NCBI RefSeq assembly: GCF_021290385.1
Contig: NZ_CP089928.1
Span: 496,001 to 560,000 of the forward strand
Source of the DNA: Microbulbifer sp. YPW16
Lineage (GTDB): Bacteria > Pseudomonadota > Gammaproteobacteria > Pseudomonadales > Cellvibrionaceae
Length of the DNA: 64,000 nt
Reading direction: 5' to 3'
A program made the position numbers and the translations under genes. Positions 1 through 64,000 of this stretch are shown here, piece by piece. The stretch's first letter is position 1. Every line of letters begins with the position of its first letter. Below the pieces are notes generated by a model. It was not told where the DNA came from, made no database searches, and saw nothing but the letters and a program-made list of their open reading frames with translations.

Positions 1-797
1 CACAGCAGTGCGTCCGCGTGGATACGCTTGCCGGACTGCATCTCCATGATGACGCCGTTATCGGTGGGCACCACCTTGGCGTACTCCTCCTGGTGGCGGA
101 CGGTCACGCCCATATCCCGCAGGTGGTAGCTCAGTGCGTCGGAAATCTCATCATCGAGGAATTCCAGCAGGCTGCCACGGGTATTGATCAGGTCGACCTT
201 GATCCCCAGTGCGGCGAAGATGGAGGCATACTCGCAACCAATCACACCGGCGCCGTAGATCATCATGGAATGCGGGGTGTGCTGCATTTCCAGGATGGTG
301 TCGCTGTCGTAAACCCGCGGGTGGTCAAAATTCACATCGGCGGGACGGTACGGGCGCGAGCCGGTGGCGATCACAAACTTGTCGGCCTTGAGTACCTCTA
401 CGGCGCCATCCTGCAGTTGTACCTCAACGGTATTGGCATCGCGGAAACGGGCTTCACCGAGAATCAGCTCAACCCGGTTGCGGGCATAGAAACTGGTGTG
501 CATCTCCACCTGGTAATTGATGACCTTGTGCACCGATTCCATTACCTGCGGAAATGACAGCCGGCACGGCTCGCCCAGCGCACGGAACACCGGCTGGGTG
601 TTGTAACGCATAAGCTGCTTGACCGAGTGGCGCAGGGCCTTGGACGGAATGGTGCCCTTGTGGGTGCAGTTACCACCCACCGCCGGGCGCTTCTCGATCA
701 CCGCTGCGCGCATGCCTTTCTTGGCTGCGCTCATGGCCGCCGCCTCGCCGGCGGGGCCGGATCCGATCACTACCAGGTCAAATTTCTGTTCTGCCAT
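1..797 (-). CDS. sthA: Soluble pyridine nucleotide transhydrogenase, 3' end cut by window edge
   Basis: This FAD flavoprotein moves reducing equivalents between NADPH and NAD+ in the cytoplasm. About 265 N-terminal residues are present; the rest lies beyond base 1. An FAD-binding GSGPAG motif sits at residues 12-17. The segment [13 protein letters not shown] follows, where the disulfide reductase CxxxxC is replaced by C-T-H-x-G-T; this single-cysteine form separates SthA from lipoamide dehydrogenase and glutathione reductase. A second Rossmann motif, [13 protein letters not shown], binds the nicotinamide nucleotide. The start is the ATG at 797-795. It is separated from the nqr/apbE/nqrM genes by a REP-like hairpin and looks like its own transcription unit. 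Confidence 0.93.
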
Positions 798-830
798 CTA
801 CCAGCTCTTAATAGTTTTGGTTTTGTTTAG

Positions 831-857
831 CGTAGAAGCGGCCCGCGGCCGCAAAAC
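831..857. repeat. REP-like palindromic element (copy 1)
   Basis: GTAGAAGCGGCC-CGC-GGCCGCAAAA is a 6-bp perfect palindrome (838-843 with 847-852) in a GTAG...AAAA frame. A near copy lies at 51421-51447. The pattern resembles the intergenic REP sequences of pseudomonads. It sits between sthA and nqrM and could also act as a transcript-end hairpin for nqrM. Confidence 0.5.
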
Positions 858-918
858 CGAACAGGCCGCAGGGTATCGCTGCCACGGGGCGCTCCTGCGG
901 ACTGGTTAACAGTTATTC

Positions 919-1158
919 TCAGTGCTTGCGGGTGGCGTCGTAGGCCAGGTCAGCCTGTTGCGCCAGCTGCTCCTGCCGCTCCTGCTCCTTGCGGCACTCA
1001 TCATCGTCGCCACCGCAGATATCGCAGTTCTCCTTCAGGCCCAGGGTGTTCAGGCCACCGCAGGAGCCCTTCAACGGCTTGTTCTGGACGATGGCGCCGA
1101 CCGCCATCCCCGCAATTACCAATACCATGGCAACGAAGGCAAAAATATAAACAGTCAT
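919..1158 (-). CDS. nqrM: Na+-NQR maturation protein NqrM
   Basis: This 79-residue protein (DUF539 family) is needed to assemble the membrane iron centre of Na+-NQR between NqrD and NqrE. One N-terminal membrane helix (about residues 3-24) is followed by a cysteine-rich tail with C33, C45, C48 and C55, the conserved family cysteines thought to deliver iron. After C55 comes a charged, helical C-terminus. The start ATG overlaps the apbE stop (ATGA), so the two are translationally coupled. It is the last gene of the nqrABCDEF-apbE-nqrM group, the usual arrangement in marine gammaproteobacteria. Confidence 0.93.
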   Translation of the reverse strand: MTVYIFAFVAMVLVIAGMAVGAIVQNKPLKGSCGGLNTLGLKENCDICGGDDDECRKEQERQEQLAQQADLAYDATRKH

Positions 1159-2237
1159 GATTCAGACTCCTCCAGGTAGGGAGCAAATGCGCTGCTGTAA
1201 CGCTCTTGGAAACCGTTCCCGGTTTTTACCAGCATGAAAACGGCCAAGCCCTCCCGCTCTGCCAATTGTAACCCCGCTTCCGCACCCATCACATTCAGGG
1301 CGGTGGCGAGGCCATCCGCCTCGGCACAGTTATCGGCAATCACCGTTACCGAGGCCAGTCGATGGGACAGCGGGCGACCCGTGCGCGGGTCGATACTGTG
1401 CGAGTACCTGACACCATCGCGCTCGTAGTAATTGCGGTAGTCGCCGCTTGTAGCCACTGCACGGTTGCTTACCCGCACCGGCTTGTGCACCACCTGCCCT
1501 GCGGCAGTGGGACTCTCGATGCCGATACGCCATTCCCTGCCATCCGGATTCCGGCCACTGGTTCGCAATTCACCACCAATTTCCACCAGGTAATTGGTGA
1601 TGCCCTGCCCTTCCAGTAACAGCGCAACCCGGTCGACACCATGGCCCTTGGCGATGGCCGAGAGGTCGAGCTGCACATCCCGCTTGCGCGTCAACCGGTC
1701 CGGATTGCGCTGGAGCGCCAGTGCGTCCGACCCGATCTCGGCGAGCAGCCTGTCGATCTCCGCCTGCGCGGGCACCTGCTCGGGCTCGGCTGTCGGGCCG
1801 AAGCCCCACAGGTTCACCAATGGCCCCACTGTGATATCGAACGCGCCGTCACTGCGCCGGTAGATATCCAGCGACAGCTCCACCACCTTTGCCAGCGGTG
1901 CACTGACCGGTACCGGCTGCCCAACCGGCCCGCCATTGAAGCGCATCAACTCCGAGTCGGGGATATAGGTGGACATCTCCTGGTTAACAGCTTCGAGCTC
2001 ACTGTCCACCAGTGCCTGCACCGATTCGCGATCAACGCCGTCGGGCGCATCCACCACGGTGATGTGATAGCGGGTACCCATGGTGGGTCCCGTCAGTTTC
2101 CAGCTCTGCTCCCCGGGGACACACGCCGCCAGTACCAGCGCTGCGAAAACCGTACACACAAGCAAAAACAGGGCCCGGAATGCGGGCCCTGTTTTTGTTG
2201 TTATCGGGTGCTTAACTGCTCTGGGCAAATCAATCAC
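1155..2237 (-). CDS. apbE: FAD:protein FMN transferase (ApbE), lipoprotein
   Basis: ApbE attaches FMN through a phosphoester bond to threonines of NqrB and NqrC, using FAD as donor, at the periplasmic face. Family motifs are present: GTRYHITV, DITVGPLVNLWGFG, the glycine-rich EIGGELRTSGRNPDG and SHSIDPRTGRPL. The lipobox LVLAAC marks an outer- or inner-membrane lipoprotein. The start is uncertain. The frame opens at GTG 2237, just after the nqrF stop, but only GGAG touches that codon. The first 25 or so codons run through a perfect terminator hairpin (2163-2197), and there is no ATG before the lipobox. TTG or GTG codons inside or just after the hairpin (FLLVCTVFAALVLAAC) are alternatives. Confidence 0.92.
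   Translation of the reverse strand: MIDLPRAVKHPITTKTGPAFRALFLLVCTVFAALVLAACVPGEQSWKLTGPTMGTRYHITVVDAPDGVDRESVQALVDSELEAVNQEMSTYIPDSELMRFNGGPVGQPVPVSAPLAKVVELSLDIYRRSDGAFDITVGPLVNLWGFGPTAEPEQVPAQAEIDRLLAEIGSDALALQRNPDRLTRKRDVQLDLSAIAKGHGVDRVALLLEGQGITNYLVEIGGELRTSGRNPDGREWRIGIESPTAAGQVVHKPVRVSNRAVATSGDYRNYYERDGVRYSHSIDPRTGRPLSHRLASVTVIADNCAEADGLATALNVMGAEAGLQLAEREGLAVFMLVKTGNGFQERYSSAFAPYLEESES
2163..2197 (-). terminator. Perfect hairpin terminator after nqrF, inside the apbE 5' frame
   Basis: The arms CAAAAACAGGGCCC (2163-2176) and GGGCCCTGTTTTTG (2184-2197) pair perfectly; one further G-C pair closes the loop to five bases. The stem is GC-rich and ends in five U on either strand, a classic intrinsic terminator that works in both directions. 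It lies about 45 bp after the nqrF stop and within the open frame leading into apbE, so it may attenuate apbE-nqrM expression relative to nqrA-F. Confidence 0.8.
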
Positions 2238-2242
2238 TCCGA

Positions 2243-3466
2243 TCAGCCGCCAAAGTCATCCAGCATGATGTTGTCATCCTCAACGCCGAGATCCTTCAGC
2301 ATGTTGATAACAGCAGCGTTCATCATGGGCGGCCCGCACATGTAGTACTCGCAGTCTTCCGGTGCCGGGTGATCCTTCAGGTAGTTTTCATAAACCACGT
2401 TATGGATAAACCCGGTGTAGCCACTCCAGTTGTCTTCCGGCTGCGGATCGGACAGGGCCACGTGCCACTGGAAGTTATCGAACTCGTCCTGCAGGCCGTT
2501 GTAGTCGTCCTCGTAGAACATCTCACGCAGGGAGCGTGCGCCATACCAGAAGCTGATCTTGCGCGTGGAGTTCAGGCGCTTCAGCTGGTCAAAGATATGG
2601 GAACGCATCGGGGCCATGCCGGCACCACCGCCGATAAATACCATCTCGTTATCGGTGTCCTTGGCGAAGAACTCACCGAAGGGCCCGTAAACGCGGATGG
2701 TGTCGCCCGGCTTCAGGTTGAAGACGTAAGAGGACATCTGGCCCGGCGGCACACCTTCGGTGCGCGGCGGCGGGGTGGCGATACGGATGTTGAACTTCAC
2801 CACGCCCTTCTCTTCCGGGTAGTTGGCCATGGAGTAGGCGCGTACCACCGGCTCGTCCACCTTGGACTCCAGCTTGAAGAAGCCGAAGTTCTCCCAGTCG
2901 CCACGGTACTCTTCATCGATATCGAAATCGGAGAATTTCACGTGGTGGGGCGGGGCCTCCAGCTGTACGTAACCACCGGCACGGAAGTCGACGTTCTCGC
3001 CTTCAGGCAGCTTCAGGGTCAGCTCTTTAATAAAGGTGGCCACGTTGGGGTTGGATTCCACAGTGCATTCCCACTGCTTCACACCGAACACCTCTTCCGG
3101 CACCTCGATTTCCATATCCTGCTTTACTGCAACCTGGCAGGACAGGCGCTTGCCTTCCTTCGCCTCGCGCGGGGTGAAATGGGCCGCTTCGGTAGGCAGC
3201 ATATCGCCACCACCGGCAGTGACCTTACACACACACTGTGCGCAGCTGCCACCACCACCACAGGCGGAGGCCAGGAACAGGTTGTTGGCCGCCAGTGTCT
3301 GCAGCAGCTTACCGCCGGCCGGCACGGTGAGGGTCTTCTCACCGTTTACCAGGATGTTGACGTCGCCGGTGTTTACCAGGCGGGAACGGGCAACGAGGAT
3401 TACCGCCACCAGTGCCAGCACGATGACGGTAAACATCGCAACGCCGAGAATAATTTCCAGATTCAT
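2243..3466 (-). CDS. nqrF: Na+-NQR subunit F, NADH-oxidising flavoprotein
   Basis: NqrF is the electron entry subunit: it oxidises NADH with FAD and passes electrons through a [2Fe-2S] cluster. One N-terminal membrane helix (residues 4-26) is followed by a plant-type ferredoxin domain with C69, C75, C78 and C110 as ligands. A ferredoxin-reductase domain comes next: RAYSMANYP binds [14 protein letters not shown] binds the NADH pyrophosphate, and the acidic LDDFGG ends the protein. Its 407 residues match the family length. It follows nqrE by 18 bp and is the last structural nqr gene. Confidence 0.97.
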
Positions 3467-3484
3467 CGTATTGCGCTCCCCCGA

Positions 3485-4093
3485 TTAGATATCGATACCA
3501 CCGAAGGACATGAAGCCGAGTGACATCAGACCAACGGTGATAAAGGTGATACCCAGACCCTTCAGGCCATCCGGTACATCACTGTACTTGAGTTTTTCGC
3601 GGATACCCGCCAGTGCGGTGATCGCCAGTGCCCAGCCGAGGCCGGCACCGAAGCCGTAGGCCACACTCTCGCCGAAGTTGTATTCGCGCTCCACCATGAA
3701 CAGGGACGCACCCAGAATGGCGCAGTTCACGGTAATCAGCGGCAGGAATACACCCAGGGCGTTGTAGAGCGCTGGTACGTACTTATCCAGGAACATCTCG
3801 AGGATCTGCACCAGGGCGGCAATCACGCCGATATAGGACAGCAGGCCAAGGAAGCTCAGGTCAACGTCCGGGTAACCCGCCCACGCCAGAGCCCCGTCTT
3901 TCAGGAGATAGATGTAGATCAGGTTATTGACCGGAACGGTCAGGGTCAGCACCACGATAACCGCGATACCCAGGCCCACAGCCGCCTCGATCTTCTTGGA
4001 CACTGCCAGGAAGGTACACATACCCAGGAAGAAGGCCAGAGCCATGTTCTCGACGAACACGGCCCGAACTACCAGAGAAATATAATGTTCCAC
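3485..4093 (-). CDS. nqrE: Na+-NQR subunit E
   Basis: A 202-residue integral membrane subunit with six predicted helices. It is related to NqrD and to RnfA, and the pair arrange as an inverted-topology dimer around the membrane iron site. The N-terminus [26 protein letters not shown] is the family signature (quoted here as two parts: [13 protein letters not shown] and [13 protein letters not shown]). Conserved cysteines occur in the first helix (FLGMC) and in NCAILG, consistent with iron coordination shared with NqrD. It starts 3 bp after nqrD ends. Confidence 0.96.
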
Positions 4094-4096
4094 TTA

Positions 4097-4753
4097 TCAG
4101 GCCTCCTGCGCTTTGGTGTTGTGCGCAATCTTGAACTCGTCCTCTTCCACCTGCGCAGGCTTCCAGGTACGGATCGCCCAGATAAACAGGCCGATCAGGA
4201 AGAAGGCGCTCGGCGGCAGCAGCAGCATGCCGTTGGGCACATACCAGCCACCGTTATTGACGGTCTGCAGGATCTCGACGCCCAGCAGCTTGCCGGCACC
4301 AAACAGTTCGCGGATGACCGCCAGGCCAATCAGGATCACGCTGTAGCCAAGGCCGTTACCCAGGCCGTCGAAGAAGCTGGCCACCGGGCCGTTCTTCATG
4401 GCGAAGGCTTCCGCACGACCCATCACGATACAGTTGGTGATGATCAGGCCGACAAATACGGACAGCTGCTTGGAGATGTCGTAAGCCAGGGCCTTGATCA
4501 CCTGGTCCACCAGGATTACAAGCGAGGCAATCACGGTCATCTGCACGATGATGCGGATACTGCTCGGGATCCGGGTACGAATCAGGGACACCAGTACGTT
4601 GGAGCAGCAGACCACCACGGTCAGGGCCACACACATTACCAGTGTCACTTTCAGGGAGCTGGTTACCGCCAGTGCGGAACAGATACCCAGGATCTGCAGC
4701 GCAATGGGGTTATTGTTAAAAATAGGTTCCAGCAGAGTGTCTTTGACTTTCAT
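4097..4753 (-). CDS. nqrD: Na+-NQR subunit D
   Basis: A 218-residue membrane subunit, homologous to NqrE and RnfE, with about six helices. The start [20 protein letters not shown] is typical. Cysteines lie in the first helix ([10 protein letters not shown]) and in the helix with [13 protein letters not shown], the motif mirrored in NqrE. It lies 2 bp from nqrC and 3 bp from nqrE, within one tight operon. Confidence 0.96.
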
Positions 4754-4755
4754 GC

Positions 4756-5538
4756 TTACGCCTCCCCTGCTTTCAGGTTTTTCAGGAAGGGACCATAGCC
4801 CTCACTGCCGAGCCAGAATTCGATCAGGTTGTCGACACCCTTACTGGTCAGGGTCGCGCCGGACAGGCCATCGACCTTGTATTCAGCGTTCGGGGTGTTG
4901 CTGTCGACGCTACCCTTGATAACGCTCAGGGCAACATCACCATCCTGGTCGTACACTTCCTTGCCTTCCCAGATCGCCTTCCAGTTGGGGTTGTCGACTT
5001 CACCGCCCAGTCCGGGAGTTTCTTTATGCTCATAGAAACCCAGGCCGGCAACGGTGTTGAGGTCACTCTGCAGGGCCAGGAAGCCATACAGCTGACCCCA
5101 CAGGCCGTAACCGCGAACCGGCAGGATGATCTTCTTCAGCTCACCGCCCTCTTCCACCAGGAATACTTCCTTGATGTTCTCGCGACGGATGATCTTGGCA
5201 ACATCCTGCTCCGGGGTCAGCTTTTCGCTGGCATCCGGGACCTTGGCCGCTGCACGACCGCTGCCACCAGCCGGTTGCTCATCGGTGAACTTGCCGGTGC
5301 GCAGGTCGACGAACTTCTTGGTGACGTTGGCAAATGCCTCTTCCACCGCCGCCTTACCGGCCTGGTCGGGATCGATCAGGCCACCGGCCAGCAGTACATT
5401 GCGCTTCAGGTCCAGCGCCGCATTGGCCTGCTGCATGGGTTTCAGCATAACGGCCGCGGTGGAGACCACGACGGAACACACGATACACAGCACCAGGGCT
5501 ACGATCAGGGTTCCCTTGACAGTTTCTTTATTAGCCAC
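4756..5538 (-). CDS. nqrC: Na+-NQR subunit C, covalent-FMN subunit
   Basis: NqrC has one N-terminal membrane helix (about residues 8-31) and a periplasmic domain carrying covalent FMN. The ApbE target motif SGAT is at residues 226-229, so T229 is the predicted FMN site. The start is taken as GTG 5538: GGAGG lies about 8 bases upstream and the protein then begins [11 protein letters not shown] as in the family. A GTG-initiated frame reaching 5583 would add 15 unrelated residues. The start overlaps the nqrB stop by 8 bases, giving translational coupling. Predicted length is 260 residues. Confidence 0.95.
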
Positions 5539-6742
5539 GTGCCAACCTCCGTTTGATATGGGACTGCACCACGAAGTGGTCAAACAGCGGGGCGAACAGG
5601 TTGGCGAACAGGATCGCCAGCATGATGCCTTCCGGGAAGGCGGGGTTCACGACACGGATCAGCACGGTCATGACGCCGATCAGGATGCCGTAGTACCAGC
5701 GGCTCATGTTGGTCATCGCCGCCGATACCGGGTCGGTGGTCATGAAGATCAGGCCAAACGCGAAACCACCGACTACCAGGTGCCAGTACCACGGCACATT
5801 GAAGAACGGGTTGGTGTCGGAGCCGATGAAGTTGAACAGCGTGGCGGTGGCCATCATGCCCAGCATGGTACCGGCAACGATGCGCCAGCTGGCGATCTTC
5901 ATGGTCATCAGGATGGCACCGGCAATCAGGATCACAAAGGTGGAGGTCTCACCAATGGAGCCGTGCATGTTGCCGAAGAACGCATCCCACCAGGTCAGCG
6001 GACCGGCGGCAGCGGCCACCACACCGTTCTGGACACCCTCGTTGGCCAGCACAGACAGCGCGGTAGCGCCGGAGTAACCGTCGACGGCGGTCCACACCAT
6101 GTCACCGGACATGGAGGCCGGGTAGGCAAAGTACAGGAACGCACGGCCGGTCAGCGCCGGGTTGAGGAAGTTCTTGCCGGTACCACCGAACACTTCCTTA
6201 CCGATCACCACGCCGAAGCTGATACCCATACCTACCAGCCACAGCGGCAGGTCCGGCGGGCAGCTCAGTGCGAATAGGATAGAGGTTACGAAGAAGCCTT
6301 CGTTCACCTCGTGACCGCGCACTGCGGCGAACAGTACTTCCCAGATACCGCCGACCACGAAGGTGACGAGATAAATCGGCAGGAAGAACATGGCACCGTA
6401 GACAAAGTTGTCCCAGGTGCTGGCCGGGTTGTAGCTGGTCAGCGCACCGATAATCGCGTGGCGCCAGCCATCGAACTCGGTAGTGCCCATATCGGCAATA
6501 ATCAGGTTGGACTGATAACCGATATTCCACATACCCCAGAATGCGGCCAGCATCGCGCAGGCCCACACACTGATCATGATGCGCTTCAGGTCAATACCGT
6601 CGCGCACATGCGCGGTGGTCTTGGTGCGTTCGGCGGGCTGGAACAGGCCAGTGTCGATCGCCTCGTAAAGCGCGTAGAACTTTTCGTATTTACCGCCCTT
6701 GTGGAAGTGCGGCTCAATGGAATCGAGGAATTTGCGCAGCAT
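5531..6742 (-). CDS. nqrB: Na+-NQR subunit B, ion-pumping membrane subunit
   Basis: NqrB is the main membrane subunit, carrying covalent FMN, riboflavin, the quinone site and the Na+ path. A cytoplasmic N-terminus of about 55 residues is followed by about ten helices. The SGAT flavinylation motif is in [10 protein letters not shown]227 is the predicted FMN-threonine. Its 403 residues match the family. It starts 2 bp after nqrA ends, and its stop lies inside the start of nqrC. Confidence 0.97.
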
Positions 6743-6744
6743 CC

Positions 6745-8085
6745 TTAACCCTCCTTCTCAATACGGGTCAGGTTGTCCCGCAAAATGGGGCCGTATTCAT
6801 ACTTGCCCGGGCAAATGAAGGTACACAGGGCCAGATCTTCTTCGTCCAGCTCCAGCGCGCCCAGCTGCTGGGCAGTGGCGGTATCCCCCACGATCAGTGC
6901 ACGCAGCAGCTGTGTGGGCAGGATGTCCAGCGGCATGATCCGCTCGTAGGCACCGATCGGCACCATGGCACGTTCCGAGCCATTGGTGCTGGTGGTGAAG
7001 TTGAACTTGCGGTTCTTGAACAGGCGCGAGAGGTAGATCGGCAGCGCGGAGAAGCGCTTGTTACCTGCGCGCAGGTAATGCAGGAACGGACGCTCATGGC
7101 CCTCTTCCAGCACGCTTACCTGGTTGGCGTAGCGGCCCAGGTAACCCAGCGGGCCACTGGCCTTGCGACCGCCGAAGACGGAACCGGAGATGATGCGGTT
7201 ATCGCCTTCCTTCAGGGAACCTGCGGTCAGCTCCTCGAGGTTCGCGCCCAGGCGGGTACGCAGCAGGCGGGCTTTTTCCACCTGCGGGCCACCCAGGGCC
7301 ACCACGCGGTCGGTGAACAGGCGTCCGGTCTCGAACAGCTTGCCCACGGCAATGACGTCCTGGTAGCCAATGGTCACAACACTGCGACCCGGCTTGACCG
7401 GCTGCAGGAAGTGGACATGGGTACCGGACAGGCCGGCCGGGTGCGGGCCGGCGAAGGCTTCACGGCTGATACCGGCACCTTCCGGCACCGGGATATCGGC
7501 GTCCGGGGCCGTGCAGACAAAAGTCTTCGGCGCCAGCTTGGCCAGGATCTCGACCCCGCGGGAGAAGGCATCGCGCTGCTCGGCAATCACCAGCGCCGGG
7601 TCACCCGCCAGCGGGTTGGTGTCCATGGCATTGATGAAGACGGCTGAGGGCTCGGCATCCAGGGCCGGGACCTTGCTGTACGGGCGCGTGCGAAGGGCGG
7701 TCCAGAGACCGGACTGCACCAGGTTCTCACGAACCTGCTCCGCGGTCAGGGTCTTGAGCTGCTCGGCGCTGTAGGAAGCGAACTGCTCCGCCTCGTCGCC
7801 GTCAATCTCGATCACCACAGACTGCAGCACGCGGCGGGCGCCGCGATTAATGGCGACTACCTTACCGGCCGCGGGTGCGGTGTAGCGCACACCCTCGGTC
7901 TTCTTGTCGGTAAACAGCAGCTGCCCCAGTTTGACGCTATCCCCCTCTGCCACCGCCATGGTCGGCTTCATCCCGTGGTAATCGGGGCCGAGCACAGCGA
8001 CGGTCTTGAGCGCAGGTCCATCATGGATGGCCTGCTCGGGCGCGCCGGATATGGGTAAATCCAATCCCCGACGGATCTTTCTCAT
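6745..8085 (-). CDS. nqrA: Na+-NQR subunit A
   Basis: NqrA is the soluble cytoplasmic subunit implicated in quinone binding. The protein of 446 residues opens with the family pattern [16 protein letters not shown]. An RnfC-like barrel-sandwich domain follows ([20 protein letters not shown]), and the C-terminus [16 protein letters not shown] is typical. It is the first gene of the operon. About 190 bp upstream lies a strong -10 element with a GC-rich discriminator, likely the operon promoter. Confidence 0.97.
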
Positions 8086-8271
8086 ACGCCTATGCCTAAG
8101 TTACTAGTTTAAGAAACTGTGCGAATACAGCTGTCAGACCGGTGACATCTGGCCCGGCCCGGGGGCTGTATCCAGGAATTCACGCTTTGCGAGGACTTAA
8201 ACCGCAGTCACCCGATGGACGGGCGGGAGGAGCTAATCTCGGCGCACGGTGGCCCCACTAAAATCGCGCGC

Positions 8272-8277
8272 ATTATA
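8272..8277 (-). promoter_or_regulatory. Candidate nqr operon promoter (-10 TATAAT, GC-rich discriminator)
   Basis: On the minus strand the sequence reads CTTTATAATGCGCGCGATT: a perfect TATAAT followed directly by GCGCGC. A GC-rich discriminator is the hallmark of growth-rate (ppGpp/DksA) controlled promoters. No convincing -35 is visible at 16-18 bp. It would give a leader of about 180 bases. The rest of 8086-8454 holds no gene that I can support. Confidence 0.5.
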
Positions 8278-8390
8278 AAGATGGGACCGTTGCTTTACCA
8301 GAGCAGAAGTGGCCGAAATGGCCGATCAGAAGGAAATTTTTGCTGGAAAAACAAGGATTTGAGGTGGGGAGCCGCGGAGGTCCGGGGCTC

Positions 8391-8420
8391 GGCCCCCGCC
8401 GGCATGAGGCCGGCGGGGCC
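8391..8420 (-). terminator. GC-rich hairpin downstream of gap
   Basis: The arms are GGCCCCCGCCGGC (8391-8403) and GCCGGCGGGGCC (8409-8420), 12 pairs with one bulged C and a five-base loop, starting 35 bp after the gap stop. No U-tract follows at once, so it may be a 3'-end stabilising or weak termination structure. Confidence 0.45.
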
Positions 8421-8454
8421 GGCGGCCACTGCTGTGACCGCAGGGACAGGTCGG

Positions 8455-9912
8455 TCAGTCGCGCTTCGGGAACAGCTTGTAGCGGACGCCGGCCATGTCC
8501 TCCAGGCAGCGGACCACCTGGCAGCTGTAGCCAAACTCGTTGTCGTACCAGCAGTACAGCACCGCATTGTCGTCCTCGACAATGGTGGCATTGGAGTCGA
8601 ACACACAGGCACGGCGGGAACCCACAAAGTCACAGGAGACCACTTCCGGGCTGTTTGTGTAGTCGATCTGCTGGCGCAGCGGTGAGTGCAAGGCCACCTC
8701 GCGGACGTACTCGTTCAGCTCTTCCTTGGTGGTTTTCTTGCCCAGGCGCAGGTTCAGGATCGCCATGGACACATTCGGGGTCGGGACCCGGATGGCATTA
8801 CCGGTCAGCTTGCCCTTCAGGTCCGGCAGCGCCTTGGCCACCGCCTTGGCGGCACCGGTCTCGGTCAGCACCATATTGAGCGCTGCGGCACGGCCACGAC
8901 GTTCACCCTTGTGGTAGTTGTCGATCAGGTTCTGGTCATTGGTATAGGCATGGACCGTTTCCACGTGGCCATGCTCGACACCAAAGCCGTCCATCATTGC
9001 TTTCAGCACCGGCACGATCGCATTGGTGGTGCAGGATGCGGCGGAGATGATCTTGTCATCGTCGGTGATATCACCGTTGTTGATACCGTAAACGATGTTC
9101 TTGATGTCGCCCTTGCCCGGGGCAGTCAGGATCACCTTGGAGGCGCCGGGGCTCTGCAGGTGCTGGCTCAGGCCTTCCTCATCACGCCATACGCCGGTGG
9201 AATCCACCACGATCGCATCGTGGATACCGTGGGCAGTGTAATCGACCTCCTGCGGGGAGTTGGCGTAGATCACCTTGATCTCATTACCGTTGCAGATCAG
9301 GGAGCTGGTCTCCTCATCAACACGGATGGTGCCCTTGAAAGCCCCGTGGACAGAGTCGCGACGCAGCAGCGAGGCGCGCTTCACCAGGTCGTTGTCCGCC
9401 TTGCCCTTGCGCAGCACGATTGCGCGCAGGCGCAGCACATCACCACTGCCGGCCTTCTCGATCAGCAGGCGCGCCACCAGGCGACCGATGCGGCCGAAGC
9501 CGTAAATAACTACATCGCGCGGCTCGGGAATCGGCTTGCCGGCACCCTCTGCGCCGGCCAGCTCTGCGCGCACAAACTCATCCACGGACATGCCGCGGTC
9601 GTCACGCATATATTTGTTGGTCAGCGTTCCCAGGTCGATATGCACCGGCCCCAGGTCCAGCTTGGTAATCGCTTCCAGCACCGGGTAGGTCTCCCACTCG
9701 GAGAGTTCGTTACCCTCGACCTGCCGCACGAAGCGGTGTGCCTTCATGATGCTCAACACGGAGCGGTTTACCAGGTTGCGGCCGTACATGTAGATGCCGG
9801 CATTACGCTCACGGTTGAGCTTGCCGATCATCGGGATCATGGATTCAGCCAGCGCTTCGCGCTCTTTCCAGTCCTTGAAAAAATCCGCGGGCTTGGGTCG
9901 CTTCTGAGTCAC
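8455..9912 (-). CDS. gap: Glyceraldehyde-3-phosphate dehydrogenase, long form
   Basis: This enzyme interconverts glyceraldehyde-3-phosphate and 1,3-bisphosphoglycerate with NAD(P). The catalytic cysteine C294 lies in SAASCTTNAIVPV, with the NAD-binding IYGFGRIGRLVARLL motif upstream. The protein is about 485 residues, against about 335 for the standard enzyme. The extra ~125 N-terminal residues are a helical, charged segment found in a GAPDH class of marine and pseudomonad gammaproteobacteria. The start is taken as GTG 9912, because GAGGTG lies about 8 bases upstream; a TTG at 9930 is in frame. A HexR-like operator and a good promoter lie upstream, suggesting control by sugar-acid catabolism. 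Confidence 0.93.
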   Translation of the reverse strand: MTQKRPKPADFFKDWKEREALAESMIPMIGKLNRERNAGIYMYGRNLVNRSVLSIMKAHRFVRQVEGNELSEWETYPVLEAITKLDLGPVHIDLGTLTNKYMRDDRGMSVDEFVRAELAGAEGAGKPIPEPRDVVIYGFGRIGRLVARLLIEKAGSGDVLRLRAIVLRKGKADNDLVKRASLLRRDSVHGAFKGTIRVDEETSSLICNGNEIKVIYANSPQEVDYTAHGIHDAIVVDSTGVWRDEEGLSQHLQSPGASKVILTAPGKGDIKNIVYGINNGDITDDDKIISAASCTTNAIVPVLKAMMDGFGVEHGHVETVHAYTNDQNLIDNYHKGERRGRAAALNMVLTETGAAKAVAKALPDLKGKLTGNAIRVPTPNVSMAILNLRLGKKTTKEELNEYVREVALHSPLRQQIDYTNSPEVVSCDFVGSRRACVFDSNATIVEDDNAVLYCWYDNEFGYSCQVVRCLEDMAGVRYKLFPKRD

Positions 9913-9990
9913 TATCAGACACCTCTGCAATCAGTTGTGTAGGCAGGCAAATCGCGGCCGGAAAAAGGCTCCCAGGCCGCGTGGCTGCGC

Positions 9991-10019
9991 ATTATCAGGA
10001 TATGCCCCGGGGCGCGCAA
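9991..10019 (-). promoter_or_regulatory. Predicted gap promoter
   Basis: On the minus strand, -35 TTGCGC (10019-10014), a 17-bp spacer and -10 GATAAT (9996-9991) precede the gap start by about 80 bp. The spacing is ideal, and the discriminator begins GCGC. Confidence 0.55.
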
Positions 10020-10043
10020 CCGGGCAAAAAAACACCAAAAAAT

Positions 10044-10058
10044 TGTAGTAAAACTACC
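10044..10058. promoter_or_regulatory. HexR-like operator upstream of gap
   Basis: TGTAGTAAAACTACC is an inverted repeat that fits the gammaproteobacterial HexR pattern TGTARTWWWAYTACA with one mismatch at the last base. It lies about 25 bp upstream of the predicted gap -35. HexR, a KDPG-sensing RpiR-family regulator, is known to control gap and Entner-Doudoroff genes in related bacteria. Confidence 0.6.
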
Positions 10059-10167
10059 AGTTCATCCCCACCGGATCCCCGGTCCCGGAATCGCTTCACA
10101 CCCCACCTTTAACGACCCGAATGGCGCCCACGGACAGGACCGGCCTGCACCGCGATCTGTTCGCAGT

Positions 10168-10173
10168 TACAAT
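10168..10173 (+). promoter_or_regulatory. Possible mfd -10 element
   Basis: TACAAT lies 52 bp upstream of the mfd start and is followed by a GC-rich discriminator (AACCGCCGCCC). There is no clear -35, so this is only a candidate. The rest of the gap-mfd interval holds no gene. Confidence 0.3.
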
Positions 10174-10224
10174 AACCGCCGCCCGGGCCGAGGCCCGCCT
10201 GAAAGCGTGGATATATAAGGAAAG

Positions 10225-13200
10225 ATGACAGATTTGCAGCCCCTCTCCCCGCCCCCCTTCCGATCCGGAACTGACCGCCAGTTCTGGGGTGGACTGCATG
10301 GCGCGGCCGCCGCACTGGCGATCCTGAATACCGCCCGGCAAAGCCACGCGCCGACCCTGCTGGTGGCCCGTGACAGCCTGGAAGCCCAGCGCCTGGAAGC
10401 CCAGCTGAAATTTTTTAACAGGGGTTTGCCGACGGAGATCATCCATTTCCCGGACTGGGAGATCCTGCCGTACGACACTTTCTCACCCCATCAGGACATC
10501 ATCTCTGACCGCCTGGCCGCCCTTTACCGGCTGCCGCAGATGGGGCCGGGTATCGTAATTGCCCCGGTAAGCACCCTGCTGCACCGGCTGCCGCCGCGGG
10601 ACTATGTGGCTGGCAATGCGCTGATCCTGAAGGAGGGACAGCAGTTCGACCTGGACACCCAGCGCCGCGTACTCGAGCAGGCCGGGTACCACTGTGTCGA
10701 TACTGTCTATGAGCATGGCGAGTTCGCGGTACGCGGCGCCCTGATGGATATCTTCCCCATGGGCAGCTCCCTGCCCTTCCGCATCGACCTGTTCGATGAC
10801 GAAATTGAGAGCCTGCGCACCTTCGACCCTGAGACCCAGCGCACCGTTGAGACAGTGGACAGCGTTAACCTGCTGCCGGCGCGCGAGTTCCCCATGCACA
10901 AGGCCGCCCTGAGCGGCTTCCTGCAGAACTGGCATGAGCAGTTCGACAGCGATCCCAGCCAGGTCTCCATCTACCAGGACATCAGTGCGGGGATCGCCCC
11001 GGCCGGCATCGAGTATTACCTGCCACTGTTCTTCGACCGCTGCGACAGCCTCTTTGATTACCTGCCCGAGGGCAGCGCGGCCTTCCTGCAGGGGGAGATC
11101 CAGGAGCCGCTGGAAAACTTCTGGCGGGAAGTCAGCAACCGCTACGAGAGCCGGCGCGGCGACCTGACCCGGCCAATCCTCGAGCCGCGGCAGATCCTGC
11201 TGGAAATCAACGAGTTCAATGGCGCCCTGAAAAACCTGAAACGGGCCATCTTCTCTTCCGATGAGGTTCCGGAGGCGGAGGGCAATTACAACTTTCCCAC
11301 CGTCACCCCACCCAGGCTGCCGGTGGACGGCAAGGCCGAAAATCCCCTGGCCGCGCTGGAAGCCTACCTGATGGAATACAGCGGCCGGGTATTGTTCTGT
11401 GCCGAGAGCAGCGGCAGGCGTGAATCCCTGCTGGAACTGCTGGACAGCATCCGCCTGAAACCGGTGCTGTTCAATTCCTGGTCCGAGTTCCTGGAAAGTG
11501 ACGAGACCCACGGCATTACCGTGGCCCCCATCGACCAGGGACTGTGCCTGCGGGAGCCCGCCCTCAACGTGATCGCGGAGCCACAGCTGTTCGGCGAGCG
11601 GGTACTGCAGCAGCGCCGGCGCAAGAAAGCCAAGGATGACGCGGAAAACGCGGTCCGCAACCTGGCCGAGCTCCGCATCGGCGCACCGGTAGTGCATATT
11701 GACCACGGCGTCGGTCGCTACCGGGGCCTGCAGCACCTGGAGATCGACGGCCAGCCGGCAGAATTCCTGACCCTCGAGTACGCCGACGAGGCCAAGCTCT
11801 ATGTCCCCGTGGCCAGCCTGCACCTGATCAGTCGCTACTCCGGGGCAGACGAGGCACTGGCTCCACAGCACAAGCTCGGCAGCGAACAGTGGCAGAAAGC
11901 CAAGCGCAAGGCCGCCGAGAAGGTCCGTGATGCCGCGGCCGAGCTGCTCGACATCTATGCACGGCGCGAAGCCCGCGTCGGCCACGCCTTCGCCGACCCC
12001 GGACTCTCGTACCGGGAATTCGCGGCGGGCTTCCCGTTTGAGGAAACACCGGACCAGCAGCAGGCGATCGAGGCAGTGGTGGCCGACATGCTGTCAGCCA
12101 AGCCCATGGACCGGCTGGTCTGCGGCGATGTGGGCTTCGGCAAGACCGAAGTGGCCATGCGCGCGGCATTTGTTGCCGCCCATGCCGGCAAGCAGGTTGC
12201 CATGCTGGTACCCACTACCCTGCTGGCCCAGCAGCACTTCCAGTCCTTCCAGGACCGTTTCGCCGACTGGCCCGTCAATATCGAGGTGATCTCCCGCTTC
12301 CGCAGCGGCAAGGAGGTTGAAGGGGTCAAGGACCGTGTCGCCAGCGGCAAGGTCGACATTCTCGTGGGCACCCACAAGCTGCTGCAGAGCGACCTGGACT
12401 TCAAGAACCTGGGCCTGCTGATCATTGACGAGGAACACCGCTTCGGGGTGCGCCAGAAAGAGCGCCTGAAGAGCCTGCGGGCCGAGGTGGATATCCTGGC
12501 ACTCACCGCCACCCCGATTCCCCGGACCCTGAATATGGCCATGGCCGGCATCCGCGACCTGTCGGTGATCGCCACGCCCCCGGCGCGCCGGTTGTCGGTA
12601 AAAACGTTTGTGCGGGAGCGGGACGAGGCCCTGATCAAGGAGGCGGTGCTGCGGGAAATCCTGCGCGGCGGCCAGGTGTATTTCCTGCACAACGAGGTCA
12701 AGAGCATCGAGCGCATTACCCGGGAGCTGGAGGCCCTGGTTCCCGAGGCCCGTATCGGTATCGGCCATGGCCAGATGCGTGAGCGCGAGCTGGAACAGGT
12801 AATGAGCGACTTCTACCACAAGCGCTTCAATGTGCTCGTGTGCACCACCATTATCGAGACCGGTATCGACGTACCCAGTGCCAATACCATCCTGATCGAG
12901 CGTGCCGACAAGTTCGGCCTCGCCCAGCTCCACCAGCTGCGCGGCCGCGTAGGCCGCTCCCACCACCAGGCCTACGCTTACCTGCTGACCCCGCACAAGC
13001 GCTCGATGACCGCCGATGCGGTGAAGCGCCTCGAGGCCATCAGTGAGGCCCAGGACCTGGGCGCCGGCTTTACCCTGGCGACCCACGACCTGGAAATCCG
13101 CGGTGCCGGTGAACTGCTGGGTGAGGAGCAGAGCGGCCAGATCCAGAGCGTCGGCTTCACCCTCTATATGGAAATGCTGGACCAGGCGGTAAAGGCCATC

Positions 13201-13680
13201 CGCGAGGGACGCACACCGAATATCGACGAGCCGCTGGAATCGCCGGCGATCGACGTCAACCTGCGCGTACCGGCCCTGATCCCCGAGGATTACCTTCCCG
13301 ATGTGCACGGGCGCCTGATGATGTACAAGCGTATCGCCAACGCCCGGGATGCCCAGGAGCTGAAAGAGCTGCAGGTAGAGATGATCGACCGTTTCGGGCT
13401 GTTGCCGGAGCCGGTCAAGCACCTGTTCCGGACCACCGAGATAAAGCTGAAGGCGGAGCAGATGGGCATCCGCAAACTGGAGGCCTCGGCCGCGCGTGGG
13501 CGCATCGAGTTTTCCGAGGAAACCGCCGTGGATCCACTCACCCTGGTCAAGCTGGTGCAGAACCAGCCCGGGCGCTACCAGCTGCAGGGTGCCAACCAGC
13601 TCAGTTTTGCCCTCGACGAGGAGGGTGCGGACATGCGCCTGAATCAGGTCGCAGGAGTGTTGGAGCAACTGGCGCAATGA
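10225..13680 (+). CDS. mfd: Transcription-repair coupling factor Mfd
   Basis: Mfd is an ATP-driven translocase that removes RNA polymerase stalled at DNA lesions and recruits UvrA. The 1151-residue protein has full family length. A UvrB-like N-terminal region is followed by the RNA-polymerase-interacting CarD-like domain (about residues 475-550, with VVHIDHGVGRYRGL). The RecG-like helicase core has Walker A GFGKT at 637-641 and DEEH at 735-738, plus LTATPIPRTL and QLRGRVGRS. A TRCF domain lies at the C-terminus. The ATG follows GGAAAG. csiV follows in the same direction. Confidence 0.98.
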   Translation: MTDLQPLSPPPFRSGTDRQFWGGLHGAAAALAILNTARQSHAPTLLVARDSLEAQRLEAQLKFFNRGLPTEIIHFPDWEILPYDTFSPHQDIISDRLAALYRLPQMGPGIVIAPVSTLLHRLPPRDYVAGNALILKEGQQFDLDTQRRVLEQAGYHCVDTVYEHGEFAVRGALMDIFPMGSSLPFRIDLFDDEIESLRTFDPETQRTVETVDSVNLLPAREFPMHKAALSGFLQNWHEQFDSDPSQVSIYQDISAGIAPAGIEYYLPLFFDRCDSLFDYLPEGSAAFLQGEIQEPLENFWREVSNRYESRRGDLTRPILEPRQILLEINEFNGALKNLKRAIFSSDEVPEAEGNYNFPTVTPPRLPVDGKAENPLAALEAYLMEYSGRVLFCAESSGRRESLLELLDSIRLKPVLFNSWSEFLESDETHGITVAPIDQGLCLREPALNVIAEPQLFGERVLQQRRRKKAKDDAENAVRNLAELRIGAPVVHIDHGVGRYRGLQHLEIDGQPAEFLTLEYADEAKLYVPVASLHLISRYSGADEALAPQHKLGSEQWQKAKRKAAEKVRDAAAELLDIYARREARVGHAFADPGLSYREFAAGFPFEETPDQQQAIEAVVADMLSAKPMDRLVCGDVGFGKTEVAMRAAFVAAHAGKQVAMLVPTTLLAQQHFQSFQDRFADWPVNIEVISRFRSGKEVEGVKDRVASGKVDILVGTHKLLQSDLDFKNLGLLIIDEEHRFGVRQKERLKSLRAEVDILALTATPIPRTLNMAMAGIRDLSVIATPPARRLSVKTFVRERDEALIKEAVLREILRGGQVYFLHNEVKSIERITRELEALVPEARIGIGHGQMRERELEQVMSDFYHKRFNVLVCTTIIETGIDVPSANTILIERADKFGLAQLHQLRGRVGRSHHQAYAYLLTPHKRSMTADAVKRLEAISEAQDLGAGFTLATHDLEIRGAGELLGEEQSGQIQSVGFTLYMEMLDQAVKAIREGRTPNIDEPLESPAIDVNLRVPALIPEDYLPDVHGRLMMYKRIANARDAQELKELQVEMIDRFGLLPEPVKHLFRTTEIKLKAEQMGIRKLEASAARGRIEFSEETAVDPLTLVKLVQNQPGRYQLQGANQLSFALDEEGADMRLNQVAGVLEQLAQ

Positions 13681-13695
13681 TAGACTGTGCTCTTT

Positions 13696-13714
13696 GGCGC
13701 CGTGCGTCGGCGCC
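13696..13714 (+). terminator. Hairpin between mfd and the csiV-like gene
   Basis: GGCGCCG (13696-13702) and CGGCGCC (13708-13714) pair around a five-base loop, with flanking TTT and AAA. There is no U-tract. It may reduce read-through from mfd into the next gene, or act as an mRNA processing or stability element. Confidence 0.35.
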
Positions 13715-13743
13715 CCAAACATAACAAAGCAAGCGGTATCAAC

Positions 13744-14472
13744 ATGACCCGATTCATCAAACTGTGCACCGCCCTGCTGCTGGCTACCTGCGCTGCAGGC
13801 ACCCAGGCCGCCAGCTATGCCGGCAATACGTTCGAGATTGAAATGATCGTCTTCAGTCGCACCGCCGGCATGGAGGGCGCTCGCGAGGACTGGCCGGCCG
13901 CGCCACGACTGTCTTACCCGAGCCGCTGGATCGATTTCTCCAGCACCGATGACGGGGGCAATCCCGTACTCACACAGGTCGCTACCCAGCTGGATAACAA
14001 GGCCGCCGCCCTGCAGCGGTCCAGCAGTTACCGGGTACTGTTCCACAAGGCCTGGCAGCAGCAACTCTGGCAGAAGCGCCGCTCGCCCTCGATCCTGGTC
14101 AGCGGTGGCGAGACCTATGGCAGCCACAGCCAGCTGGAGGGCACAGTCAAGTTAAGCGTGTCACGCTACCTGCACCTGAGCACGAATCTCTGGATGAGTG
14201 AATTTGGGGGGCCGGAGACAGCCACCGGCGGGATACTCCTGCCGACACCAACAAAGCAGGAAGACGAGCCCCTGGACCTGGCCACCGGCAGTGCCGGCAT
14301 CGCGCCGCTGCGAGCCGAATCACCAGCCTATGCCGCCCGGGTTGCAACGCTGCAGCAGGAGCGACGCATGCGCAGCGGTGAGCTGCACTACCTTGACCAC
14401 CCCCTCTTCGGCGTACTGATCCAGGTACGCAAGGTGGATGAGACCGAAGAAGCGGCGGATGCGGGCGTATAG
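13744..14472 (+). CDS. csiV: CsiV-family periplasmic protein
   Basis: This 242-residue protein has a cleavable signal peptide (MTRFIKLCTALLLATCAAGTQA, cited as MTRFIKLCTALL plus LATCAAGTQA) and a mature domain beginning near FEIEMIVFSR, the family signature. In Vibrio, CsiV binds peptidoglycan and promotes PBP1A-dependent wall synthesis, and its gene also sits beside mfd. The ATG at 13744 gives a proper signal peptide; the frame upstream would add unrelated residues. Function in this organism is inferred from family and context. Confidence 0.75.
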   Translation: MTRFIKLCTALLLATCAAGTQAASYAGNTFEIEMIVFSRTAGMEGAREDWPAAPRLSYPSRWIDFSSTDDGGNPVLTQVATQLDNKAAALQRSSSYRVLFHKAWQQQLWQKRRSPSILVSGGETYGSHSQLEGTVKLSVSRYLHLSTNLWMSEFGGPETATGGILLPTPTKQEDEPLDLATGSAGIAPLRAESPAYAARVATLQQERRMRSGELHYLDHPLFGVLIQVRKVDETEEAADAGV

Positions 14473-14531
14473 CCCGCACCACTGCGAAATAAGACCAATA
14501 ACGACAATCCACAGACCCCCAGCAGGAATCC

Positions 14532-15767
14532 ATGATTACCAACGACGCCATCATTCTCGGCATGCTGGCCGCAATTCTCGGCTTTGTCTTTTATACCGCT
14601 GGCAGCGAACACCGCTTCTGGAAACGCTTTTACCGCTTTGTCCCCGCACTGCTGCTGTGCTACTTCCTGCCCTCATTGCTGACTACATTCGGCATTATCG
14701 ATGCCGAGGCATCGCAGCTTTACTACGTGGCCTCCCGCTTCCTGCTGCCGGCGAGCCTGGTGCTCCTGACGCTCAGTATTGACCTGAAAGGCATTGTGAG
14801 CCTGGGTCCCAAGGCGCTGATCATGTTCCTGACCGGCACACTGGGGATCGTGATTGGCGGACCGCTGGCACTGCTTGTCATGGCGCAGCTCGACCCCGGC
14901 ATGCTGGGCGTCAGTGGCCCGGAAGCTGTCTGGCGCGGCATGACCACGGTGGCCGGCAGCTGGATCGGCGGCGGTGCCAACCAGACCGCCATGAAGGAAA
15001 TCTTCTCCGTTGGCGACCAGGTGTTCTCGGCGATGGTGGCCGTCGATGTGATCATTGCAAATATCTGGATGGCCGCGCTGCTGATCATGGCCGGTAATGC
15101 CAAACAGCTGGACGCACGTCGCGGTGCCGACACCACGGCGATCACCGAATTGCGCGAGAAAGTCGAGGCAATCCAGAAAAAGCACTCGCGCATCCCCAGC
15201 CTGCCGGACCTGATGCTGATTGCGGCGGTCGGGTTTGGTGTCACCGCCATTGCCCATGCTTTTGCCGATACCCTGGCGCCGTGGTTCGAGACCAACGCGC
15301 CACAGCTGGCCCGGTTCAGCTTCACCAGCCAGTTTTTCTGGCTGATCATCATCGCCACTACCCTGGGCGTTGCCATGGCGTTTTCCCCGGCCAAGAAACT
15401 CGAGGGCGCGGGCGCCTCAAAGGTGGGATCGGTCTTTATCTATTTCCTGGTGGCCACCATTGGTACCCATATGGACATTACCGCGCTGCGCGACAGCCCG
15501 GAACTGTTCCTGCTGGGCGCCATCTGGATGGCCGTCCACGCCGGGCTCCTGTTACTGGTGGCCAAGCTGATCAAAGCCCCCACCTTCTTTATGGCGGTGG
15601 GCAGCCAGGCCAATGTCGGTGGTGCCGCATCAGCACCCGTCGTCGCTGCCGCCTTCCACCCCTCCCTGGCACCGGTGGGCGTCCTGCTGGCAGTAATGGG
15701 CTACGCGCTGGGCACTTATGCCGCCTGGTTCTGTGGCCAGCTGTTACGTGTGATCGGGGCAGCATAA
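14532..15767 (+). CDS. DUF819-family multi-pass membrane protein
   Basis: A 411-residue inner-membrane protein with about ten to twelve hydrophobic segments, resembling the YjcL/DUF819 family, whose substrate is unknown. Two related halves are suggested by repeated glycine-rich stretches (GSWIGGGANQTAMKE and GSQANVGGAASAPVVAA), a pattern seen in transporters with inverted repeats. The ATG follows CAGGAATCC. It lies 60 bp after csiV and may be cotranscribed. No transport role can be assigned from sequence alone. Confidence 0.8.
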   Translation: MITNDAIILGMLAAILGFVFYTAGSEHRFWKRFYRFVPALLLCYFLPSLLTTFGIIDAEASQLYYVASRFLLPASLVLLTLSIDLKGIVSLGPKALIMFLTGTLGIVIGGPLALLVMAQLDPGMLGVSGPEAVWRGMTTVAGSWIGGGANQTAMKEIFSVGDQVFSAMVAVDVIIANIWMAALLIMAGNAKQLDARRGADTTAITELREKVEAIQKKHSRIPSLPDLMLIAAVGFGVTAIAHAFADTLAPWFETNAPQLARFSFTSQFFWLIIIATTLGVAMAFSPAKKLEGAGASKVGSVFIYFLVATIGTHMDITALRDSPELFLLGAIWMAVHAGLLLLVAKLIKAPTFFMAVGSQANVGGAASAPVVAAAFHPSLAPVGVLLAVMGYALGTYAAWFCGQLLRVIGAA

Positions 15768-16048
15768 GGCTGCGGACCGACAGCTGCCGGGAATGGAGCC
15801 CCGGCGCTGTCCACAGCGCTGGTATAGGGGGGCCAAGAGAAGAATGGTTCTCGATATCGTGGGGGAAGTGGAAGCAGGACGTATCCCACAGGCGCGCGAA
15901 CATGAGGCGCTCACACCATATTACAGGCAGCGGGAATTATTTGAGGCGGGTTAGAAGAAAGCGACCTGCCAGCCCTGGTCAATGCGGCTGGGCCATTCCG
16001 GCCCGGTAAACATCAATTCAGACTGGCGAGATCGACAATCGGGTGGGG

Positions 16049-16264
16049 TCACTCACACGGAACGACGTCTTCCGCCAGCAGCCCCTTGTCGCCCTTCTGC
16101 ATTTCGAACTCGACCGACTGGCCCTCGTTCAGGGTTTTGTACCCTTCGCCGCGAATACTGCGGTAGTGAACAAAGATATCTTCCGTACCCTCTCCACAGG
16201 TGATGAAGCCATAACCCCGGGCGTTATTAAACCACTTCACAGTACCTGTAACGCGATCACTCAT
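16049..16264 (-). CDS. Cold-shock domain protein (CspA/CspD family)
   Basis: A 71-residue single-domain protein that binds single-stranded nucleic acid. RNP1 is [12 protein letters not shown] and RNP2 is DIFVHY. The aromatic residues of both motifs are intact, and the end [14 protein letters not shown] is usual. Length and the NNARGYGFI variant favour a CspD-like member. The interval 16265-16474 upstream, including a candidate leader, has no gene; Csp genes often carry long regulatory leaders, but no defined element was identified here. Confidence 0.92.
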
Positions 16265-16474
16265 TAAGACAACCTCATTATTGTTATTGCGCCCACCACC
16301 GGTGCAGCGAACGACTCTCCATTGCAGCGGCCGTTCCTCGGCTCACTGAACCACAATGTGTCCACCGGTTCACCAACGAACACACTACCTGATTCTTAGA
16401 TAAAACGACGCCAGTGTCTAGGTTTGAGCGTGAAATAATTACTACAGATTTCGTGAGCTGCGCAATAAAAGGAC

Positions 16475-16500
16475 AAAAAAAGGGGGCCAGGCCCCCTTTT
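16475..16500 (-). terminator. Intrinsic terminator of the mscS gene
   Basis: On the minus strand AAAAGGGGG and CCCCCTTTTTTT pair around CCTGG, followed by a run of seven U. It lies 80 bp after the mscS stop. The mirror-image arms (AAAA...TTTT) also allow termination of plus-strand transcripts. Confidence 0.85.
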
Positions 16501-16579
16501 CTGAACATTTGTGCTTTTCCTGTCTTGCCCCGGCCGTGTGCGCGCCGTGTCGGCAAGGCAAGCTCCCCTGCGATTCGCC

Positions 16580-17701
16580 CTAGGCCGTACCAGTCGCCTC
16601 GGGTGCGCCAATCCCGTGCAGCTCCGCCGGCAACTCCGCCACGTGCAATGTCGAAGTCGGGAAAGCGCAGGATGCGCCATGCTGTTCGACAATGTTCAGG
16701 GTTTTGAGCAAAACATCCTGCTTGATCTCGTGATAGCGGATCCAGTCAGTGGTTTTCGTGAATGTGTAGATAAAAAAGTCCAGTGAGGACGGCGCAAAAC
16801 TGTTGAAGTTCACAATGAGCGTCAGATTGGTATCAATCTCCGGATGCTCCTGCAGCATCGCCTTTACATCAGCCACAATGGCCGCCATCAAAGGCGCATC
16901 CTGGTAACGGATACCAATGGTTTCAAAGATCCGCCGGTTCAGCATCCGGGAGGGATTCTCCACGGAAATCTGGTTAAAAACCGCGTTGGGGATATAGAGC
17001 GGGCGCTTGTCGAAAGTGCGGATCCGCGTAAGGCGCCAACCGATATCCTCAACCGTGCCCTCGATCTCTTTGTCCGGTGAGCGCACCCAGTCCCCAACCT
17101 TGAACGGGCGATCCAGGTACACCATCAGGCCGCCAAAAAAATTCGCCAGCAGGTCCTTCGCCGCGAAGCCCACCGCCAGGCCGCCAATACCACCAAATGC
17201 CAGCACGCCGCTGATGCTATATCCCAGGAACTGCATCACCACCATCGCCGAGGTGATGACAATGGATGCACGCACCAGCTTGCCCAGCGCCCGCACCGTA
17301 GTCGCATCCATGGGTTTGGCCATATACCGGGGATCGCGCAGGTTGTGCTCGACCGTCCGGGCGAATCGCAATGCAAACCAGGTAATGACCAGAATCAGCC
17401 CGATTTCCCGTACCGTACCAGCCAGGGAGAATATCTCTGCCCCGGTGGCCTTGCCCGCGCGCCCCGCCGCGATCGTGAGGCCAAACAGCCAGATCAGGAC
17501 TGCGCCGGGTGGGTTCAGCGCCTTGACCAGCGCATCATCCCAGGCGTTGACAGTACGCTCGGCGCGCTTCTCCAGCCGTGCGGCAAAGCGCCCGAACAGC
17601 CATGCCGCCAGCGCGGTCACCAGGATGATCGTAAAGATTGCGACGATCCAGAACCGGTTGTCCCCGATCCAGGCCATTACCATCGACTGTGCAGATTCCA
17701 C
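16580..17701 (-). CDS. Small-conductance mechanosensitive channel (MscS family)
   Basis: A 373-residue inner-membrane channel protein expected to open under membrane tension. The N-terminus has about four to five hydrophobic helices. The pore-lining segment is glycine/alanine rich (GVLAFGGIGGLAVGFAAKD), followed by LLANFFGGLMVYLDRPFKVGDW and the beta domain motif GTVEDIGWRLTRIRTFD, the MscS signature (first segment given here as LLANFFGGLMVY plus LDRPFKVGDW). The start is GTG 17701 with AGGAG nine bases upstream. It is transcribed alone, ending at a strong terminator. Confidence 0.93.
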   Translation of the reverse strand: MESAQSMVMAWIGDNRFWIVAIFTIILVTALAAWLFGRFAARLEKRAERTVNAWDDALVKALNPPGAVLIWLFGLTIAAGRAGKATGAEIFSLAGTVREIGLILVITWFALRFARTVEHNLRDPRYMAKPMDATTVRALGKLVRASIVITSAMVVMQFLGYSISGVLAFGGIGGLAVGFAAKDLLANFFGGLMVYLDRPFKVGDWVRSPDKEIEGTVEDIGWRLTRIRTFDKRPLYIPNAVFNQISVENPSRMLNRRIFETIGIRYQDAPLMAAIVADVKAMLQEHPEIDTNLTLIVNFNSFAPSSLDFFIYTFTKTTDWIRYHEIKQDVLLKTLNIVEQHGASCAFPTSTLHVAELPAELHGIGAPEATGTA

Positions 17702-17828
17702 CAGCGGTTACTCCTGATATAGCGATATTCAGATTCAATGGTTGCGGAAAATAACGCGGGTGGCGGGGGGATTTCCAGCACCAATCCCTGAAGAAAACAG
17801 AATTAGCCCCCAGTGTCGGGGCAGTACT

Positions 17829-18854
17829 TCAGCCCCCACGGGCCAGCAGGTCTTCCAGCCAGCTCCGCGTACGCTGCCAGCGCTCGTCCTGCTGCAGTGC
17901 CTCCCAGCCCATTGCCCCGGGCTGGCCGCGCATGCGCCGGAGCCTGGCGGCAGACTCCGGGGGTGGTGTAAAGCCCTGTAGTGCCTCCAGGCATTCCAGC
18001 GCCCCCTGCCGGTTATTGCACACCACTCCCATATCGCAACCAGCATCCATGGCCGCCCGGATCCTGGCCCCATAACCGCCGGCGGCACCCGCGCCTTCCA
18101 TTGACAGGTCATCGCTGAAGATTACACCGTCGAATCCCAGCTCACCGCGCAGTATCTGCTGCAGCCACAGGCGGGAAAAGCCAACCGGATTGCGGTCGAC
18201 GCGAACAAAACGGATATGTGCGGGCATGACCGCATCCAGCTCCCCGGCCCCCATGCACTCGATAAAGGGCAGCGCATCGGAGGCCATTACTTCCTCCAGC
18301 GTGCGCTCATCCTCAGGCAATTCTTCGTGGCTGTCCTCCAGCACATGGCCATGGCCGGGAAAGTGCTTTCCGGTAGTCGCCATGCCGGCCTCGTGCATCC
18401 CCTCCATGAAAGGACGCACCCGGGAGGCGACCTGTGCCGGGTCTGCGGCAAAACTGCGGTCACCGACAATGCGGCAGTGCTGGTCATCGGCGTCCAGCAC
18501 CGGGGCAAAGCTGAAATCCACATCCTCGGCACGCAATTCCGCCGCTAGCAACCAGCCCGCATCACGCAACTGGTCCGCATCCGCATTGGCGGCCAACAAC
18601 TGCATGGAGGGGATGCGGGTAAAGTCGTCACGGAAACGCTGCACGCGCCCGCCCTCCTGGTCAACTGCCAGCAGGATCTCCGGGCGCAGGTCACGGATCT
18701 CGGTGACAAGCGCCCGCAACTGTGCGCGACTGCTGTAGTTGCGGGCAAAGAAAATCAGCCCACCCACCAGCGGATGGCGAAGCACTTCCCGGTCCTCTGC
18801 CGTGAGCTCGGTGCCCTCGACATCAACCATTACCGGACCAATCAATTCACCCAT
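17829..18854 (-). CDS. nagZ: Beta-N-acetylhexosaminidase NagZ
   Basis: NagZ is a cytoplasmic GH3 enzyme that removes GlcNAc from anhydro-muropeptides during peptidoglycan recycling. In related bacteria it therefore produces the inducer of AmpR-type beta-lactamases. The 341-residue protein has AVDQEGGRVQRF, the family signature GKHFPGHGHVLEDSHEELP (His-Asp acid/base loop) and FSDDLSMEGA with the nucleophile aspartate. The ATG follows GAGGGAATAAG. It lies downstream of psrA on the same strand with a 62-bp gap, an arrangement shared with Pseudomonas. Confidence 0.96.
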   Translation of the reverse strand: MGELIGPVMVDVEGTELTAEDREVLRHPLVGGLIFFARNYSSRAQLRALVTEIRDLRPEILLAVDQEGGRVQRFRDDFTRIPSMQLLAANADADQLRDAGWLLAAELRAEDVDFSFAPVLDADDQHCRIVGDRSFAADPAQVASRVRPFMEGMHEAGMATTGKHFPGHGHVLEDSHEELPEDERTLEEVMASDALPFIECMGAGELDAVMPAHIRFVRVDRNPVGFSRLWLQQILRGELGFDGVIFSDDLSMEGAGAAGGYGARIRAAMDAGCDMGVVCNNRQGALECLEALQGFTPPPESAARLRRMRGQPGAMGWEALQQDERWQRTRSWLEDLLARGG

Positions 18855-18916
18855 CTTATTCCCTCATTGCTTAACACTGGCGGTACAGCCTGCATCCGCC
18901 GGCGCTAAAGTCTCGC

Positions 18917-19555
18917 TTATGACTTCTCCGTATCCGCCCGCAACATGGCCGCAGCTGCGGGCACGAGGCGGTCGAGCGTTTCCGGCAGGCTGCTTTGCGC
19001 GTCGAAATCCTCCCTGAGGATAGCGTCGATGGCATCAAAGCTCGAAAGGGTAAAGATCGTCGCCCCCAGCATAAAATAGAGCCGCCAGTAGAAAGTGACC
19101 GGGTCGATTCCCGGCAATGCCTGGCTCAGCAGGCCGGCGAAACGACGATAGCTCTCGCCATAGCGGGACACGATATAGCGACGCAGGTGGCCCTGGTGTT
19201 GGGTATAGGCCATGCCCAGCAGGCGCATGAACCGCTGGGGATCACGCCCCTCCGCCGCCAGGCTCGCCACACCGCCGCGGAAGAGGCTACCCAACAGCTC
19301 CTCCACTTCCAGCTTTTCGCCTGCAGCCACCCGCCGGTCCAGGTCTGCGGCCAGGGTCTCTGTAAAGGGCGTCAAAAAACGCTCAAACACCGCCTGGATC
19401 AGTTCTTTTTTTGACCCGAAATGATAATTTACCGCTGCGAGATTGACCCCGGCGGTACTGGTAATGGTGCGCAGTGAGGTCTCCGTGAAGCCACGTTCGG
19501 CAAACAGTACCTCTGCGGCATCCAGAATCCGACTGACCGTATCTGTCTGGGTCAT
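18917..19555 (-). CDS. psrA: TetR-family regulator PsrA (fatty-acid responsive)
   Basis: A 212-residue repressor/activator. The N-terminal helix-turn-helix covers about residues 5-52 (ERGFTETSLRTITSTAGVN, then LAAVNYHFGSKKELIQAVF) and is close to Pseudomonas PsrA. The C-terminal ligand domain would bind long-chain fatty acids. In pseudomonads PsrA controls fatty-acid beta-oxidation genes and rpoS, and represses itself. A matching palindrome lies 22 bp upstream of its start. The position between nagZ and lexA supports orthology. Ligand and targets here are inferred. Confidence 0.85.
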   Translation of the reverse strand: MTQTDTVSRILDAAEVLFAERGFTETSLRTITSTAGVNLAAVNYHFGSKKELIQAVFERFLTPFTETLAADLDRRVAAGEKLEVEELLGSLFRGGVASLAAEGRDPQRFMRLLGMAYTQHQGHLRRYIVSRYGESYRRFAGLLSQALPGIDPVTFYWRLYFMLGATIFTLSSFDAIDAILREDFDAQSSLPETLDRLVPAAAAMLRADTEKS

Positions 19556-19576
19556 ACAAATTCAAACCAACAATTT

Positions 19577-19588
19577 AAACACTTGTTT
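19577..19588. promoter_or_regulatory. Candidate PsrA operator
   Basis: AAAC-ACTT-GTTT is a perfect inverted repeat with a four-base spacer, fitting the PsrA pattern AAAC(N2-4)GTTT. It lies 22-33 bp upstream of the psrA ATG, which suits autorepression. Another CAAAC half-site lies at 19563-19567. Confidence 0.6.
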
Positions 19589-19689
19589 TGATCTGGCTGA
19601 GATTAGCACACTTGTATCCGAAAAATCGCGGGTACTGAAGGCGGCAGGCAGACATTAGATTGGAAGTCAAACGCAAGGGGACAAGGATC

Positions 19690-20010
19690 ATGGCACATAG
19701 CCACCCTGACATAGGCAACTGGTTCGAGATGCTGGAGAGTGGACAACTGTTCGAGGTGGTCGCCCTCGACGACCTGCACAGGACAATCGAAATCCAGTAC
19801 CTCGACGGCACCCTCGATGAGCTGGACATGGAGCAATGGCAGGTATTGCCGCTGGCTCCGGCTCCTCCACCCGAAGACGCCAATATCGCCTATGGCATGA
19901 CCGCACGGGAGCACAGCCCCAGCTCCAGCGATCCCGGCATACCCGAAGAGCAAAACCCGCTGGATTACCTGGAGGGAGAGAGCTTCAGCGGTACCGATGA
20001 ATCCCTCTGA
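19690..20010 (+). CDS. Conserved hypothetical protein (DUF6763-like)
   Basis: A 106-residue acidic cytoplasmic protein. The conserved core is IGNWFEMLESGQLFEVVALD followed by TIEIQYLDGTLDELD, a beta-rich segment seen in small proteins of many gammaproteobacteria; the DUF6763 label is from memory. After about residue 60 comes a proline- and glutamate-rich tail. The ATG at 19690 has AAGGATC just before it; the longer frame from 19660 lacks a ribosome site. It stands alone, divergent from psrA and convergent with the LOG gene. Function unknown. Confidence 0.7.
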   Translation: MAHSHPDIGNWFEMLESGQLFEVVALDDLHRTIEIQYLDGTLDELDMEQWQVLPLAPAPPPEDANIAYGMTAREHSPSSSDPGIPEEQNPLDYLEGESFSGTDESL

Positions 20011-20019
20011 ACCGACTGA

Positions 20020-20661
20020 CTACTGCTCGCGCTCGCGGATGTAGTCGATAATAATTTCTGCCGCCTCATCGACGGTATCGACAACATGGAAGAGGTCCAG
20101 GTCGGATGCGTCGATACATTTGCTCTGCAGTACCGTATCCACCAGCCAGTCGCGCAGGCCCGCCCAGTAACGGCGCCCTACCAGAACAATCGGGAAATGA
20201 AGGACTTTCTGCGTCTGCACCAGGGTCAGGGCCTCGAAGAGCTCGTCCAGCGTGCCGTATCCGCCTGGCAAGCCGACAAACCCCACGGCGTGCTTTACGA
20301 ACATGAACTTGCGCACAAAAAAGTAGCGAAAGTGGAGGCTGATATCCTGGTATGGGTTGGCCGTCTGCTCGAACGGCAATTCAATATTGAGGCCGATGGA
20401 TGCCCCCGGCTGCGGGTGTGCCCCGCGATTGCAGGCTTCCATCAATCCCGGCCCGCCGCCGGTGATTACCGAGATTCCCTCCGCAGCCAACAGCTCCCCG
20501 AGCCGTACTCCCTGTTTATATTCCGGGCTTTCTTCGGTAAACCGCGCGCTGCCAAATACGGTCACCGCACCAGTCAGCGCAATCAGGCGCTCTATTCCAT
20601 CCACCAGCTCGGACTGGATACGCAGGACGCGCCAGGCCTCGGGCATCTTGGCATCTAACAT
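20020..20661 (-). CDS. LOG-family (TIGR00730) Rossmann-fold protein
   Basis: A 213-residue protein of the LONELY GUY / lysine-decarboxylase-like superfamily. The nucleotide-binding motif GGGPGLMEACNRGA and the active-site motif PGGYGTLDELFE are intact. Characterised members are phosphoribohydrolases that cut ribose-5-phosphate from nucleoside monophosphates, releasing free bases (or cytokinins). The longer N-terminal part (about residues 1-30) is typical of the type seen in pseudomonads. It is not in an obvious operon and is divergent from lexA. Confidence 0.88.
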   Translation of the reverse strand: MLDAKMPEAWRVLRIQSELVDGIERLIALTGAVTVFGSARFTEESPEYKQGVRLGELLAAEGISVITGGGPGLMEACNRGAHPQPGASIGLNIELPFEQTANPYQDISLHFRYFFVRKFMFVKHAVGFVGLPGGYGTLDELFEALTLVQTQKVLHFPIVLVGRRYWAGLRDWLVDTVLQSKCIDASDLDLFHVVDTVDEAAEIIIDYIREREQ

Positions 20662-20764
20662 TCCACTTTCCCTGTTCTGTCGCGTTTCTCAACGCTTGTT
20701 ATTTTGTCGGTTCTTCCCTGTCTCTCCCTCCAATGTAGCAGTATGTGACGACAGCGCTGTGAAT

Positions 20765-20792
20765 TTGCGCCGGGGGTAAATCTGTATATAAT
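20765..20792 (+). promoter_or_regulatory. lexA promoter
   Basis: -35 TTGCGC (20765-20770), a 16-bp spacer and a perfect -10 TATAAT (20787-20792). The first SOS box overlaps the -10, so LexA would block RNA polymerase directly. Confidence 0.7.
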
Positions 20793-20797
20793 CACAG
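20782..20797. promoter_or_regulatory. SOS (LexA) box 1
   Basis: CTGTATATAATCACAG matches CTG-N10-CAG with an AT-rich core. It overlaps the -10 element of lexA. The right half is weaker than that of box 2. Confidence 0.85.
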
Positions 20798-20800
20798 CAA

Positions 20801-20816
20801 CTGTATAAAAATACAG
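20801..20816. promoter_or_regulatory. SOS (LexA) box 2
   Basis: CTGTATAAAAATACAG is an almost perfect LexA box (CTGTAT...ATACAG). It lies 19 bp from box 1 (start to start), so two dimers would sit close to two helical turns apart, as upstream of E. coli lexA. It ends 20 bp before the lexA ATG. Confidence 0.92.
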
Positions 20817-20836
20817 ACACACGACCAGGTGAATCT

Positions 20837-21442
20837 ATGACCAATCTCACGGCCCGCCAATCCCAGGTACTCGAGCTGATCAAGACCTACCTCGATGAAA
20901 CCGGCTATCCCCCTACCCGCGCGGAAATTGCCCGGCAGCTGGGGTTCCGATCCCCCAATGCCGCCGAAGAACACCTCAAGGCGCTGGCCCGCAAGGGTGC
21001 CATCGAAATGGTGGCGGGAGCCTCCCGCGGAATCCGTATACCCGATTATCACCCGGGGTTGCCGATCGTCGGTCGTGTAGCAGCGGGTAACCCGATACTC
21101 GCCGAGGAAAATATCGAGGATTACTGTGACCTGCCCACAGACTTCTTCCACCCGCCGGCAGATTACCTGCTGCGCGTCCACGGAATGAGTATGCGGGATG
21201 CGGGAATTCTCGACGGCGACCTGCTGGCCGTGCAGCGCACTGACCAGGTACGCAATGGGCAGATCGTTGTCGCCCGGATTGAGGACGAGGTAACCGTCAA
21301 GCGCTTCCGCCGCAAGGGCAACCAGGCAACCGTGCAACTGCTGCCGGAGAACGAGGAATTCGATGTAATTCAGGTAGATATGCGCGACAAGCACTTTGTC
21401 ATTGAGGGCCTGGCCGTGGGCGTGATCCGGCAGAGTCCCTGA
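20837..21442 (+). CDS. lexA: SOS repressor LexA
   Basis: LexA represses DNA-damage genes and cuts itself when activated RecA binds. The 201-residue protein has an N-terminal winged helix-turn-helix ([20 protein letters not shown]). The Ala83-Gly84 cleavage site lies in GRVAAGNP, and the S24 peptidase dyad is Ser118 (GMSM) and Lys155 (TVKRF), one residue off E. coli numbering. The ATG lies just after two SOS boxes, so it is autoregulated. The sulA gene that often follows lexA in pseudomonads is not seen downstream. Confidence 0.98.
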
Positions 21443-21772
21443 CCCGGGCACACTCTGTAACGACGAAACCCCTGCCCTCCCAGTTGGGCAGGGCCTAACC
21501 CCCTATCTTCTCAGCAACACCACGCCTTCGCACTATTCCGCGGGTTTCGTATAGTCCCGCGGGTACCTGCCGCCGTCCGTAACTGTCACCAGCATCAGCC
21601 ACGCACACGCGTCTGCGCCCCTGGCGTGCGCCCGGGCAGGACGGCGCGGCGGCCTGGCACAGTTCAACAGCCGGTTCGGGATGGGTATCAGGTGGGCCCG
21701 GTGAGGGGCTGGAGGGTATTGGATGGGCGACCAGCAGCAGCATCGGCTCGCTGGCCGGCCCCGGCGAGGGGA
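21443..21772. other. Gene-free interval between lexA and the small unknown gene
   Basis: Apart from the hairpin at 21470-21493, I see no credible gene. Frames on both strands are proline/arginine-rich noise of GC-rich DNA and lack start signals. No SulA-like frame is present. Confidence 0.6.
21470..21493 (+). terminator. Hairpin downstream of lexA
   Basis: CCCTGCCC (21470-21477) and GGGCAGGG (21486-21493) form an 8-bp perfect stem with an eight-base loop, 28 bp after the lexA stop. It lacks a U-tract, so it may be a weak or Rho-assisted end. Confidence 0.5.
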
Positions 21773-22027
21773 TCAGTGGATTGTGTGGTTAACAGGCTCC
21801 AATTCCTCTTCCTCGAGGTATTCGGCCGCAATCTCATCAATATTCTGCACGGCGTCGATGCCGGCTTCCAACATGGCACGGGCCACTGCAATCTTGTGCT
21901 CGCGCAAGAATTCAGAGCTGGCGTCCGAAAAATGAATACGCACCAGCGGATCCTCCTTCTCCCCGGCACGGCGCAGGGCGACATCGCCGTTGGCGAGTTC
22001 GATAATTTCAAAAGTTTCGGAGGACAT
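21773..22027 (-). CDS. Conserved hypothetical small acidic protein
   Basis: An 84-residue acidic protein beginning MSSETFEIIELANGDVALRR, with a beta-rich first half and a helical second half (KIAVARAMLEAGIDAVQNI) ending in a glutamate cluster. The start ATG 22027 follows GGAGAAGCGA, a good ribosome site; an in-frame upstream start lacks one. Protein-like composition and its conserved place between lexA and topA support a real gene. I do not recognise a function. Confidence 0.72.
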   Translation of the reverse strand: MSSETFEIIELANGDVALRRAGEKEDPLVRIHFSDASSEFLREHKIAVARAMLEAGIDAVQNIDEIAAEYLEEEELEPVNHTIH

Positions 22028-22189
22028 TCGCTTCTCCTGCAACATCAAGTTTTGCGCAGTGTAACACAGGGAAGGAGGTAGAATCAGTGTACGGGAGGCT
22101 CCGGACTGGCCCGCGGGCCTGGGGCGGCCAGGGCTGCTGCAGCCGGAGCGCAGCAGGCAGTTGCTGGATCGCGGCCCCCGGGTTGGCCG

Positions 22190-22687
22190 CTAATACTCTT
22201 CCATATGCGCTCGCTGGCGCCGGATTAGCTCCACCATCGACTCCCGCCAGTTCCGCAGGGCATCCAGGTCAGGGGCGGCAGATTGCCGTGAAAGGTCGCG
22301 AAGGGGAATTACCTGCGCCGGGGAGCCCGCTCCATTGCCTTGCGAGGCGCGGCTACCGGAGAATTGCCATAACCCCAGCCAGGCCGCTTCTATACCCGCC
22401 AGCCAGCTCTCCGGGTCCCCTGCCAGGGCCTCCAGTTCGGCCGCCTCGGAAGACGACATACCGCGGGAGGCAGCATCACGGGCGAGCTGCCCCGGCGACT
22501 CCGGCTGGCTGCCCAGTTGCAGCTGGTGCGCCAGCTCACACAGGAACGCCCGGTATGCCAGCCACAGTTGCAACACCACGGCATCCTGCACGGCAGCCTG
22601 GTGCAGCCCCCCTGCGGGAGCGGACTCAAGCAGTAGCTGGCTTTTGCGCAATGCCGCGGCCACGCTGCCGGTGTAGGGGTTGGCCAT
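22190..22687 (-). CDS. DUF6586-like hypothetical protein downstream of topA
   Basis: A 165-residue, mainly helical protein starting MANPYTGSVAAALRKSQLLL. Hydrophobic heptads around residues 30-55 (VLQLWLAYRAFLCELAHQLQ) suggest a helical bundle. The C-terminal WRESMVELIRRQRAHMEEY motif is the part I associate with the pseudomonad family beside topA; the DUF number is from memory. The ATG is 5 bp after the topA stop, so it is likely cotranslated with topA. Function unknown. Confidence 0.7.
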   Translation of the reverse strand: MANPYTGSVAAALRKSQLLLESAPAGGLHQAAVQDAVVLQLWLAYRAFLCELAHQLQLGSQPESPGQLARDAASRGMSSSEAAELEALAGDPESWLAGIEAAWLGLWQFSGSRASQGNGAGSPAQVIPLRDLSRQSAAPDLDALRNWRESMVELIRRQRAHMEEY

Positions 22688-22692
22688 AGACC

Positions 22693-25392
22693 CTACTTGT
22701 CCTTGGCGGCGGCTTTCTTGCGTGCCGGCTTGCGTTTGGTCGCCGCTTTCTTGGTCGCCGCCTTCTTGGTCGCTTCCACCTGCCACTTGCCATCGCGATA
22801 GAACGCGCGCCAGCCGGTGGCCTTGCCGTCTTCCTCGGACTGTACGTACTGCTCCTGGGTCTTGCGACTGAAGCGAATTACCGTATCGCGGCCCTGGTCG
22901 TCCTCGGTGGGCGCCGAGAACAGGTAACTGTACTTGGGATCGATCTCATCCTTGTGCGGCAACACCTCTTTGACCAGCGGTGCCCGCGTCTCGCGGTTCT
23001 TGGGGAACTGGCTGGCGGCAAGGAAAAGCCCCGAGGCACCGTCGCGCAGGATATAGTGGTCTTCCACCTTCTGGCAGGGCAGTTCAGGCATGGGCACCGG
23101 ATCCATTTTGGGCGGTGCAGGCTGTCCATTCTTGAGCAGCTTGCGGGTGTTCTTGCACTCGTCATTGGTGCAGCCAAAGTACTTGCCGAAACGGCCCGAC
23201 TTGAGCTGCATGTCGCTGCCACACTTGTCACATTCAATCACCGGGCCATCGTAACCCTTGATCTTGAAGGTGCCCTTCTCTACCTCGTAGCCATTACAGT
23301 CCGGGTTGTTGCCGCAGATATGGAGTTTGCGCTGCTCGTCCAGCAGGTAACTGTCCATGGCCGTGCCGCACTTGGGACAGCGCCGCTTCTCTCGCAACTG
23401 GCGGGATTCCGCGTCCTCGTCCTTGTCGGCATCCACTGCCTCGTCCCCGGACACCAGGTTCATGGTGTTGGTGCATCGTTCCTTGGGTGGCAGCGCATAG
23501 CCGGAACAGCCCAGGAAAACCCCGGTGGACCCGGTGCGGATCTGCATATGGCGCCCGCACTTACTGCACTCGATATCGGTGTCTGTGGGCGTGTTGCGGC
23601 GCATGCCGCCCTCTGCCGCCTGGGCTTTCTCCAGGCGCGAGGAGAAGTCGGAATAAAATTCGTTGAGCAGGTCCTTCCAGCCCTTGTCACCTTCGGCGAC
23701 AGAGTCCAGTGACTCCTCCAGGCTGGCGGTGAACCCGTAATCCATCAGGTTCTTGAAGCTCTCGCTCAGGCGGTCGGTGACGATGTCCCCCATCTTTTCG
23801 GCATAGAAACGGCGGTTCTCGAGCCGCACATAGCCGCGATCCTGGATGGTGGAAATAATCGATGCATAGGTCGAGGGCCGGCCGATACCGCGTTTTTCCA
23901 GCTCTTTTACCAGCGCCGCCTCGCTGAAGCGCGCCGGCGGCTTGGTGAAATGCTGTTTCGGGTCGAGTTTCTTCAGGGCCAGTTTTTCACCGACCTTGAC
24001 GTCCGGCAGCACCGCATCCTCTTCTTTCTTACTGGTCTGCGGGGCCACCTTGAGGAAACCGTCAAAACGGATAACACGGCCACGGGCACGCAGCTCGAAG
24101 TCCCCGGCGGAGACAACAACCGAGGTCGAGGTAAACTGTGCCGGGGTCATCTGGCAGGCGACGAACTGCTGCCAGATCAGGTTGTACAGGCGCTCGGCAT
24201 CGCGCTCGACACCAGTCAGCATATTGGGCTGCATCCGCACATCGGATGGGCGAATGGCCTCGTGCGCCTCCTGGGCCCCCTCTTTGCTGGCGTAATTATT
24301 GGGGCTGTCCGGCAGGTACTTGTCACCGAACTTTTCACCAATAAATTCCCGTGCGGACTCCACTGCCTCCTTGCTGAGGTTGGTGGAGTCGGTACGCATA
24401 TAGGTGATGTGACCCGCTTCATACAGGCGCTGGGCAAGCATCATGGTTTTCTTGACGCTGAAACCAAGGCGGTTACTGGCCGCCTGCTGCAGTGTCGAGG
24501 TAATAAATGGTGCTGAGGGCTTCGAGCTGGTGGGCTTATCGTCCCGGGCACTGACGGTAAAGTCGCTGCCCTGCAGCGCTTTCGTCGCCGCCATGGCCTG
24601 CTCTTCGTTAGTGGGCCGGAAGGCCTCACCCGCCTGCTTTTTCACTTCCAGGCGCAGGGCGTTGGCTTTCGCGGTCTCGGTGTCGGCGAACAGGGTCCAG
24701 TATTCCTCGGGTATGAAGGCGCGGATCTCGCGCTCGCGTTCCACCACAAGGCGCACCGCTACCGACTGCACGCGCCCGGCGGACAGGCCGCGGGCTACCT
24801 TCTCCCACAGCAGTGGCGAAACCATATAGCCAACGATCCGGTCCAGGAACCGCCGCGCCTGCTGGGCATTGACCCGATTGATATTCAGCCGGCCGGGATC
24901 CTTGAACGCTTCCTGGATCGCAGATTTGGTGATCTCGTTGAACACCACGCGCCGGTAGCGATCCTCATTCCCACCAATGGACTCGCGCAGGTGCCAGGCA
25001 ATGGCCTCCCCCTCGCGGTCGAGATCCGTCGCGAGATAGATATGATCGGCGTTCTCCGCCAGCTTGCGCAGCTCGCTGACCACCTTTTCCTTACCGGGCA
25101 GGATTTCGTACTGGGCCTCCCAGTTGTGGTCGGGGTCAATCCCCATGCGCCGGATCAGCTGTTCGCGGTTTTTCTTGCGCTTGTACTTTTCCTTTGCCTC
25201 CGGGGACAGCTTGCGGGTTTCCGCCGCGCGACGGGCGCGCTCTTTCGGATCCACAGGTTGCTTGTTACCCCCGGCGGTGGGCAAATCACGAATATGACCG
25301 ACGCTGGACTTCACCACGAAGTCCTTTCCGAGATACTTGTTGATCGTTTTTGCTTTGGCCGGTGATTCGACGATGACCAGTGATTTACCCAT
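22693..25392 (-). CDS. topA: DNA topoisomerase I
   Basis: This type IA enzyme relaxes negative supercoils. The 899-residue protein opens with the Toprim domain ([20 protein letters not shown] and [13 protein letters not shown]). The catalytic tyrosine Y331 is in [12 protein letters not shown]. Three four-cysteine zinc modules follow (about residues 600-740: CSKCG...C, CPKCG...C, CDKCG...C), then a C-terminal DNA-binding domain and a lysine-rich tail made of ATKKA-type repeats. Length is close to the pseudomonad enzyme. A strong promoter lies about 80-110 bp upstream. Confidence 0.98.
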
Positions 25393-25470
25393 AAGTACTT
25401 GTTTTTTAATGAAAATTTCTTAGTGCTAAGACTCTGGCACCGCCACTTTGGACAGGCCGCTGTGCGCGAA

Positions 25471-25499
25471 TATATAAGCCCCGCCCCCAGTGGGGTCAA
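25471..25499 (-). promoter_or_regulatory. Predicted topA promoter
   Basis: On the minus strand, -35 TTGACC (25499-25494), a 17-bp GC-rich spacer and -10 TATATA (25476-25471) precede a GC-rich discriminator (TTCGCGCAC). A GC-rich spacer and discriminator would make the promoter sensitive to supercoiling, as suits topA; that last point is inference. Confidence 0.65.
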
Positions 25500-25602
25500 G
25501 CGAGAGCGCCAAAATAGTTGCCCCGCCGACCCTCACAGGGATGACCCCGGGGGCCTCTGCCGGGCCCCTTCCCGGCGGCCTCGCAGTGCAGCCCGGGAGC
25601 CG

Positions 25603-26124
25603 CTATCGCCCCCCGTCAGCGGGGGCGGGACGGCGGATCGCCTCCTCGATTCCAGGCCGGAACTTTTCCAGGGCCCCAAGGAGGCTATCCATACCGGAGT
25701 CACCGCTCTGCTCCCGCCACTGGATGCCCAGGCCGGCCTGGGTGGCGTGCAGGGCGAGCGCATCCGGCGGCATCGAATCCAGCAACTCATGCAGCAAGGG
25801 CCAGGCCTGCCGGGGCGCCGACTTGTCCCCGCGCCAGTCCCAGCGACCGCTGAAATGCATGCCGTGTTCCATTCGCTGCAACTCGAGCACCCAGCCGGTT
25901 TCCAGGCGTCGTGGATCTTCCCAGCGGGAGATGTAAACCGCCGCGGTGCCCTGCCCCTGGGATTCCGGTAACCGGGACATCTGCACCACCATACCCGCGC
26001 CGGCTGCACGCTGCCGGAGGCCCGCGAGCCGCCGGTCCCGGCTACTGGGCTTGAGCCACATCACGGGACCAATCACGAGTGCGATCGCGAGAATGATGAT
26101 TAGCACTGGAAGCCAGCCAGACAT
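25603..26124 (-). CDS. Membrane-anchored hypothetical protein upstream of topA
   Basis: A 173-residue protein with one N-terminal membrane helix (about residues 4-23, LPVLIIILAIALVIGPVMWL) followed by KPSSRDRRLAGLRQRA and a cytoplasmic domain. This pattern is like the small protein found between topA and fadA in pseudomonads. The fad genes themselves are not next to it here. A basic loop after the helix puts the bulk in the cytoplasm. I do not recognise a catalytic motif. Function unknown. Confidence 0.75.
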   Translation of the reverse strand: MSGWLPVLIIILAIALVIGPVMWLKPSSRDRRLAGLRQRAAGAGMVVQMSRLPESQGQGTAAVYISRWEDPRRLETGWVLELQRMEHGMHFSGRWDWRGDKSAPRQAWPLLHELLDSMPPDALALHATQAGLGIQWREQSGDSGMDSLLGALEKFRPGIEEAIRRPAPADGGR

Positions 26125-26272
26125 GCGAACTCCATTTCGGTGATTGAGGCGCCTATTGTGTTGCGCCCGATGCCAGTTGTGTCAACCGGTTTGTTTTACA
26201 TTAGACTCTTTCGAGGGTAAAACTGATCGAGCATTCGGGACAGTTATCACCAGCCAATAAAAAAGGAGCAGC

Positions 26273-26719
26273 ATGCCGATGGCCAGTTATAAGAAGATTC
26301 TCGTGGGCCTGGACCTTTCCGAGGATTCCTCCCAGGTACTGAAAAAAGCAGAGGAAATTGGCAAGGCATTCGGGGCAGAGCTGAGCCTGTCTCACGTGAT
26401 TGAACCCCTGACGTTCGCGTACGGCGGCGATATCCCCATGGACCTGTCGGAAGTGCAGGAACAACTGCAGGACCAGGCCCGGGACCAGCTCAAGAAGGCC
26501 TCGGTATCCATGGGCATTCCCGAGGAACGCCAGCATGTGGTGCTGGGCCAGCCGGCTTCAGAGATTCATCGCCTGGCAGAGGAGATTGGCGCCGACCTGG
26601 TGATCATCGGCAGCCACGGGCGTCACGGCCTGGCGCTGCTACTGGGCTCCACCGCCAATGGCGTTTTACACGGAGCAGGCTGTGACGTGCTGGCGGTGCG
26701 CGTGCACTCCGACGAGTAA
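26273..26719 (+). CDS. Universal stress protein (UspA family)
   Basis: A 148-residue single-domain protein. The N-terminal KKILVGLDLSEDSSQVL and the ATP-binding motif IIGSHGRHGLALLLGSTANG (G-2x-G-9x-G-S/T) are intact, so it is probably an ATP-binding Usp. The ATG at 26273 has AAGGAG seven bases upstream. It stands alone, convergent with uup. Such proteins aid survival in growth arrest or stress; the exact role is unknown. Confidence 0.92.
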   Translation: MPMASYKKILVGLDLSEDSSQVLKKAEEIGKAFGAELSLSHVIEPLTFAYGGDIPMDLSEVQEQLQDQARDQLKKASVSMGIPEERQHVVLGQPASEIHRLAEEIGADLVIIGSHGRHGLALLLGSTANGVLHGAGCDVLAVRVHSDE

Positions 26720-26818
26720 GACGAATAGAAGGAGGGAATGCCGCTCGTGGACGGCAGCACTAGCCTGACACTTCCGCAGCGGTGACGGCAACGCCGGCAC
26801 TCGGGCTGAACGGGCTCC

Positions 26819-28690
26819 TCAGGCGCCCTCATCCAGCTCGGCCCAGCGCTCAAATGCCGCCTCCAGCTCTGCCTGGCGATCTGCCAGCAGGCGCAACCGC
26901 TCCTCTACAAGAGACTGCTCCTGCTGGTAAAAGCCCGGGCCGGAAACCTCTTCTTCCAGCTCGCCGATTTGCTCTTCCAGCGATTCTATTTTGCCCGGCA
27001 GGCTGTCCAGCTCACGCTGCAGCTTGTAACTGAGCTTTTTGCTCTTCGCAGCGGGTTTCGCCGCTGGACCCTGGTCATCCCGCGGCTTTGGCTTTTCCCC
27101 AGCCTTTGCAGCGCCCTCTCCTTCCGGCGAGGTGAACCGGCCACCCTGGCGCAGGAAATCCTCGTACCCGCCCACGTACTCGCGCACGACACCATTACCC
27201 TCGAAGGCCAGGCAGGAGTCCACCACATTATCCAGGAAGGCCCGGTCGTGACTCACCAGCAGCACGGTGCCGGAAAAGTCCAGCAGCAGCTGCTCCAGCA
27301 ATTCCAGCGTTTCCACATCGAGATCGTTGGTTGGCTCGTCCAGTACCAGGATATTGGCCGGCTGGCTGAACAGTTTTGCCAGCAGCGCACGGTTGCGCTC
27401 CCCACCACTCAGGGCCGACACCGCTGTGCGCGCCTTTTGCCCGGAGAAAAGGAAATCCGCCAGGTAAGACATGGCGTGGCGAGTCTTGCCGCCGACGGTA
27501 ATTGACTCGCGCCCACCGGCCACGTTGTCCAGCACGGTCATTTCCGGGTCCAGCTGGTCCCGTCGCTGGTCGAAATAGGCTACCTGTTGTTTCGTCCCCA
27601 GGCGCACGTTGCCGCTACCTGGTTGCAGCTCGCCCAGCAGCAGCCGGATCAGGGTGCTCTTGCCGGCGCCGTTGGGCCCGATCAGTCCCACCTTGTCACC
27701 GCGCATCAGGGTGAAATTCAGGTCCCGCACCAGCGGCGGCTCCCCCGGGTAGGCAAAGCTGACATCCGTCAACTCGGCCACCAGCTTGCCCGACAGCTCG
27801 CCGGAATCAACGGACAGCCTGGCCGTGCCCTGGCGCGAACGGCGCGCCTCCCGTTGGCGACGCAGGTCCTGCAGGGCGCGCACCCGGCCCTCGTTGCGGG
27901 TCCGGCGGGCCTTGATGCCCTGGCGGATCCAGGTCTCCTCCTGGGCCAGCTTCTTGTCGAACAGGGCCTCGTGGCGGGCCTCCTCGGCCAGCAGCTTTTC
28001 CTTTTCCGCCTGGTAGCGGTTGAAGTCGCAATTGAAGACCCGCAGGACGCCCCGGTCCAGGTCCCAGACCGTGCGGGCCAGTCGCTGGGCAAGCGCACGG
28101 TCGTGGCTCACGAACAGCAGCGCCCCGCGAAAGGTGTCCAGGAAGTTTTCCAGCCATTCGACGGCGGCAATATCCAGGTGGTTGGTGGGCTCGTCCAGGA
28201 TCAGCAGGTCGGGCTCGATCACCAGTGCGCGGGCCAGGGCCGCACGGCGCTGCCAGCCTCCGGATAGATCGCCGACAATTGACGCCGGGTCCAGGCCCAG
28301 GCGGTCGAGCACACTATCGATACGCGGCATCAGGTCCCAGCCATGGGAATCCTCGATACGTGACTGCAGGTCAGGTCGGGGATCGTCGCGGTAATCCGCC
28401 AGCCACAGGCCAACCTGGCCCAGCCCCCCGGCGACGAAGCGGTAGACACTCTCGCGGCACCCCGAGGGCAACTCCTGCTCCAGGGCCGCAACCACAGTAC
28501 CGGTGGTGCGCACCAGCTCGCCGCCGTCGGGGTCCACCTGGCCGCCAATCAGGCGCAGCAGGCTCGATTTGCCCTCGCCATTCCGCCCCACCAGGCAGAT
28601 CCGGTCACCGCGATCGACCATGGCGCTGACATTGTCCGCGAGGACCTGGGTTCCATACCGCAGGCTCACGGCATCCAACTGAAGCAACAT
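26819..28690 (-). CDS. uup: ABC-F ATPase Uup
   Basis: A 623-residue soluble ABC-F protein with two nucleotide-binding domains: Walker A GRNGEGKSS and GPNGAGKST, signatures LSGGWQRR and LSGGERNR, and Walker B ILDEPTNHLD and VLDEPTNDLD. An inter-domain arm rich in Arg and Glu and a C-terminal charged coiled coil (about residues 545-620, the Uup DNA-binding domain) identify Uup. Uup acts in ribosome or replication-intermediate handling. No membrane segments are present. It is divergent from slt. Confidence 0.94.
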   Translation of the reverse strand: MLLQLDAVSLRYGTQVLADNVSAMVDRGDRICLVGRNGEGKSSLLRLIGGQVDPDGGELVRTTGTVVAALEQELPSGCRESVYRFVAGGLGQVGLWLADYRDDPRPDLQSRIEDSHGWDLMPRIDSVLDRLGLDPASIVGDLSGGWQRRAALARALVIEPDLLILDEPTNHLDIAAVEWLENFLDTFRGALLFVSHDRALAQRLARTVWDLDRGVLRVFNCDFNRYQAEKEKLLAEEARHEALFDKKLAQEETWIRQGIKARRTRNEGRVRALQDLRRQREARRSRQGTARLSVDSGELSGKLVAELTDVSFAYPGEPPLVRDLNFTLMRGDKVGLIGPNGAGKSTLIRLLLGELQPGSGNVRLGTKQQVAYFDQRRDQLDPEMTVLDNVAGGRESITVGGKTRHAMSYLADFLFSGQKARTAVSALSGGERNRALLAKLFSQPANILVLDEPTNDLDVETLELLEQLLLDFSGTVLLVSHDRAFLDNVVDSCLAFEGNGVVREYVGGYEDFLRQGGRFTSPEGEGAAKAGEKPKPRDDQGPAAKPAAKSKKLSYKLQRELDSLPGKIESLEEQIGELEEEVSGPGFYQQEQSLVEERLRLLADRQAELEAAFERWAELDEGA

Positions 28691-28848
28691 ACTTTTACAA
28701 CTACACTATTTGAGGGTGTACCCGTTCTCATTCTCGCCCGGGACTGTTGCCGGCCGGCGATTCGGGCTTGTGCGAAAAGGATATTTTACGCATTATTTGA
28801 CGCGCTGTTTTACTTTTACCGGCGCGAGTTATCAATCGGGTGAGTACT

Positions 28849-30810
28849 ATGTCGATTGACGCAAAGGGAATCGCGTTAACGCTGTTCCTGGTGCTGGCTG
28901 CCTTCCCGGCACTCGGCGAAACCAACGCGGAAAAAGCAGTTGCCCAGCGGGAGAAACTGCAGGAAGCCCGCGAGGCTATTGGCCGCGGCGATACTGCCGA
29001 GCTCAAGCGCCTGAAACAGGAGCTGCAAGACTACCCGCTCCTGCCCTATCTCGACTACTGGGCCATCAGCCGGAAAATCCACCGCCTCCCCTACGACGAG
29101 ATCGACCAGTTCATCAGCCAGCACCGGGACACCGCCATCGGTGACTGGATGCGCGTGCGAATCCTGCGCGAACTGGGGAGTCGCAAGCGCTTCCGCGCCT
29201 ACCTGAAGTACTACGAACCGGACAAGATCACCCGGACCTCACTCAAGTGTTACTACGCCGACGCGCTGTCCCGTCACGGCGACAAGGATACCGCATACGC
29301 GCTGGTTGAGGAGCTGTGGATGGTGGGCCGGTCGCAGGCCGAGGAATGTGACCCGGTATTCAACCGCTGGATGAAAGACGGCGGCCTGACCCCCGAACTG
29401 GCCTGGGGTCGCCACCTGCTGGCAGTGGAGAACCGCAACCTGGACCTGGCGGAGTATATCGCCCGCAAAATGGAGCCCGGACAGGCCCGCCTTGCCGAGC
29501 TGCTGCGCTCCGTGCACCGGGATCCCGGCCAGCTCTCCAATTACACGCGCTTTATCAATGAGCGCCCCGAGTACCGGCAGATTGTCCTGCACGGGCTCGA
29601 GCGCCTCGCCCGGAAAGATGCCCGCCAGGCAGAGCAGGCCTGGCAGCGGTTCGAGACCAGCTACCTGTTTGCCGATGCAGAGCGGGAACAGCTGCTGCGC
29701 AACCTGGCCCTGCAGTTTGCCCGCCAGGACGATATCGACGGCCTCCGGGCCTTCTTCAAGCGGACCGAGAAGTTTACCGACCCACGCACCATCGGCTGGC
29801 TGGCAAGACAGTCGATGCGCGAGCTGGACTGGGCCCAGGTGGAATTCTGGATCGATCGCCTGCCCGCAGAGGAACAGCTACAGGATGTCTGGCTCTACTG
29901 GAAGGCGCGCTCCCTGGAAGAGCAGTACGGCAAGGGCCGCGCGGACGAGGCTGTACAGCTCTATCGCCAGGCGGCGGAAGAGCGCAGCTATTACGGATTT
30001 CTATCGGCCGACATTCTTGGGCTGAACTACAGCTTCGTCGATCGTCCCGCCAAGGTCACACCGGAGCTGGTAGAGGAGATGGCTGCCCGCCCCGGCATGC
30101 TGCGTGCCCGTGAACTGCAGGCCATTGGCGAGCTCTACCATGCCCGGCGCGAGTGGAATTATGCCACCGAAGGGCTGGGTCACACGGAGCTGCTGACCGC
30201 CGGCAAGGTCGCCAGTGCCTGGGGCTGGTACCACAAGTCGATCCGCTCGGTGCTCGCCGCAGACTACCTGGACGACCTGGAGCTGCGCTTCCCCCTCGCC
30301 TTTGCCGATATTGTGACCGATGTCAGCAACCGGATGAGCGAGAAAACCGCGCTGGACCCCTACCTGATCTACGCCGTAGCGCGGCAGGAAAGCCATTTCG
30401 CGCACGACGCCAGGTCCCACGCCGGTGCCCTGGGCCTGATGCAGCTACTCCCATCCACTGCCCGCGCCACGGCCCGCAAGGCCGGGGTGAGCTATCGCCG
30501 CAGCTGGGACCTGCTGACCCCGAAAACCAATATCGCACTGGGCAGCTTTTACCTGCGGACCCTGCTGAACCGTTTCGACAACAACCGGATCCTCGCTGCC
30601 GCGGCCTATAACGCAGGGCCCACCCGGGTGGCCGGCTGGCTGCGGGAAACCGGCCGACAGCTGCCCTACGACGTTTGGATTGAGACGATTCCATACCACG
30701 AGACCCGCAAGTACGTACAGAATGTACTCGCGTACTCGGTGATCTATGCCTATCGCAGCGGCACGACAAAACCTTTATTGAGGGATAACGAGGCCGCCAG
30801 CAAGCTCTGA
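28849..30810 (+). CDS. slt: Soluble lytic murein transglycosylase
   Basis: This periplasmic enzyme cleaves the MurNAc-GlcNAc bond to form 1,6-anhydro muropeptides, which feed recycling through NagZ. The 653-residue protein has a signal peptide (residues 1-23, GIALTLFLVLAAFPALG), a long superhelical U-domain and a C-terminal lysozyme-like domain. The catalytic glutamate E514 is in ARQESHFAHDARS, followed by GALGLMQLLPSTA and AAAYNAGPTRV. The ATG at 28849 follows GGGTGAG. The gene beside uup is as in Pseudomonas. Confidence 0.95.
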   Translation: MSIDAKGIALTLFLVLAAFPALGETNAEKAVAQREKLQEAREAIGRGDTAELKRLKQELQDYPLLPYLDYWAISRKIHRLPYDEIDQFISQHRDTAIGDWMRVRILRELGSRKRFRAYLKYYEPDKITRTSLKCYYADALSRHGDKDTAYALVEELWMVGRSQAEECDPVFNRWMKDGGLTPELAWGRHLLAVENRNLDLAEYIARKMEPGQARLAELLRSVHRDPGQLSNYTRFINERPEYRQIVLHGLERLARKDARQAEQAWQRFETSYLFADAEREQLLRNLALQFARQDDIDGLRAFFKRTEKFTDPRTIGWLARQSMRELDWAQVEFWIDRLPAEEQLQDVWLYWKARSLEEQYGKGRADEAVQLYRQAAEERSYYGFLSADILGLNYSFVDRPAKVTPELVEEMAARPGMLRARELQAIGELYHARREWNYATEGLGHTELLTAGKVASAWGWYHKSIRSVLAADYLDDLELRFPLAFADIVTDVSNRMSEKTALDPYLIYAVARQESHFAHDARSHAGALGLMQLLPSTARATARKAGVSYRRSWDLLTPKTNIALGSFYLRTLLNRFDNNRILAAAAYNAGPTRVAGWLRETGRQLPYDVWIETIPYHETRKYVQNVLAYSVIYAYRSGTTKPLLRDNEAASKL

Positions 30811-30924
30811 GCCTGGAGGGTCCGGGGGAATCCCGGACCCTGGCGTGAAAGAAGCAAGCCTGCACAGGAAAGAAAAGGAAATGAAACCGGGAGCCCGGGC
30901 TGACTCTCCAGCCCTGGCCTCCAG

Positions 30925-31194
30925 CTATGGGTGCCGGATACGCACCCGCAGCCAGTCCACCAGCCCATCGCGATCGAACGGCCACCCCAGCACATCCTCC
31001 GGATCGCCGAGGCCCACAACCGGTATCCGGGTACCGAAGCGCTGCTCCAGGTCGTCATCAGCGGCGATATCCACTTCCCTGAGCCGTAACCCAAAGCTAT
31101 CCAGCACCGGCCAGATTTCTGCCTTGGCCTTCTCGCACAGGCTGCAGCCGAGGGTGGTATAAAGCAGAAGCTCTGCCGGTTTATCTCCCGCCAT
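30925..31194 (-). CDS. Glutaredoxin-like (DUF836) protein
   Basis: An 89-residue thioredoxin-fold protein with the redox motif CSLC at about residues 17-20 (LLYTTLGCSLCEKAK) and the cis-proline loop TRIPVVGL. The family forms small glutaredoxin-like proteins of unknown partner. Its ATG lies 3 bp after the FHA-protein stop, so the two are cotranscribed. Confidence 0.85.
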   Translation of the reverse strand: MAGDKPAELLLYTTLGCSLCEKAKAEIWPVLDSFGLRLREVDIAADDDLEQRFGTRIPVVGLGDPEDVLGWPFDRDGLVDWLRVRIRHP

Positions 31195-31197
31195 GAT

Positions 31198-32082
31198 TCA
31201 GAGCAGGCCCTGCTGGCGGGCCCAGAGAACACCTGCCACACCCAGCCCCAGCAACAGCACCACACTGAACCACAGCCAGGGGCTGCCACCGGCCTCGGCG
31301 GTGGCTGCGTCACCAGCGTAGCGCTGGCGCTCGCGGGTCATTTCCGCTTCAGGTACTGGCTCGCCATGGACCGCCGACGCCTGTGCCTGCCCGCCGGTAT
31401 GCTGTGTCGCAGGCTCATGCTGCGGCGGAATTGTCACGGCGGGGCGCACAGTGGTCTTGTCGAGTTCATCCGCGGGGCCCACCACGCTGAAGCTCAGGGT
31501 GTCGAAACGCAGTTCATCACCGCGGCGAACCCGCGTCTCGGATACCCGGCGGTTGTTCAGGTAAGTGCCATTGGCGGAACCGAGATCCACCACGAACAGC
31601 AGCCCGTCGCGAACCTCCAGGCGTGCATGCCTGCGGGAGAGGTGTGACAGGGAAAAAGTGATATCGCACTCATCCGAGCGCCCCACCACACTGGTCTCCT
31701 TGACCGGGAAGACCCGCCCGGCGATGGCCGGATGATTGGCTCGCAGCGCCCACGAAACGGCACTGCTGGCAGAAGAGCCGGACCGGAAACGGGTCACTTT
31801 GGGGTCGACAACCCCGAGCTGGCGATCACCGACTGTGACACGATCGTTCAAATTCAGCTGGCACGGACCGGTAACGGGCTTGCCATTCACAGCCAGCCCG
31901 CCATAACCGGCAAGGTCGCGAAGGGTCAGTGTGTCACCGTCGACGACAACCTCGGCGTGCAGTTTTGCCACCGAGTCGCTGGCGAGGGTCAGGTCACAGG
32001 TCGAGGCACGACCGATAGTTACCCTTGGCGCCACCAGCCAGACGCCCTGTCCGGCATCCTTGAGATCGCAGAGTTTAAACAT
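31198..32082 (-). CDS. Membrane-anchored protein with two FHA domains
   Basis: A 294-residue protein. FHA domain 1 spans about residues 18-95 (VTIGRASTCDL and SVAKLHAEV). FHA domain 2 spans about residues 120-200 (VVGRSDECDITFSLSHLSRR, then HARLEV and SANGTYLNNRRV). FHA domains read phosphothreonine. A proline/glutamine/glutamate-rich linker leads to a C-terminal membrane helix (about residues 268-287, LWFSVVLLLGLGVAGVLWA), so the FHA domains face the cytoplasm. It is divergent from a PP2C phosphatase and a Ser/Thr kinase gene. I infer it is the reader of that kinase. Confidence 0.9.
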   Translation of the reverse strand: MFKLCDLKDAGQGVWLVAPRVTIGRASTCDLTLASDSVAKLHAEVVVDGDTLTLRDLAGYGGLAVNGKPVTGPCQLNLNDRVTVGDRQLGVVDPKVTRFRSGSSASSAVSWALRANHPAIAGRVFPVKETSVVGRSDECDITFSLSHLSRRHARLEVRDGLLFVVDLGSANGTYLNNRRVSETRVRRGDELRFDTLSFSVVGPADELDKTTVRPAVTIPPQHEPATQHTGGQAQASAVHGEPVPEAEMTRERQRYAGDAATAEAGGSPWLWFSVVLLLGLGVAGVLWARQQGLL

Positions 32083-32528
32083 TGATTATGTTCCTGATGA
32101 TGCGGGGTCAGGCACGCCATCACCGGGGAAGGGTTCATAGCCTTGCCCCGGCCGGCGTTTCGACTCACTACTTTATTGTCCCTGAGGCTCCGGGAAGAGT
32201 TGTGAGACCACCCATCTTGTTGTTAACGGAAAAAGTCTATCACGAAGTTTTTGCATGGCATGTGATTGGGTTTGCAGCGTACAATCTCTGACTGCAATAT
32301 GCTCCCTGTCACAGAATTCCTGCCTTTCGCAGTAAGCCCCAGGCGTTCTCTGGCAGTCCTTCCCGCTGCTGTGCCCACGGAAATGCGAAGTACGGGAAGG
32401 CATAAACTCAGCCCGGTTAAGGAATCGGCGCCCCTGGTTATCTGTTGCACAGTCACGCAACTTTGACGGGAAAGCCCCTCTGGTGGCTGGCGCCAAAAAC
32501 CACAATAAGACACAGGTAGTTGCACGCA
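32083..32528. other. Divergent intergenic region between FHA and PP2C genes
   Basis: 446 bp without a supportable gene. It presumably holds the promoters of both the FHA-glutaredoxin and the phosphatase-kinase units. TACAAT at 32280-32285 (plus strand) is a possible -10, but no -35 fits at 16-18 bp. Confidence 0.45.
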
Positions 32529-33434
32529 GTGAGTGAAGCCAAAGTACGCGATGTATCGAGGCACACGGTTCCCCAGCGACCGGCAGAGCCAGAACCGCCG
32601 GCGCGCAGCGCTGGCGCGACACACCCCGGCTTCAAGCGCGAGCAGAACGAGGACGCACTCTGGTCCGATGAGCAGCGCGGCGTGTGGGTTGTGGCAGACG
32701 GGCTGGGTGGCCACCAGGCCGGTGAAATCGCCAGCAAGACGGTTGTGGAGGAAATCCAGCGCTCCTCCGCCACCGACCGCCACTATGAACACGCGCTGCA
32801 GCGTGCCCATGCCCTGCTCCTGGGTGATGAACAGAGCACTGGCAACATGGGCTCTACCGCGGTGGTGGTAGCCGAGGAAGGCGCATATTTCCATATCTAC
32901 TGGGTTGGCGACAGTCGCGCCTATCTCTGGTCTCCCGGCGAGGGGAACGGCCAGCTGAAACAGCTCACCAACGACCATTCCTACGTGCAGATGCTGGTCG
33001 ACTCCGGGGCCATCAATCCCCAGGAGGCCGCCAGTCACCCGAACCGGCATGTCATCACCCGCTGCATCGGCGGCAGCACCAACCCCAGCCTCGATGTGGA
33101 CCGCATGTCATCCCCCTGGAGGCCAGGCGACCGCCTGCTGCTGTGCAGCGATGGCCTCAGTGCAGAGGTCGAACCGCAGGTGATCGCGGAAATCCTGGCA
33201 AACAATGCCGATTGTCGCCGCGCCGCAGACCTCCTGGTTGCCGCCGCGCTGGACGCCGGAGGTAAGGACAATATCACCGTGCAAATCATTGACGCACCGG
33301 ACCCGGCCGCCACACCGGGTAAAAACACCGCTGCCGCCAACGGCAACACCGTCCGGATTATCCTGGCAGTGTTGGCGGCCACCGCGATAACCATGGTTTT
33401 TACCGGCTGGCTTCTCGGCCTGCTACCGCGTTAG
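32529..33434 (+). CDS. PP2C-type Ser/Thr protein phosphatase, membrane-anchored
   Basis: A roughly 301-residue metal-dependent phosphatase. PP2C motifs are present: REQNEDALW and VADGLGGHQAGE (metal ligands), VGDSRAYLW, CSDGLS and the final GGKDNITV. A C-terminal hydrophobic helix (IILAVLAATAITMVFTGWLL) would anchor it with the catalytic domain in the cytoplasm. The start is GTG 32529 or an in-frame TTG at 32520; neither has a strong ribosome site. It lies 14 bp before the kinase gene. It is the likely partner that reverses the kinase's action. Confidence 0.93.
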   Translation: MSEAKVRDVSRHTVPQRPAEPEPPARSAGATHPGFKREQNEDALWSDEQRGVWVVADGLGGHQAGEIASKTVVEEIQRSSATDRHYEHALQRAHALLLGDEQSTGNMGSTAVVVAEEGAYFHIYWVGDSRAYLWSPGEGNGQLKQLTNDHSYVQMLVDSGAINPQEAASHPNRHVITRCIGGSTNPSLDVDRMSSPWRPGDRLLLCSDGLSAEVEPQVIAEILANNADCRRAADLLVAAALDAGGKDNITVQIIDAPDPAATPGKNTAAANGNTVRIILAVLAATAITMVFTGWLLGLLPR

Positions 33435-33448
33435 GGAAAGAAAGATCG

Positions 33449-35920
33449 ATGGAGGTTGTCAGCAACAGTAACAACACGCTGGAGATACCGGGTTACCGCA
33501 TCCTGAAGAAGATCAACCAGGGCGGGATGTCTACCGTGTACCTGGCGGTACAGCGCAGCGTGGGCCGGCAGGTGGCACTCAAGGTGATGTCGCCGGTCCT
33601 GAACGCCGACCCGATTTTCAGTGAGCGTTTCCAGCGCGAAGCCAATATTGTTGGCCAACTGTCACACCCCAATATTGTCGGCATCCACGATATCGGCCGC
33701 TTTCGCAGCCTCAACTATATCGCCATGGACTTTATGCCGGGCGGCTCTGTATCCGACCGGTTCTCCAACGGTGTCATCGACCCGATGGACGCCCTCAATA
33801 TCACGCGGCAGATCGCCCTTGCCCTGGACCACGCCCACGGCAAGGGGTACGTACACCGGGACCTGAAACCGGAAAACATCCTCTTCAGGGAGGACGGGTC
33901 CGCGGTCCTGACGGATTTTGGCGTCGCCCGCGCCGTGGCGCGCACCACCCGTATGACCAGCAGTGGAATGGTGGTGGGCACCCCGCACTACATGAGTCCG
34001 GAGCAGGCACGTGGGGCGGCCATCGACGGACGCGCCGATATCTACAGCCTCGGCATTGTTTTTTATGAAATGCTCACCAGTGTCGTGCCCTTCCAGGCCG
34101 ATGAGGCGGTGGCCATCGCCATCAAACACCTCACCGACCCGGTGCCGCGCCTGCCGGCCCGGCACTCCCTGTACCAGGGATTGATCGACCGTTTCCTGGC
34201 GAAGGACCCGCAGGATCGCTTCCAGCGTGGACTCGATGTAGTCGACGCCATCGACCAGCTGATCGCCACGCTGGCGGGCAAGCCCTCGCCCCGGGCCACC
34301 CAGCTGAACAACACCGCCGTGCGTACCTCTAGCCTGGTGCGCGCCCTCATCATGACCCTGTACGGCACCGCCCGCGACCACATCGCCGCAGCCTGGGCCC
34401 GCTGGCGGGACAAACCCCTGCACACCAACCATCCGCGCGCCGAGCAGGCCACCATCATGCGGATCCAGGAGGTGATCCAGCAGGCCCCCAGGAAAAAAGT
34501 ACAACAGTGGACCTTCGGCTCGGTAACCGCCGGCGGGCTGCTGGTCGCCTGGATCCTGTTCAGCCTGCTCAGCTACCAGTACGACTGGTGGTCGGATGAT
34601 TCCGCTATTAGCAGTGCCAGCGAATTCACGGCAAGGTTACTGCTACCCGAACCACAGGACGATCCGGTAGACACACCCGAGGCACCCCCCGCCGGCGACA
34701 CCCAACCGGTCGCCGCTGCAGCAGCTACAACCGACCAGGGAAACCAGCAACCCGCCGGGGAGACTGACACCACTGGCCCGGCAGGGAATGAAGCCGAATC
34801 CGGAGCAGTCATTGCAGAGCAGCCAGCCGATTCACCCGGGGAAGCTGCAGGAGACACCCAACCAGCGGGGAGCGGATTAGTCGCGGACGCGACTGGCGCG
34901 GAGACCGGCGAGGATCCCGGGACTGGGGCTGGGACCGAGACAGCAGCCGAAGCAGCCCCGGGCGGTGCGGAAAAGTTCACGCTCAATGTCAGGACCCGCC
35001 CCGCCAACGCGCAGGTCCGGATCATGAATATTGCCCCCCGGTACGAGGCCGGCATGGCACTGGCGCCGGGACGCTACGATGTGGAGGTGAGCAGGCCCGG
35101 TTATAACACCGAACGCCGCTGGATCCAGATCAGCAATGCAGACCGGGATGTCTCCATCCGGCTCGCGCGCAGTTACCCGCGCGGCGAGGTATTGCGCCCT
35201 GCCCTTGCCGATGGTGGCAGGTCGCCCAGCCTGGTAATCGTTGGGCCCGGCAGCTTTACCATGGGAGATGACAAACGGGCTTCGGCGAGTCCCGAGCACC
35301 GGGTTTCCATTGAGCAGCCGTTCGCGATTTCCCGGCACGAAATCACCTTCAACCAGTACGACCGTTTCGCGGAAGCCACCGGTGCCGCACTGCCGGGCGA
35401 CGAGGGCTGGGGGCGCGAGCACCGCCCCGTCATCAATGTTTCGTGGAGAGATGCACAGGCCTACACGCGCTGGCTTTCGGAGCAGACCGGCAAACGCTTT
35501 CGCCTGCCAAGCGAGGCCGAATGGGAATACGCTGCCCGCGGCGGTGAAACGCAACCTTTCTGGTGGGGCGATGCAGACCCCAGGGGTAAGGCCAATTGCC
35601 GGCGTGGCTGCGACAGCGAATTCGTGGGCATTTTCCGGGCCGGCAGCGCTCCTGTAGGCCACTATGCGGCCAACGGCTTCGGGCTTTTTGATACTGCGGG
35701 CAATGTCGCCGAGTGGACCCGGGACTGCTTCGTGGCCGACTACCAGAATGCCCGCAGTGACGGCCAGCCGGCAAAGGTGAAAAACTGTAACCTGCGCACC
35801 GTGCGCGGCGGCTCTATGCGCGATCCGCTATACAACGTGAGTTCCGTGCACCGGGCCGGGCAAAACGAGATTTCCATGTCGAAAGAGATTGGGTTTCGTG
35901 TAGTCATGGAACTCGACTGA
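33449..35920 (+). CDS. Ser/Thr protein kinase fused to PEGA-like and FGE-like domains
   Basis: An 823-residue membrane protein. The cytoplasmic Hanks kinase domain (about residues 12-270) has INQGGMSTVYLA, ATP lysine K45, catalytic HRDLKPEN (D138) and DFG at 156-158. One membrane helix at about residues 352-374 is followed by an acidic Pro/Ala/Glu-rich linker. A PEGA-like beta domain at about 510-565 contains RTRPANAQVRI and PGRYDVEVSRPGYN. A C-terminal FGE/sulfatase-modifying-factor fold at about 593-823 has GSFTMGDD, RLPSEAEWEYAARGG, NVAEWTRD and VRGGS. The catalytic cysteines of true FGE are missing in the RGGS segment, so it is probably a binding domain outside the membrane. It is coupled with the PP2C gene. 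Confidence 0.93.
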   Translation: MEVVSNSNNTLEIPGYRILKKINQGGMSTVYLAVQRSVGRQVALKVMSPVLNADPIFSERFQREANIVGQLSHPNIVGIHDIGRFRSLNYIAMDFMPGGSVSDRFSNGVIDPMDALNITRQIALALDHAHGKGYVHRDLKPENILFREDGSAVLTDFGVARAVARTTRMTSSGMVVGTPHYMSPEQARGAAIDGRADIYSLGIVFYEMLTSVVPFQADEAVAIAIKHLTDPVPRLPARHSLYQGLIDRFLAKDPQDRFQRGLDVVDAIDQLIATLAGKPSPRATQLNNTAVRTSSLVRALIMTLYGTARDHIAAAWARWRDKPLHTNHPRAEQATIMRIQEVIQQAPRKKVQQWTFGSVTAGGLLVAWILFSLLSYQYDWWSDDSAISSASEFTARLLLPEPQDDPVDTPEAPPAGDTQPVAAAAATTDQGNQQPAGETDTTGPAGNEAESGAVIAEQPADSPGEAAGDTQPAGSGLVADATGAETGEDPGTGAGTETAAEAAPGGAEKFTLNVRTRPANAQVRIMNIAPRYEAGMALAPGRYDVEVSRPGYNTERRWIQISNADRDVSIRLARSYPRGEVLRPALADGGRSPSLVIVGPGSFTMGDDKRASASPEHRVSIEQPFAISRHEITFNQYDRFAEATGAALPGDEGWGREHRPVINVSWRDAQAYTRWLSEQTGKRFRLPSEAEWEYAARGGETQPFWWGDADPRGKANCRRGCDSEFVGIFRAGSAPVGHYAANGFGLFDTAGNVAEWTRDCFVADYQNARSDGQPAKVKNCNLRTVRGGSMRDPLYNVSSVHRAGQNEISMSKEIGFRVVMELD

Positions 35921-35952
35921 ACCCGGGTGAATTACTGGACAGGAAACAGGCC

Positions 35953-36342
35953 ATGAGAAAGATCCCGCAATTTACGACTTACCTTCTGGTTGCCGGCCTT
36001 ATGGCCGGCTGCAACGGCGTCGACTTCCGGACGAATGTGGGCCCCTATGCCAAGAGCCGTATCGCCAGCGCCGGAGTGCGGGAATACTCGCCCGTGGAGA
36101 TCGGCCGCTACGATGCGGTTTCACTCGGCTTTGTGGATTCTTCTGCATGCCAGGACCGCATCGACGCACCGGAACCGGAGCGCTCGGACCTCGTTCGCAA
36201 GATGAAGCAACGGGTGCACGACATGGGCGGCAACGGCATTGTGGTGGAAAGCTGCGGCAAGGCTGCGCTGGGCACTTGCCGGGTGTACCTGGAATGTCGA
36301 GGCATGGCCTATTCAGTGCCCGAGCGCCAGAGCCGCCCTTAA
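35953..36342 (+). CDS. RcsF-like outer-membrane lipoprotein
   Basis: A 129-residue protein with a lipoprotein signal (lipobox LMAGC, lipidated C20). The mature part has four cysteines, C66, C101, C109 and C115, with the RcsF-type pattern SSAC...ESC(x7)C(x5)C. In RcsF these form two disulfides and the protein senses envelope stress. Similarity to RcsF was judged by eye. The start ATG 35953 has AGGAAACAGGCC before it. It lies 32 bp after the kinase gene in the same direction, which suggests a joint role in envelope sensing. No Rcs phosphorelay genes are in the window. Confidence 0.75.
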   Translation: MRKIPQFTTYLLVAGLMAGCNGVDFRTNVGPYAKSRIASAGVREYSPVEIGRYDAVSLGFVDSSACQDRIDAPEPERSDLVRKMKQRVHDMGGNGIVVESCGKAALGTCRVYLECRGMAYSVPERQSRP

Positions 36343-36371
36343 ACGGCCGGCGCTCCCTCCCCGAAAAGCGG

Positions 36372-38549
36372 TCAACCCCGGCGTATTTCCCAGACATTAT
36401 GGATCTTCGGGTTGCGCTGGAAATCCCGGTCCAGCAGCTGGCTGGACAGTTCCCTCACCGCAAACTCTCCCGAGACACCCTCCCCCATCTTGAAACTGCG
36501 CAGGTTGTTGGAGAACAGCAGCGTCCCGGACGGTGCCAGCAGGGCCATGCACTGGCGAATCAGGGATTCATGGTCACGCTGGATATCGAGCACGCCACGC
36601 ATCCTGGCAGAATTCGAGAAACTCGGCGGATCCAGGAAAATCAGGTCGTACTCCCCGCGGCGATTTTGCTGTGCGGACTGCAACCATTGCAGGCAATCCG
36701 CCTCTACCAGCTGGTGGCGGTACGGATCCAGGCCATTGCGACGGAAGTTACGTGCCGCCCAGGCCTGGTAGGTTTTGGACATATCGACGCTGGTACTCTG
36801 CGCGCACCCGCCCAGGGCCGCCTGCACTGTGGCGGTGCCGGTATAGCAGAACAGGTTCAGCAGTTTCTTGCCTGAAGCCAGCGTTCTCAGGTGTTGCCGG
36901 ACCGGGCGGTGATCCAGGAATATCCCGGTATCGAGGTAATCCCAGAGATTAACCTCGAACTCGGCACCGTACTCCTCAACCCAGAAAGACCTGCCGGAGT
37001 CATCGCGACGCTGGTACTGGCTGCCACGGCCCTTGTGGCTGTGACGGCGTCGCTCCTTGATACTGATATTGCGTTGCGGGATGTCGAGCACCACTTCTAC
37101 CGCGCGCACCAGTTCCCGCAGGCGGGCCCGGGCCTTTTCCTCGGGTATCTGTGCCGGGGCGCGGTACTCCTGCACGTGGGCGAAGTCTTCTCCCTCCAGT
37201 GAGCGATAGAGGTCAATTGCCGCGGCGTACTCGGGCAAGTCCGCGTCGTAAAGGCGGTAGCAGCTGAGACCGCCCTTGCGGGCCCATTTACCGGTTGTCC
37301 GGAGGTTCTTGCTTAGCCGGTTGGCCACCATCTCTGCCTCTGCCGACAGGCGCGGGCCGCCAGTACCAGCCTGCCCGCCAGCCTCCGCAGCGGCACGGAT
37401 CTCGAACAGTAATAACTGGCTGGGGATACTGCCGTTGTAGAGTTTGTACTGCTTGTGGGAACGCAAGCCGGTAGCATGGCCAAGCTCTGGGTTCCCGGTA
37501 AAGATACCCACCAGCCAGCCCGGGAACTCTGCCTTGAGCTGGCGTCCCAGCTCGGCATAGGTCTCCCGCAGGGCCTCCTGCTCTCCCAGGCGCTCTCCGT
37601 AGGGAGGATTGGTTAACACCAGGCCCGGCTTGATCTCGCGATGGCTGGGCACCTTGAAGGCGGCGACCGGCCGGCAACTGACCCGGACCTGGCGCTCCAG
37701 GCCGGCCCGCGCAATATTGGCCTCAGCCGCGAACAGCACCTTGGCGTCGGCGTCATAGCCGCGGATCTCGGGAAGTTGCCGCTGCATGCCGTTCCGGCGG
37801 CGCTCCAGGGCCTCCTCCCGGAGGCGATTCCAGACATCACTCTGGTGGTTGAGCCAGCGCTCGAAACCAAAGCTCCCCCGCAACAGTCCCGGTGCAATAT
37901 CCGCGGCCATCATGGCACCTTCAATCAAAATCGTGCCCGAGCCACACATGGGGTCGAGCAAAGCCCCGCCGTTTGCCGCAATATCCGGCCAGCCACTGCG
38001 CAGCAGCAGGGCCGCCGCCAGGTTTTCCTTGAGCGGCGCGGCGCCGATATGTGTGCGGTAGCCGCGCCTGTGGAGACTATCCCCACTCAGGTCGAGGGCA
38101 ATATCGAGTGAATCCCGCTGCAGGCGCAGTGCAACTGTCAGGTCCGGTTGGTTCCGGTCTACCAACGGCCGCTCCCCGGTCTTCTGCCGAAGCCGGTCAA
38201 CCACGGCATCCTTGGCCTTCTGCGCGCCGAACTGGCTGTTGCGAATTTCGCGGTTGGTACCGGAGAACTGCAGCCAGAGCTTGCCGCTGGGATTGATATG
38301 CTCCTCCCAGGGCAGTGCCGCCACTGCACGGTACAGGTCATCGGCAGTGCGCACTGTGGTCCGGTCGAGACGCAGCAACACCCGGTTCGCCAGTCGGCTC
38401 CAGAGGCAACACCGGTATGCCAGCTCCAGGTCACCGGCAAAATGCACCGCAGCCGGCTGCTCCCGCAACTCCACCGCGCCCAGGGCCTGCAGTTCACTCG
38501 CAAGCAGGCCTTCGAGACCACGGGGGCAGGTTGCAGTCAGGGGGATCAT
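36372..38549 (-). CDS. rlmL: 23S rRNA m2G2445/m7G2069 methyltransferase RlmKL
   Basis: A bifunctional rRNA methyltransferase. A THUMP domain and the RlmL Rossmann domain (LLDPMCGSGTILIEGAM and TNPPYGERLG) form the first half. The RlmK domain (KLLNLFCYTGTATVQA and LIFLDPPSFSNS) forms the second. The start is taken as ATG 38549, giving 725 residues and MIPLTATCPRGLEGLLASEL, which aligns with the E. coli start. A TTG at 38621 in frame would add 24 residues without support. It is divergent from rmf, with rmf and pyrD beyond, an order also known in Pseudomonas. Confidence 0.95.
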   Translation of the reverse strand: MIPLTATCPRGLEGLLASELQALGAVELREQPAAVHFAGDLELAYRCCLWSRLANRVLLRLDRTTVRTADDLYRAVAALPWEEHINPSGKLWLQFSGTNREIRNSQFGAQKAKDAVVDRLRQKTGERPLVDRNQPDLTVALRLQRDSLDIALDLSGDSLHRRGYRTHIGAAPLKENLAAALLLRSGWPDIAANGGALLDPMCGSGTILIEGAMMAADIAPGLLRGSFGFERWLNHQSDVWNRLREEALERRRNGMQRQLPEIRGYDADAKVLFAAEANIARAGLERQVRVSCRPVAAFKVPSHREIKPGLVLTNPPYGERLGEQEALRETYAELGRQLKAEFPGWLVGIFTGNPELGHATGLRSHKQYKLYNGSIPSQLLLFEIRAAAEAGGQAGTGGPRLSAEAEMVANRLSKNLRTTGKWARKGGLSCYRLYDADLPEYAAAIDLYRSLEGEDFAHVQEYRAPAQIPEEKARARLRELVRAVEVVLDIPQRNISIKERRRHSHKGRGSQYQRRDDSGRSFWVEEYGAEFEVNLWDYLDTGIFLDHRPVRQHLRTLASGKKLLNLFCYTGTATVQAALGGCAQSTSVDMSKTYQAWAARNFRRNGLDPYRHQLVEADCLQWLQSAQQNRRGEYDLIFLDPPSFSNSARMRGVLDIQRDHESLIRQCMALLAPSGTLLFSNNLRSFKMGEGVSGEFAVRELSSQLLDRDFQRNPKIHNVWEIRRG

Positions 38550-39193
38550 ATCTTTTGGCAAAACTTCTCTTCCACGCTCTATTTGCTGTTCAGAAACGGC
38601 TATAGCGGTTTCTTCTATCAATCAGGTTTTTGAGACCCAAGCGATCATTCACACAAAGGCAACATTCTGCTCTACTGGAAATCCAGATAAAACAAACGCC
38701 GGAACACAATTACCGGCAATCGCCAGAGTCAGGGCGGGAACCTGTGCAGCTCCCGGCAAACTGTTCCAGAGACCGGCTCCTGCGACCCACTTATTGCGCC
38801 CAGCGGCTGTTCCACAGCACAAAGCCAGAATGTGAAATTCAACGCCTCAGGCTGACCGGTCACCAATAAACGGTCCCGTACATACTATTTCCGGGGGCCA
38901 TGAATGCTTAAAAATATACTTGATGCTGTCTTACCCGACAGGCTTACAGGCAACACTTGCCAATGACAGTCGCCTGTTTGCGTCCCGCGCTTCCAACCCG
39001 GGGAGAATGCTTGGATTCCCCGGTGGCCACAGTAATCTAGAAACAGCAATACAGAACTAACCACCAGGCGGCAACCCGGCCATAACTTTCACTAAGCTTA
39101 GGGATAAAGGACCATAAAAAGTACGCAAAGACCATCTGCGGGCCAGAAGGTCCGTAACAACCAGCCCAAACTGACCGAGAGGTGCTGTATACG
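38550..39193. other. Gene-free region upstream of rmf
   Basis: 644 bp, less GC-rich than its surroundings, without a credible gene on either strand. Short frames lack ribosome sites and protein-like composition. It presumably carries the rlmKL and rmf promoters and the rmf leader. AT-rich tracts near 38905-38930 are possible promoter sites, but I cannot assign a definite pair of elements. Confidence 0.5.
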
Positions 39194-39445
39194 ATGAAAC
39201 GCCAAAAACGTAACCAGTCCAGCAGAGCCTTTTGCAAGGGATACCTTGCCGCCACCCAGAGAAGACCCATGGACAGCTGTCCCTACATGAGCGGATACCT
39301 TCACCAGGAATGGGTAAATGGATGGCGCGACGGCCGCCAGGATTACTGGAACGGATTTGGGGACTCCACGAAGGCCCAGAAACTAGAAACCTACCGCACC
39401 GTAAGTACCAATATCCACCATCCCAACGGGTGGAGCACCGTCTGA
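39194..39445 (+). CDS. rmf: Ribosome modulation factor with extended C-terminus
   Basis: RMF binds the 30S subunit in slow growth and drives formation of 100S ribosome dimers. The start MKRQKRNQSSRAFCKGYLA and the core CPYMSGYLHQEWVNGWRDGR match the family. The protein is 83 residues against 55 in E. coli; the last ~30 residues (YWNGFGDSTKAQKLETYRTV and onwards) are an extension. The ATG 39194 follows GAGAGGTG. A strong hairpin follows the stop. Confidence 0.93.
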   Translation: MKRQKRNQSSRAFCKGYLAATQRRPMDSCPYMSGYLHQEWVNGWRDGRQDYWNGFGDSTKAQKLETYRTVSTNIHHPNGWSTV

Positions 39446-39455
39446 ATAAAGGCAG

Positions 39456-39487
39456 GCGCCCGGTGGCTGGGATCAGCCTCCGGGCGC
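39456..39487. terminator. Convergent rmf/pyrD hairpin terminator
   Basis: GCGCCCGGTGGCTG (39456-39469) and CAGCCTCCGGGCGC (39474-39487) form a 14-position stem with one mismatch and a GGAT loop. It sits between the convergent rmf and pyrD stops and can serve both. There is no long U-tract. Confidence 0.65.
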
Positions 39488-39545
39488 GTTCCGGCCCGAT
39501 TTATACCATCCCCCGACGCCCACCAGGGAACCCGACTCCAGGGTC

Positions 39546-40625
39546 CTAGCGATTCTCACCTTCCGCCTGGGGCTGGGCGGCACGCTTTTCATCGATACCA
39601 CCCTGGCGACGCAGCAGCGCAATCGCCTCGACCGCCTCGCGAATGACCGCCGGCCCGCGATAAATGAAGCCCGTGTAGATCTGTACCGCGGTGGCACCCG
39701 CGCGGACCTTCTCCACCGCACTCTCGCCATCAAAGATACCGCCGACACCAATAATCGGCAGGGCTCCCTGTAGCTCGCCGGACAGGATCCGGATTACATT
39801 GGTCGACCGTTCCGCCAGCGGCCGACCACTCAGGCCGCCCTCTTCCTGGCCATGGGGTAAATCACTGACGGCTGACTTGTCGACAGTCGTGTTTGTGGCT
39901 ATCACCCCATCGATCTCGTACTTGCGCAGTGCGGCGGCCACTTCGGCAATCGCCTCCTCCTCCATGTCGGGGGCAATTTTCACTGCCAGGGGGACATAGC
40001 GATCGCCATCCTGTGCCAGCTGCGCCTGCTTGGTCTTCAGCGCATCCAGCAGGCTATTGAGGCTTTCCCCGAACTGCAGGTCCCGCAGCCCCTTGGTGTT
40101 GGGGGATGAGACATTGGCGGTGATGTAGTCCGCGTACGGATAGACTTTCTCCATGCAGTGGCAGTAGTCGTCCGCTGCCCGCTCAACCGGGGTATCGAAG
40201 TTCTTGCCTACATTGATGCCCAGCACCCCGCCGTAGCGACGGCGACGCACGCGCTCCACCAGGTAATCCACGCCCTCGTTATTGAACCCCATCCGGTTGA
40301 TGATCGCCTCGGCCTCTTCCAGGCGGAAGATCCGTGGCGAGGGGTTGCCGGGCTGTGGCCGCGGCGTCACTGTGCCGACCTCGACGAAGCCAAAACCCAG
40401 GGCGCCCAGCCCATTGAATGCCTGCGCATTCTTGTCGAGGCCTGCAGCCAGGCCTACCGGATTGGGCAGGGTCAGCCCCATGACCTCCACCGGGTCGTCG
40501 GCCGGCGGGTCAGCAAACAGTGACAGTAGTCCCAGCCGCTCCGCGGCCCCGATACCATCCATGGAAATATGGTGCGCCCGCTCCGGATCGAGGGCGAACA
40601 GGGCCTTGCGTAGATACGAATACAT
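39546..40625 (-). CDS. pyrD: Dihydroorotate dehydrogenase (quinone), class 2
   Basis: PyrD oxidises dihydroorotate to orotate in pyrimidine synthesis and passes electrons to quinone at the inner membrane. The 359-residue protein begins [19 protein letters not shown], the membrane-associating N-terminal helices of class 2. Other motifs are [21 protein letters not shown] and [14 protein letters not shown] with the catalytic serine. FMN-binding residues lie in [10 protein letters not shown] and [11 protein letters not shown]. It is transcribed apart from gdhB, 36 bp downstream of it. Confidence 0.97.
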
Positions 40626-40661
40626 GCTCTCTCGTTACCTGAATGTCTTACCGTGTATCAC

Positions 40662-43600
40662 TTATCCAGCCGGGATCTCGTCCGGATCCGTAAGGCTTTC
40701 CTGGTCGGCGGTGGCATTGGCCAGGTACATCAACTCCCGCAGGGCCACCGTGAACATCGCGAAATCCGTGCTCGGTGCTGCCCGCAGCTCGGCCAGGATG
40801 CCATTCCAGCGCTGGATTGCGGGCGCCATGATAGCCTTCCAGCGGTCCATCGCGCCATCCACATCGAGATCGCTCTCCGCCGCCAGGCGCAGGATGTTCA
40901 CCGCCAGGCTGCTCAGCTGGTTGTCCAGGTCATCCATGCTGGTCTCGCGCGCCTGTGCATGCCAGAAGCTCTCCACCGGAAGGTCGATGATCTGGCCGCC
41001 GAACCAGGGCAGGTCCAGTGCGTCGGCCAGCTGGAAGTAGATCCGCGCCACCTCTTCCACCGGGCGGTTGCTGACCCGCGCCGACTCGGAGATACCCAGG
41101 GCGGAGTACAGGTAGGTGGGGGAAGCCGCAAGCAGTGCGACACCCTCCGGGATACCGCCAGCCAGCAGTTCCTCGTACTTCTCCTCCCACAACTGCCTGG
41201 GACGGCCGCTCAGGACCTCCGGCAGGGCCTTGATCACCCGCTGTACCGAATCCCGGTACGGCATCTGCCCATCAGTAGCATCCAGGTCACTGCGGCGATT
41301 GCGGATAAACCAGCGCGCGGCACGGCGCACGCGGCCGATCATCGAGTTCAGCAATTCCAGCTGCAGGTCTGCCGACACCTGGTAATCCAGCGCCGCGATA
41401 GCCTCCTGGAAGTCGTCCATGAGGTAGACGTCACGGGCACTGATGTAAGCGGCGGCGATGCTATCGATATCCGCTCCGGTTGCACCACTGATGCGGTGGT
41501 AGAAAGTGATCCCCATATTGTTGACCATCTCATTGGCCACCTGGGTCGCCACTATCTGGCGGCGCAGGGGATGGTCGTAAACCATCTCCCGGTAGCGCGC
41601 CACCAGCTCCTCGGGGAACGCCGATTCCACGGCTTCCAGCACCCGCGGGTTCTCGATGATCGCCGCCTCCAGCAGCTCTTCCTTGAGCTTCACCTTGACG
41701 TAGGAGATCAGTACCGACAGCTCGGGACGCGTCAGGTACTGCCCCTTGTTCTGGCGCTCGTTGATCTGCTCGTTGTCCGGGATAAACTCCAGTGCGCGGC
41801 GCAGGCGGCCCTCACTCTCCAGGGCGTTGATGGTGCGGCGATACTCGTCGAGGCGCTCCGGCACCTGCCGCTCGGCAACACTGAGGGCCTGGGTCTGCTC
41901 GTAGTTGTTGTGCAGCACCAGCTCCGACACCGACTCGGTCATTTCCTCCAGCATCTGGTTGCGCTGCTTGCCGGTGAGATCGCCATTGGCCACCACCTTG
42001 TCGAGGAGAATCTTGATATTCACCTCGTGGTCCGAACAGTCCACGCCGCCGGCATTGTCGATGAAGTCGGTATTACAACGGCCACCTTTCAGGGCGAACT
42101 CAATCCGGCCACGCTGGGTCATGCCCAGGTTCCCGCCCTCGCCAAACACGCGTGCACGGAGTTCATGGCCGTCCACGCGCAGGTTGTCGTTGGCCTTGTC
42201 GCCCACCTGCGGGTGTGATTCCGTCGAGCCCTTGACGTAGGTGCCAATGCCACCGTTCCAGATCAGGTCCACCGGGGCCTTCAGCATCGCGTTGATCAGC
42301 TCGTTCGGGTTGAGCTTGTCCGCCTCGATCGCAAAGGCCTCTTTCATTTCCGGTGTAATCGCGATCGACTTTGCACTCCGGTCAAAAATACCGCCGCCCT
42401 TTGAGATCAGCGAAGTATCGTAATCCGTCCAGCTGGACCGGGGCATATCAAACAGCCGCTTGCGTTCGGCAAAGCTGGTGGCGGCATCCGGGTTGGGGTC
42501 AACGAAAATATGCAGGTGGTTGAACGCGCCTTTCAGGCAGATGTGTTCGGACAGCAGCATGCCATTGCCAAAGACATCCCCCCCCATATCGCCAATGCCG
42601 ATTACCGAGAAGTCCTCTTCCTGGACATTCACGCCCATCTCGCGGAAATGGCGCTGTACTGAGACCCAGGCGCCGCGGGCGGTGATCCCCATCTTCTTGT
42701 GGTCATAGCCCTGGCTGCCTCCGGATGCGAATGCATCACCCAGCCAGAAGTCGTATTCCGCGGCAATGCCGTTGGCGATATCGGAGAAGCTCGCGGTGCC
42801 CTTGTCCGCCGCCACAACCAGGTAGGGGTCGTCCGCATCCCGGCGTACCACCTGCTCGGGGGGCAGCACCTCGCCCTCCTTGAGGTTGTCGGTAATATCC
42901 AGCAGGCCGCGAATAAATGTCTTGTAGCAATTGATTCCCGCCTCGAGCATGGCTTCGCGACCACCATCCGACGGTGGGCGGCGCACCACAAAGCCGCCCT
43001 TGGCGCCACTGGGCACAATCACCGCATTCTTCACATTCTGGGCTTTCACCAGGCCCAGGACCTCGGTACGGAAATCCTCCAGCCGGTCGGACCAGCGCAG
43101 CCCGCCGCGGGCCACCTTGCCGCCCCGCAGGTGGACGCCCTCGACCTGGGGCGAGTAGACGAAAATCTCGAACTCCGGCCGCGGCTCCGGCAGGCCCGGG
43201 ATATTGCGCGGGCTGAACTTGATGGAGATGTAATCCTTGGGTTTGTCGTCCTCGGCCGGCTGGAAGAAGTTGGTGCGCAGGGTGGCAAGGATCAGGTCCA
43301 GGTAGCGACGCAGTACCTGGTCCTCGTTCAGGTTGTCCACCTTGTCGAGGCCATCGTGGATCTTCTTGACCAGGCGCTCTACCCGCGTCTGGTCCTGCTT
43401 GTTGCTGCTGCCCACCCGCGGATCGAACATGGCCCGGAACAGGGCTACCAGGTTACGGGTAATCTCCACATGATTGGCGAGCGTCGCCGCGATATAGGGC
43501 TGGCTGCCGCTGAACTTGGTCTGCTTCAGGTAACGGGCGTAGGCACGCAGCATGGTGACCTCGCGCCAGTTCAGGCGCGCCGCCAGCACCAGCCGGTTGA

Positions 43601-45566
43601 ACCCGTCACTCTCGGCAACACCATTCCAGATGGCCGCGAAGGCATCCTGGAACAGGTTGCGGGATGCCTGGGCATCGATGCGGGTCGGCAGGCCGAACTC
43701 CAGGTGGAACTCGTGCATCCATACATCGCTGACGCCTTTCGGCCGGATGGTATAGGGGAACTCGCCCATCACCCGCAGGCCCAGGTGCTCGAGCACCGGA
43801 ATTACATCCGAAAGTGGCAGGTTGCCGCCCCAGTTGAACACTTTGAAACGCAGGCTGCCCGGGGCAGCGCCCACCGGCTGGTAAAAGCTCATCGCGACGC
43901 GGTTGTGGGGGTTCAGCTCCGCCATTGAGGAGATATCCTGCACCGCGATACGAGGCTCGAAGTCCTCGCGGTAGCCGGCCGGGAAGGCGCGACCGTAGAC
44001 ACCGTAGAGTCGGTTGCCCTCTTCCTCGCCGTGACTCTCAACCAGGGACTTATGGAAAACGTCTTCCCAGGAACGGGTTATATCCACGATCTGCGCCTCC
44101 AGTCGCGCCTCGTCAATCTCCAGGGTCTCGGCCGGGTCGACCCGGAATACGAAATGCACCCTTGCAAGAATGGATTCAGAAAAATAAGTGGTAAATTCGG
44201 ATTCACGGGCATCGATCGCCTTGGCGATATGCGCGCAGATCTCCTCGCGGACATCACTATTGAATTGTTCCCGCGGTACATAAACGGTTGCGGTAACAAA
44301 CTTGCCAAAAGGATCGCGACGCATGAACAGCCGGATGTGGGCCCGCTCGTTCATGCTCAGCACGCCCATCACCGTATCGAACAATCCCTGCGTACTGCTC
44401 TGGAACAACTCATCCCGCGGAAAGGTATCCAGTATGCGGCGCAGCGCCTTGCCGTCGTGGCTGTGCGGGGAAAGACCGCTGGATTCCATGATCGAGGCGA
44501 TCTTGCGGCGAATAATCGGGATCTTGACCGGGCTCTCGGTATAAACCGGCGAAGTATAGAGCCCCATGATCGCGGACTCGCCAATCACTTCACCTTCGGC
44601 ATCGTAGCGCTTGATGGTCACATAATCGGAATAGGCGGCGCGATGAACCCGTGATTTCACCGAGGACTTGGCGAACGTCAGGTAGTTGGGCCCCTGGTAA
44701 AAACGCTGCTTGCCTTCGTTAAAGGCAGCTTCCGGGGTGGGTTCTGCTGACTCTTCTAGCTTCTTGAAAATCCCCAGCCGGCGGTTCTCGACCTCACACA
44801 GGACCTTGCGATCCCCCTGCTGGGTAAATTCGTACTCGCGGTAACCGAGGAAGGTGAAGTTGCCATCGCGCATCCACTGCAGGAACGCACAGGCCTCCTG
44901 CAGGTTGGCGTCGTCCTCGGCCACGCCGTTATGCAGCTGGTCCTCCATGGCGCTGCAGGTATCCAGCATCGGCACATAGTCATCAACAACCAGCTCGACA
45001 TCACCCAGCACGTCTTCCAGGGCCGATGACAGGTCGGCGTGGCGGCCGGCGGAGGTGTCCAGGTTGATTTCCACGTAGACCAGCGCCTCGGAAGTGGCGC
45101 CGACGGGCACGTCGTCATCGGGCTTGAGGCGGGGCAGCAGTTTCTTCAGCTTGCCCTTGGCGGTGCGCTCCAGATGCAGCACCGTACTCTTGATAGAGTG
45201 GATAACCGTATCGCGGCGGTTGATTTCGATACGGACGGAGTCCACCAGGAACGGCATATCCCGCTGCAGGACGCCCACCACCGTGTGGGAGCATTCCCAT
45301 CCGTCATCCTCGAGGCGGGGATTGAAAACCCGCACCTTCGGTTTGCCCGGGGTCCGCTGCTGGATAAAGTCCCACCAGGTGTAAATACAACCGTAGACAT
45401 CGGCCATACGCCGGCCGGCAAGGTCCTCGAGCGGGTACTGGTGCAGGAACTGCTCGGCAAATGCCACCACCGGTTCCGCCTTGTCACCCAGCTTCTCGCG
45501 GATTAATACGCTGACCTGTTCAACCAGCTCCTCGCGGCTATCGGTGATCACCGTGGCCATATTCAC
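40662..45566 (-). CDS. gdhB: NAD-specific glutamate dehydrogenase, large (180-kDa) type
   Basis: A 1634-residue enzyme that oxidatively deaminates glutamate to 2-oxoglutarate for amino-acid catabolism. It has the long N-terminal ACT-like/regulatory region typical of this class, a central catalytic dehydrogenase domain (RGGLRWSDR, PSGAKGGFV with the active lysine, GGDVFGNGM and GGIGTYVK) and a long C-terminal helical domain. In pseudomonads the homologue is allosterically activated by arginine or aspartate. The start is GTG 45566 (GGAGG six bases away) or ATG 45560. The large antisense open frames here are codon-bias shadows. Confidence 0.96.
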   Translation of the reverse strand: MNMATVITDSREELVEQVSVLIREKLGDKAEPVVAFAEQFLHQYPLEDLAGRRMADVYGCIYTWWDFIQQRTPGKPKVRVFNPRLEDDGWECSHTVVGVLQRDMPFLVDSVRIEINRRDTVIHSIKSTVLHLERTAKGKLKKLLPRLKPDDDVPVGATSEALVYVEINLDTSAGRHADLSSALEDVLGDVELVVDDYVPMLDTCSAMEDQLHNGVAEDDANLQEACAFLQWMRDGNFTFLGYREYEFTQQGDRKVLCEVENRRLGIFKKLEESAEPTPEAAFNEGKQRFYQGPNYLTFAKSSVKSRVHRAAYSDYVTIKRYDAEGEVIGESAIMGLYTSPVYTESPVKIPIIRRKIASIMESSGLSPHSHDGKALRRILDTFPRDELFQSSTQGLFDTVMGVLSMNERAHIRLFMRRDPFGKFVTATVYVPREQFNSDVREEICAHIAKAIDARESEFTTYFSESILARVHFVFRVDPAETLEIDEARLEAQIVDITRSWEDVFHKSLVESHGEEEGNRLYGVYGRAFPAGYREDFEPRIAVQDISSMAELNPHNRVAMSFYQPVGAAPGSLRFKVFNWGGNLPLSDVIPVLEHLGLRVMGEFPYTIRPKGVSDVWMHEFHLEFGLPTRIDAQASRNLFQDAFAAIWNGVAESDGFNRLVLAARLNWREVTMLRAYARYLKQTKFSGSQPYIAATLANHVEITRNLVALFRAMFDPRVGSSNKQDQTRVERLVKKIHDGLDKVDNLNEDQVLRRYLDLILATLRTNFFQPAEDDKPKDYISIKFSPRNIPGLPEPRPEFEIFVYSPQVEGVHLRGGKVARGGLRWSDRLEDFRTEVLGLVKAQNVKNAVIVPSGAKGGFVVRRPPSDGGREAMLEAGINCYKTFIRGLLDITDNLKEGEVLPPEQVVRRDADDPYLVVAADKGTASFSDIANGIAAEYDFWLGDAFASGGSQGYDHKKMGITARGAWVSVQRHFREMGVNVQEEDFSVIGIGDMGGDVFGNGMLLSEHICLKGAFNHLHIFVDPNPDAATSFAERKRLFDMPRSSWTDYDTSLISKGGGIFDRSAKSIAITPEMKEAFAIEADKLNPNELINAMLKAPVDLIWNGGIGTYVKGSTESHPQVGDKANDNLRVDGHELRARVFGEGGNLGMTQRGRIEFALKGGRCNTDFIDNAGGVDCSDHEVNIKILLDKVVANGDLTGKQRNQMLEEMTESVSELVLHNNYEQTQALSVAERQVPERLDEYRRTINALESEGRLRRALEFIPDNEQINERQNKGQYLTRPELSVLISYVKVKLKEELLEAAIIENPRVLEAVESAFPEELVARYREMVYDHPLRRQIVATQVANEMVNNMGITFYHRISGATGADIDSIAAAYISARDVYLMDDFQEAIAALDYQVSADLQLELLNSMIGRVRRAARWFIRNRRSDLDATDGQMPYRDSVQRVIKALPEVLSGRPRQLWEEKYEELLAGGIPEGVALLAASPTYLYSALGISESARVSNRPVEEVARIYFQLADALDLPWFGGQIIDLPVESFWHAQARETSMDDLDNQLSSLAVNILRLAAESDLDVDGAMDRWKAIMAPAIQRWNGILAELRAAPSTDFAMFTVALRELMYLANATADQESLTDPDEIPAG

Positions 45567-45870
45567 ACAAAACCTCCAAAGTTCACTCAGTGGCGCCGGC
45601 AGGAATGGTTGGCCGGCTTATCCTTATAGTCTTCGCAGCTTGTGGCCGCGCATCATCATCGCCTTGGCCGCCCGCCAGCTGGTATGGGCCTGGCTGGGCG
45701 GCGAACTTTTGAGCAGACCGGCAGCCTAATGCAACCGGCGGTTGCCTCTCCGCTGTGTGCCGCTAGAATCAACGGAATCACGTCTCCGGTCGCGGGCGAC
45801 TATATATAAAAGATGATAGATAGCCGCCCGCGGGAAAGGGAGCAGGACCATCCTCGACAGAAGAGACATT
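45567..45870. other. Divergent region between gdhB and moxR
   Basis: 304 bp with no supportable gene. TATATATA at 45801-45808, about 65 bp before moxR, is the most promoter-like sequence; no clear -35 goes with it. Confidence 0.4.
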
Positions 45871-46845
45871 ATGGAATCGACGACGCAAGATATCAGGGAT
45901 CGCGTTAGGGCCCTGGGCGAATGGCTGGAACAGCAGATCATCGGCCAGGAAACACTGGTCAACCGCATACTCATCGCCCTGCTGGCGGATGGCCACCTGC
46001 TGGTGGAAGGTGCGCCGGGCCTGGCGAAAACCAAGGCAATCAAGACGCTCGGCGATGCTATTGAGGGAGATTTTCATCGCGTCCAATTTACGCCGGACCT
46101 GCTGCCGGCGGATATTACCGGCACCGATATCTACCGACCGGAAACCGGAGAGTTCCATTTTCAACCAGGGCCAGTGTTCCACAACCTGGTGCTGGCGGAT
46201 GAGATCAACCGCGCGCCGGCGAAAGTCCAGTCCGCCCTGCTCGAGGCCATGGCCGAGCGCCAGATCAGTGTCGGCCGCAAAACGTATCCGCTGCCCCAGC
46301 TGTTCCTGGTGATGGCCACACAAAACCCTATCGAACAAGAGGGTACCTATCCGCTGCCTGAGGCACAATTGGACAGGTTCCTAATGCAGGTGAATCTTGC
46401 CTATCCCGATGCTGGCGCGGAAGCAAAAATATTGCGACTGGCCAGATCCGAGGCCAGTATTGGCGAAAATCGCCCTACCGCCGTGGTCAGCCAGGAAGAG
46501 GTTTTCCGCGCCCGCAACCAGGTGCTCGAATTGCAGATGGTGGAGGCCGTCGAGACCTATATTGTCCAGCTCGTCATCGCCACCCGCGAGCCGGCGAAGT
46601 ATGACAGCGAGCTCGCCAGCTGGCTAGATTTCGGTGCCAGCCCCCGGGCCACGATTGCCCTGGACCGCTGCTCCCGCGCGCGCGCCTGGCTCGCCGGCCG
46701 CGACTTCGTCACCCCGGACGATGTGATGGAAGTCGCGCCCGATATCCTGCGCCATCGCCTGTTACTGAGCTTTGAGGCCGAGGCTGCCGGCATAACCGCG
46801 GACCAGGTGATCCAGCGGCTGCTGCAACTGGTGCCGGCAATCTGA
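45871..46845 (+). CDS. MoxR-family AAA+ ATPase
   Basis: A 324-residue AAA+ chaperone-like ATPase. Walker A is GAPGLAKT, Walker B LVLADEINRAP and sensor 1 ATQNPIEQEGTYPLPEAQLD (family signature). It starts an operon of DUF58, DUF4381, BatA, BatB-type and BatD genes, the widespread MoxR-Bat arrangement linked to envelope or oxidative stress tolerance and maturation of periplasmic proteins. The stop overlaps the next ATG by one base. Confidence 0.95.
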   Translation: MESTTQDIRDRVRALGEWLEQQIIGQETLVNRILIALLADGHLLVEGAPGLAKTKAIKTLGDAIEGDFHRVQFTPDLLPADITGTDIYRPETGEFHFQPGPVFHNLVLADEINRAPAKVQSALLEAMAERQISVGRKTYPLPQLFLVMATQNPIEQEGTYPLPEAQLDRFLMQVNLAYPDAGAEAKILRLARSEASIGENRPTAVVSQEEVFRARNQVLELQMVEAVETYIVQLVIATREPAKYDSELASWLDFGASPRATIALDRCSRARAWLAGRDFVTPDDVMEVAPDILRHRLLLSFEAEAAGITADQVIQRLLQLVPAI

Positions 46846-47834
46846 TGCCAAAAGCGGTTTCCCATATCGAACTCAGCCCCCGGGGCGCCTATCCCGAAGT
46901 GACGCCACTGGTGAAGCTACGTTACATCGCGCGCCAGCTGCAGATGTTCCAGCCCCGCCTGGCCCGCAGCGACCAGGCCGGCGGGCTGCTGACCCGTTAT
47001 CGCGGCCGCGGGATGAATTTCGAGGAAGTACGCAACTACCAGGCCGGCGACGATGTGCGCTCGATCGACTGGCGCGTAACCGCCCGCACCGGCGAAACCC
47101 ACACCAAGCTTTACCAGGAGGAGCGCGAGCGCCCGGTGGTCATCCTGGTGGACCTGCGATCGCCGATGTTCTTCGGCAGCCGCCGCGCGTTCAAGTCGGT
47201 GGTGGCGAGTGGTATCGCCGCGGCCCTGGGCTGGGCCGGCCTGCACCACAGCGATCGCATCGGCGCCATACTGTTTACCGACGATGGTATCGATACCGTG
47301 CGCCCGCGCCGCAGCCACCACGCGGTGCTGGCAATGATCCACGCGATGGTCGAACTCGCCGGGGAATTGCGCAACCCGGTACCCGCCCCCGGCAGCCAAC
47401 CGCTCACGGTCCTGCTGGAAGAGGCACGGCGTATCAGCCGCCCGGGTACCGCACTGTTCCTGATATCCGATTGCCACGACCTCGATGACAGCTGCGCCCA
47501 GGCCCTGTACCTGCTGACCCGCCACGCCGACCTGCAGGTGCTCCGCATCACGGACCCCCTTGAGCTCAACCTGCCCCGGGAGTCGCTCACCATCTCGGAC
47601 GGTCGCCAGCGCACCTTCCTCAATGGCAATAACCGGCCACTGCGGGAGCACTTCGCCGAGCGCCAGGCGGGAGCGCGGGAGGCCGTGGAGCAACTGTGCC
47701 GGCGGCACCGGTTGCCGCTGCTCGACTTCGACACCAGCGAACCGCTGGTGCCTGCCCTGCTCAGTTACTTCGGCACCCGCCAGCCGGATACCTCCCCGCG
47801 CGGCTCCACAGCCGATAAGGTGGTGGTCCCATGA
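46845..47834 (+). CDS. DUF58 (vWA-like) protein
   Basis: A 329-residue cytoplasmic protein. The DUF58 signature is clear: RYRGRGMNFEEVRNYQAGDD and RSIDWRVTARTGE. A degenerate von Willebrand A fold follows (VVILVDLRSPMFFGS). It is almost always encoded beside MoxR and may be its substrate adaptor. It is coupled on both sides: ATG overlaps the moxR stop and its own stop overlaps the next start (ATGA). Confidence 0.93.
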   Translation: MPKAVSHIELSPRGAYPEVTPLVKLRYIARQLQMFQPRLARSDQAGGLLTRYRGRGMNFEEVRNYQAGDDVRSIDWRVTARTGETHTKLYQEERERPVVILVDLRSPMFFGSRRAFKSVVASGIAAALGWAGLHHSDRIGAILFTDDGIDTVRPRRSHHAVLAMIHAMVELAGELRNPVPAPGSQPLTVLLEEARRISRPGTALFLISDCHDLDDSCAQALYLLTRHADLQVLRITDPLELNLPRESLTISDGRQRTFLNGNNRPLREHFAERQAGAREAVEQLCRRHRLPLLDFDTSEPLVPALLSYFGTRQPDTSPRGSTADKVVVP

Positions 47835-48397
47835 GGATCCCCATCGCCCAGCAGGCACCGGCCCAGCCGCCCCTTTCGCCAGAGCAACAGGAACTGCTGG
47901 CACAGCTGCGGGATATTCACGAGCCGGCACCACTGGCCTGGTGGCCGCCTGCGCCGGGCTGGTGGTTGCTGGCCGCCCTGGTGGTGGCAGCGGTGATCCT
48001 GGCCGCACTGTGGATACAGCATGCACGGGACCGGGTGCGCCGTGGACGCTACCGGCAGGAGGCGGTTCGCCTGCTGCAGGAAGTCGATATTGAAAGCCCC
48101 CGGGCAACCGAAGAGCTCAATGAGATCCTCAAGCGGGTGGCCGTCGCCAGCTACGGCCGCCGCCGCGCCGGCACCCTGACCGGCAGGCAATGGCTCTCTT
48201 TCCTGGAACAGAGTGGCGGCAGGCCCTGCCCGCCCATGGCACAGCAAGCGCTACTGGAACAGCTTTACCGACGCGACGCATTCGACGCGGATGCCAACAG
48301 CGCCCTGCAGCAGTTCGCCATCGACTGGGCCAGGTCGCACAAAACCCGTATTGATGATGCCCGGAGCACAAACATAACGGAGGCCCAAAGTGTTTGA
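47831..48397 (+). CDS. DUF4381 membrane protein of the MoxR-Bat operon
   Basis: A 188-residue protein with an N-terminal region containing LAQLRDIHEPAPLAWWPPAP, one membrane helix (about residues 42-63, WWLLAALVVAAVILAALW) and a cytoplasmic tail. The pattern IHEP...WWP-x-APGWW is the DUF4381 hallmark. It is fused by overlap to both neighbours, indicating equal expression. It is probably a membrane partner of the Bat complex; function unproven. Confidence 0.88.
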   Translation: MRIPIAQQAPAQPPLSPEQQELLAQLRDIHEPAPLAWWPPAPGWWLLAALVVAAVILAALWIQHARDRVRRGRYRQEAVRLLQEVDIESPRATEELNEILKRVAVASYGRRRAGTLTGRQWLSFLEQSGGRPCPPMAQQALLEQLYRRDAFDADANSALQQFAIDWARSHKTRIDDARSTNITEAQSV

Positions 48398-49436
48398 GTT
48401 CGCTCTGCCCTGGGCCTTCCTGCTACTGCCCCTGCCGCTGCTGACCCGGCAGCTGCTGCCCCGCTCCCGGCCGCTGGACAGCGCCCTCAAGGTGCCCTTC
48501 TATGCCGAGCTTTCCCAGCGCGGCAGCGGCACCCCGGGGAAAATGGCCAACCTGCTGTTGCTGTGGCTCCTGTGGCTGCTGCTGGTCGCGGCAGCCGCCC
48601 GCCCGCAGTGGTATGGCGAGCCGATTACGCAGACCAGCAGTGCCCGCGACCTGCTGCTGGCGGTGGACATTTCCGGCAGTATGGAAACCCCGGACATGCT
48701 GCTCAATGGGCGACCGGCAATGCGTATCGATGCCGTCAAGCGGGTTGTGGGTGACTTTGTCGAACGGCGCCAGGGCGACCGCCTGGGCCTGGTGCTGTTC
48801 GGCACCCGCGCCTACCTGCAAGCGCCACTCACCTATGACCGGGAAACCGTGGGCACCCTGCTGCAGGAGGCACAGATCGGCTTTGCCGGCCAGGGCACCG
48901 CAATCGGCGACGCCATCGGCCTGGCGGTTAAACGCCTCACCCAGCGCCCCGCCGAGCAGCGGGTCCTGATCCTGCTGACTGACGGCGCCAACACCGCCGG
49001 CGAAGTCGCCCCCCTCAAGGCCGCTGAACTCGCCCAGCAGGCCGGCGTCACTGTATACACTGTGGGCGTGGGCGCGGAGGAAATGGTACGCCCCGGGCTG
49101 CTGGGCAGCCGTTTCGGGTCGCGGCGCATCAACCCGTCCCGGGACCTGGACAGCGAAACCCTGCAGGCTATTGCCGACCGTACCGGCGGGCAGTATTTCC
49201 GCGCCCGGGACCCGGCGGAACTGGCGCGCATTTATGAAGAGCTGGATCGCCTGGAGCCTGTGGAGCAGGAAGCCGCCTCCTACCGTCCGCTGCGCTCACT
49301 GTTTATCTGGCCCCTGGCAGCAGCCCTGTTGCTGGCACTGCTCTGGGCACTGGTACCCCTGGGCCGCTCGGGCATCACATTCCTCGCCGGACGAGTTGGG
49401 GCAAGACAGCGCCAGCGTGGGGAGGAAATGACATGA
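48390..49436 (+). CDS. batA: BatA-type vWA membrane protein
   Basis: A 348-residue protein with an N-terminal double helix anchor (FALPWAFLLLPLPLLTRQLL and NLLLLWLLWLLLVAAAARP), a von Willebrand A domain with an intact MIDAS motif DISGSME and T/D ligands later (FGTRAYLQAPLT and LTDGAN), and a C-terminal helix (about residues 305-325). The GTG start at 48390 has CGGAGG eight bases upstream. The previous gene's stop lies inside this gene. Confidence 0.93.
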   Translation: MFEFALPWAFLLLPLPLLTRQLLPRSRPLDSALKVPFYAELSQRGSGTPGKMANLLLLWLLWLLLVAAAARPQWYGEPITQTSSARDLLLAVDISGSMETPDMLLNGRPAMRIDAVKRVVGDFVERRQGDRLGLVLFGTRAYLQAPLTYDRETVGTLLQEAQIGFAGQGTAIGDAIGLAVKRLTQRPAEQRVLILLTDGANTAGEVAPLKAAELAQQAGVTVYTVGVGAEEMVRPGLLGSRFGSRRINPSRDLDSETLQAIADRTGGQYFRARDPAELARIYEELDRLEPVEQEAASYRPLRSLFIWPLAAALLLALLWALVPLGRSGITFLAGRVGARQRQRGEEMT

Positions 49437-51400
49437 ACCTGCTGGCCGACCTGCAACAGTTTCATTTCCTGCGGCCGTACCTGTTACTGCTCCTGCTGCC
49501 GGCCGCACTCGCGTGCTGGGGCCTGGCGCGAACGGTGTTCAACAGCGGCCAGCTGCAGAAGCTGGTGGATGCCGACCTGCTCCCCCACCTGTTACTGCGG
49601 GGCGGGTCACGCCGCCCGCTGCTTTTTTCGCTGATCTTCCTGCTACTGGCGGGCATGATCATCGCACTCGCCGGGCCCACCTGGCGCAAGCTGCCGACCC
49701 CGGTATTCAGCAACCAGGATGCCCTGGTGATACTGCTGGACCTGTCCCCGTCGATGATGGCCACCGACCTGTCACCGGACCGCCTTACCCGGGCACGGCT
49801 GAAAGTGCTGGACATCCTCAAGCAGCGGGAGGACGGGCTGACGGCCCTGGTCGCCTATGGCGGCGAGGCCCACGTTGTCACGCCATTGACGGAAGACACC
49901 GCCACCATCGCCAACCTGGTACCGGCGCTGTCACCGAAAATCATCCCTGTACCGGGAAGCAATATTGAAATGGCTGTGGAAGCGGCGATCCGCCTGCTAC
50001 AGGATGGCGCCAACGGTCGCGGCCGTATCCTCGCCGTGACAGATGGTATTGACGACGCGGCGCTGGGCCCCCTGGCACAGATGATCGACAGTTCGGCCAT
50101 CGATTTTTCCGTACTCGCCGTGGGCAGTGGCGAGGGCAGCCCGATCCCGCGGGGTAACGGCGGTGGGTTTATCACCGACGCTAACGGCGCCATCGTGATT
50201 GCCGGCTACGATGAGGGCCAGCTGCGCAAGCTCACCCGCAAGGGCGGCGGCCGCTTCGCAGAAATTGCCGTAGACGACCGGGACATCACGCACCTGATGG
50301 CCCGGGGAGAAACGCCCGAGCAAGCCGCCCTGACCGAACGCGAGTTCGACCAGTGGCGTGAGGAGGGACCCTGGCTGGTGCTGCTACTGCTCCCCCTTGC
50401 CGCCCTGCTTTTCCGGCGCGGGGCCCTGGCCTGCACCCTGCCACTGGCACTGACATTGCCAATGACCCTGGCGCTACCCGAGCCGGCCACTGCGGATGGA
50501 TCGCGCCAGGCCCAGGCTGACAGCCAGGCCGATATACCCCAACCAGGCGGGACCCGGCCCGACTCCGCCCGGGCCGGAGCATCGCGATCAGGCGGGCTGT
50601 GGCAGGACCTGTGGCTGCGCGAGGACCAGCAGGCCCGTCGCCTGCTGGAACAGGGCAACCCGGGACAGGCAGCAGAGCTATTCGAGGACCCCCAGTGGCG
50701 CGGCACAGCGAAGTACCGCGCCGGGGACTTCCCCGCTGCCGCCAAGCAGTTTTCCCGCGGCGGCAGCGATCCCGAGAGCCTGTACAACCTGGGCAATAGC
50801 CTTACCCGCCAGGGACGCTTCGACGAGGCCATCGCCGCCTACGACGAGGCTCTCGAGCGCCAGCCGGTATTCCCGGACGCCGAACACAACCGCGAGATCG
50901 CCCGCAAGCTCCGCGAACAGCAGAAAAAACAGCAGGAGCAGCAACAGCAATCACAGCAGGGCCAGCAACAACAGCAGCAGTCCGGGGACCAGCAGCAACA
51001 GCAGGGCGAACAGCAACAGGACCAGCAGGGACAACAGGACGGCGAGCAGCAGTCCGGCTCCCAATCCGGCCAGTCTCCCCGGGAACAGGAGCAACAGGCC
51101 GGCAAAGACTCACAGTCCGGTAGCGACGAAGAACAGCAGCAAAGCCAGCAACAACAATCCCAGGGCGGCCAGGGCGAAGAAACCGACCAGGAAAGCGATT
51201 CGCAGCAGAAACAGCCAACCGCCGAAAACGCGCTCGACCCGGAAACGCAGCAGGCCCTGGACCAGTGGCTCCGACAGATTCCCGACGATCCCGCCGGACT
51301 GATGCGGGAGAAATTCAAGTATGAGAGCCTGCAACGCCGGCGCGAGTACCGCACTGGCGACTGGAAGCCGCCGGAGAACGGAGCCACAGAAAGATGGTAG
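49433..51400 (+). CDS. batB: BatB/BatC fusion: vWA, TPR and Gln-rich region
   Basis: A 655-residue protein. An N-terminal anchor and vWA domain with MIDAS DLSPSMM (about residues 95-290) are followed by a membrane helix near 310-345 and a TPR segment (ESLYNLGNSLTRQGRFDEA, then IAAYDEALERQP). A roughly 110-residue stretch at about 500-610 is mostly Gln, Ser and Gly. The end is a short conserved motif, MREKFKYESLQRRREYR. In other bacteria vWA (BatB) and TPR (BatC) parts may be separate. The start overlaps the batA stop (ATGA). Confidence 0.92.
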   Translation: MNLLADLQQFHFLRPYLLLLLLPAALACWGLARTVFNSGQLQKLVDADLLPHLLLRGGSRRPLLFSLIFLLLAGMIIALAGPTWRKLPTPVFSNQDALVILLDLSPSMMATDLSPDRLTRARLKVLDILKQREDGLTALVAYGGEAHVVTPLTEDTATIANLVPALSPKIIPVPGSNIEMAVEAAIRLLQDGANGRGRILAVTDGIDDAALGPLAQMIDSSAIDFSVLAVGSGEGSPIPRGNGGGFITDANGAIVIAGYDEGQLRKLTRKGGGRFAEIAVDDRDITHLMARGETPEQAALTEREFDQWREEGPWLVLLLLPLAALLFRRGALACTLPLALTLPMTLALPEPATADGSRQAQADSQADIPQPGGTRPDSARAGASRSGGLWQDLWLREDQQARRLLEQGNPGQAAELFEDPQWRGTAKYRAGDFPAAAKQFSRGGSDPESLYNLGNSLTRQGRFDEAIAAYDEALERQPVFPDAEHNREIARKLREQQKKQQEQQQQSQQGQQQQQQSGDQQQQQGEQQQDQQGQQDGEQQSGSQSGQSPREQEQQAGKDSQSGSDEEQQQSQQQQSQGGQGEETDQESDSQQKQPTAENALDPETQQALDQWLRQIPDDPAGLMREKFKYESLQRRREYRTGDWKPPENGATERW

Positions 51401-51420
51401 CCTCACTGTTCAGATTTACT

Positions 51421-51447
51421 GTAGGAGCGGCCCATGGCCGCGAAAAA
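51421..51447. repeat. REP-like palindromic element (copy 2)
   Basis: GTAGGAGCGGCC-CAT-GGCCGCGAAAAA: GCGGCC (51427-51432) pairs with GGCCGC (51436-51441) around CAT. It is nearly the same as the element at 831-857. It lies in the only gap of the MoxR-Bat operon, between the batB stop and the batD start. Confidence 0.6.
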
Positions 51448-51468
51448 CCAGGAGAACCCTTTAGCTGC

Positions 51469-53133
51469 ATGTTCAGAGTCACCCTGCTGCTCATCGCAAC
51501 CATGCTACTGCTCCTGGCCAACACCGCCGTCGCGGACAGCGAGCTCACCGCCACCGTCGACCGCAATACCATCGGTGTGGACGAGACTTTGAACCTGCGC
51601 CTGCGCTATTCGGGCAAGGAGAGTGGTGGCCAGCCGGACTTCGAGCTGCTGGAGCAGGATTTCGATATTCTCTCGCGGCAGCAGTCCAACCAGTACCGTG
51701 TAATCAACGGACGCGCCGAGAGTTATGTGGAATGGATGCTCACCCTCGCCCCCAAGCGCGAGGGCCGGCTGTTCGTCCCCTCCCTTCACCTCCACGGCCA
51801 GGTATCAGATGCCATCCCCATTACTGTCACCGAGGCCGGCTCGGCCCCGGACAGTGAGGACCGCAAGGCATTCCTGGAAGTGGAACTGGACAAGGAGCAG
51901 CTCTACGTCCAGGAACAGATGCTGGTGAAAGTGCGCCTGTATACTGTCATTGGCCTGCACGACATCTCCACTGAGCCGCTACAGATTCCCGGCGCCCATA
52001 TCGAGAAAGTGGATGAGCAGCGCTATGAGCGACGCATCAATGGTGTCGGGCACGCCGTCTACGAACTGACCTACGCCATCTTCCCGGAGAGCTCGGGCAA
52101 ATTGCGTATCCCCGCCCTCACCTACGTCGCGGTCGCCGGCCGGCGCGACCCCTTCTCCCTGTTCAATCGCAATACCCAGCGGCTGCGCCTGCGCTCCGAG
52201 GCAAAGGAGATCGAGGTACTGCCAAAGCCGGACAGCTATAGTGGCGAGCACTGGCTCCCGGCCGCCAGCCTGGGCATTGTCCAGAGCTGGAGCCAGGATC
52301 CCGACAGTTTCAAGGTGGGCGAGCCCATCACCCGAATCATCACCATCCGCGCCGAAGGGCTGCGCGCCGCACAGCTGCCACCGTTGCCCAAGATCAATGT
52401 GGATGGGCTCAAGACCTATCCCGACCAGCCCCAACAGGATGACCAGGCCGGCGCCAACGGCATCAGTGGCAGCCGCATCGAGACCACTGCCATCGTCGCC
52501 ACCAAGCCCGGCGAGTACCGGCTACCCCCGGTGACCCTCAGCTGGTGGGACACCAAGTCCGGGCGCCAGCGCGTGACCCAGCTGCCCGCGTTCCGGTTTA
52601 CCGTCAGCGGTACACCCGCGGCTATGGGCAGTAACGGCAGTCCAACCGCCCTGCCCGGTCCGGCCCGCACCAGCCAGCTACCCGCCGAGAACTTCTGGCG
52701 CACCCTGGCCATTGCCGCCGTGGCCTCGCACCTGTTGTGGATTTTCTACTTCTGGTGGTTCCGGCGGCATCTCGCGGCGCCAGCGCCAGTCAAGACGAGA
52801 AAACGAGCACCAGATGCAAGGTCTGAGGCCGAACGACTACTGCATGCCGCCGAAAGTGGGGACGCCGGACGGGTTCACCAGGCGCTCCAGGCCTGGCTAA
52901 AGGCACGCTGGCCCGACCTGGCAGGCAAAAGCCTCGATGAGATCAGAATGGAACTGGGGCTTGAGGAGCTCGAAAAACTGCACCTGTTGCTCAACGCCGC
53001 ACTTTACGCGCAGCCGCCACGTCCCCTTAACCGTCAACAGGTAGAAATACTGGTACGCCGGTTAATCAAGACTGAGCGCCCTGTGCACGGCCAGTCCCGC
53101 GATGAGGCATCGCTGCCCGAGCTATTTAGCTAG
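51469..53133 (+). CDS. batD: BatD-type oxygen-tolerance protein
   Basis: A 554-residue protein: signal peptide (MFRVTLLLIATMLLLLANTA, then VA), a large beta-sandwich periplasmic region (ELTATVDRNTIGVDETLNL and following), a membrane helix at about residues 410-430 and a basic cytoplasmic C-terminal domain. It is an integral part of Bat loci and may be the periplasmic partner of BatA/BatB. The ATG at 51469 is preferred; the frame open from 51394 would run through a REP element and lacks a signal peptide. Confidence 0.9.
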   Translation: MFRVTLLLIATMLLLLANTAVADSELTATVDRNTIGVDETLNLRLRYSGKESGGQPDFELLEQDFDILSRQQSNQYRVINGRAESYVEWMLTLAPKREGRLFVPSLHLHGQVSDAIPITVTEAGSAPDSEDRKAFLEVELDKEQLYVQEQMLVKVRLYTVIGLHDISTEPLQIPGAHIEKVDEQRYERRINGVGHAVYELTYAIFPESSGKLRIPALTYVAVAGRRDPFSLFNRNTQRLRLRSEAKEIEVLPKPDSYSGEHWLPAASLGIVQSWSQDPDSFKVGEPITRIITIRAEGLRAAQLPPLPKINVDGLKTYPDQPQQDDQAGANGISGSRIETTAIVATKPGEYRLPPVTLSWWDTKSGRQRVTQLPAFRFTVSGTPAAMGSNGSPTALPGPARTSQLPAENFWRTLAIAAVASHLLWIFYFWWFRRHLAAPAPVKTRKRAPDARSEAERLLHAAESGDAGRVHQALQAWLKARWPDLAGKSLDEIRMELGLEELEKLHLLLNAALYAQPPRPLNRQQVEILVRRLIKTERPVHGQSRDEASLPELFS

Positions 53134-53152
53134 CCGGGGGAGTCAGTGCCGC

Positions 53153-53184
53153 TGGCCGCCTGCCCCCATGGCTGCAGGCGGCCA
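53153..53184 (+). terminator. Hairpin ending the MoxR-Bat operon
   Basis: TGGCCGCCTGC (53153-53163) and GCAGGCGGCCA (53174-53184) form an 11-bp perfect stem with a ten-base loop, 19 bp after the batD stop. There is no U-tract. It marks the boundary between the Bat operon and the glycan cluster. Confidence 0.6.
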
Positions 53185-53403
53185 CAGCATGCGCACAGCG
53201 CTTTCGTGCCGGACATAAACTGGTTAGAATCAATCAACGCTACCAAGCGACACTAATCGAAGGCGTCGTGTCGAGGACCCCATACCGGTTTCAGCTTGCG
53301 GGCAAAAAGCCATAGTAGTGACTCCCTGGTCCCCCCAAATCACCGCAACCTCCTCACGCACACCTGCGAACGACGCCAACTATCAATTGACCTGAAACGC
53401 CTG

Positions 53404-54192
53404 ATGCCCGCTACACCTGACACAGATGACCTCCATCACCGGATCTATGTTTCCGTTGTCTCCCACGGCCACGAAAAACATATTATCGAGACGCTGCAAC
53501 CCGCTTCCTGGATAGCAGAGACCACAAGCGTAGTGCCACTGGTGCTCTCAAACCTGCCCAGCCCGCAATTACGCCAGTACTGCCAGGAATCAGGCATTCT
53601 CTATCTCGAAAACAGCGAGCCATTGGGCTTCGGGGCAAACAACAACAAGGCTTTCCGACATCTCGAGTCGAAGTTCGGTGTGAGCGACCAGGATTTTTTC
53701 TTTACCATCAACCCGGATATCCAAACCAGTGGTCGTGATATAGAGGCAATGGCCAGGAAGATGGAGCAGGAAGGGCTTAAAATTGCCGCCCCCAACCTGG
53801 TGAACCAGGAGAATGTCCCTGAAGACAATATCCGGAGCTACCCAAGTCTTATTGACTGTATTCTAAGGTTCACGCTTGGAAGTGAGAGATCCTGCGTAAG
53901 TAAAGCAGAAATACAAAGTACCCGGGAAACAGACTGGGCCGCCGGTGCTTTCCTCGGTTTCTCCGTCAACGCCTACAGAGCGGTCAACGGTTTCGATGAG
54001 AGGTACTTCATGTACTATGAAGACGCTGATATATGCCGGAGAGCCCGCCAACAAGGCATCGGCACATACTACCTGCCAACCATCTCCGCCACCCATCTTG
54101 CCGCCCGGGACAGCCGAAAACTGTTTTCCAGGCAGCTGATCTGGCATGTCACAAGTGCACTCCGGTTTACCCTCACGCGATCATCGAGCTGA
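53404..54192 (+). CDS. Glycosyltransferase family 2
   Basis: A 262-residue GT-A enzyme of the rhamnosyltransferase-like branch. Motifs: IYVSVVSHGHEKHIIET at the start, the DXD-type FTINPDI (NPD), and GFDERYFMYYEDADICRRAR, the acceptor/catalytic ED segment. The sugar is not predictable. The start ATG 53404 is a choice; an in-frame upstream frame from 53296 lacks homology-like sequence. It is first of two plus-strand genes of the cluster. The next gene starts 7 bp on. Confidence 0.88.
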   Translation: MPATPDTDDLHHRIYVSVVSHGHEKHIIETLQPASWIAETTSVVPLVLSNLPSPQLRQYCQESGILYLENSEPLGFGANNNKAFRHLESKFGVSDQDFFFTINPDIQTSGRDIEAMARKMEQEGLKIAAPNLVNQENVPEDNIRSYPSLIDCILRFTLGSERSCVSKAEIQSTRETDWAAGAFLGFSVNAYRAVNGFDERYFMYYEDADICRRARQQGIGTYYLPTISATHLAARDSRKLFSRQLIWHVTSALRFTLTRSSS

Positions 54193-54199
54193 CCACCAG

Positions 54200-55153
54200 A
54201 TGACCGACCTGATTCTACATATTGGAAGGCACAAAACCGGGACAACAGCAATTCAACGCTTCCTGGCAGCCAATCGCGACTGGCTGGCCCAACGCGGCTA
54301 TATGTACCCCAAAACAGGTGTTCGGGGATACGGACATCACCGTATCGCTGAATCCATGCCCAGGCGCAGGATCGGCATAATTAATGCCCCTGAGGCGCGA
54401 GATCTCGCATCCAGCGTCCTGGAAGAAATCGGTGAAAATTCCGGGCTTACCCCGATACTGTCCTCAGAAGCCTTCCAGCAATGTCCACCCTGGATTGTCA
54501 GGCACTACCTCCGCGCACAGCAATGCAAGGTGATTGTCTACTTACGCAATCACCTTTCGTACTTGCCTTCAGCTTACACGCAGAAGGTCCATGCGACTGG
54601 TTACTCAGGCACACTCCAGGATTTTTACCAGGAATTCTACAAGCAAACTGACTACTTGAAGTTCACCAGGGGCTGGGAGCGAACATTTCCCGGGGGAGTA
54701 GACCTCAGGATCTACGACAAACCCCAACTGTACCGGGAAAATATTGTGCTGGACTTCATAAGGCATGCACTGGATATCCAGGAGGAAGAGGTATCACCCG
54801 AGAGGCTTCCCTCCGGCGATGCCAACCCCTCCCTGAATGAAAAGGTTGTCCAATTCAAAAGACATATCAACGAGACTGGGGAAGTGGCCCGCTATTCAGG
54901 AAAGGGCCTTTATCGAGCATTACCAAAGCTCAACCAGCTCTTTCCCGCACCAAAAGTGATGGTCACACCAGAGCTCGCGAGCAGGTTAATCGAACGCAAC
55001 GCCAGACGTGACGGCATCGTGGCCAGGACCTACTTAGGCAAAGAGACCCTTTTCGATTATGACGGGGAACCGACAAGGAAGGAACAGCAGATTAGCGGGA
55101 ATGACATTGCGGCAATGAGGGAAAAGCTCGAAGAGATACTTTCCCCCAGTTGA
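54200..55153 (+). CDS. PAPS-dependent sulfotransferase-like protein (1)
   Basis: A 317-residue protein with an N-terminal 5'-phosphosulfate-binding loop LHIGRHKTGTTAIQ (residues 6-19, K12 the catalytic-type lysine) and a later 3'-phosphate-binding-like region with YLRNHLSYLPSAY, the R and S expected to touch PAPS. It would move sulfate from PAPS to an acceptor sugar in the cytoplasm. The ATG at 54200 follows the GT2 stop by 7 bp. The acceptor is unknown. Confidence 0.82.
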   Translation: MTDLILHIGRHKTGTTAIQRFLAANRDWLAQRGYMYPKTGVRGYGHHRIAESMPRRRIGIINAPEARDLASSVLEEIGENSGLTPILSSEAFQQCPPWIVRHYLRAQQCKVIVYLRNHLSYLPSAYTQKVHATGYSGTLQDFYQEFYKQTDYLKFTRGWERTFPGGVDLRIYDKPQLYRENIVLDFIRHALDIQEEEVSPERLPSGDANPSLNEKVVQFKRHINETGEVARYSGKGLYRALPKLNQLFPAPKVMVTPELASRLIERNARRDGIVARTYLGKETLFDYDGEPTRKEQQISGNDIAAMREKLEEILSPS

Positions 55154-55167
55154 GCAGCCGAAGCCGC

Positions 55168-56421
55168 TCACCCCTTGAAGTGTACGCGAGCGTTGAACCC
55201 CATGGGGCTGTGAATCACGAACGGAACAGTGGAAACATAGCCGTTCAGTTTTAGGCAAGTCCCTGAACGCCGACGGATATCCCTGATAATCTTGCTCACA
55301 TGCCGTTCATCCCCATCGGCGACCGCATCAATCCCATAAGAGTAAATCTGCCAGTCGTAGTGTTTGACAGCCCCATTACGAGCAAGCTCATCGAGTATTT
55401 TGATAGCCCCAGCCCGGGAGACAAGGTATCCGTCTGCCCCAATTGCACGGACATCAGACGCCACATCATCATAAGCCTGATTGATATTGACCAGCTTCAT
55501 TGACTGACCAGGAACCCTCCACCAACCTGGAACAGACCGATCGTTGAGGAAACAAATATCAGCGTCTTTTGGTAAAGCGTCCAGCAGGCCTTGAAAAGAA
55601 AAGTGGAATGCAGGCAGGCCATCATCCTCGACTATCATCCCATAGTCGTGCCCTGATTCCACTATCACCTCAAGAGCCCTGACCTGAGATGACCAGCAGC
55701 CGACGGAATTTGGGGGTAACTCAGCCTTGAAGAGTGTCTGCTGCATCAGCCGGGGAACAGCACTACCAAGAACTCCGGCCTGTCGCCGGACATCACAGCC
55801 CACCTTGCGATACAACTGCTCGAGCCCCATAAAGCGATGGACGTCTCGATCCAGGTTAATACAGTGAACGGGTATGGATGCGTTCGAGGATTCAAATCGA
55901 TTACTTCGGGTCAGGATGCTGAACTTACTGGATATTTCGCTGTAGACGTCTTCTCGGGCATGCCGCTTTACTTCGGCAAGCCGGCTGCCCAGATGATCCC
56001 AGTCGTGGTACGTCATTAACAGAGTTGAGGCAACCGTCGCTGTCCAGTTGCACTTGATATTGATACTCCGTGCGTATTCGATTGCCGCGTCGACATCACC
56101 ACGTCGAAACATTACCTGGGATCGATTGATGGGGAGCACTGCAACGTCTCCAGCATCCTCATACTTGAAAGCAATGGAGTATGCAGAATCTATATCGCCG
56201 CGACTTATCAGGAAGGCGCAGACGAGGTTCAGGACCTTTCCGAAGGCCTGCCCACCACTTTTTAGAGCACTATTACAAGCGTCAATAAAGAAACTCAAGC
56301 GCTCACTGTTCGAAGAGAACCTGTTTCCGATCTCTTCAACCAATGCCCTTGGACTGTCAGAATCACATACACGATCAACAAAGTCAGTTGCGGGGCACTT
56401 CTTGAAAAAACTTAAAGGCAT
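55168..56421 (-). CDS. Glycosyltransferase family 25 protein with N-terminal helical domain
   Basis: A 417-residue protein. The C-terminal half is GT25, as in LPS beta-galactosyltransferases: HCINLDRDVHRF, SQVRALEVIVESGHDYGMIV followed by EDDG (DXD-type). The first ~160 residues (GDIDSAYSIAFKYEDAGD, GDVDAAIEYARSINI) form helix pairs like TPR repeats, which is unusual. The stop lies 15 bp from the convergent sulfotransferase stop. It begins the long minus-strand block. Confidence 0.85.
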   Translation of the reverse strand: MPLSFFKKCPATDFVDRVCDSDSPRALVEEIGNRFSSNSERLSFFIDACNSALKSGGQAFGKVLNLVCAFLISRGDIDSAYSIAFKYEDAGDVAVLPINRSQVMFRRGDVDAAIEYARSINIKCNWTATVASTLLMTYHDWDHLGSRLAEVKRHAREDVYSEISSKFSILTRSNRFESSNASIPVHCINLDRDVHRFMGLEQLYRKVGCDVRRQAGVLGSAVPRLMQQTLFKAELPPNSVGCWSSQVRALEVIVESGHDYGMIVEDDGLPAFHFSFQGLLDALPKDADICFLNDRSVPGWWRVPGQSMKLVNINQAYDDVASDVRAIGADGYLVSRAGAIKILDELARNGAVKHYDWQIYSYGIDAVADGDERHVSKIIRDIRRRSGTCLKLNGYVSTVPFVIHSPMGFNARVHFKG

Positions 56422-56480
56422 CTATCGATCACCTGAGTACGGTTAAAGGCCGCAATCATCTATGGTTGTCCTGCAGAGAT

Positions 56481-57695
56481 TCAGGCTATTTGTGCCTCAG
56501 GCACATCCTGATCGGCCTCGAGCCTTTGCTGATTGGTCCAGTAGGATACACAGGGTATCTTCGACCGGTCACAACGGTCTTCGTATTTCCTGGCCACGTC
56601 ATTTACCTCAGACAACAACCCTTCTGAGAGCAGGATGGGCTCCAAGCCCATTTCAAGGAAGCAGTCATTTGCCACGAACAGGTCGTTCTCTGCCGCTTCG
56701 TTCCTGGGATTGCTCATATAGTTGATCTCGACACCTGATAACTCCGCCACCAGCCTCGCAAGATCCCTTACTTTGTGGGTTTCCGTCATCTGGTTGAAAA
56801 TCCGCACACGCTCATTGGATGCAGGCTCATTCTCCACTGCAAGACGAATGCAGCGAACGGTATCCCGGATATGAATAAATGCTCTTGTCTGGCCGCCAGT
56901 CCCATGCACAGTGAGCGGGAACCCAACGGCCGCCTGAACAACAAAACGGTTGAGGACGGTGCCGTAATCACCGTCGTAATCAAATCGATTCATAAGTCGA
57001 TCATCGCGGCTGGTTTCTTCCGTGTTGGTACCCCAGACGATGCCCTGGTGCAGGTCGGTAATTCGAAGTTTGTCATTTTTGTTATAGTAGGCAAAAAATA
57101 GCTGGTCCTGAGTCTTGGTCATGTGGTAAATACTGCCGGGGTTCACCGGATACAGGATTTCCTGCTCTACCGTTTCGCCGGCATCGGTCTGAATCCGGAC
57201 ATTGAGATAGCCCTCAGGAATCTTCATTCCGGCGCTGCCATATCCGTAAACACCCATAGTCCCCAGGTGGACGAGATGGATATCAAGGCCGCTCTCGACT
57301 ATCGCAGCCAGGACATTATGTGTAGCGTTCAGGTTGTTATTTACCGTGTAAATCTTATGCTTCGCTGATTTCATGGAATAAGGCGCCGCACGCTGCTCAG
57401 CAAAGTGAATGATGGTCGTCGGCTCAAATTCCAGGACCAGGTCCAGGAAGTCACGGTACTCACTGGCAACATCAATATTGAGGAAGCGGATCTCCCGGCC
57501 ACTGACTTCCCTCCAGGCCGTCAGTCTCTCCTCGACAGGAGAGATAGGCGTCAGGGAGGTGATACCCAACTCATTATCGATATTTCTTCGTGACAGGTTA
57601 TCAACGATAAGAACTTCATGCCCGTGCTCAGACAAATGCAGCGCAGTTGGCCAGCCACAAAAACCGTCACCACCGAGAACTAATACCTTTTTCAT
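56481..57695 (-). CDS. sqdB: UDP-sulfoquinovose synthase (SQD1/SqdB family)
   Basis: This enzyme adds sulfite to UDP-glucose to make UDP-sulfoquinovose, the head-group donor of the sulfolipid SQDG and some glycans. The 404-residue SDR protein starts KVLVLGGDGFCGWPTALHLS, close to plant SQD1. Further SQD1-like motifs are FAEQRAAPYSM, HLGTMGVYG with T146 (T145 in SQD1), Y190-x3-K194, NRFDYDGDYGTVLNRFVVQA and GGQTRAFIHIRDTV. It is cytoplasmic. Conservation is strong enough by eye to prefer this over UDP-glucose epimerase. No sulfolipid synthase (SqdX-like) is seen in the window. Confidence 0.87.
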   Translation of the reverse strand: MKKVLVLGGDGFCGWPTALHLSEHGHEVLIVDNLSRRNIDNELGITSLTPISPVEERLTAWREVSGREIRFLNIDVASEYRDFLDLVLEFEPTTIIHFAEQRAAPYSMKSAKHKIYTVNNNLNATHNVLAAIVESGLDIHLVHLGTMGVYGYGSAGMKIPEGYLNVRIQTDAGETVEQEILYPVNPGSIYHMTKTQDQLFFAYYNKNDKLRITDLHQGIVWGTNTEETSRDDRLMNRFDYDGDYGTVLNRFVVQAAVGFPLTVHGTGGQTRAFIHIRDTVRCIRLAVENEPASNERVRIFNQMTETHKVRDLARLVAELSGVEINYMSNPRNEAAENDLFVANDCFLEMGLEPILLSEGLLSEVNDVARKYEDRCDRSKIPCVSYWTNQQRLEADQDVPEAQIA

Positions 57696-58304
57696 ACCGA
57701 TCCCTACTCAATTTTTTCCAACTGCTAAAGGGGGACGTAACCTAATGAAATAATGGCTAACGCCAGTGCGGCCATTTTTCAAAAAGGGCAGCACCCAAGC
57801 TATTATTCACGTAAGCAGCCCAGAAGCAGATATCAACAATGCCAACAACAGGACAATCCTAGTCCCTTGCTGTTACATTAATATGTAGAAACCATTGCAG
57901 AAATATTTTCAGCGGAAACGAAAACAATATCTCAGGTAATAAACCGGAGGGAGCGGAATAAGCAGTGGGGGATTGATAGCCGTATAGACCGTATGGGACC
58001 ACCTATCGAACAAAGCTAAAGACTGGTTAACCAGGGAAAGGCGACTACTCCCCAAGTCAATAAGAGAGCAGCAAGCAAGAAATCGTCCAGGAGCCCACGA
58101 AGCTGGCCATCGCCACTGCTACGCTCAAAACCGTGGGCTAACACCTGATCAAAGGTATATCCTGGTAAATCCCCCGTCAGCCGAAGCAAGAGGCCTGCTT
58201 AACTACTGGAGAATCGGGTAAATTGGCACCTGAAACGCCAAAACACGAGAGTTTCGTGATCCCCACGCCTCAGGATCAAGCCAGGTGAAATGAGATAGTC
58301 CGGC
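57696..58304. other. 609-bp interval with no intact gene
   Basis: AT-richer than flanking DNA. It holds only a short protein-like frame at 58016-58198 (listed separately). Nothing else supportable was seen; the region upstream of the synthase start should carry its promoter. Confidence 0.5.
58016..58198 (-). pseudogene. Possible remnant of a membrane-protein gene
   Basis: A 60-codon frame without ATG and ending in TAG. It reads as a coherent hydrophobic C-terminus: LLLRLTGDLPGYTFDQVLAH near its start and LLDDFLLAALLLTWGVVAF near its end, with an in-frame stop just upstream of the first codon. Composition is protein-like rather than random. The missing upstream part suggests a decayed gene. 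The family is not recognised. Confidence 0.3.
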
Positions 58305-58994
58305 CTACTTATCCCAGACTACATCACGATAGATTGAGTTTTCCTTCTGGAACCTGGACCAGTGCTGACTGGTGCCTCGAGTATTTGGCAAGCCCAGATG
58401 CACACCCTGGCGCCTGAAAAAGGCCCGCTTTGTAAATACAGACACCTGGGAGACAAACTCTTCCTGTATTTTGTATCCTGGCTCGTCCCCGTAAAGCGAA
58501 TCACATAGCAATGAACGCCAAACACCGGGTCCAGTTACGTTAAACACATTATTCGGCCTGCCTGGATCGGTCAGGTTGGCGTACATCCTGTCAACAAGTT
58601 TCCCAAGCACAGGATGACCTTTTGGAGCGTAGAAAACACCATTAACGATAGTACCATCATGCCATTCACAGACATGAAACTTCTCCGGCTCGTTCTTGAT
58701 AAACGGGGGAATACCTTTCAAGCCAAACTTGGAATCAATATAGCAGCCGCCCAGGGAGTACACGGCTAGCACGCGGAAAATATCAGACTTCATGGCCCAG
58801 GGAATACAGTTTTCGTAGGCCCTGAACCAGGCATCGCCATATTCACGCTTGATGAACCTGGCGGCCATTTTTGCATCGAACCCAAGGAAGTCTAAATCAT
58901 CCTTTTCGTTATAAAATTCTTCATATGAATCGACCTTCCGCTTGAAGAAGCCGACAATTCGACGCAAATCATGTTGAAAAACTATTACATTCAT
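58305..58994 (-). CDS. GT32/capsular-type glycosyltransferase-like protein
   Basis: A 229-residue protein. The segment CIPWAMKSDIFRVLAVYSLG then GCYIDSKFG fits the OCH1/GT32 DXD region (R-x-SD-xx-R...GG-x-YxD), and GPGVWRSLL fits the later substrate segment. The usual second aspartate of DXD is replaced: the sequence is D-S-K. The start ATG 58994 is the first with the family-like lead MNVIVFQHDL; the frame upstream to 59201 has poor protein character. Either a divergent active enzyme or a weakened one. Confidence 0.7.
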   Translation of the reverse strand: MNVIVFQHDLRRIVGFFKRKVDSYEEFYNEKDDLDFLGFDAKMAARFIKREYGDAWFRAYENCIPWAMKSDIFRVLAVYSLGGCYIDSKFGLKGIPPFIKNEPEKFHVCEWHDGTIVNGVFYAPKGHPVLGKLVDRMYANLTDPGRPNNVFNVTGPGVWRSLLCDSLYGDEPGYKIQEEFVSQVSVFTKRAFFRRQGVHLGLPNTRGTSQHWSRFQKENSIYRDVVWDK

Positions 58995-59304
58995 CACTAA
59001 CAACCGTGAGTATGGCCCTTCAAAAAGACCCGATTCCACAGAATGCCGCACGAATCTGCGGCATTCCAGTACAATAACTATAGATCTCCGCCTGGCCACG
59101 CCAGACAACAGGTTTAAGCTCAGGGTTTTCCCTGCAATCCAGAAGCCCAGGGACTCCCTGTAACGCACAACGACAGACCGGCATCCTATACCTATCCACA
59201 ATCATGCGTTGGGGATTGTTACGGGATTATGAAGTGAAAACGCCAGTACTCAGTCGCACCGACCGCAGCCAAGAACTTGACTCTATCTATGCCTTCCCTT
59301 GCCT
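58995..59304. other. 310-bp interval, no supportable gene
   Basis: It lies between the GT32-like start and the next sulfotransferase stop. A minus-strand frame continues from the GT32-like gene, but with an arginine- and cysteine-rich, non-homologous look. No terminator or promoter was confidently seen. Confidence 0.4.
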
Positions 59305-60300
59305 TCAGGTTTGCAGCAACTGCAAGGCCGCCTGACTATTCAAGTCAAGGAACTCACCGATCCGGACTACATCCTGGGCTGCAGTTATCGCCGGCTTGCG
59401 CTCAAAGAGGGCTGCGACGCTAGTAGAGTCCCAGCCCAGGTAACGGTTAAGTTGGCGCTGGAACCGGAAACGTCTGAACCATCCCGATAGCAGACCGGAG
59501 AATACCTCGAACCCCGGGGACTCGGTGAAAACCGGACCCTGCCCATCCAGCATCCCAGCGTCGGCGACAAACTGCCTGAGGCTACCCAGACTCTCTTTGT
59601 CGACCCGCATCCCCTCTTTATTCGCCCACCTGGAGATCTCTGCCAACACAGCACCACCACCAGGGTTGGACGTTTTCTTTACAGCGGGAATCTTATCGTG
59701 CGGGATATCAATCAGTGACAGAAGGTCCTGAACAACATCCAGCCCGCGGTAGTAGTGGCGTATACAGAGCTTTCCATTAAATATCGAAGTTAGCTGTGAA
59801 CAGATGTTCAAGTAGCTCAGGGCACCGCCGCGCCAGACCGGGTAGAATTCATCAAACTTCAGGTGATTCCCCCTTCTCAGGCAAAACTCACGGTAATAGG
59901 AGCGAACGTAATCATAATAGTTACGAAGATACAGGACGCCGCAGACCTCGACACCCTGCGCCCTGAGCATATCACAGAGGGTTAGCAACCCCTTGTGCTC
60001 ACTTGGACGTGACCACGCCTCGCAGGACAGGACTGACACTGGAGCCGGACTGGCCAGGATCTCATGAACCAGGTTTGTATGGTACTTATCGAGATTACGC
60101 TTCCTGCCATCACCGTAAACCAGACAGGCATGGCGTATACCTACGTCCGGCTCTGAGTAATATAGCCCGGCACCGGGGTACAGCACCCCCTCTTCCAGCA
60201 ATTCCTGCGAACGCTGGTAGAGAAAGTTCTGGATACTGGAGGTCCCAGTCTTGAAAGTCCCTACGTGAATAAAGACTTTTTTTGGCTTCCCCTCGGCCAT
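59305..60300 (-). CDS. PAPS-dependent sulfotransferase-like protein (2)
   Basis: A 331-residue protein with the 5'-phosphosulfate loop FIHVGTFKTGTSSIQNF (residues 10-26, K17) and GVLYLRNYYDYVRSYYREF as the 3'-phosphate region. The same fold as the protein at 54200-55153, but a clearly different sequence, so a different acceptor is likely. The start ATG 60300 is preferred over a TTG at 60303. It begins 4 bp after the cytidylyltransferase stop region, in one operon. Confidence 0.83.
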   Translation of the reverse strand: MAEGKPKKVFIHVGTFKTGTSSIQNFLYQRSQELLEEGVLYPGAGLYYSEPDVGIRHACLVYGDGRKRNLDKYHTNLVHEILASPAPVSVLSCEAWSRPSEHKGLLTLCDMLRAQGVEVCGVLYLRNYYDYVRSYYREFCLRRGNHLKFDEFYPVWRGGALSYLNICSQLTSIFNGKLCIRHYYRGLDVVQDLLSLIDIPHDKIPAVKKTSNPGGGAVLAEISRWANKEGMRVDKESLGSLRQFVADAGMLDGQGPVFTESPGFEVFSGLLSGWFRRFRFQRQLNRYLGWDSTSVAALFERKPAITAAQDVVRIGEFLDLNSQAALQLLQT

Positions 60301-60303
60301 CAA

Positions 60304-60762
60304 CTACAACCTTTGTGCGAGCGATATCAGGTGATCACAGACGTTCAGCAGCTCCTGCTTCTTTTCCTGCTTAACTGAAGAAACAAGCTCCTTGATCTCT
60401 GTGGTAGAGATATCCTGGGTCCTGGGAAGATAGATCACCTCAACAATATCTGCCAGGTCATCAAACTTTCCCGCCCAATCATCGCCCATTGCGAATATGG
60501 CAGCTTGCTCCCTGAGGATATCCTCGCGTTTCTGCTCCCAGTTCGATTCCGGGAACACGCTATCCACATAACGGCAGGCCTCCAGCATCTCTTTCCGCTG
60601 GGCATAGCTCATGATGGTACGCTTGCCCTTCAGCTCATTAAACTGATCGGTAGAGCAGCCAACGACCAGGCGATCACCGAGCTTGGCCAACCTCTTCAGT
60701 AGCCGCACATGCCCGACATGGAACAGGTCGAAAGTCCCATAAGTTATAACGGTTCTATTCAT
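60304..60762 (-). CDS. tagD: Glycerol-3-phosphate cytidylyltransferase (TagD-like)
   Basis: A 152-residue nucleotidyltransferase making CDP-glycerol (or a like CDP-alditol) from CTP. The HxGH motif is H15-V-G-H18 in YGTFDLFHVGHVRLLKRL. PESNWEQKREDI, MGDDWAGKFD and LPRTQDISTTEIK match Bacillus TagD nearly residue by residue. The start ATG 60762 has GGAGAA seven bases upstream and overlaps the upstream licD-like stop. CDP-glycerol is the donor used to put glycerol phosphate on polymers; in Gram-negatives this occurs in some capsules. Confidence 0.93.
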   Translation of the reverse strand: MNRTVITYGTFDLFHVGHVRLLKRLAKLGDRLVVGCSTDQFNELKGKRTIMSYAQRKEMLEACRYVDSVFPESNWEQKREDILREQAAIFAMGDDWAGKFDDLADIVEVIYLPRTQDISTTEIKELVSSVKQEKKQELLNVCDHLISLAQRL

Positions 60763-60788
60763 AACAGTATTCTCCGGATCGCCCTGAC

Positions 60789-62282
60789 TCACTGTTTGCC
60801 GTGCTCATTCGCACGAAAGTGCTTGTCAGGCGTGCGCCAGGTCGCGCCATATCGAGCTGCCAGGAATTCCTCAATTTTGGCCGGGACAGAATAAAGGCGG
60901 CCAAAGAAGGGCCTCTCTTCCACCGGCAGCAAAATCGACGCAGGCACGCTGGAGTAATTAACATTGCGCATCGGCAGGAAGATCTCACTCGCCTCGCTAT
61001 AGGCCAGGAAAATATCAACATGTACCTTGTGCACCCTGGAGAAAACCTGGACGAAAGGAAGGTTTTCCCTGCGATTATTGAAGTTAACCTGGGCACGAAA
61101 CCCTGCGGAACCCAATACCGTAACGATATCACGGGCTACTTTCTCAAGGTCACCACACCCCTGACCAGGAATACACAGGAGGTCAATGTCGTCATCATGG
61201 GCAATAAAATCATTATCGCGATAAAAGCCCAAAAGGGTGCCGTAGCACAAGACAATTGGCCAATTGCAATCAGCCAGGGCTTCTGCAACCGCATCAATCG
61301 TATCAAGTAGTGTTTCCCGCGGATAACTGGACAGCGGCCGGGCAAACGTATGCGCTGCGGCAATCAACGGGTGGCCTAACTTTTGCTCGCCTATGACCCT
61401 GGCATCGGCCTCAATTACCTCCAGATGCTCCCGGGAGAGGGCACGACTGGCGATCGAGTAAATCTTGAATGCATCCCTGCGGTAGCCGTGGCACAGCAAC
61501 ATGTCGACCACAAAGCGGGAGGTAAGGAAGCCCATTTCTGAATCGTAGAAACAGAAAACATTCGCGAGCAGATACGCGAGATCCGAGCCCAGAAATTCTA
61601 CGGAATCGGGACAGTCCGAGGGAAACTGGAACTCTGAAAAGAAGGAGTCCAATACCGAGCGCAACTGCCCTGGCCGGTTAACGCCTGCCCGCAGTCCAGA
61701 AACCAGTTTACTGACGCTCGATGGACAGCCTGCAGTCTCCTCAATGCTCCCAATGTTCGCATCCAGCCATGCAAGACGTGAATTCAGGTCTGAGCCATCA
61801 TAGAAGCAGCGCCAGCCTTCCCCACATTTGGCGTTGATCCGTAAGCTCCTGGCTCTTTCCCAGAGACCATCTTTCCTGTTAACCACCCTCAGGGCCTGCA
61901 GAACGATGGGGGATGGGAAGCGAATAACCAGATAAGGCTGTTCCTCCATACGGGTCGAGAAGAAGGCGCTTGAACCGTCAGCAACCGCGACAATATCAAA
62001 AGCCTTATCACCCCGGGCTACAGAGCTCTGCTCAAAAGCCAGGTTGTCATAATCCTGCAACGCCAGCCACTTACCATCCACTTTAAACAGGATATTCGCC
62101 AGGTGCAGGTGATTGACGCCTGCCAGGTCTATCTTGAGCTCAGTAATCCGGTCGCCAATGGGCACTTCAAATGGCATCGACTCGACACCCAACAGCGGGG
62201 GGCCGATATAGGCTTTGCCCCAGGGGTATACATGGCCGCCCTTCCCTTTTCCCAGTACTGAACGAACTAAATCAATAATCAT
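60789..62282 (-). CDS. LicD-family phosphotransferase with N-terminal extension
   Basis: A 497-residue protein. The C-terminal LicD/fukutin-type nucleotidyltransferase domain (about residues 335-480) has the signature CYGTLLGFYRDNDFIAHDDD, then IDLL, with D363-D365 and D367 as metal ligands. Such enzymes move phosphocholine or glycerol/ribitol phosphate to glycans. The first ~160 residues look like a beta-sandwich carbohydrate-binding (discoidin-like) region. Its neighbour makes CDP-glycerol, so glycerol phosphate is the most likely donor group. It ends within the overlap with the tagD start. Confidence 0.85.
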   Translation of the reverse strand: MIIDLVRSVLGKGKGGHVYPWGKAYIGPPLLGVESMPFEVPIGDRITELKIDLAGVNHLHLANILFKVDGKWLALQDYDNLAFEQSSVARGDKAFDIVAVADGSSAFFSTRMEEQPYLVIRFPSPIVLQALRVVNRKDGLWERARSLRINAKCGEGWRCFYDGSDLNSRLAWLDANIGSIEETAGCPSSVSKLVSGLRAGVNRPGQLRSVLDSFFSEFQFPSDCPDSVEFLGSDLAYLLANVFCFYDSEMGFLTSRFVVDMLLCHGYRRDAFKIYSIASRALSREHLEVIEADARVIGEQKLGHPLIAAAHTFARPLSSYPRETLLDTIDAVAEALADCNWPIVLCYGTLLGFYRDNDFIAHDDDIDLLCIPGQGCGDLEKVARDIVTVLGSAGFRAQVNFNNRRENLPFVQVFSRVHKVHVDIFLAYSEASEIFLPMRNVNYSSVPASILLPVEERPFFGRLYSVPAKIEEFLAARYGATWRTPDKHFRANEHGKQ

Positions 62283-62461
62283 AAAAATTCCTGGTTCCCT
62301 GCCCGGGAGCCACGTACAACATCAACACCGAGCCCGCACCAACCAGTAAGCGGCTTGCCGTAACCGGTGTGCACAGCAGCTGTTGGAACCCCTCCTTATA
62401 CAGCACCGGATGCGTCAGGCTGACGACTGGCTGGATATATCAGGGAGCTCTCTTTACGAAT

Positions 62462-63289
62462 CTAGGCCCTTTTCTTATCTTCACTGAGCGCTTCACACCT
62501 GGCACGATAATCTGCCAACAGGGCATCAAAATTATCTGTTTTGTCGACCTTTTTCTCCAGGGAGTCTTTTGCCATCCGGTACAGGGCAAGATCAAAACTA
62601 TTATTTTCAACCAGCAAGTCAAAAACCTCGCCTAGCTCATTGGCGATATAGTTAATATTGCGCTGCTCGCCTTTTACTGCCCGGCCTGTATTCTGGCGCA
62701 AATAACTCAGGTCAATATTCGGGAAGTGCTTGCCCAGTTCCTGCTCGATCACTGTCATTGAGCGATCGAAGTCCTCCACCAGACCGACCAGGGAACCATC
62801 CCCGAATCTTTTCGCAGCACTGGACAGATGGTTGAGACCGACATTTCTTGCATTAGAAACCTTAGGCCCAGAGGCGAGGTACGCAACCTGGTAGTCGCGA
62901 ATCGTACGACCCACCTTAGGTTCCATCCGCCACTGGACGTAATCCTTAAAGCTGTATTTCTTGGCCGCCTTGGCACCGGGTGTTTCGGAATTCTGCTTCC
63001 GTTCGAAGCTGTACACTGAAAGCGCACGCAGCAGGGGGTGCCTCAGGAAGAAAACCGGGAGGGACTTGATACCTTCCAGACCCGATGTGTTACACATATG
63101 ATGGGAGGAGAGAGCCTGAATGCCTGGGTTCTCTTCAAGGAACTCCTGCAGGTACTCGACACCCCTACTTCTCATAGGCATATCGTCGCGATGGTCACAG
63201 AATGCATCACCGAAATAGCGCCGCAAGGCCCAGTCAAAGGTTGTCCCCGCGTTCTTGAAAATATGCCCATGGGTGATCACTAAACGCAT
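62462..63289 (-). CDS. Sulfotransferase-family protein (3)
   Basis: A 275-residue protein with a variant 5'-phosphosulfate loop at the start: ITHGHIFKNAGTTFDWALRR (residues 5-24, K12), as in PF03567-type carbohydrate sulfotransferases that have H-x-PK-GGT. The PVFFLRHPLLRALSVYSFER segment fits the PAPS 3'-phosphate motif (R-P...S). The protein is unrelated in detail to the other two sulfotransferases. The ATG at 63289 is adopted. Acceptor unknown. Confidence 0.8.
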   Translation of the reverse strand: MRLVITHGHIFKNAGTTFDWALRRYFGDAFCDHRDDMPMRSRGVEYLQEFLEENPGIQALSSHHMCNTSGLEGIKSLPVFFLRHPLLRALSVYSFERKQNSETPGAKAAKKYSFKDYVQWRMEPKVGRTIRDYQVAYLASGPKVSNARNVGLNHLSSAAKRFGDGSLVGLVEDFDRSMTVIEQELGKHFPNIDLSYLRQNTGRAVKGEQRNINYIANELGEVFDLLVENNSFDLALYRMAKDSLEKKVDKTDNFDALLADYRARCEALSEDKKRA

Positions 63290-63412
63290 AAAACCACAAT
63301 CCGTTAAATTAACAGCTGCCTGCTATCAAACAGGCCTTCATATCACTCGATATCAACCGCCGGGCTCCCGGTGGACGCTCAGCGAACCTACCGGTTGAAA
63401 TTATTTTCAGAG

Positions 63413-64000
63413 TTAAGCGGTTTCCGCTATACCCTGCTCTTCGGCCATCTGGGACTCGTGCATCTCAATGATGCGCCCCACTACTTTGAGGCCCTCGCGC
63501 AATCGCCCACTCCTGCAATGCCGCTCCAGTTCAGCGAATAGAGTGCACAATCGAATGTGTGACACCACGCCCCCTACGTCCAGGCCTTCCGCGACCGCCC
63601 CGCTTGAAATAAGACGCTCGGCCATCTCCTCCGGAGAGTCGGACGGCCACAAGGAGAAGCCCACCGGCTCAAGCTTCCAGTCGCCCAGTCCCAATAGGGA
63701 TACAGCCTCCCCATTACTAACGGCCAGCTGTTTGAGGACAGGATCGGGGGGAAGTAATTTGAGGGGCAAAGCTCGTACCCGCTCGGAAATCGCAGGAAGT
63801 GCTTCGAGGAAACTATCAAGAAGCTCCTTTTCGTCACTATCGGCCATCAGATACAGGCGTGACAACAGCGACAGGTTCAAGCGGTCCATCAACGTGGGAT
63901 GAACGGAGCAATATTCCTCCACCAGGGCCTGGTCGAAGGTCAGTGGCAGAAGCCGCCGGCGCAAGCCGATAATCGCATCCTGGTCCCGTGCAAAGGCCCA
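63413..64000 (-). CDS. Unknown protein, 5' end beyond the window
   Basis: The frame is open to base 64000; about 195 C-terminal residues are visible. They are helical and leucine/glutamate rich (MDRLNLSLLSRLYLMADSDE, LLDSFLEALPAISERVRALP), with no recognised motif. A TTG at 63964 could start it, but the frame continues unbroken to the edge (WAFARDQDAIIG precedes). It is part of the minus-strand glycan block; role unknown. Confidence 0.55.
   Translation of the reverse strand, partial: WAFARDQDAIIGLRRRLLPLTFDQALVEEYCSVHPTLMDRLNLSLLSRLYLMADSDEKELLDSFLEALPAISERVRALPLKLLPPDPVLKQLAVSNGEAVSLLGLGDWKLEPVGFSLWPSDSPEEMAERLISSGAVAEGLDVGGVVSHIRLCTLFAELERHCRSGRLREGLKVVGRIIEMHESQMAEEQGIAETA

Follow-up and report, generated by a model that had tools for sequence, protein, structure and literature searches.

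Analysis of a 64,000-nucleotide (nt) stretch of the Microbulbifer sp. YPW16 genome (here, the window) points, with somewhat better than even confidence, to an exchangeable, GC-poor Microbulbifer surface-glycan locus that would build a short lipid-linked or LOS-type oligosaccharide loaded with acidic groups. In the pathway we propose, TagD would make CDP-glycerol and LicD would place phosphoglycerol on the glycan, while PAPS sulfotransferases would add sulfate esters; both of these branches are well supported by sequence. An SqdB-type enzyme would combine UDP-glucose and sulfite into UDP-sulfoquinovose, and the GT25 protein encoded beside it would transfer sulfoquinovose, perhaps to the same glycan. 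Pyruvate, a likely further acidic group, would be added by a pyruvyltransferase encoded outside the window. We infer that all of the acidic groups sit on one molecule and that this product is not polymerised. A first-pass annotation of this DNA had proposed a single surface-glycan locus with acidic substituents, and that idea is sustained by the sulfotransferases, the TagD-LicD module and, likely, pyruvate, less so in its SQD1 assignment and not in its polymer-type product.

Open reading frames together with family and homology searches place all of the genes named for positions 53404..64000 where that annotation had put them. The cluster is larger than the window, running approximately 17 kb beyond it to about genome position 577,550. 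This extension encodes three further sulfotransferase-like proteins in addition to the three in the window, the pyruvyltransferase, GT2-GT4 and GT4 proteins, ManC and RmlBDCA, and no flippase, polymerase or ABC exporter family was matched there. GC content is 40 to 56% from the first glycosyltransferase gene (GT2a) to GT4, against 62 to 65% in the left-hand flank. In M. flavimaris (G012), 18 cluster and flank genes occur in identical order.

Assignment of the three glycosyltransferases in the window is uneven. GT2a (53296..54192, plus strand; start codon uncertain, with an alternative at 53404) lies just above the cut-offs for PF00535 (Glycos_transf_2; 23.7 bits versus 23.3) and Glyco_transf_7C (24.3 bits), and its M. 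flavimaris homologue is intact at 266 residues. The GT32-like protein (58305..59201, minus strand; start uncertain), which has a DXD sugar-binding region, falls just below the PF04488 cut-off (22.1 bits versus 23), and GT25 is placed in its family only through relatives, as described below. At the window's edge lies the C-terminal part (63413..64000, minus strand) of a 583-residue protein that extends beyond it and has about six N-terminal hydrophobic segments. Its C-terminal domain has a weak kinase-like look. Identification as a true kinase or an ABC transporter was rejected, as Pfam is blank for the protein itself; one of 15 aligned relatives has an APH match at E 0.03, and the PDB profile matches (best E 0.025) were taken as chance.

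The phosphoglycerol module predicted from TagD and LicD is well supported. Over 124 residues, the TagD-like glycerol-3-phosphate cytidylyltransferase (60304..60792, minus strand) shows 60% identity to B. subtilis TagD, for which a structure is solved (1COZ), and it contains the ISTT motif. These features bear out the first-pass identification, though the TIGR01518 score of 158.6 bits is 7 short of the cut-off (165.4). The LicD/fukutin-type phosphotransferase (60789..62282, minus strand) was also correctly called, with 31.9 bits against PF04991 (cut-off 22.6) and an Asp-rich DDDID motif in the alignment; profile comparison with the PDB gave weak matches to FKRP (E 0.014) and Sm-hPAF (E 0.029). 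No domain was matched in common between its N-terminus, an F5/8-type-C-like region, and a 171-residue protein. The licD and tagD genes overlap by 4 bases, and the sulfotransferase-like gene ST_B is directly next. LicD also adjoins TagD in M. flavimaris and in three other genomes (G021, G032 and G043), and in two Microbulbifer species (G013 and G018) the two are fused into a protein of approximately 400 residues, with both domains above cut-offs, that is preceded by a WcbI-sulfotransferase fusion. Because of TagD, the LicD donor is probably CDP-glycerol. CDP-glycerate was considered in its place and rejected, since CpgD has no homology to TagD, according to a passage of PMC12275187. The LicD-TagD fusion would also be a convenient means of demonstrating CDP-glycerol use by bacterial LicD proteins.

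Sulfation by the locus is likewise well supported by conserved motifs. ST_A (54146..55153, plus strand), for which inspection suggests that the true start is the ATG before ...LILHIGRHKTGTT, scores 20.6 bits against Sulfotransfer_1 (cut-off 22); G27, K30 and G32 are kept in a six-row alignment, and its profile matches the PDB sulfotransferase 3rnl (E 0.024). Pfam is blank for ST_B (59305..60303, minus strand), which keeps K-T-G-T in all three aligned rows. Its homologues fused to WcbI score 19.7 bits (G013) and 27.9 bits (G018) against Sulfotransfer_4, below and above the cut-off of 22.8. ST_C (62462..63289, minus strand), of Sulfotransfer_2 type, scores 17.0 bits (cut-off 22), with F-K-N-A-G invariant in eight of eight rows; a homologue (L117:9224-10042) passes the cut-off at 28.1, and the family profile has no PDB match at E 0.05. 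The annotation of these three proteins as PAPS-type sulfotransferase-like is thus upheld by a loop motif, with Lys and Gly invariant in all three alignments (6, 3 and 8 rows), that we take to be the 5' phosphosulfate-binding loop of PAPS sulfotransferases, but not by Pfam gathering scores, which none of the three reaches and homologues of two of the three do.

Pfam and profile scans, which can miss an odd exporter as can the hydropathy scan, matched none of the flippase, polymerase, ABC exporter or ligase families in the cluster (ABC families were sought at the cluster; Wza, Wzy_C and Polysacc_synt genome-wide). By crude hydropathy, the only hydrophobic spans among the 25 open reading frames of the cluster region are in the 583-residue protein and in a 92-residue plus-strand frame that is probably no gene. 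Alternatively, the product might be a long sulfated capsule or exopolysaccharide that relies on export genes elsewhere in the genome, as a cluster of this kind gives a marine Vibrio its sulfated capsule (passages in PMC11641403). Indeed, Wza and a flippase are encoded at 2.63 to 2.64 Mb, with a further flippase match at 3.56 Mb. However, the export set at 2.62 to 2.64 Mb, approximately 2.1 Mb away, has its own glycosyltransferase and sulfotransferase and therefore looks like a separate cluster, and the Wzy-like match within it, at 20.6 bits, is weak against a cut-off of 31.7. We consider an exported polymer unlikely, and the polymer-type polysaccharide of the first-pass annotation finds no support in this analysis: with no exporter set matched in the cluster and the distant set apparently separate, the likelier product is a short oligosaccharide, lipid-linked or of LOS type. 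A LOS link is our conjecture: the family results for the cluster include neither a heptosyl nor a Kdo enzyme.

The putative UDP-sulfoquinovose synthase (56481..57695, minus strand) scores 336.9 bits against UDPsulfquin_syn and is 45% identical to Arabidopsis SQD1, yet falls 238 bits short of the NCBIfam NF041015 equivalog cut-off (575 bits). Passages in PMC4388408 describe the residues tested in Agl3, among them a Glu whose change to Ala leaves 12% activity. Aligned to SQD1, with the Agl3 sequence outside the alignment, the protein has all of the Agl3-tested His, Arg, Thr, Met, Tyr148, Ser, Tyr, Thr and Lys positions, with His95, Arg101, Met145, Tyr182 and Lys186 of Agl3 present, as well as the [ST]MGxnYx3K fingerprint (described in part of PMC8987622). 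Glu147 of Agl3 is absent, the protein reading TMGVYGYG where the SQD1 type has TMGEYG. Of the 106 rows of an alignment that counts some genes twice, only two have Glu in this column, and both represent one gene entered twice. A tree of 97 rows, from which 10 such duplicates were dropped, fully supports the separation of SQD1 and one SQD1-type row from the remaining 95, all SqdB. Across 386 residues the protein shares 65% identity with a S. meliloti homologue outside this tree, in which its TMGVYGY and YHMTK motifs recur; we take this homologue to be SqdB on account of its GT8 neighbour. These comparisons, made for SqdB with the S. meliloti rather than the R. sphaeroides sequence, place the enzyme in the SqdB subfamily (S. 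meliloti type) and not in the SQD1/Agl3 type, so the earlier SQD1-type call is right as to superfamily and most tested residues and weaker as to SQD1 identity.

The altered motif and the near-universal absence of Glu raise the question as to whether SqdB enzymes make UDP-sulfoquinovose at all, rather than, for example, a 5,6-ene or another 6-substituted sugar nucleotide. We think this improbable: the same motif occurs in the S. meliloti protein, which has a GT8 neighbour as in sqdBDC, and the neighbours of SqdB genes point to sulfite supply. PAPS reductase is a sulfite maker, and 10 of 81 loci (80 of 586 confirmed SqdB stretches plus S. meliloti) have a PAPS-reductase-like gene no more than 8 kb from SqdB, a raw count from one seed without a background rate in which 3 of the 10 are Moorena. 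At all but one of these 10, the two genes are separated by less than 0.8 kb or overlap on opposite strands. All such neighbour counts are lower bounds from single seed sequences, and 14 of the 81 loci have less than 10 kb of context. In the other 67, no glycosyltransferase was found within 8 kb at 46 and three or more at 3; by these seeds, then, glycosyltransferases are not abundant around most other SqdB genes, which counts against our best explanation.

Directly beside SqdB is the candidate sulfoquinovosyltransferase, a GT25-family protein with an N-terminal extension (55168..56421, minus strand), assigned this role from adjacency; we know of no GT25 member that moves sulfoquinovose. The protein has no Pfam match of its own, its relatives P0025 (33% identity) and P0026 (29%) carry PF01755, and INLDRD and EDDG motifs are conserved in six aligned rows. 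By blastn break points, a 3.0-kb stretch (55230..58261), nearly all GT25 and SqdB, is unaligned in M. flavimaris, where the rest of the locus is kept. The 0.26-kb junction region there still holds 30 residues that match the C-terminus of GT25 (50% identity, E 2e-7; tblastn against a 500-base piece) and no convincing SqdB remnant (E 7.5). Because this stump remains, the accessory module of SqdB and GT25 was likely lost in M. flavimaris, and because the remaining locus persists without SqdB, sulfoquinovose would be at most accessory. Insertion of the module by a mobile element was rejected, as the 180-base flanks hold no direct repeat beyond a 10-base match and the stump favours loss.

We tentatively suggest, at well under even confidence, that SqdB and GT25 provide a sulfoquinovosyltransferase route into an outer-surface oligosaccharide also bearing phosphoglycerol, sulfate and pyruvate, with the sulfolipid head-group pathway reused. 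SqdB could instead serve the membrane sulfolipid SQDG, its position in a glycan locus being fortuitous and the lipid made by GT25 or by a GT4 elsewhere. R. sphaeroides SqdB is needed for SQDG (part of PMC11346425), a GT8 gene comes after the S. meliloti homologue, and the other copies in Microbulbifer have GT8 or GT4 as neighbours. A lipid route of SqdX type (GT4) may exist here, which we count against our best explanation. Yet this genome has no SqdD (GT8) homologue at E 1e-8 and none beside SqdB, which argues weakly against a lipid role. It encodes one SqdB-like protein above 30 bits, which stands apart in the tree from the GT8- and GT4-linked Microbulbifer copies. Its closest relative (L127), in a weakly supported pairing, is adjoined by a PAPS-reductase-like gene (Pfam). 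We therefore regard a lipid role as unlikely.

The GC contrast with the left-hand flank and the presence or absence of the 3-kb module might also reflect a mosaic of genes from unrelated pathways, assembled by exchange. To this we give little credence, given the conserved 18-gene order, the licD-tagD overlap and fusions, and the GT25 stump, which suggests that the module was there before. As to the gene set elsewhere, SqdB and TagD lie within 3 kb of each other only in this genome, among 58 relatives and a 369-genome class sample (scanned at strict E limits, with five candidates per genome scored in one step). Both occur in 1 of the 369, where about 1.1 is expected by chance from 29 and 14 carriers. 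Thus, only the co-location is unusual; co-occurrence is at chance level.

Sulfoquinovose, which accounts for a large pool of organic sulfur, is known mainly from the membrane lipid SQDG and archaeal N-glycans. Among the best-ranked literature matches, none was recognised as showing it in bacterial polysaccharides. Its full novelty in bacterial glycans is weakened by part of a metagenome study that places UDP-sulfoquinovose synthase among the sugar-nucleotide enzymes under exopolysaccharide production (PMC12555021). Should bacterial surface glycans also be supplied by SqdB, marine bacteria would be an overlooked source of sulfoquinovose, with new substrates for its degraders.

Parts of the locus resemble several known systems. 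FKRP and Mf1, LicD/fukutin-related proteins with CDP-alcohol donors, share with LicD the Asp-rich motif, the Pfam LicD family and the weak FKRP profile match, and alignments of Mf1 suggest that such Asp residues matter (passages in PMC11982090); LicD here differs in its F5/8-type-C-like region and its probable CDP-glycerol donor. The sulfated capsule locus of Vibrio sp. KMM 8419 also combines rhamnose genes, glycosyltransferases, several sulfotransferases and low GC, but has an ABC exporter and PAPS genes, and SqdB, TagD and LicD go unnamed in the portions of that report considered here (PMC11641403). Sulfate and glycerophosphate are both known in Pseudoalteromonas polysaccharides, from separate references, and sulfoquinovose is mentioned nowhere in that review (PMC3210612). 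Agl3 of Sulfolobus acidocaldarius and Arabidopsis SQD1 belong to the same superfamily as SqdB and share most key residues, whereas their Glu-Tyr is replaced here by Val-Tyr-Gly-Tyr; Agl3 shows that UDP-sulfoquinovose is able to feed a surface glycan (parts of PMC8987622 and PMC4388408). Finally, in the sqdBDC genes for SQDG synthesis in R. sphaeroides and S. meliloti the partner is SqdD, whereas here it is GT25, inside a glycan locus.

The genome is a single contig of 4,194,587 bases, of which the window represents bases 496,001 to 560,000. The glycan cluster starts at approximately window position 53,296 and ends beyond the window, at approximately genome position 577,550. Past the window, it comprises the rest of a 583-residue membrane protein whose C-terminal part lies within the window, a GT2-GT4 protein, two Sulfotransfer_2-like proteins, one Sulfotransfer_3 protein, a pyruvyltransferase (43.3 bits against a cut-off of 25.3), GT4, ManC, NadK, and RmlBDCA. 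GC content is 62 to 65% in the left flank, 40 to 56% from GT2a to GT4, and 57 to 58% in ManC, NadK, and RmlB. We read the left-flank genes as BatB and BatD; the putative BatB has a weak, sub-cut-off profile match, and the putative BatD has none. In the stretch L005, a 171-residue protein (L005:16093-17491) lacks the N-terminal part present in its relatives (242 to 262 residues), and the roughly 0.9 kb upstream of it holds no long ORF; this gene has perhaps decayed.

SqdB-like proteins (E 1e-70) occur in 29 of 369 genomes of the class and TagD (E 1e-30) in 14, and at these limits only this genome has both (1/369), which is about the number expected by chance. In the relative G003, both are present, 100 kb apart. 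The unusual feature is the co-location of SqdB and TagD, not their co-occurrence. The first-pass annotation had proposed a surface glycan with three acidic substituents; sulfate and phosphoglycerol are likely to be carried on such a glycan, and sulfoquinovose is possible.

The window TagD shares 60% identity with TagD of Bacillus subtilis, and its gene overlaps licD. TagD is present in 14 of the 58 relatives, and inspection of all 14 places revealed LicD at seven, adjacent in five genomes (G000, the genome under study, plus G012, G021, G032, and G043) and fused in two; at the remaining seven, no LicD was seen by seed or motif. The natural LicD-TagD fusions (L142:9123-10322 in G013 and L143:9657-10856 in G018) each lie beside a WcbI-sulfotransferase fusion. 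The LicD profile weakly matches FKRP (E 0.014) and, at its N terminus, Sm-hPAF (E 0.029), and the LicD proteins of G021 and G032 carry an F5/8 type C domain.

The three sulfotransferases within the window are weak by Pfam, yet their 5' loop motifs are conserved. The WcbI fusion partners in G013 and G018 are homologs of the second of these, ST_B, and the one in G018 exceeds the Sulfotransfer_4 cut-off. The Sulfotransfer_3 protein past the window exceeds its own cut-off, while the two Sulfotransfer_2-like proteins, without a match in Pfam or NCBIfam, were assigned by alignment to the third window protein, ST_C, whose profile had no match in the PDB. APS kinase is encoded 27 kb beyond the window end. 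Since the same ORFs surround APS kinase beside a different cluster in G016, it looks like a general neighbor in the genus.

With the cluster followed past 64 kb to approximately 577,550, Pfam and family searches of its proteins matched no flippase, polymerase, ligase, or ABC exporter. A separate surface-polysaccharide cluster (G000:C1:2618000-2655999; L154 and L155) contains Wza (genome 2,640,526), a flippase (2,630,833), its own sulfotransferase (2,629,346), and a weak, sub-cut-off Wzy-like match (2,625,114) in an ORF that gave no Pfam match on retesting. A second flippase match lies at 3,562,083, and position 1,937,813 carries a Wzy/ligase protein. Only 2 of 25 ORFs in the cluster region have hydrophobic spans: a 92-residue plus-strand ORF with one, which is probably no gene, and the 583-residue protein (window 63413-64000 and L005:10414-12165), with about six N-terminal segments. 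The C-terminal domain of the latter faintly resembles a degenerate APH-type kinase. This protein is found in 12 of the 58 relatives (own genome included), all within the genus, and for 5 of the other 11 the sequence retrieved around it also contains NadK; it may therefore belong to the core of the surface-glycan locus. Our guess is that it serves as a membrane anchor or in transport.

In genome G012, of the same genus and judged to be Microbulbifer flavimaris, the alignment to the window breaks off at 55,230 and resumes at 58,261 (76% and 86% identity), with GT2a intact and with SqdB and all of GT25 except its end missing. Its junction retains a 30-residue match to the GT25 C terminus (50%, E 2e-7 against 500 bases), so M. 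flavimaris has probably lost at least GT25. GT25 homologs at 60 to 64% identity occur on other contigs, Microbulbifer among them, two of which apparently also carry LicD and the 583-residue protein.

We surveyed SqdB neighbors with single seeds at 81 loci: that of Sinorhizobium meliloti and those of the top 80 among 586 relatives from species genomes, which are 66 to 74% identical and come from many phyla. TagD, LicD, and GT25 were found near SqdB at none of the 81, and seeds found no glycosyltransferase at 46 of the 67 loci with enough context. A sulfotransferase-like gene was nearby at 4 loci and a PAPS-reductase-like gene at 10 (a raw count; three in Moorena), in nine of these within 0.8 kb of SqdB or overlapping it. 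Within Microbulbifer, 9 of 37 genomes, counting the one under study, carry one or more SqdB copies over 250 bits. In the SqdB tree, these copies fall into four groups: those accompanied by GT8, those accompanied by GT4, those in large glycosyltransferase clusters, and the window copy together with L127. Neighbors were assigned by Pfam for one row per group and by gene size and place for the others. The window-L127 pairing is weak (84/18, from a bootstrap that had yet to settle). L127, in G034, holds the closest SqdB (80% identity), adjoins a PAPS reductase and a GT4-type protein, and is likely a second sulfoquinovose-glycan locus. Homologs of SqdD, the GT8 protein of the sqdBDC operon, occur in 4 of 38 genomes searched (a sample excluding G029, G034, and G036), and in three of these the gene sits 1.6 kb away from SqdB; none was found at E 1e-8 in the genome under study. 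The one broken by stops (G010:C1:3219610-3220278; three in frame) is distant from both SqdB copies of G010.

The window enzyme, first annotated as the UDP-sulfoquinovose synthase SQD1, shares 45% identity with Arabidopsis SQD1 and, at 336.9 bits, does not reach the equivalog cut-off of 575. Aligned with SQD1, it retains the residues that inactivated Agl3 when changed, as given in PMC4388408, and the reaction-class fingerprint from PMC8987622. Its TMGVYGYG occupies the TMGEYG position of SQD1, and the same motif is present in a homolog on S. meliloti pSymB (65% identity). That homolog is followed by a GT8 protein, an arrangement that recalls the Rhodobacter sphaeroides sqdBDC operon, described in PMC11346425 as needed for the membrane sulfolipid SQDG; given the shared motif and this neighbor, we file the window enzyme as SqdB-type.
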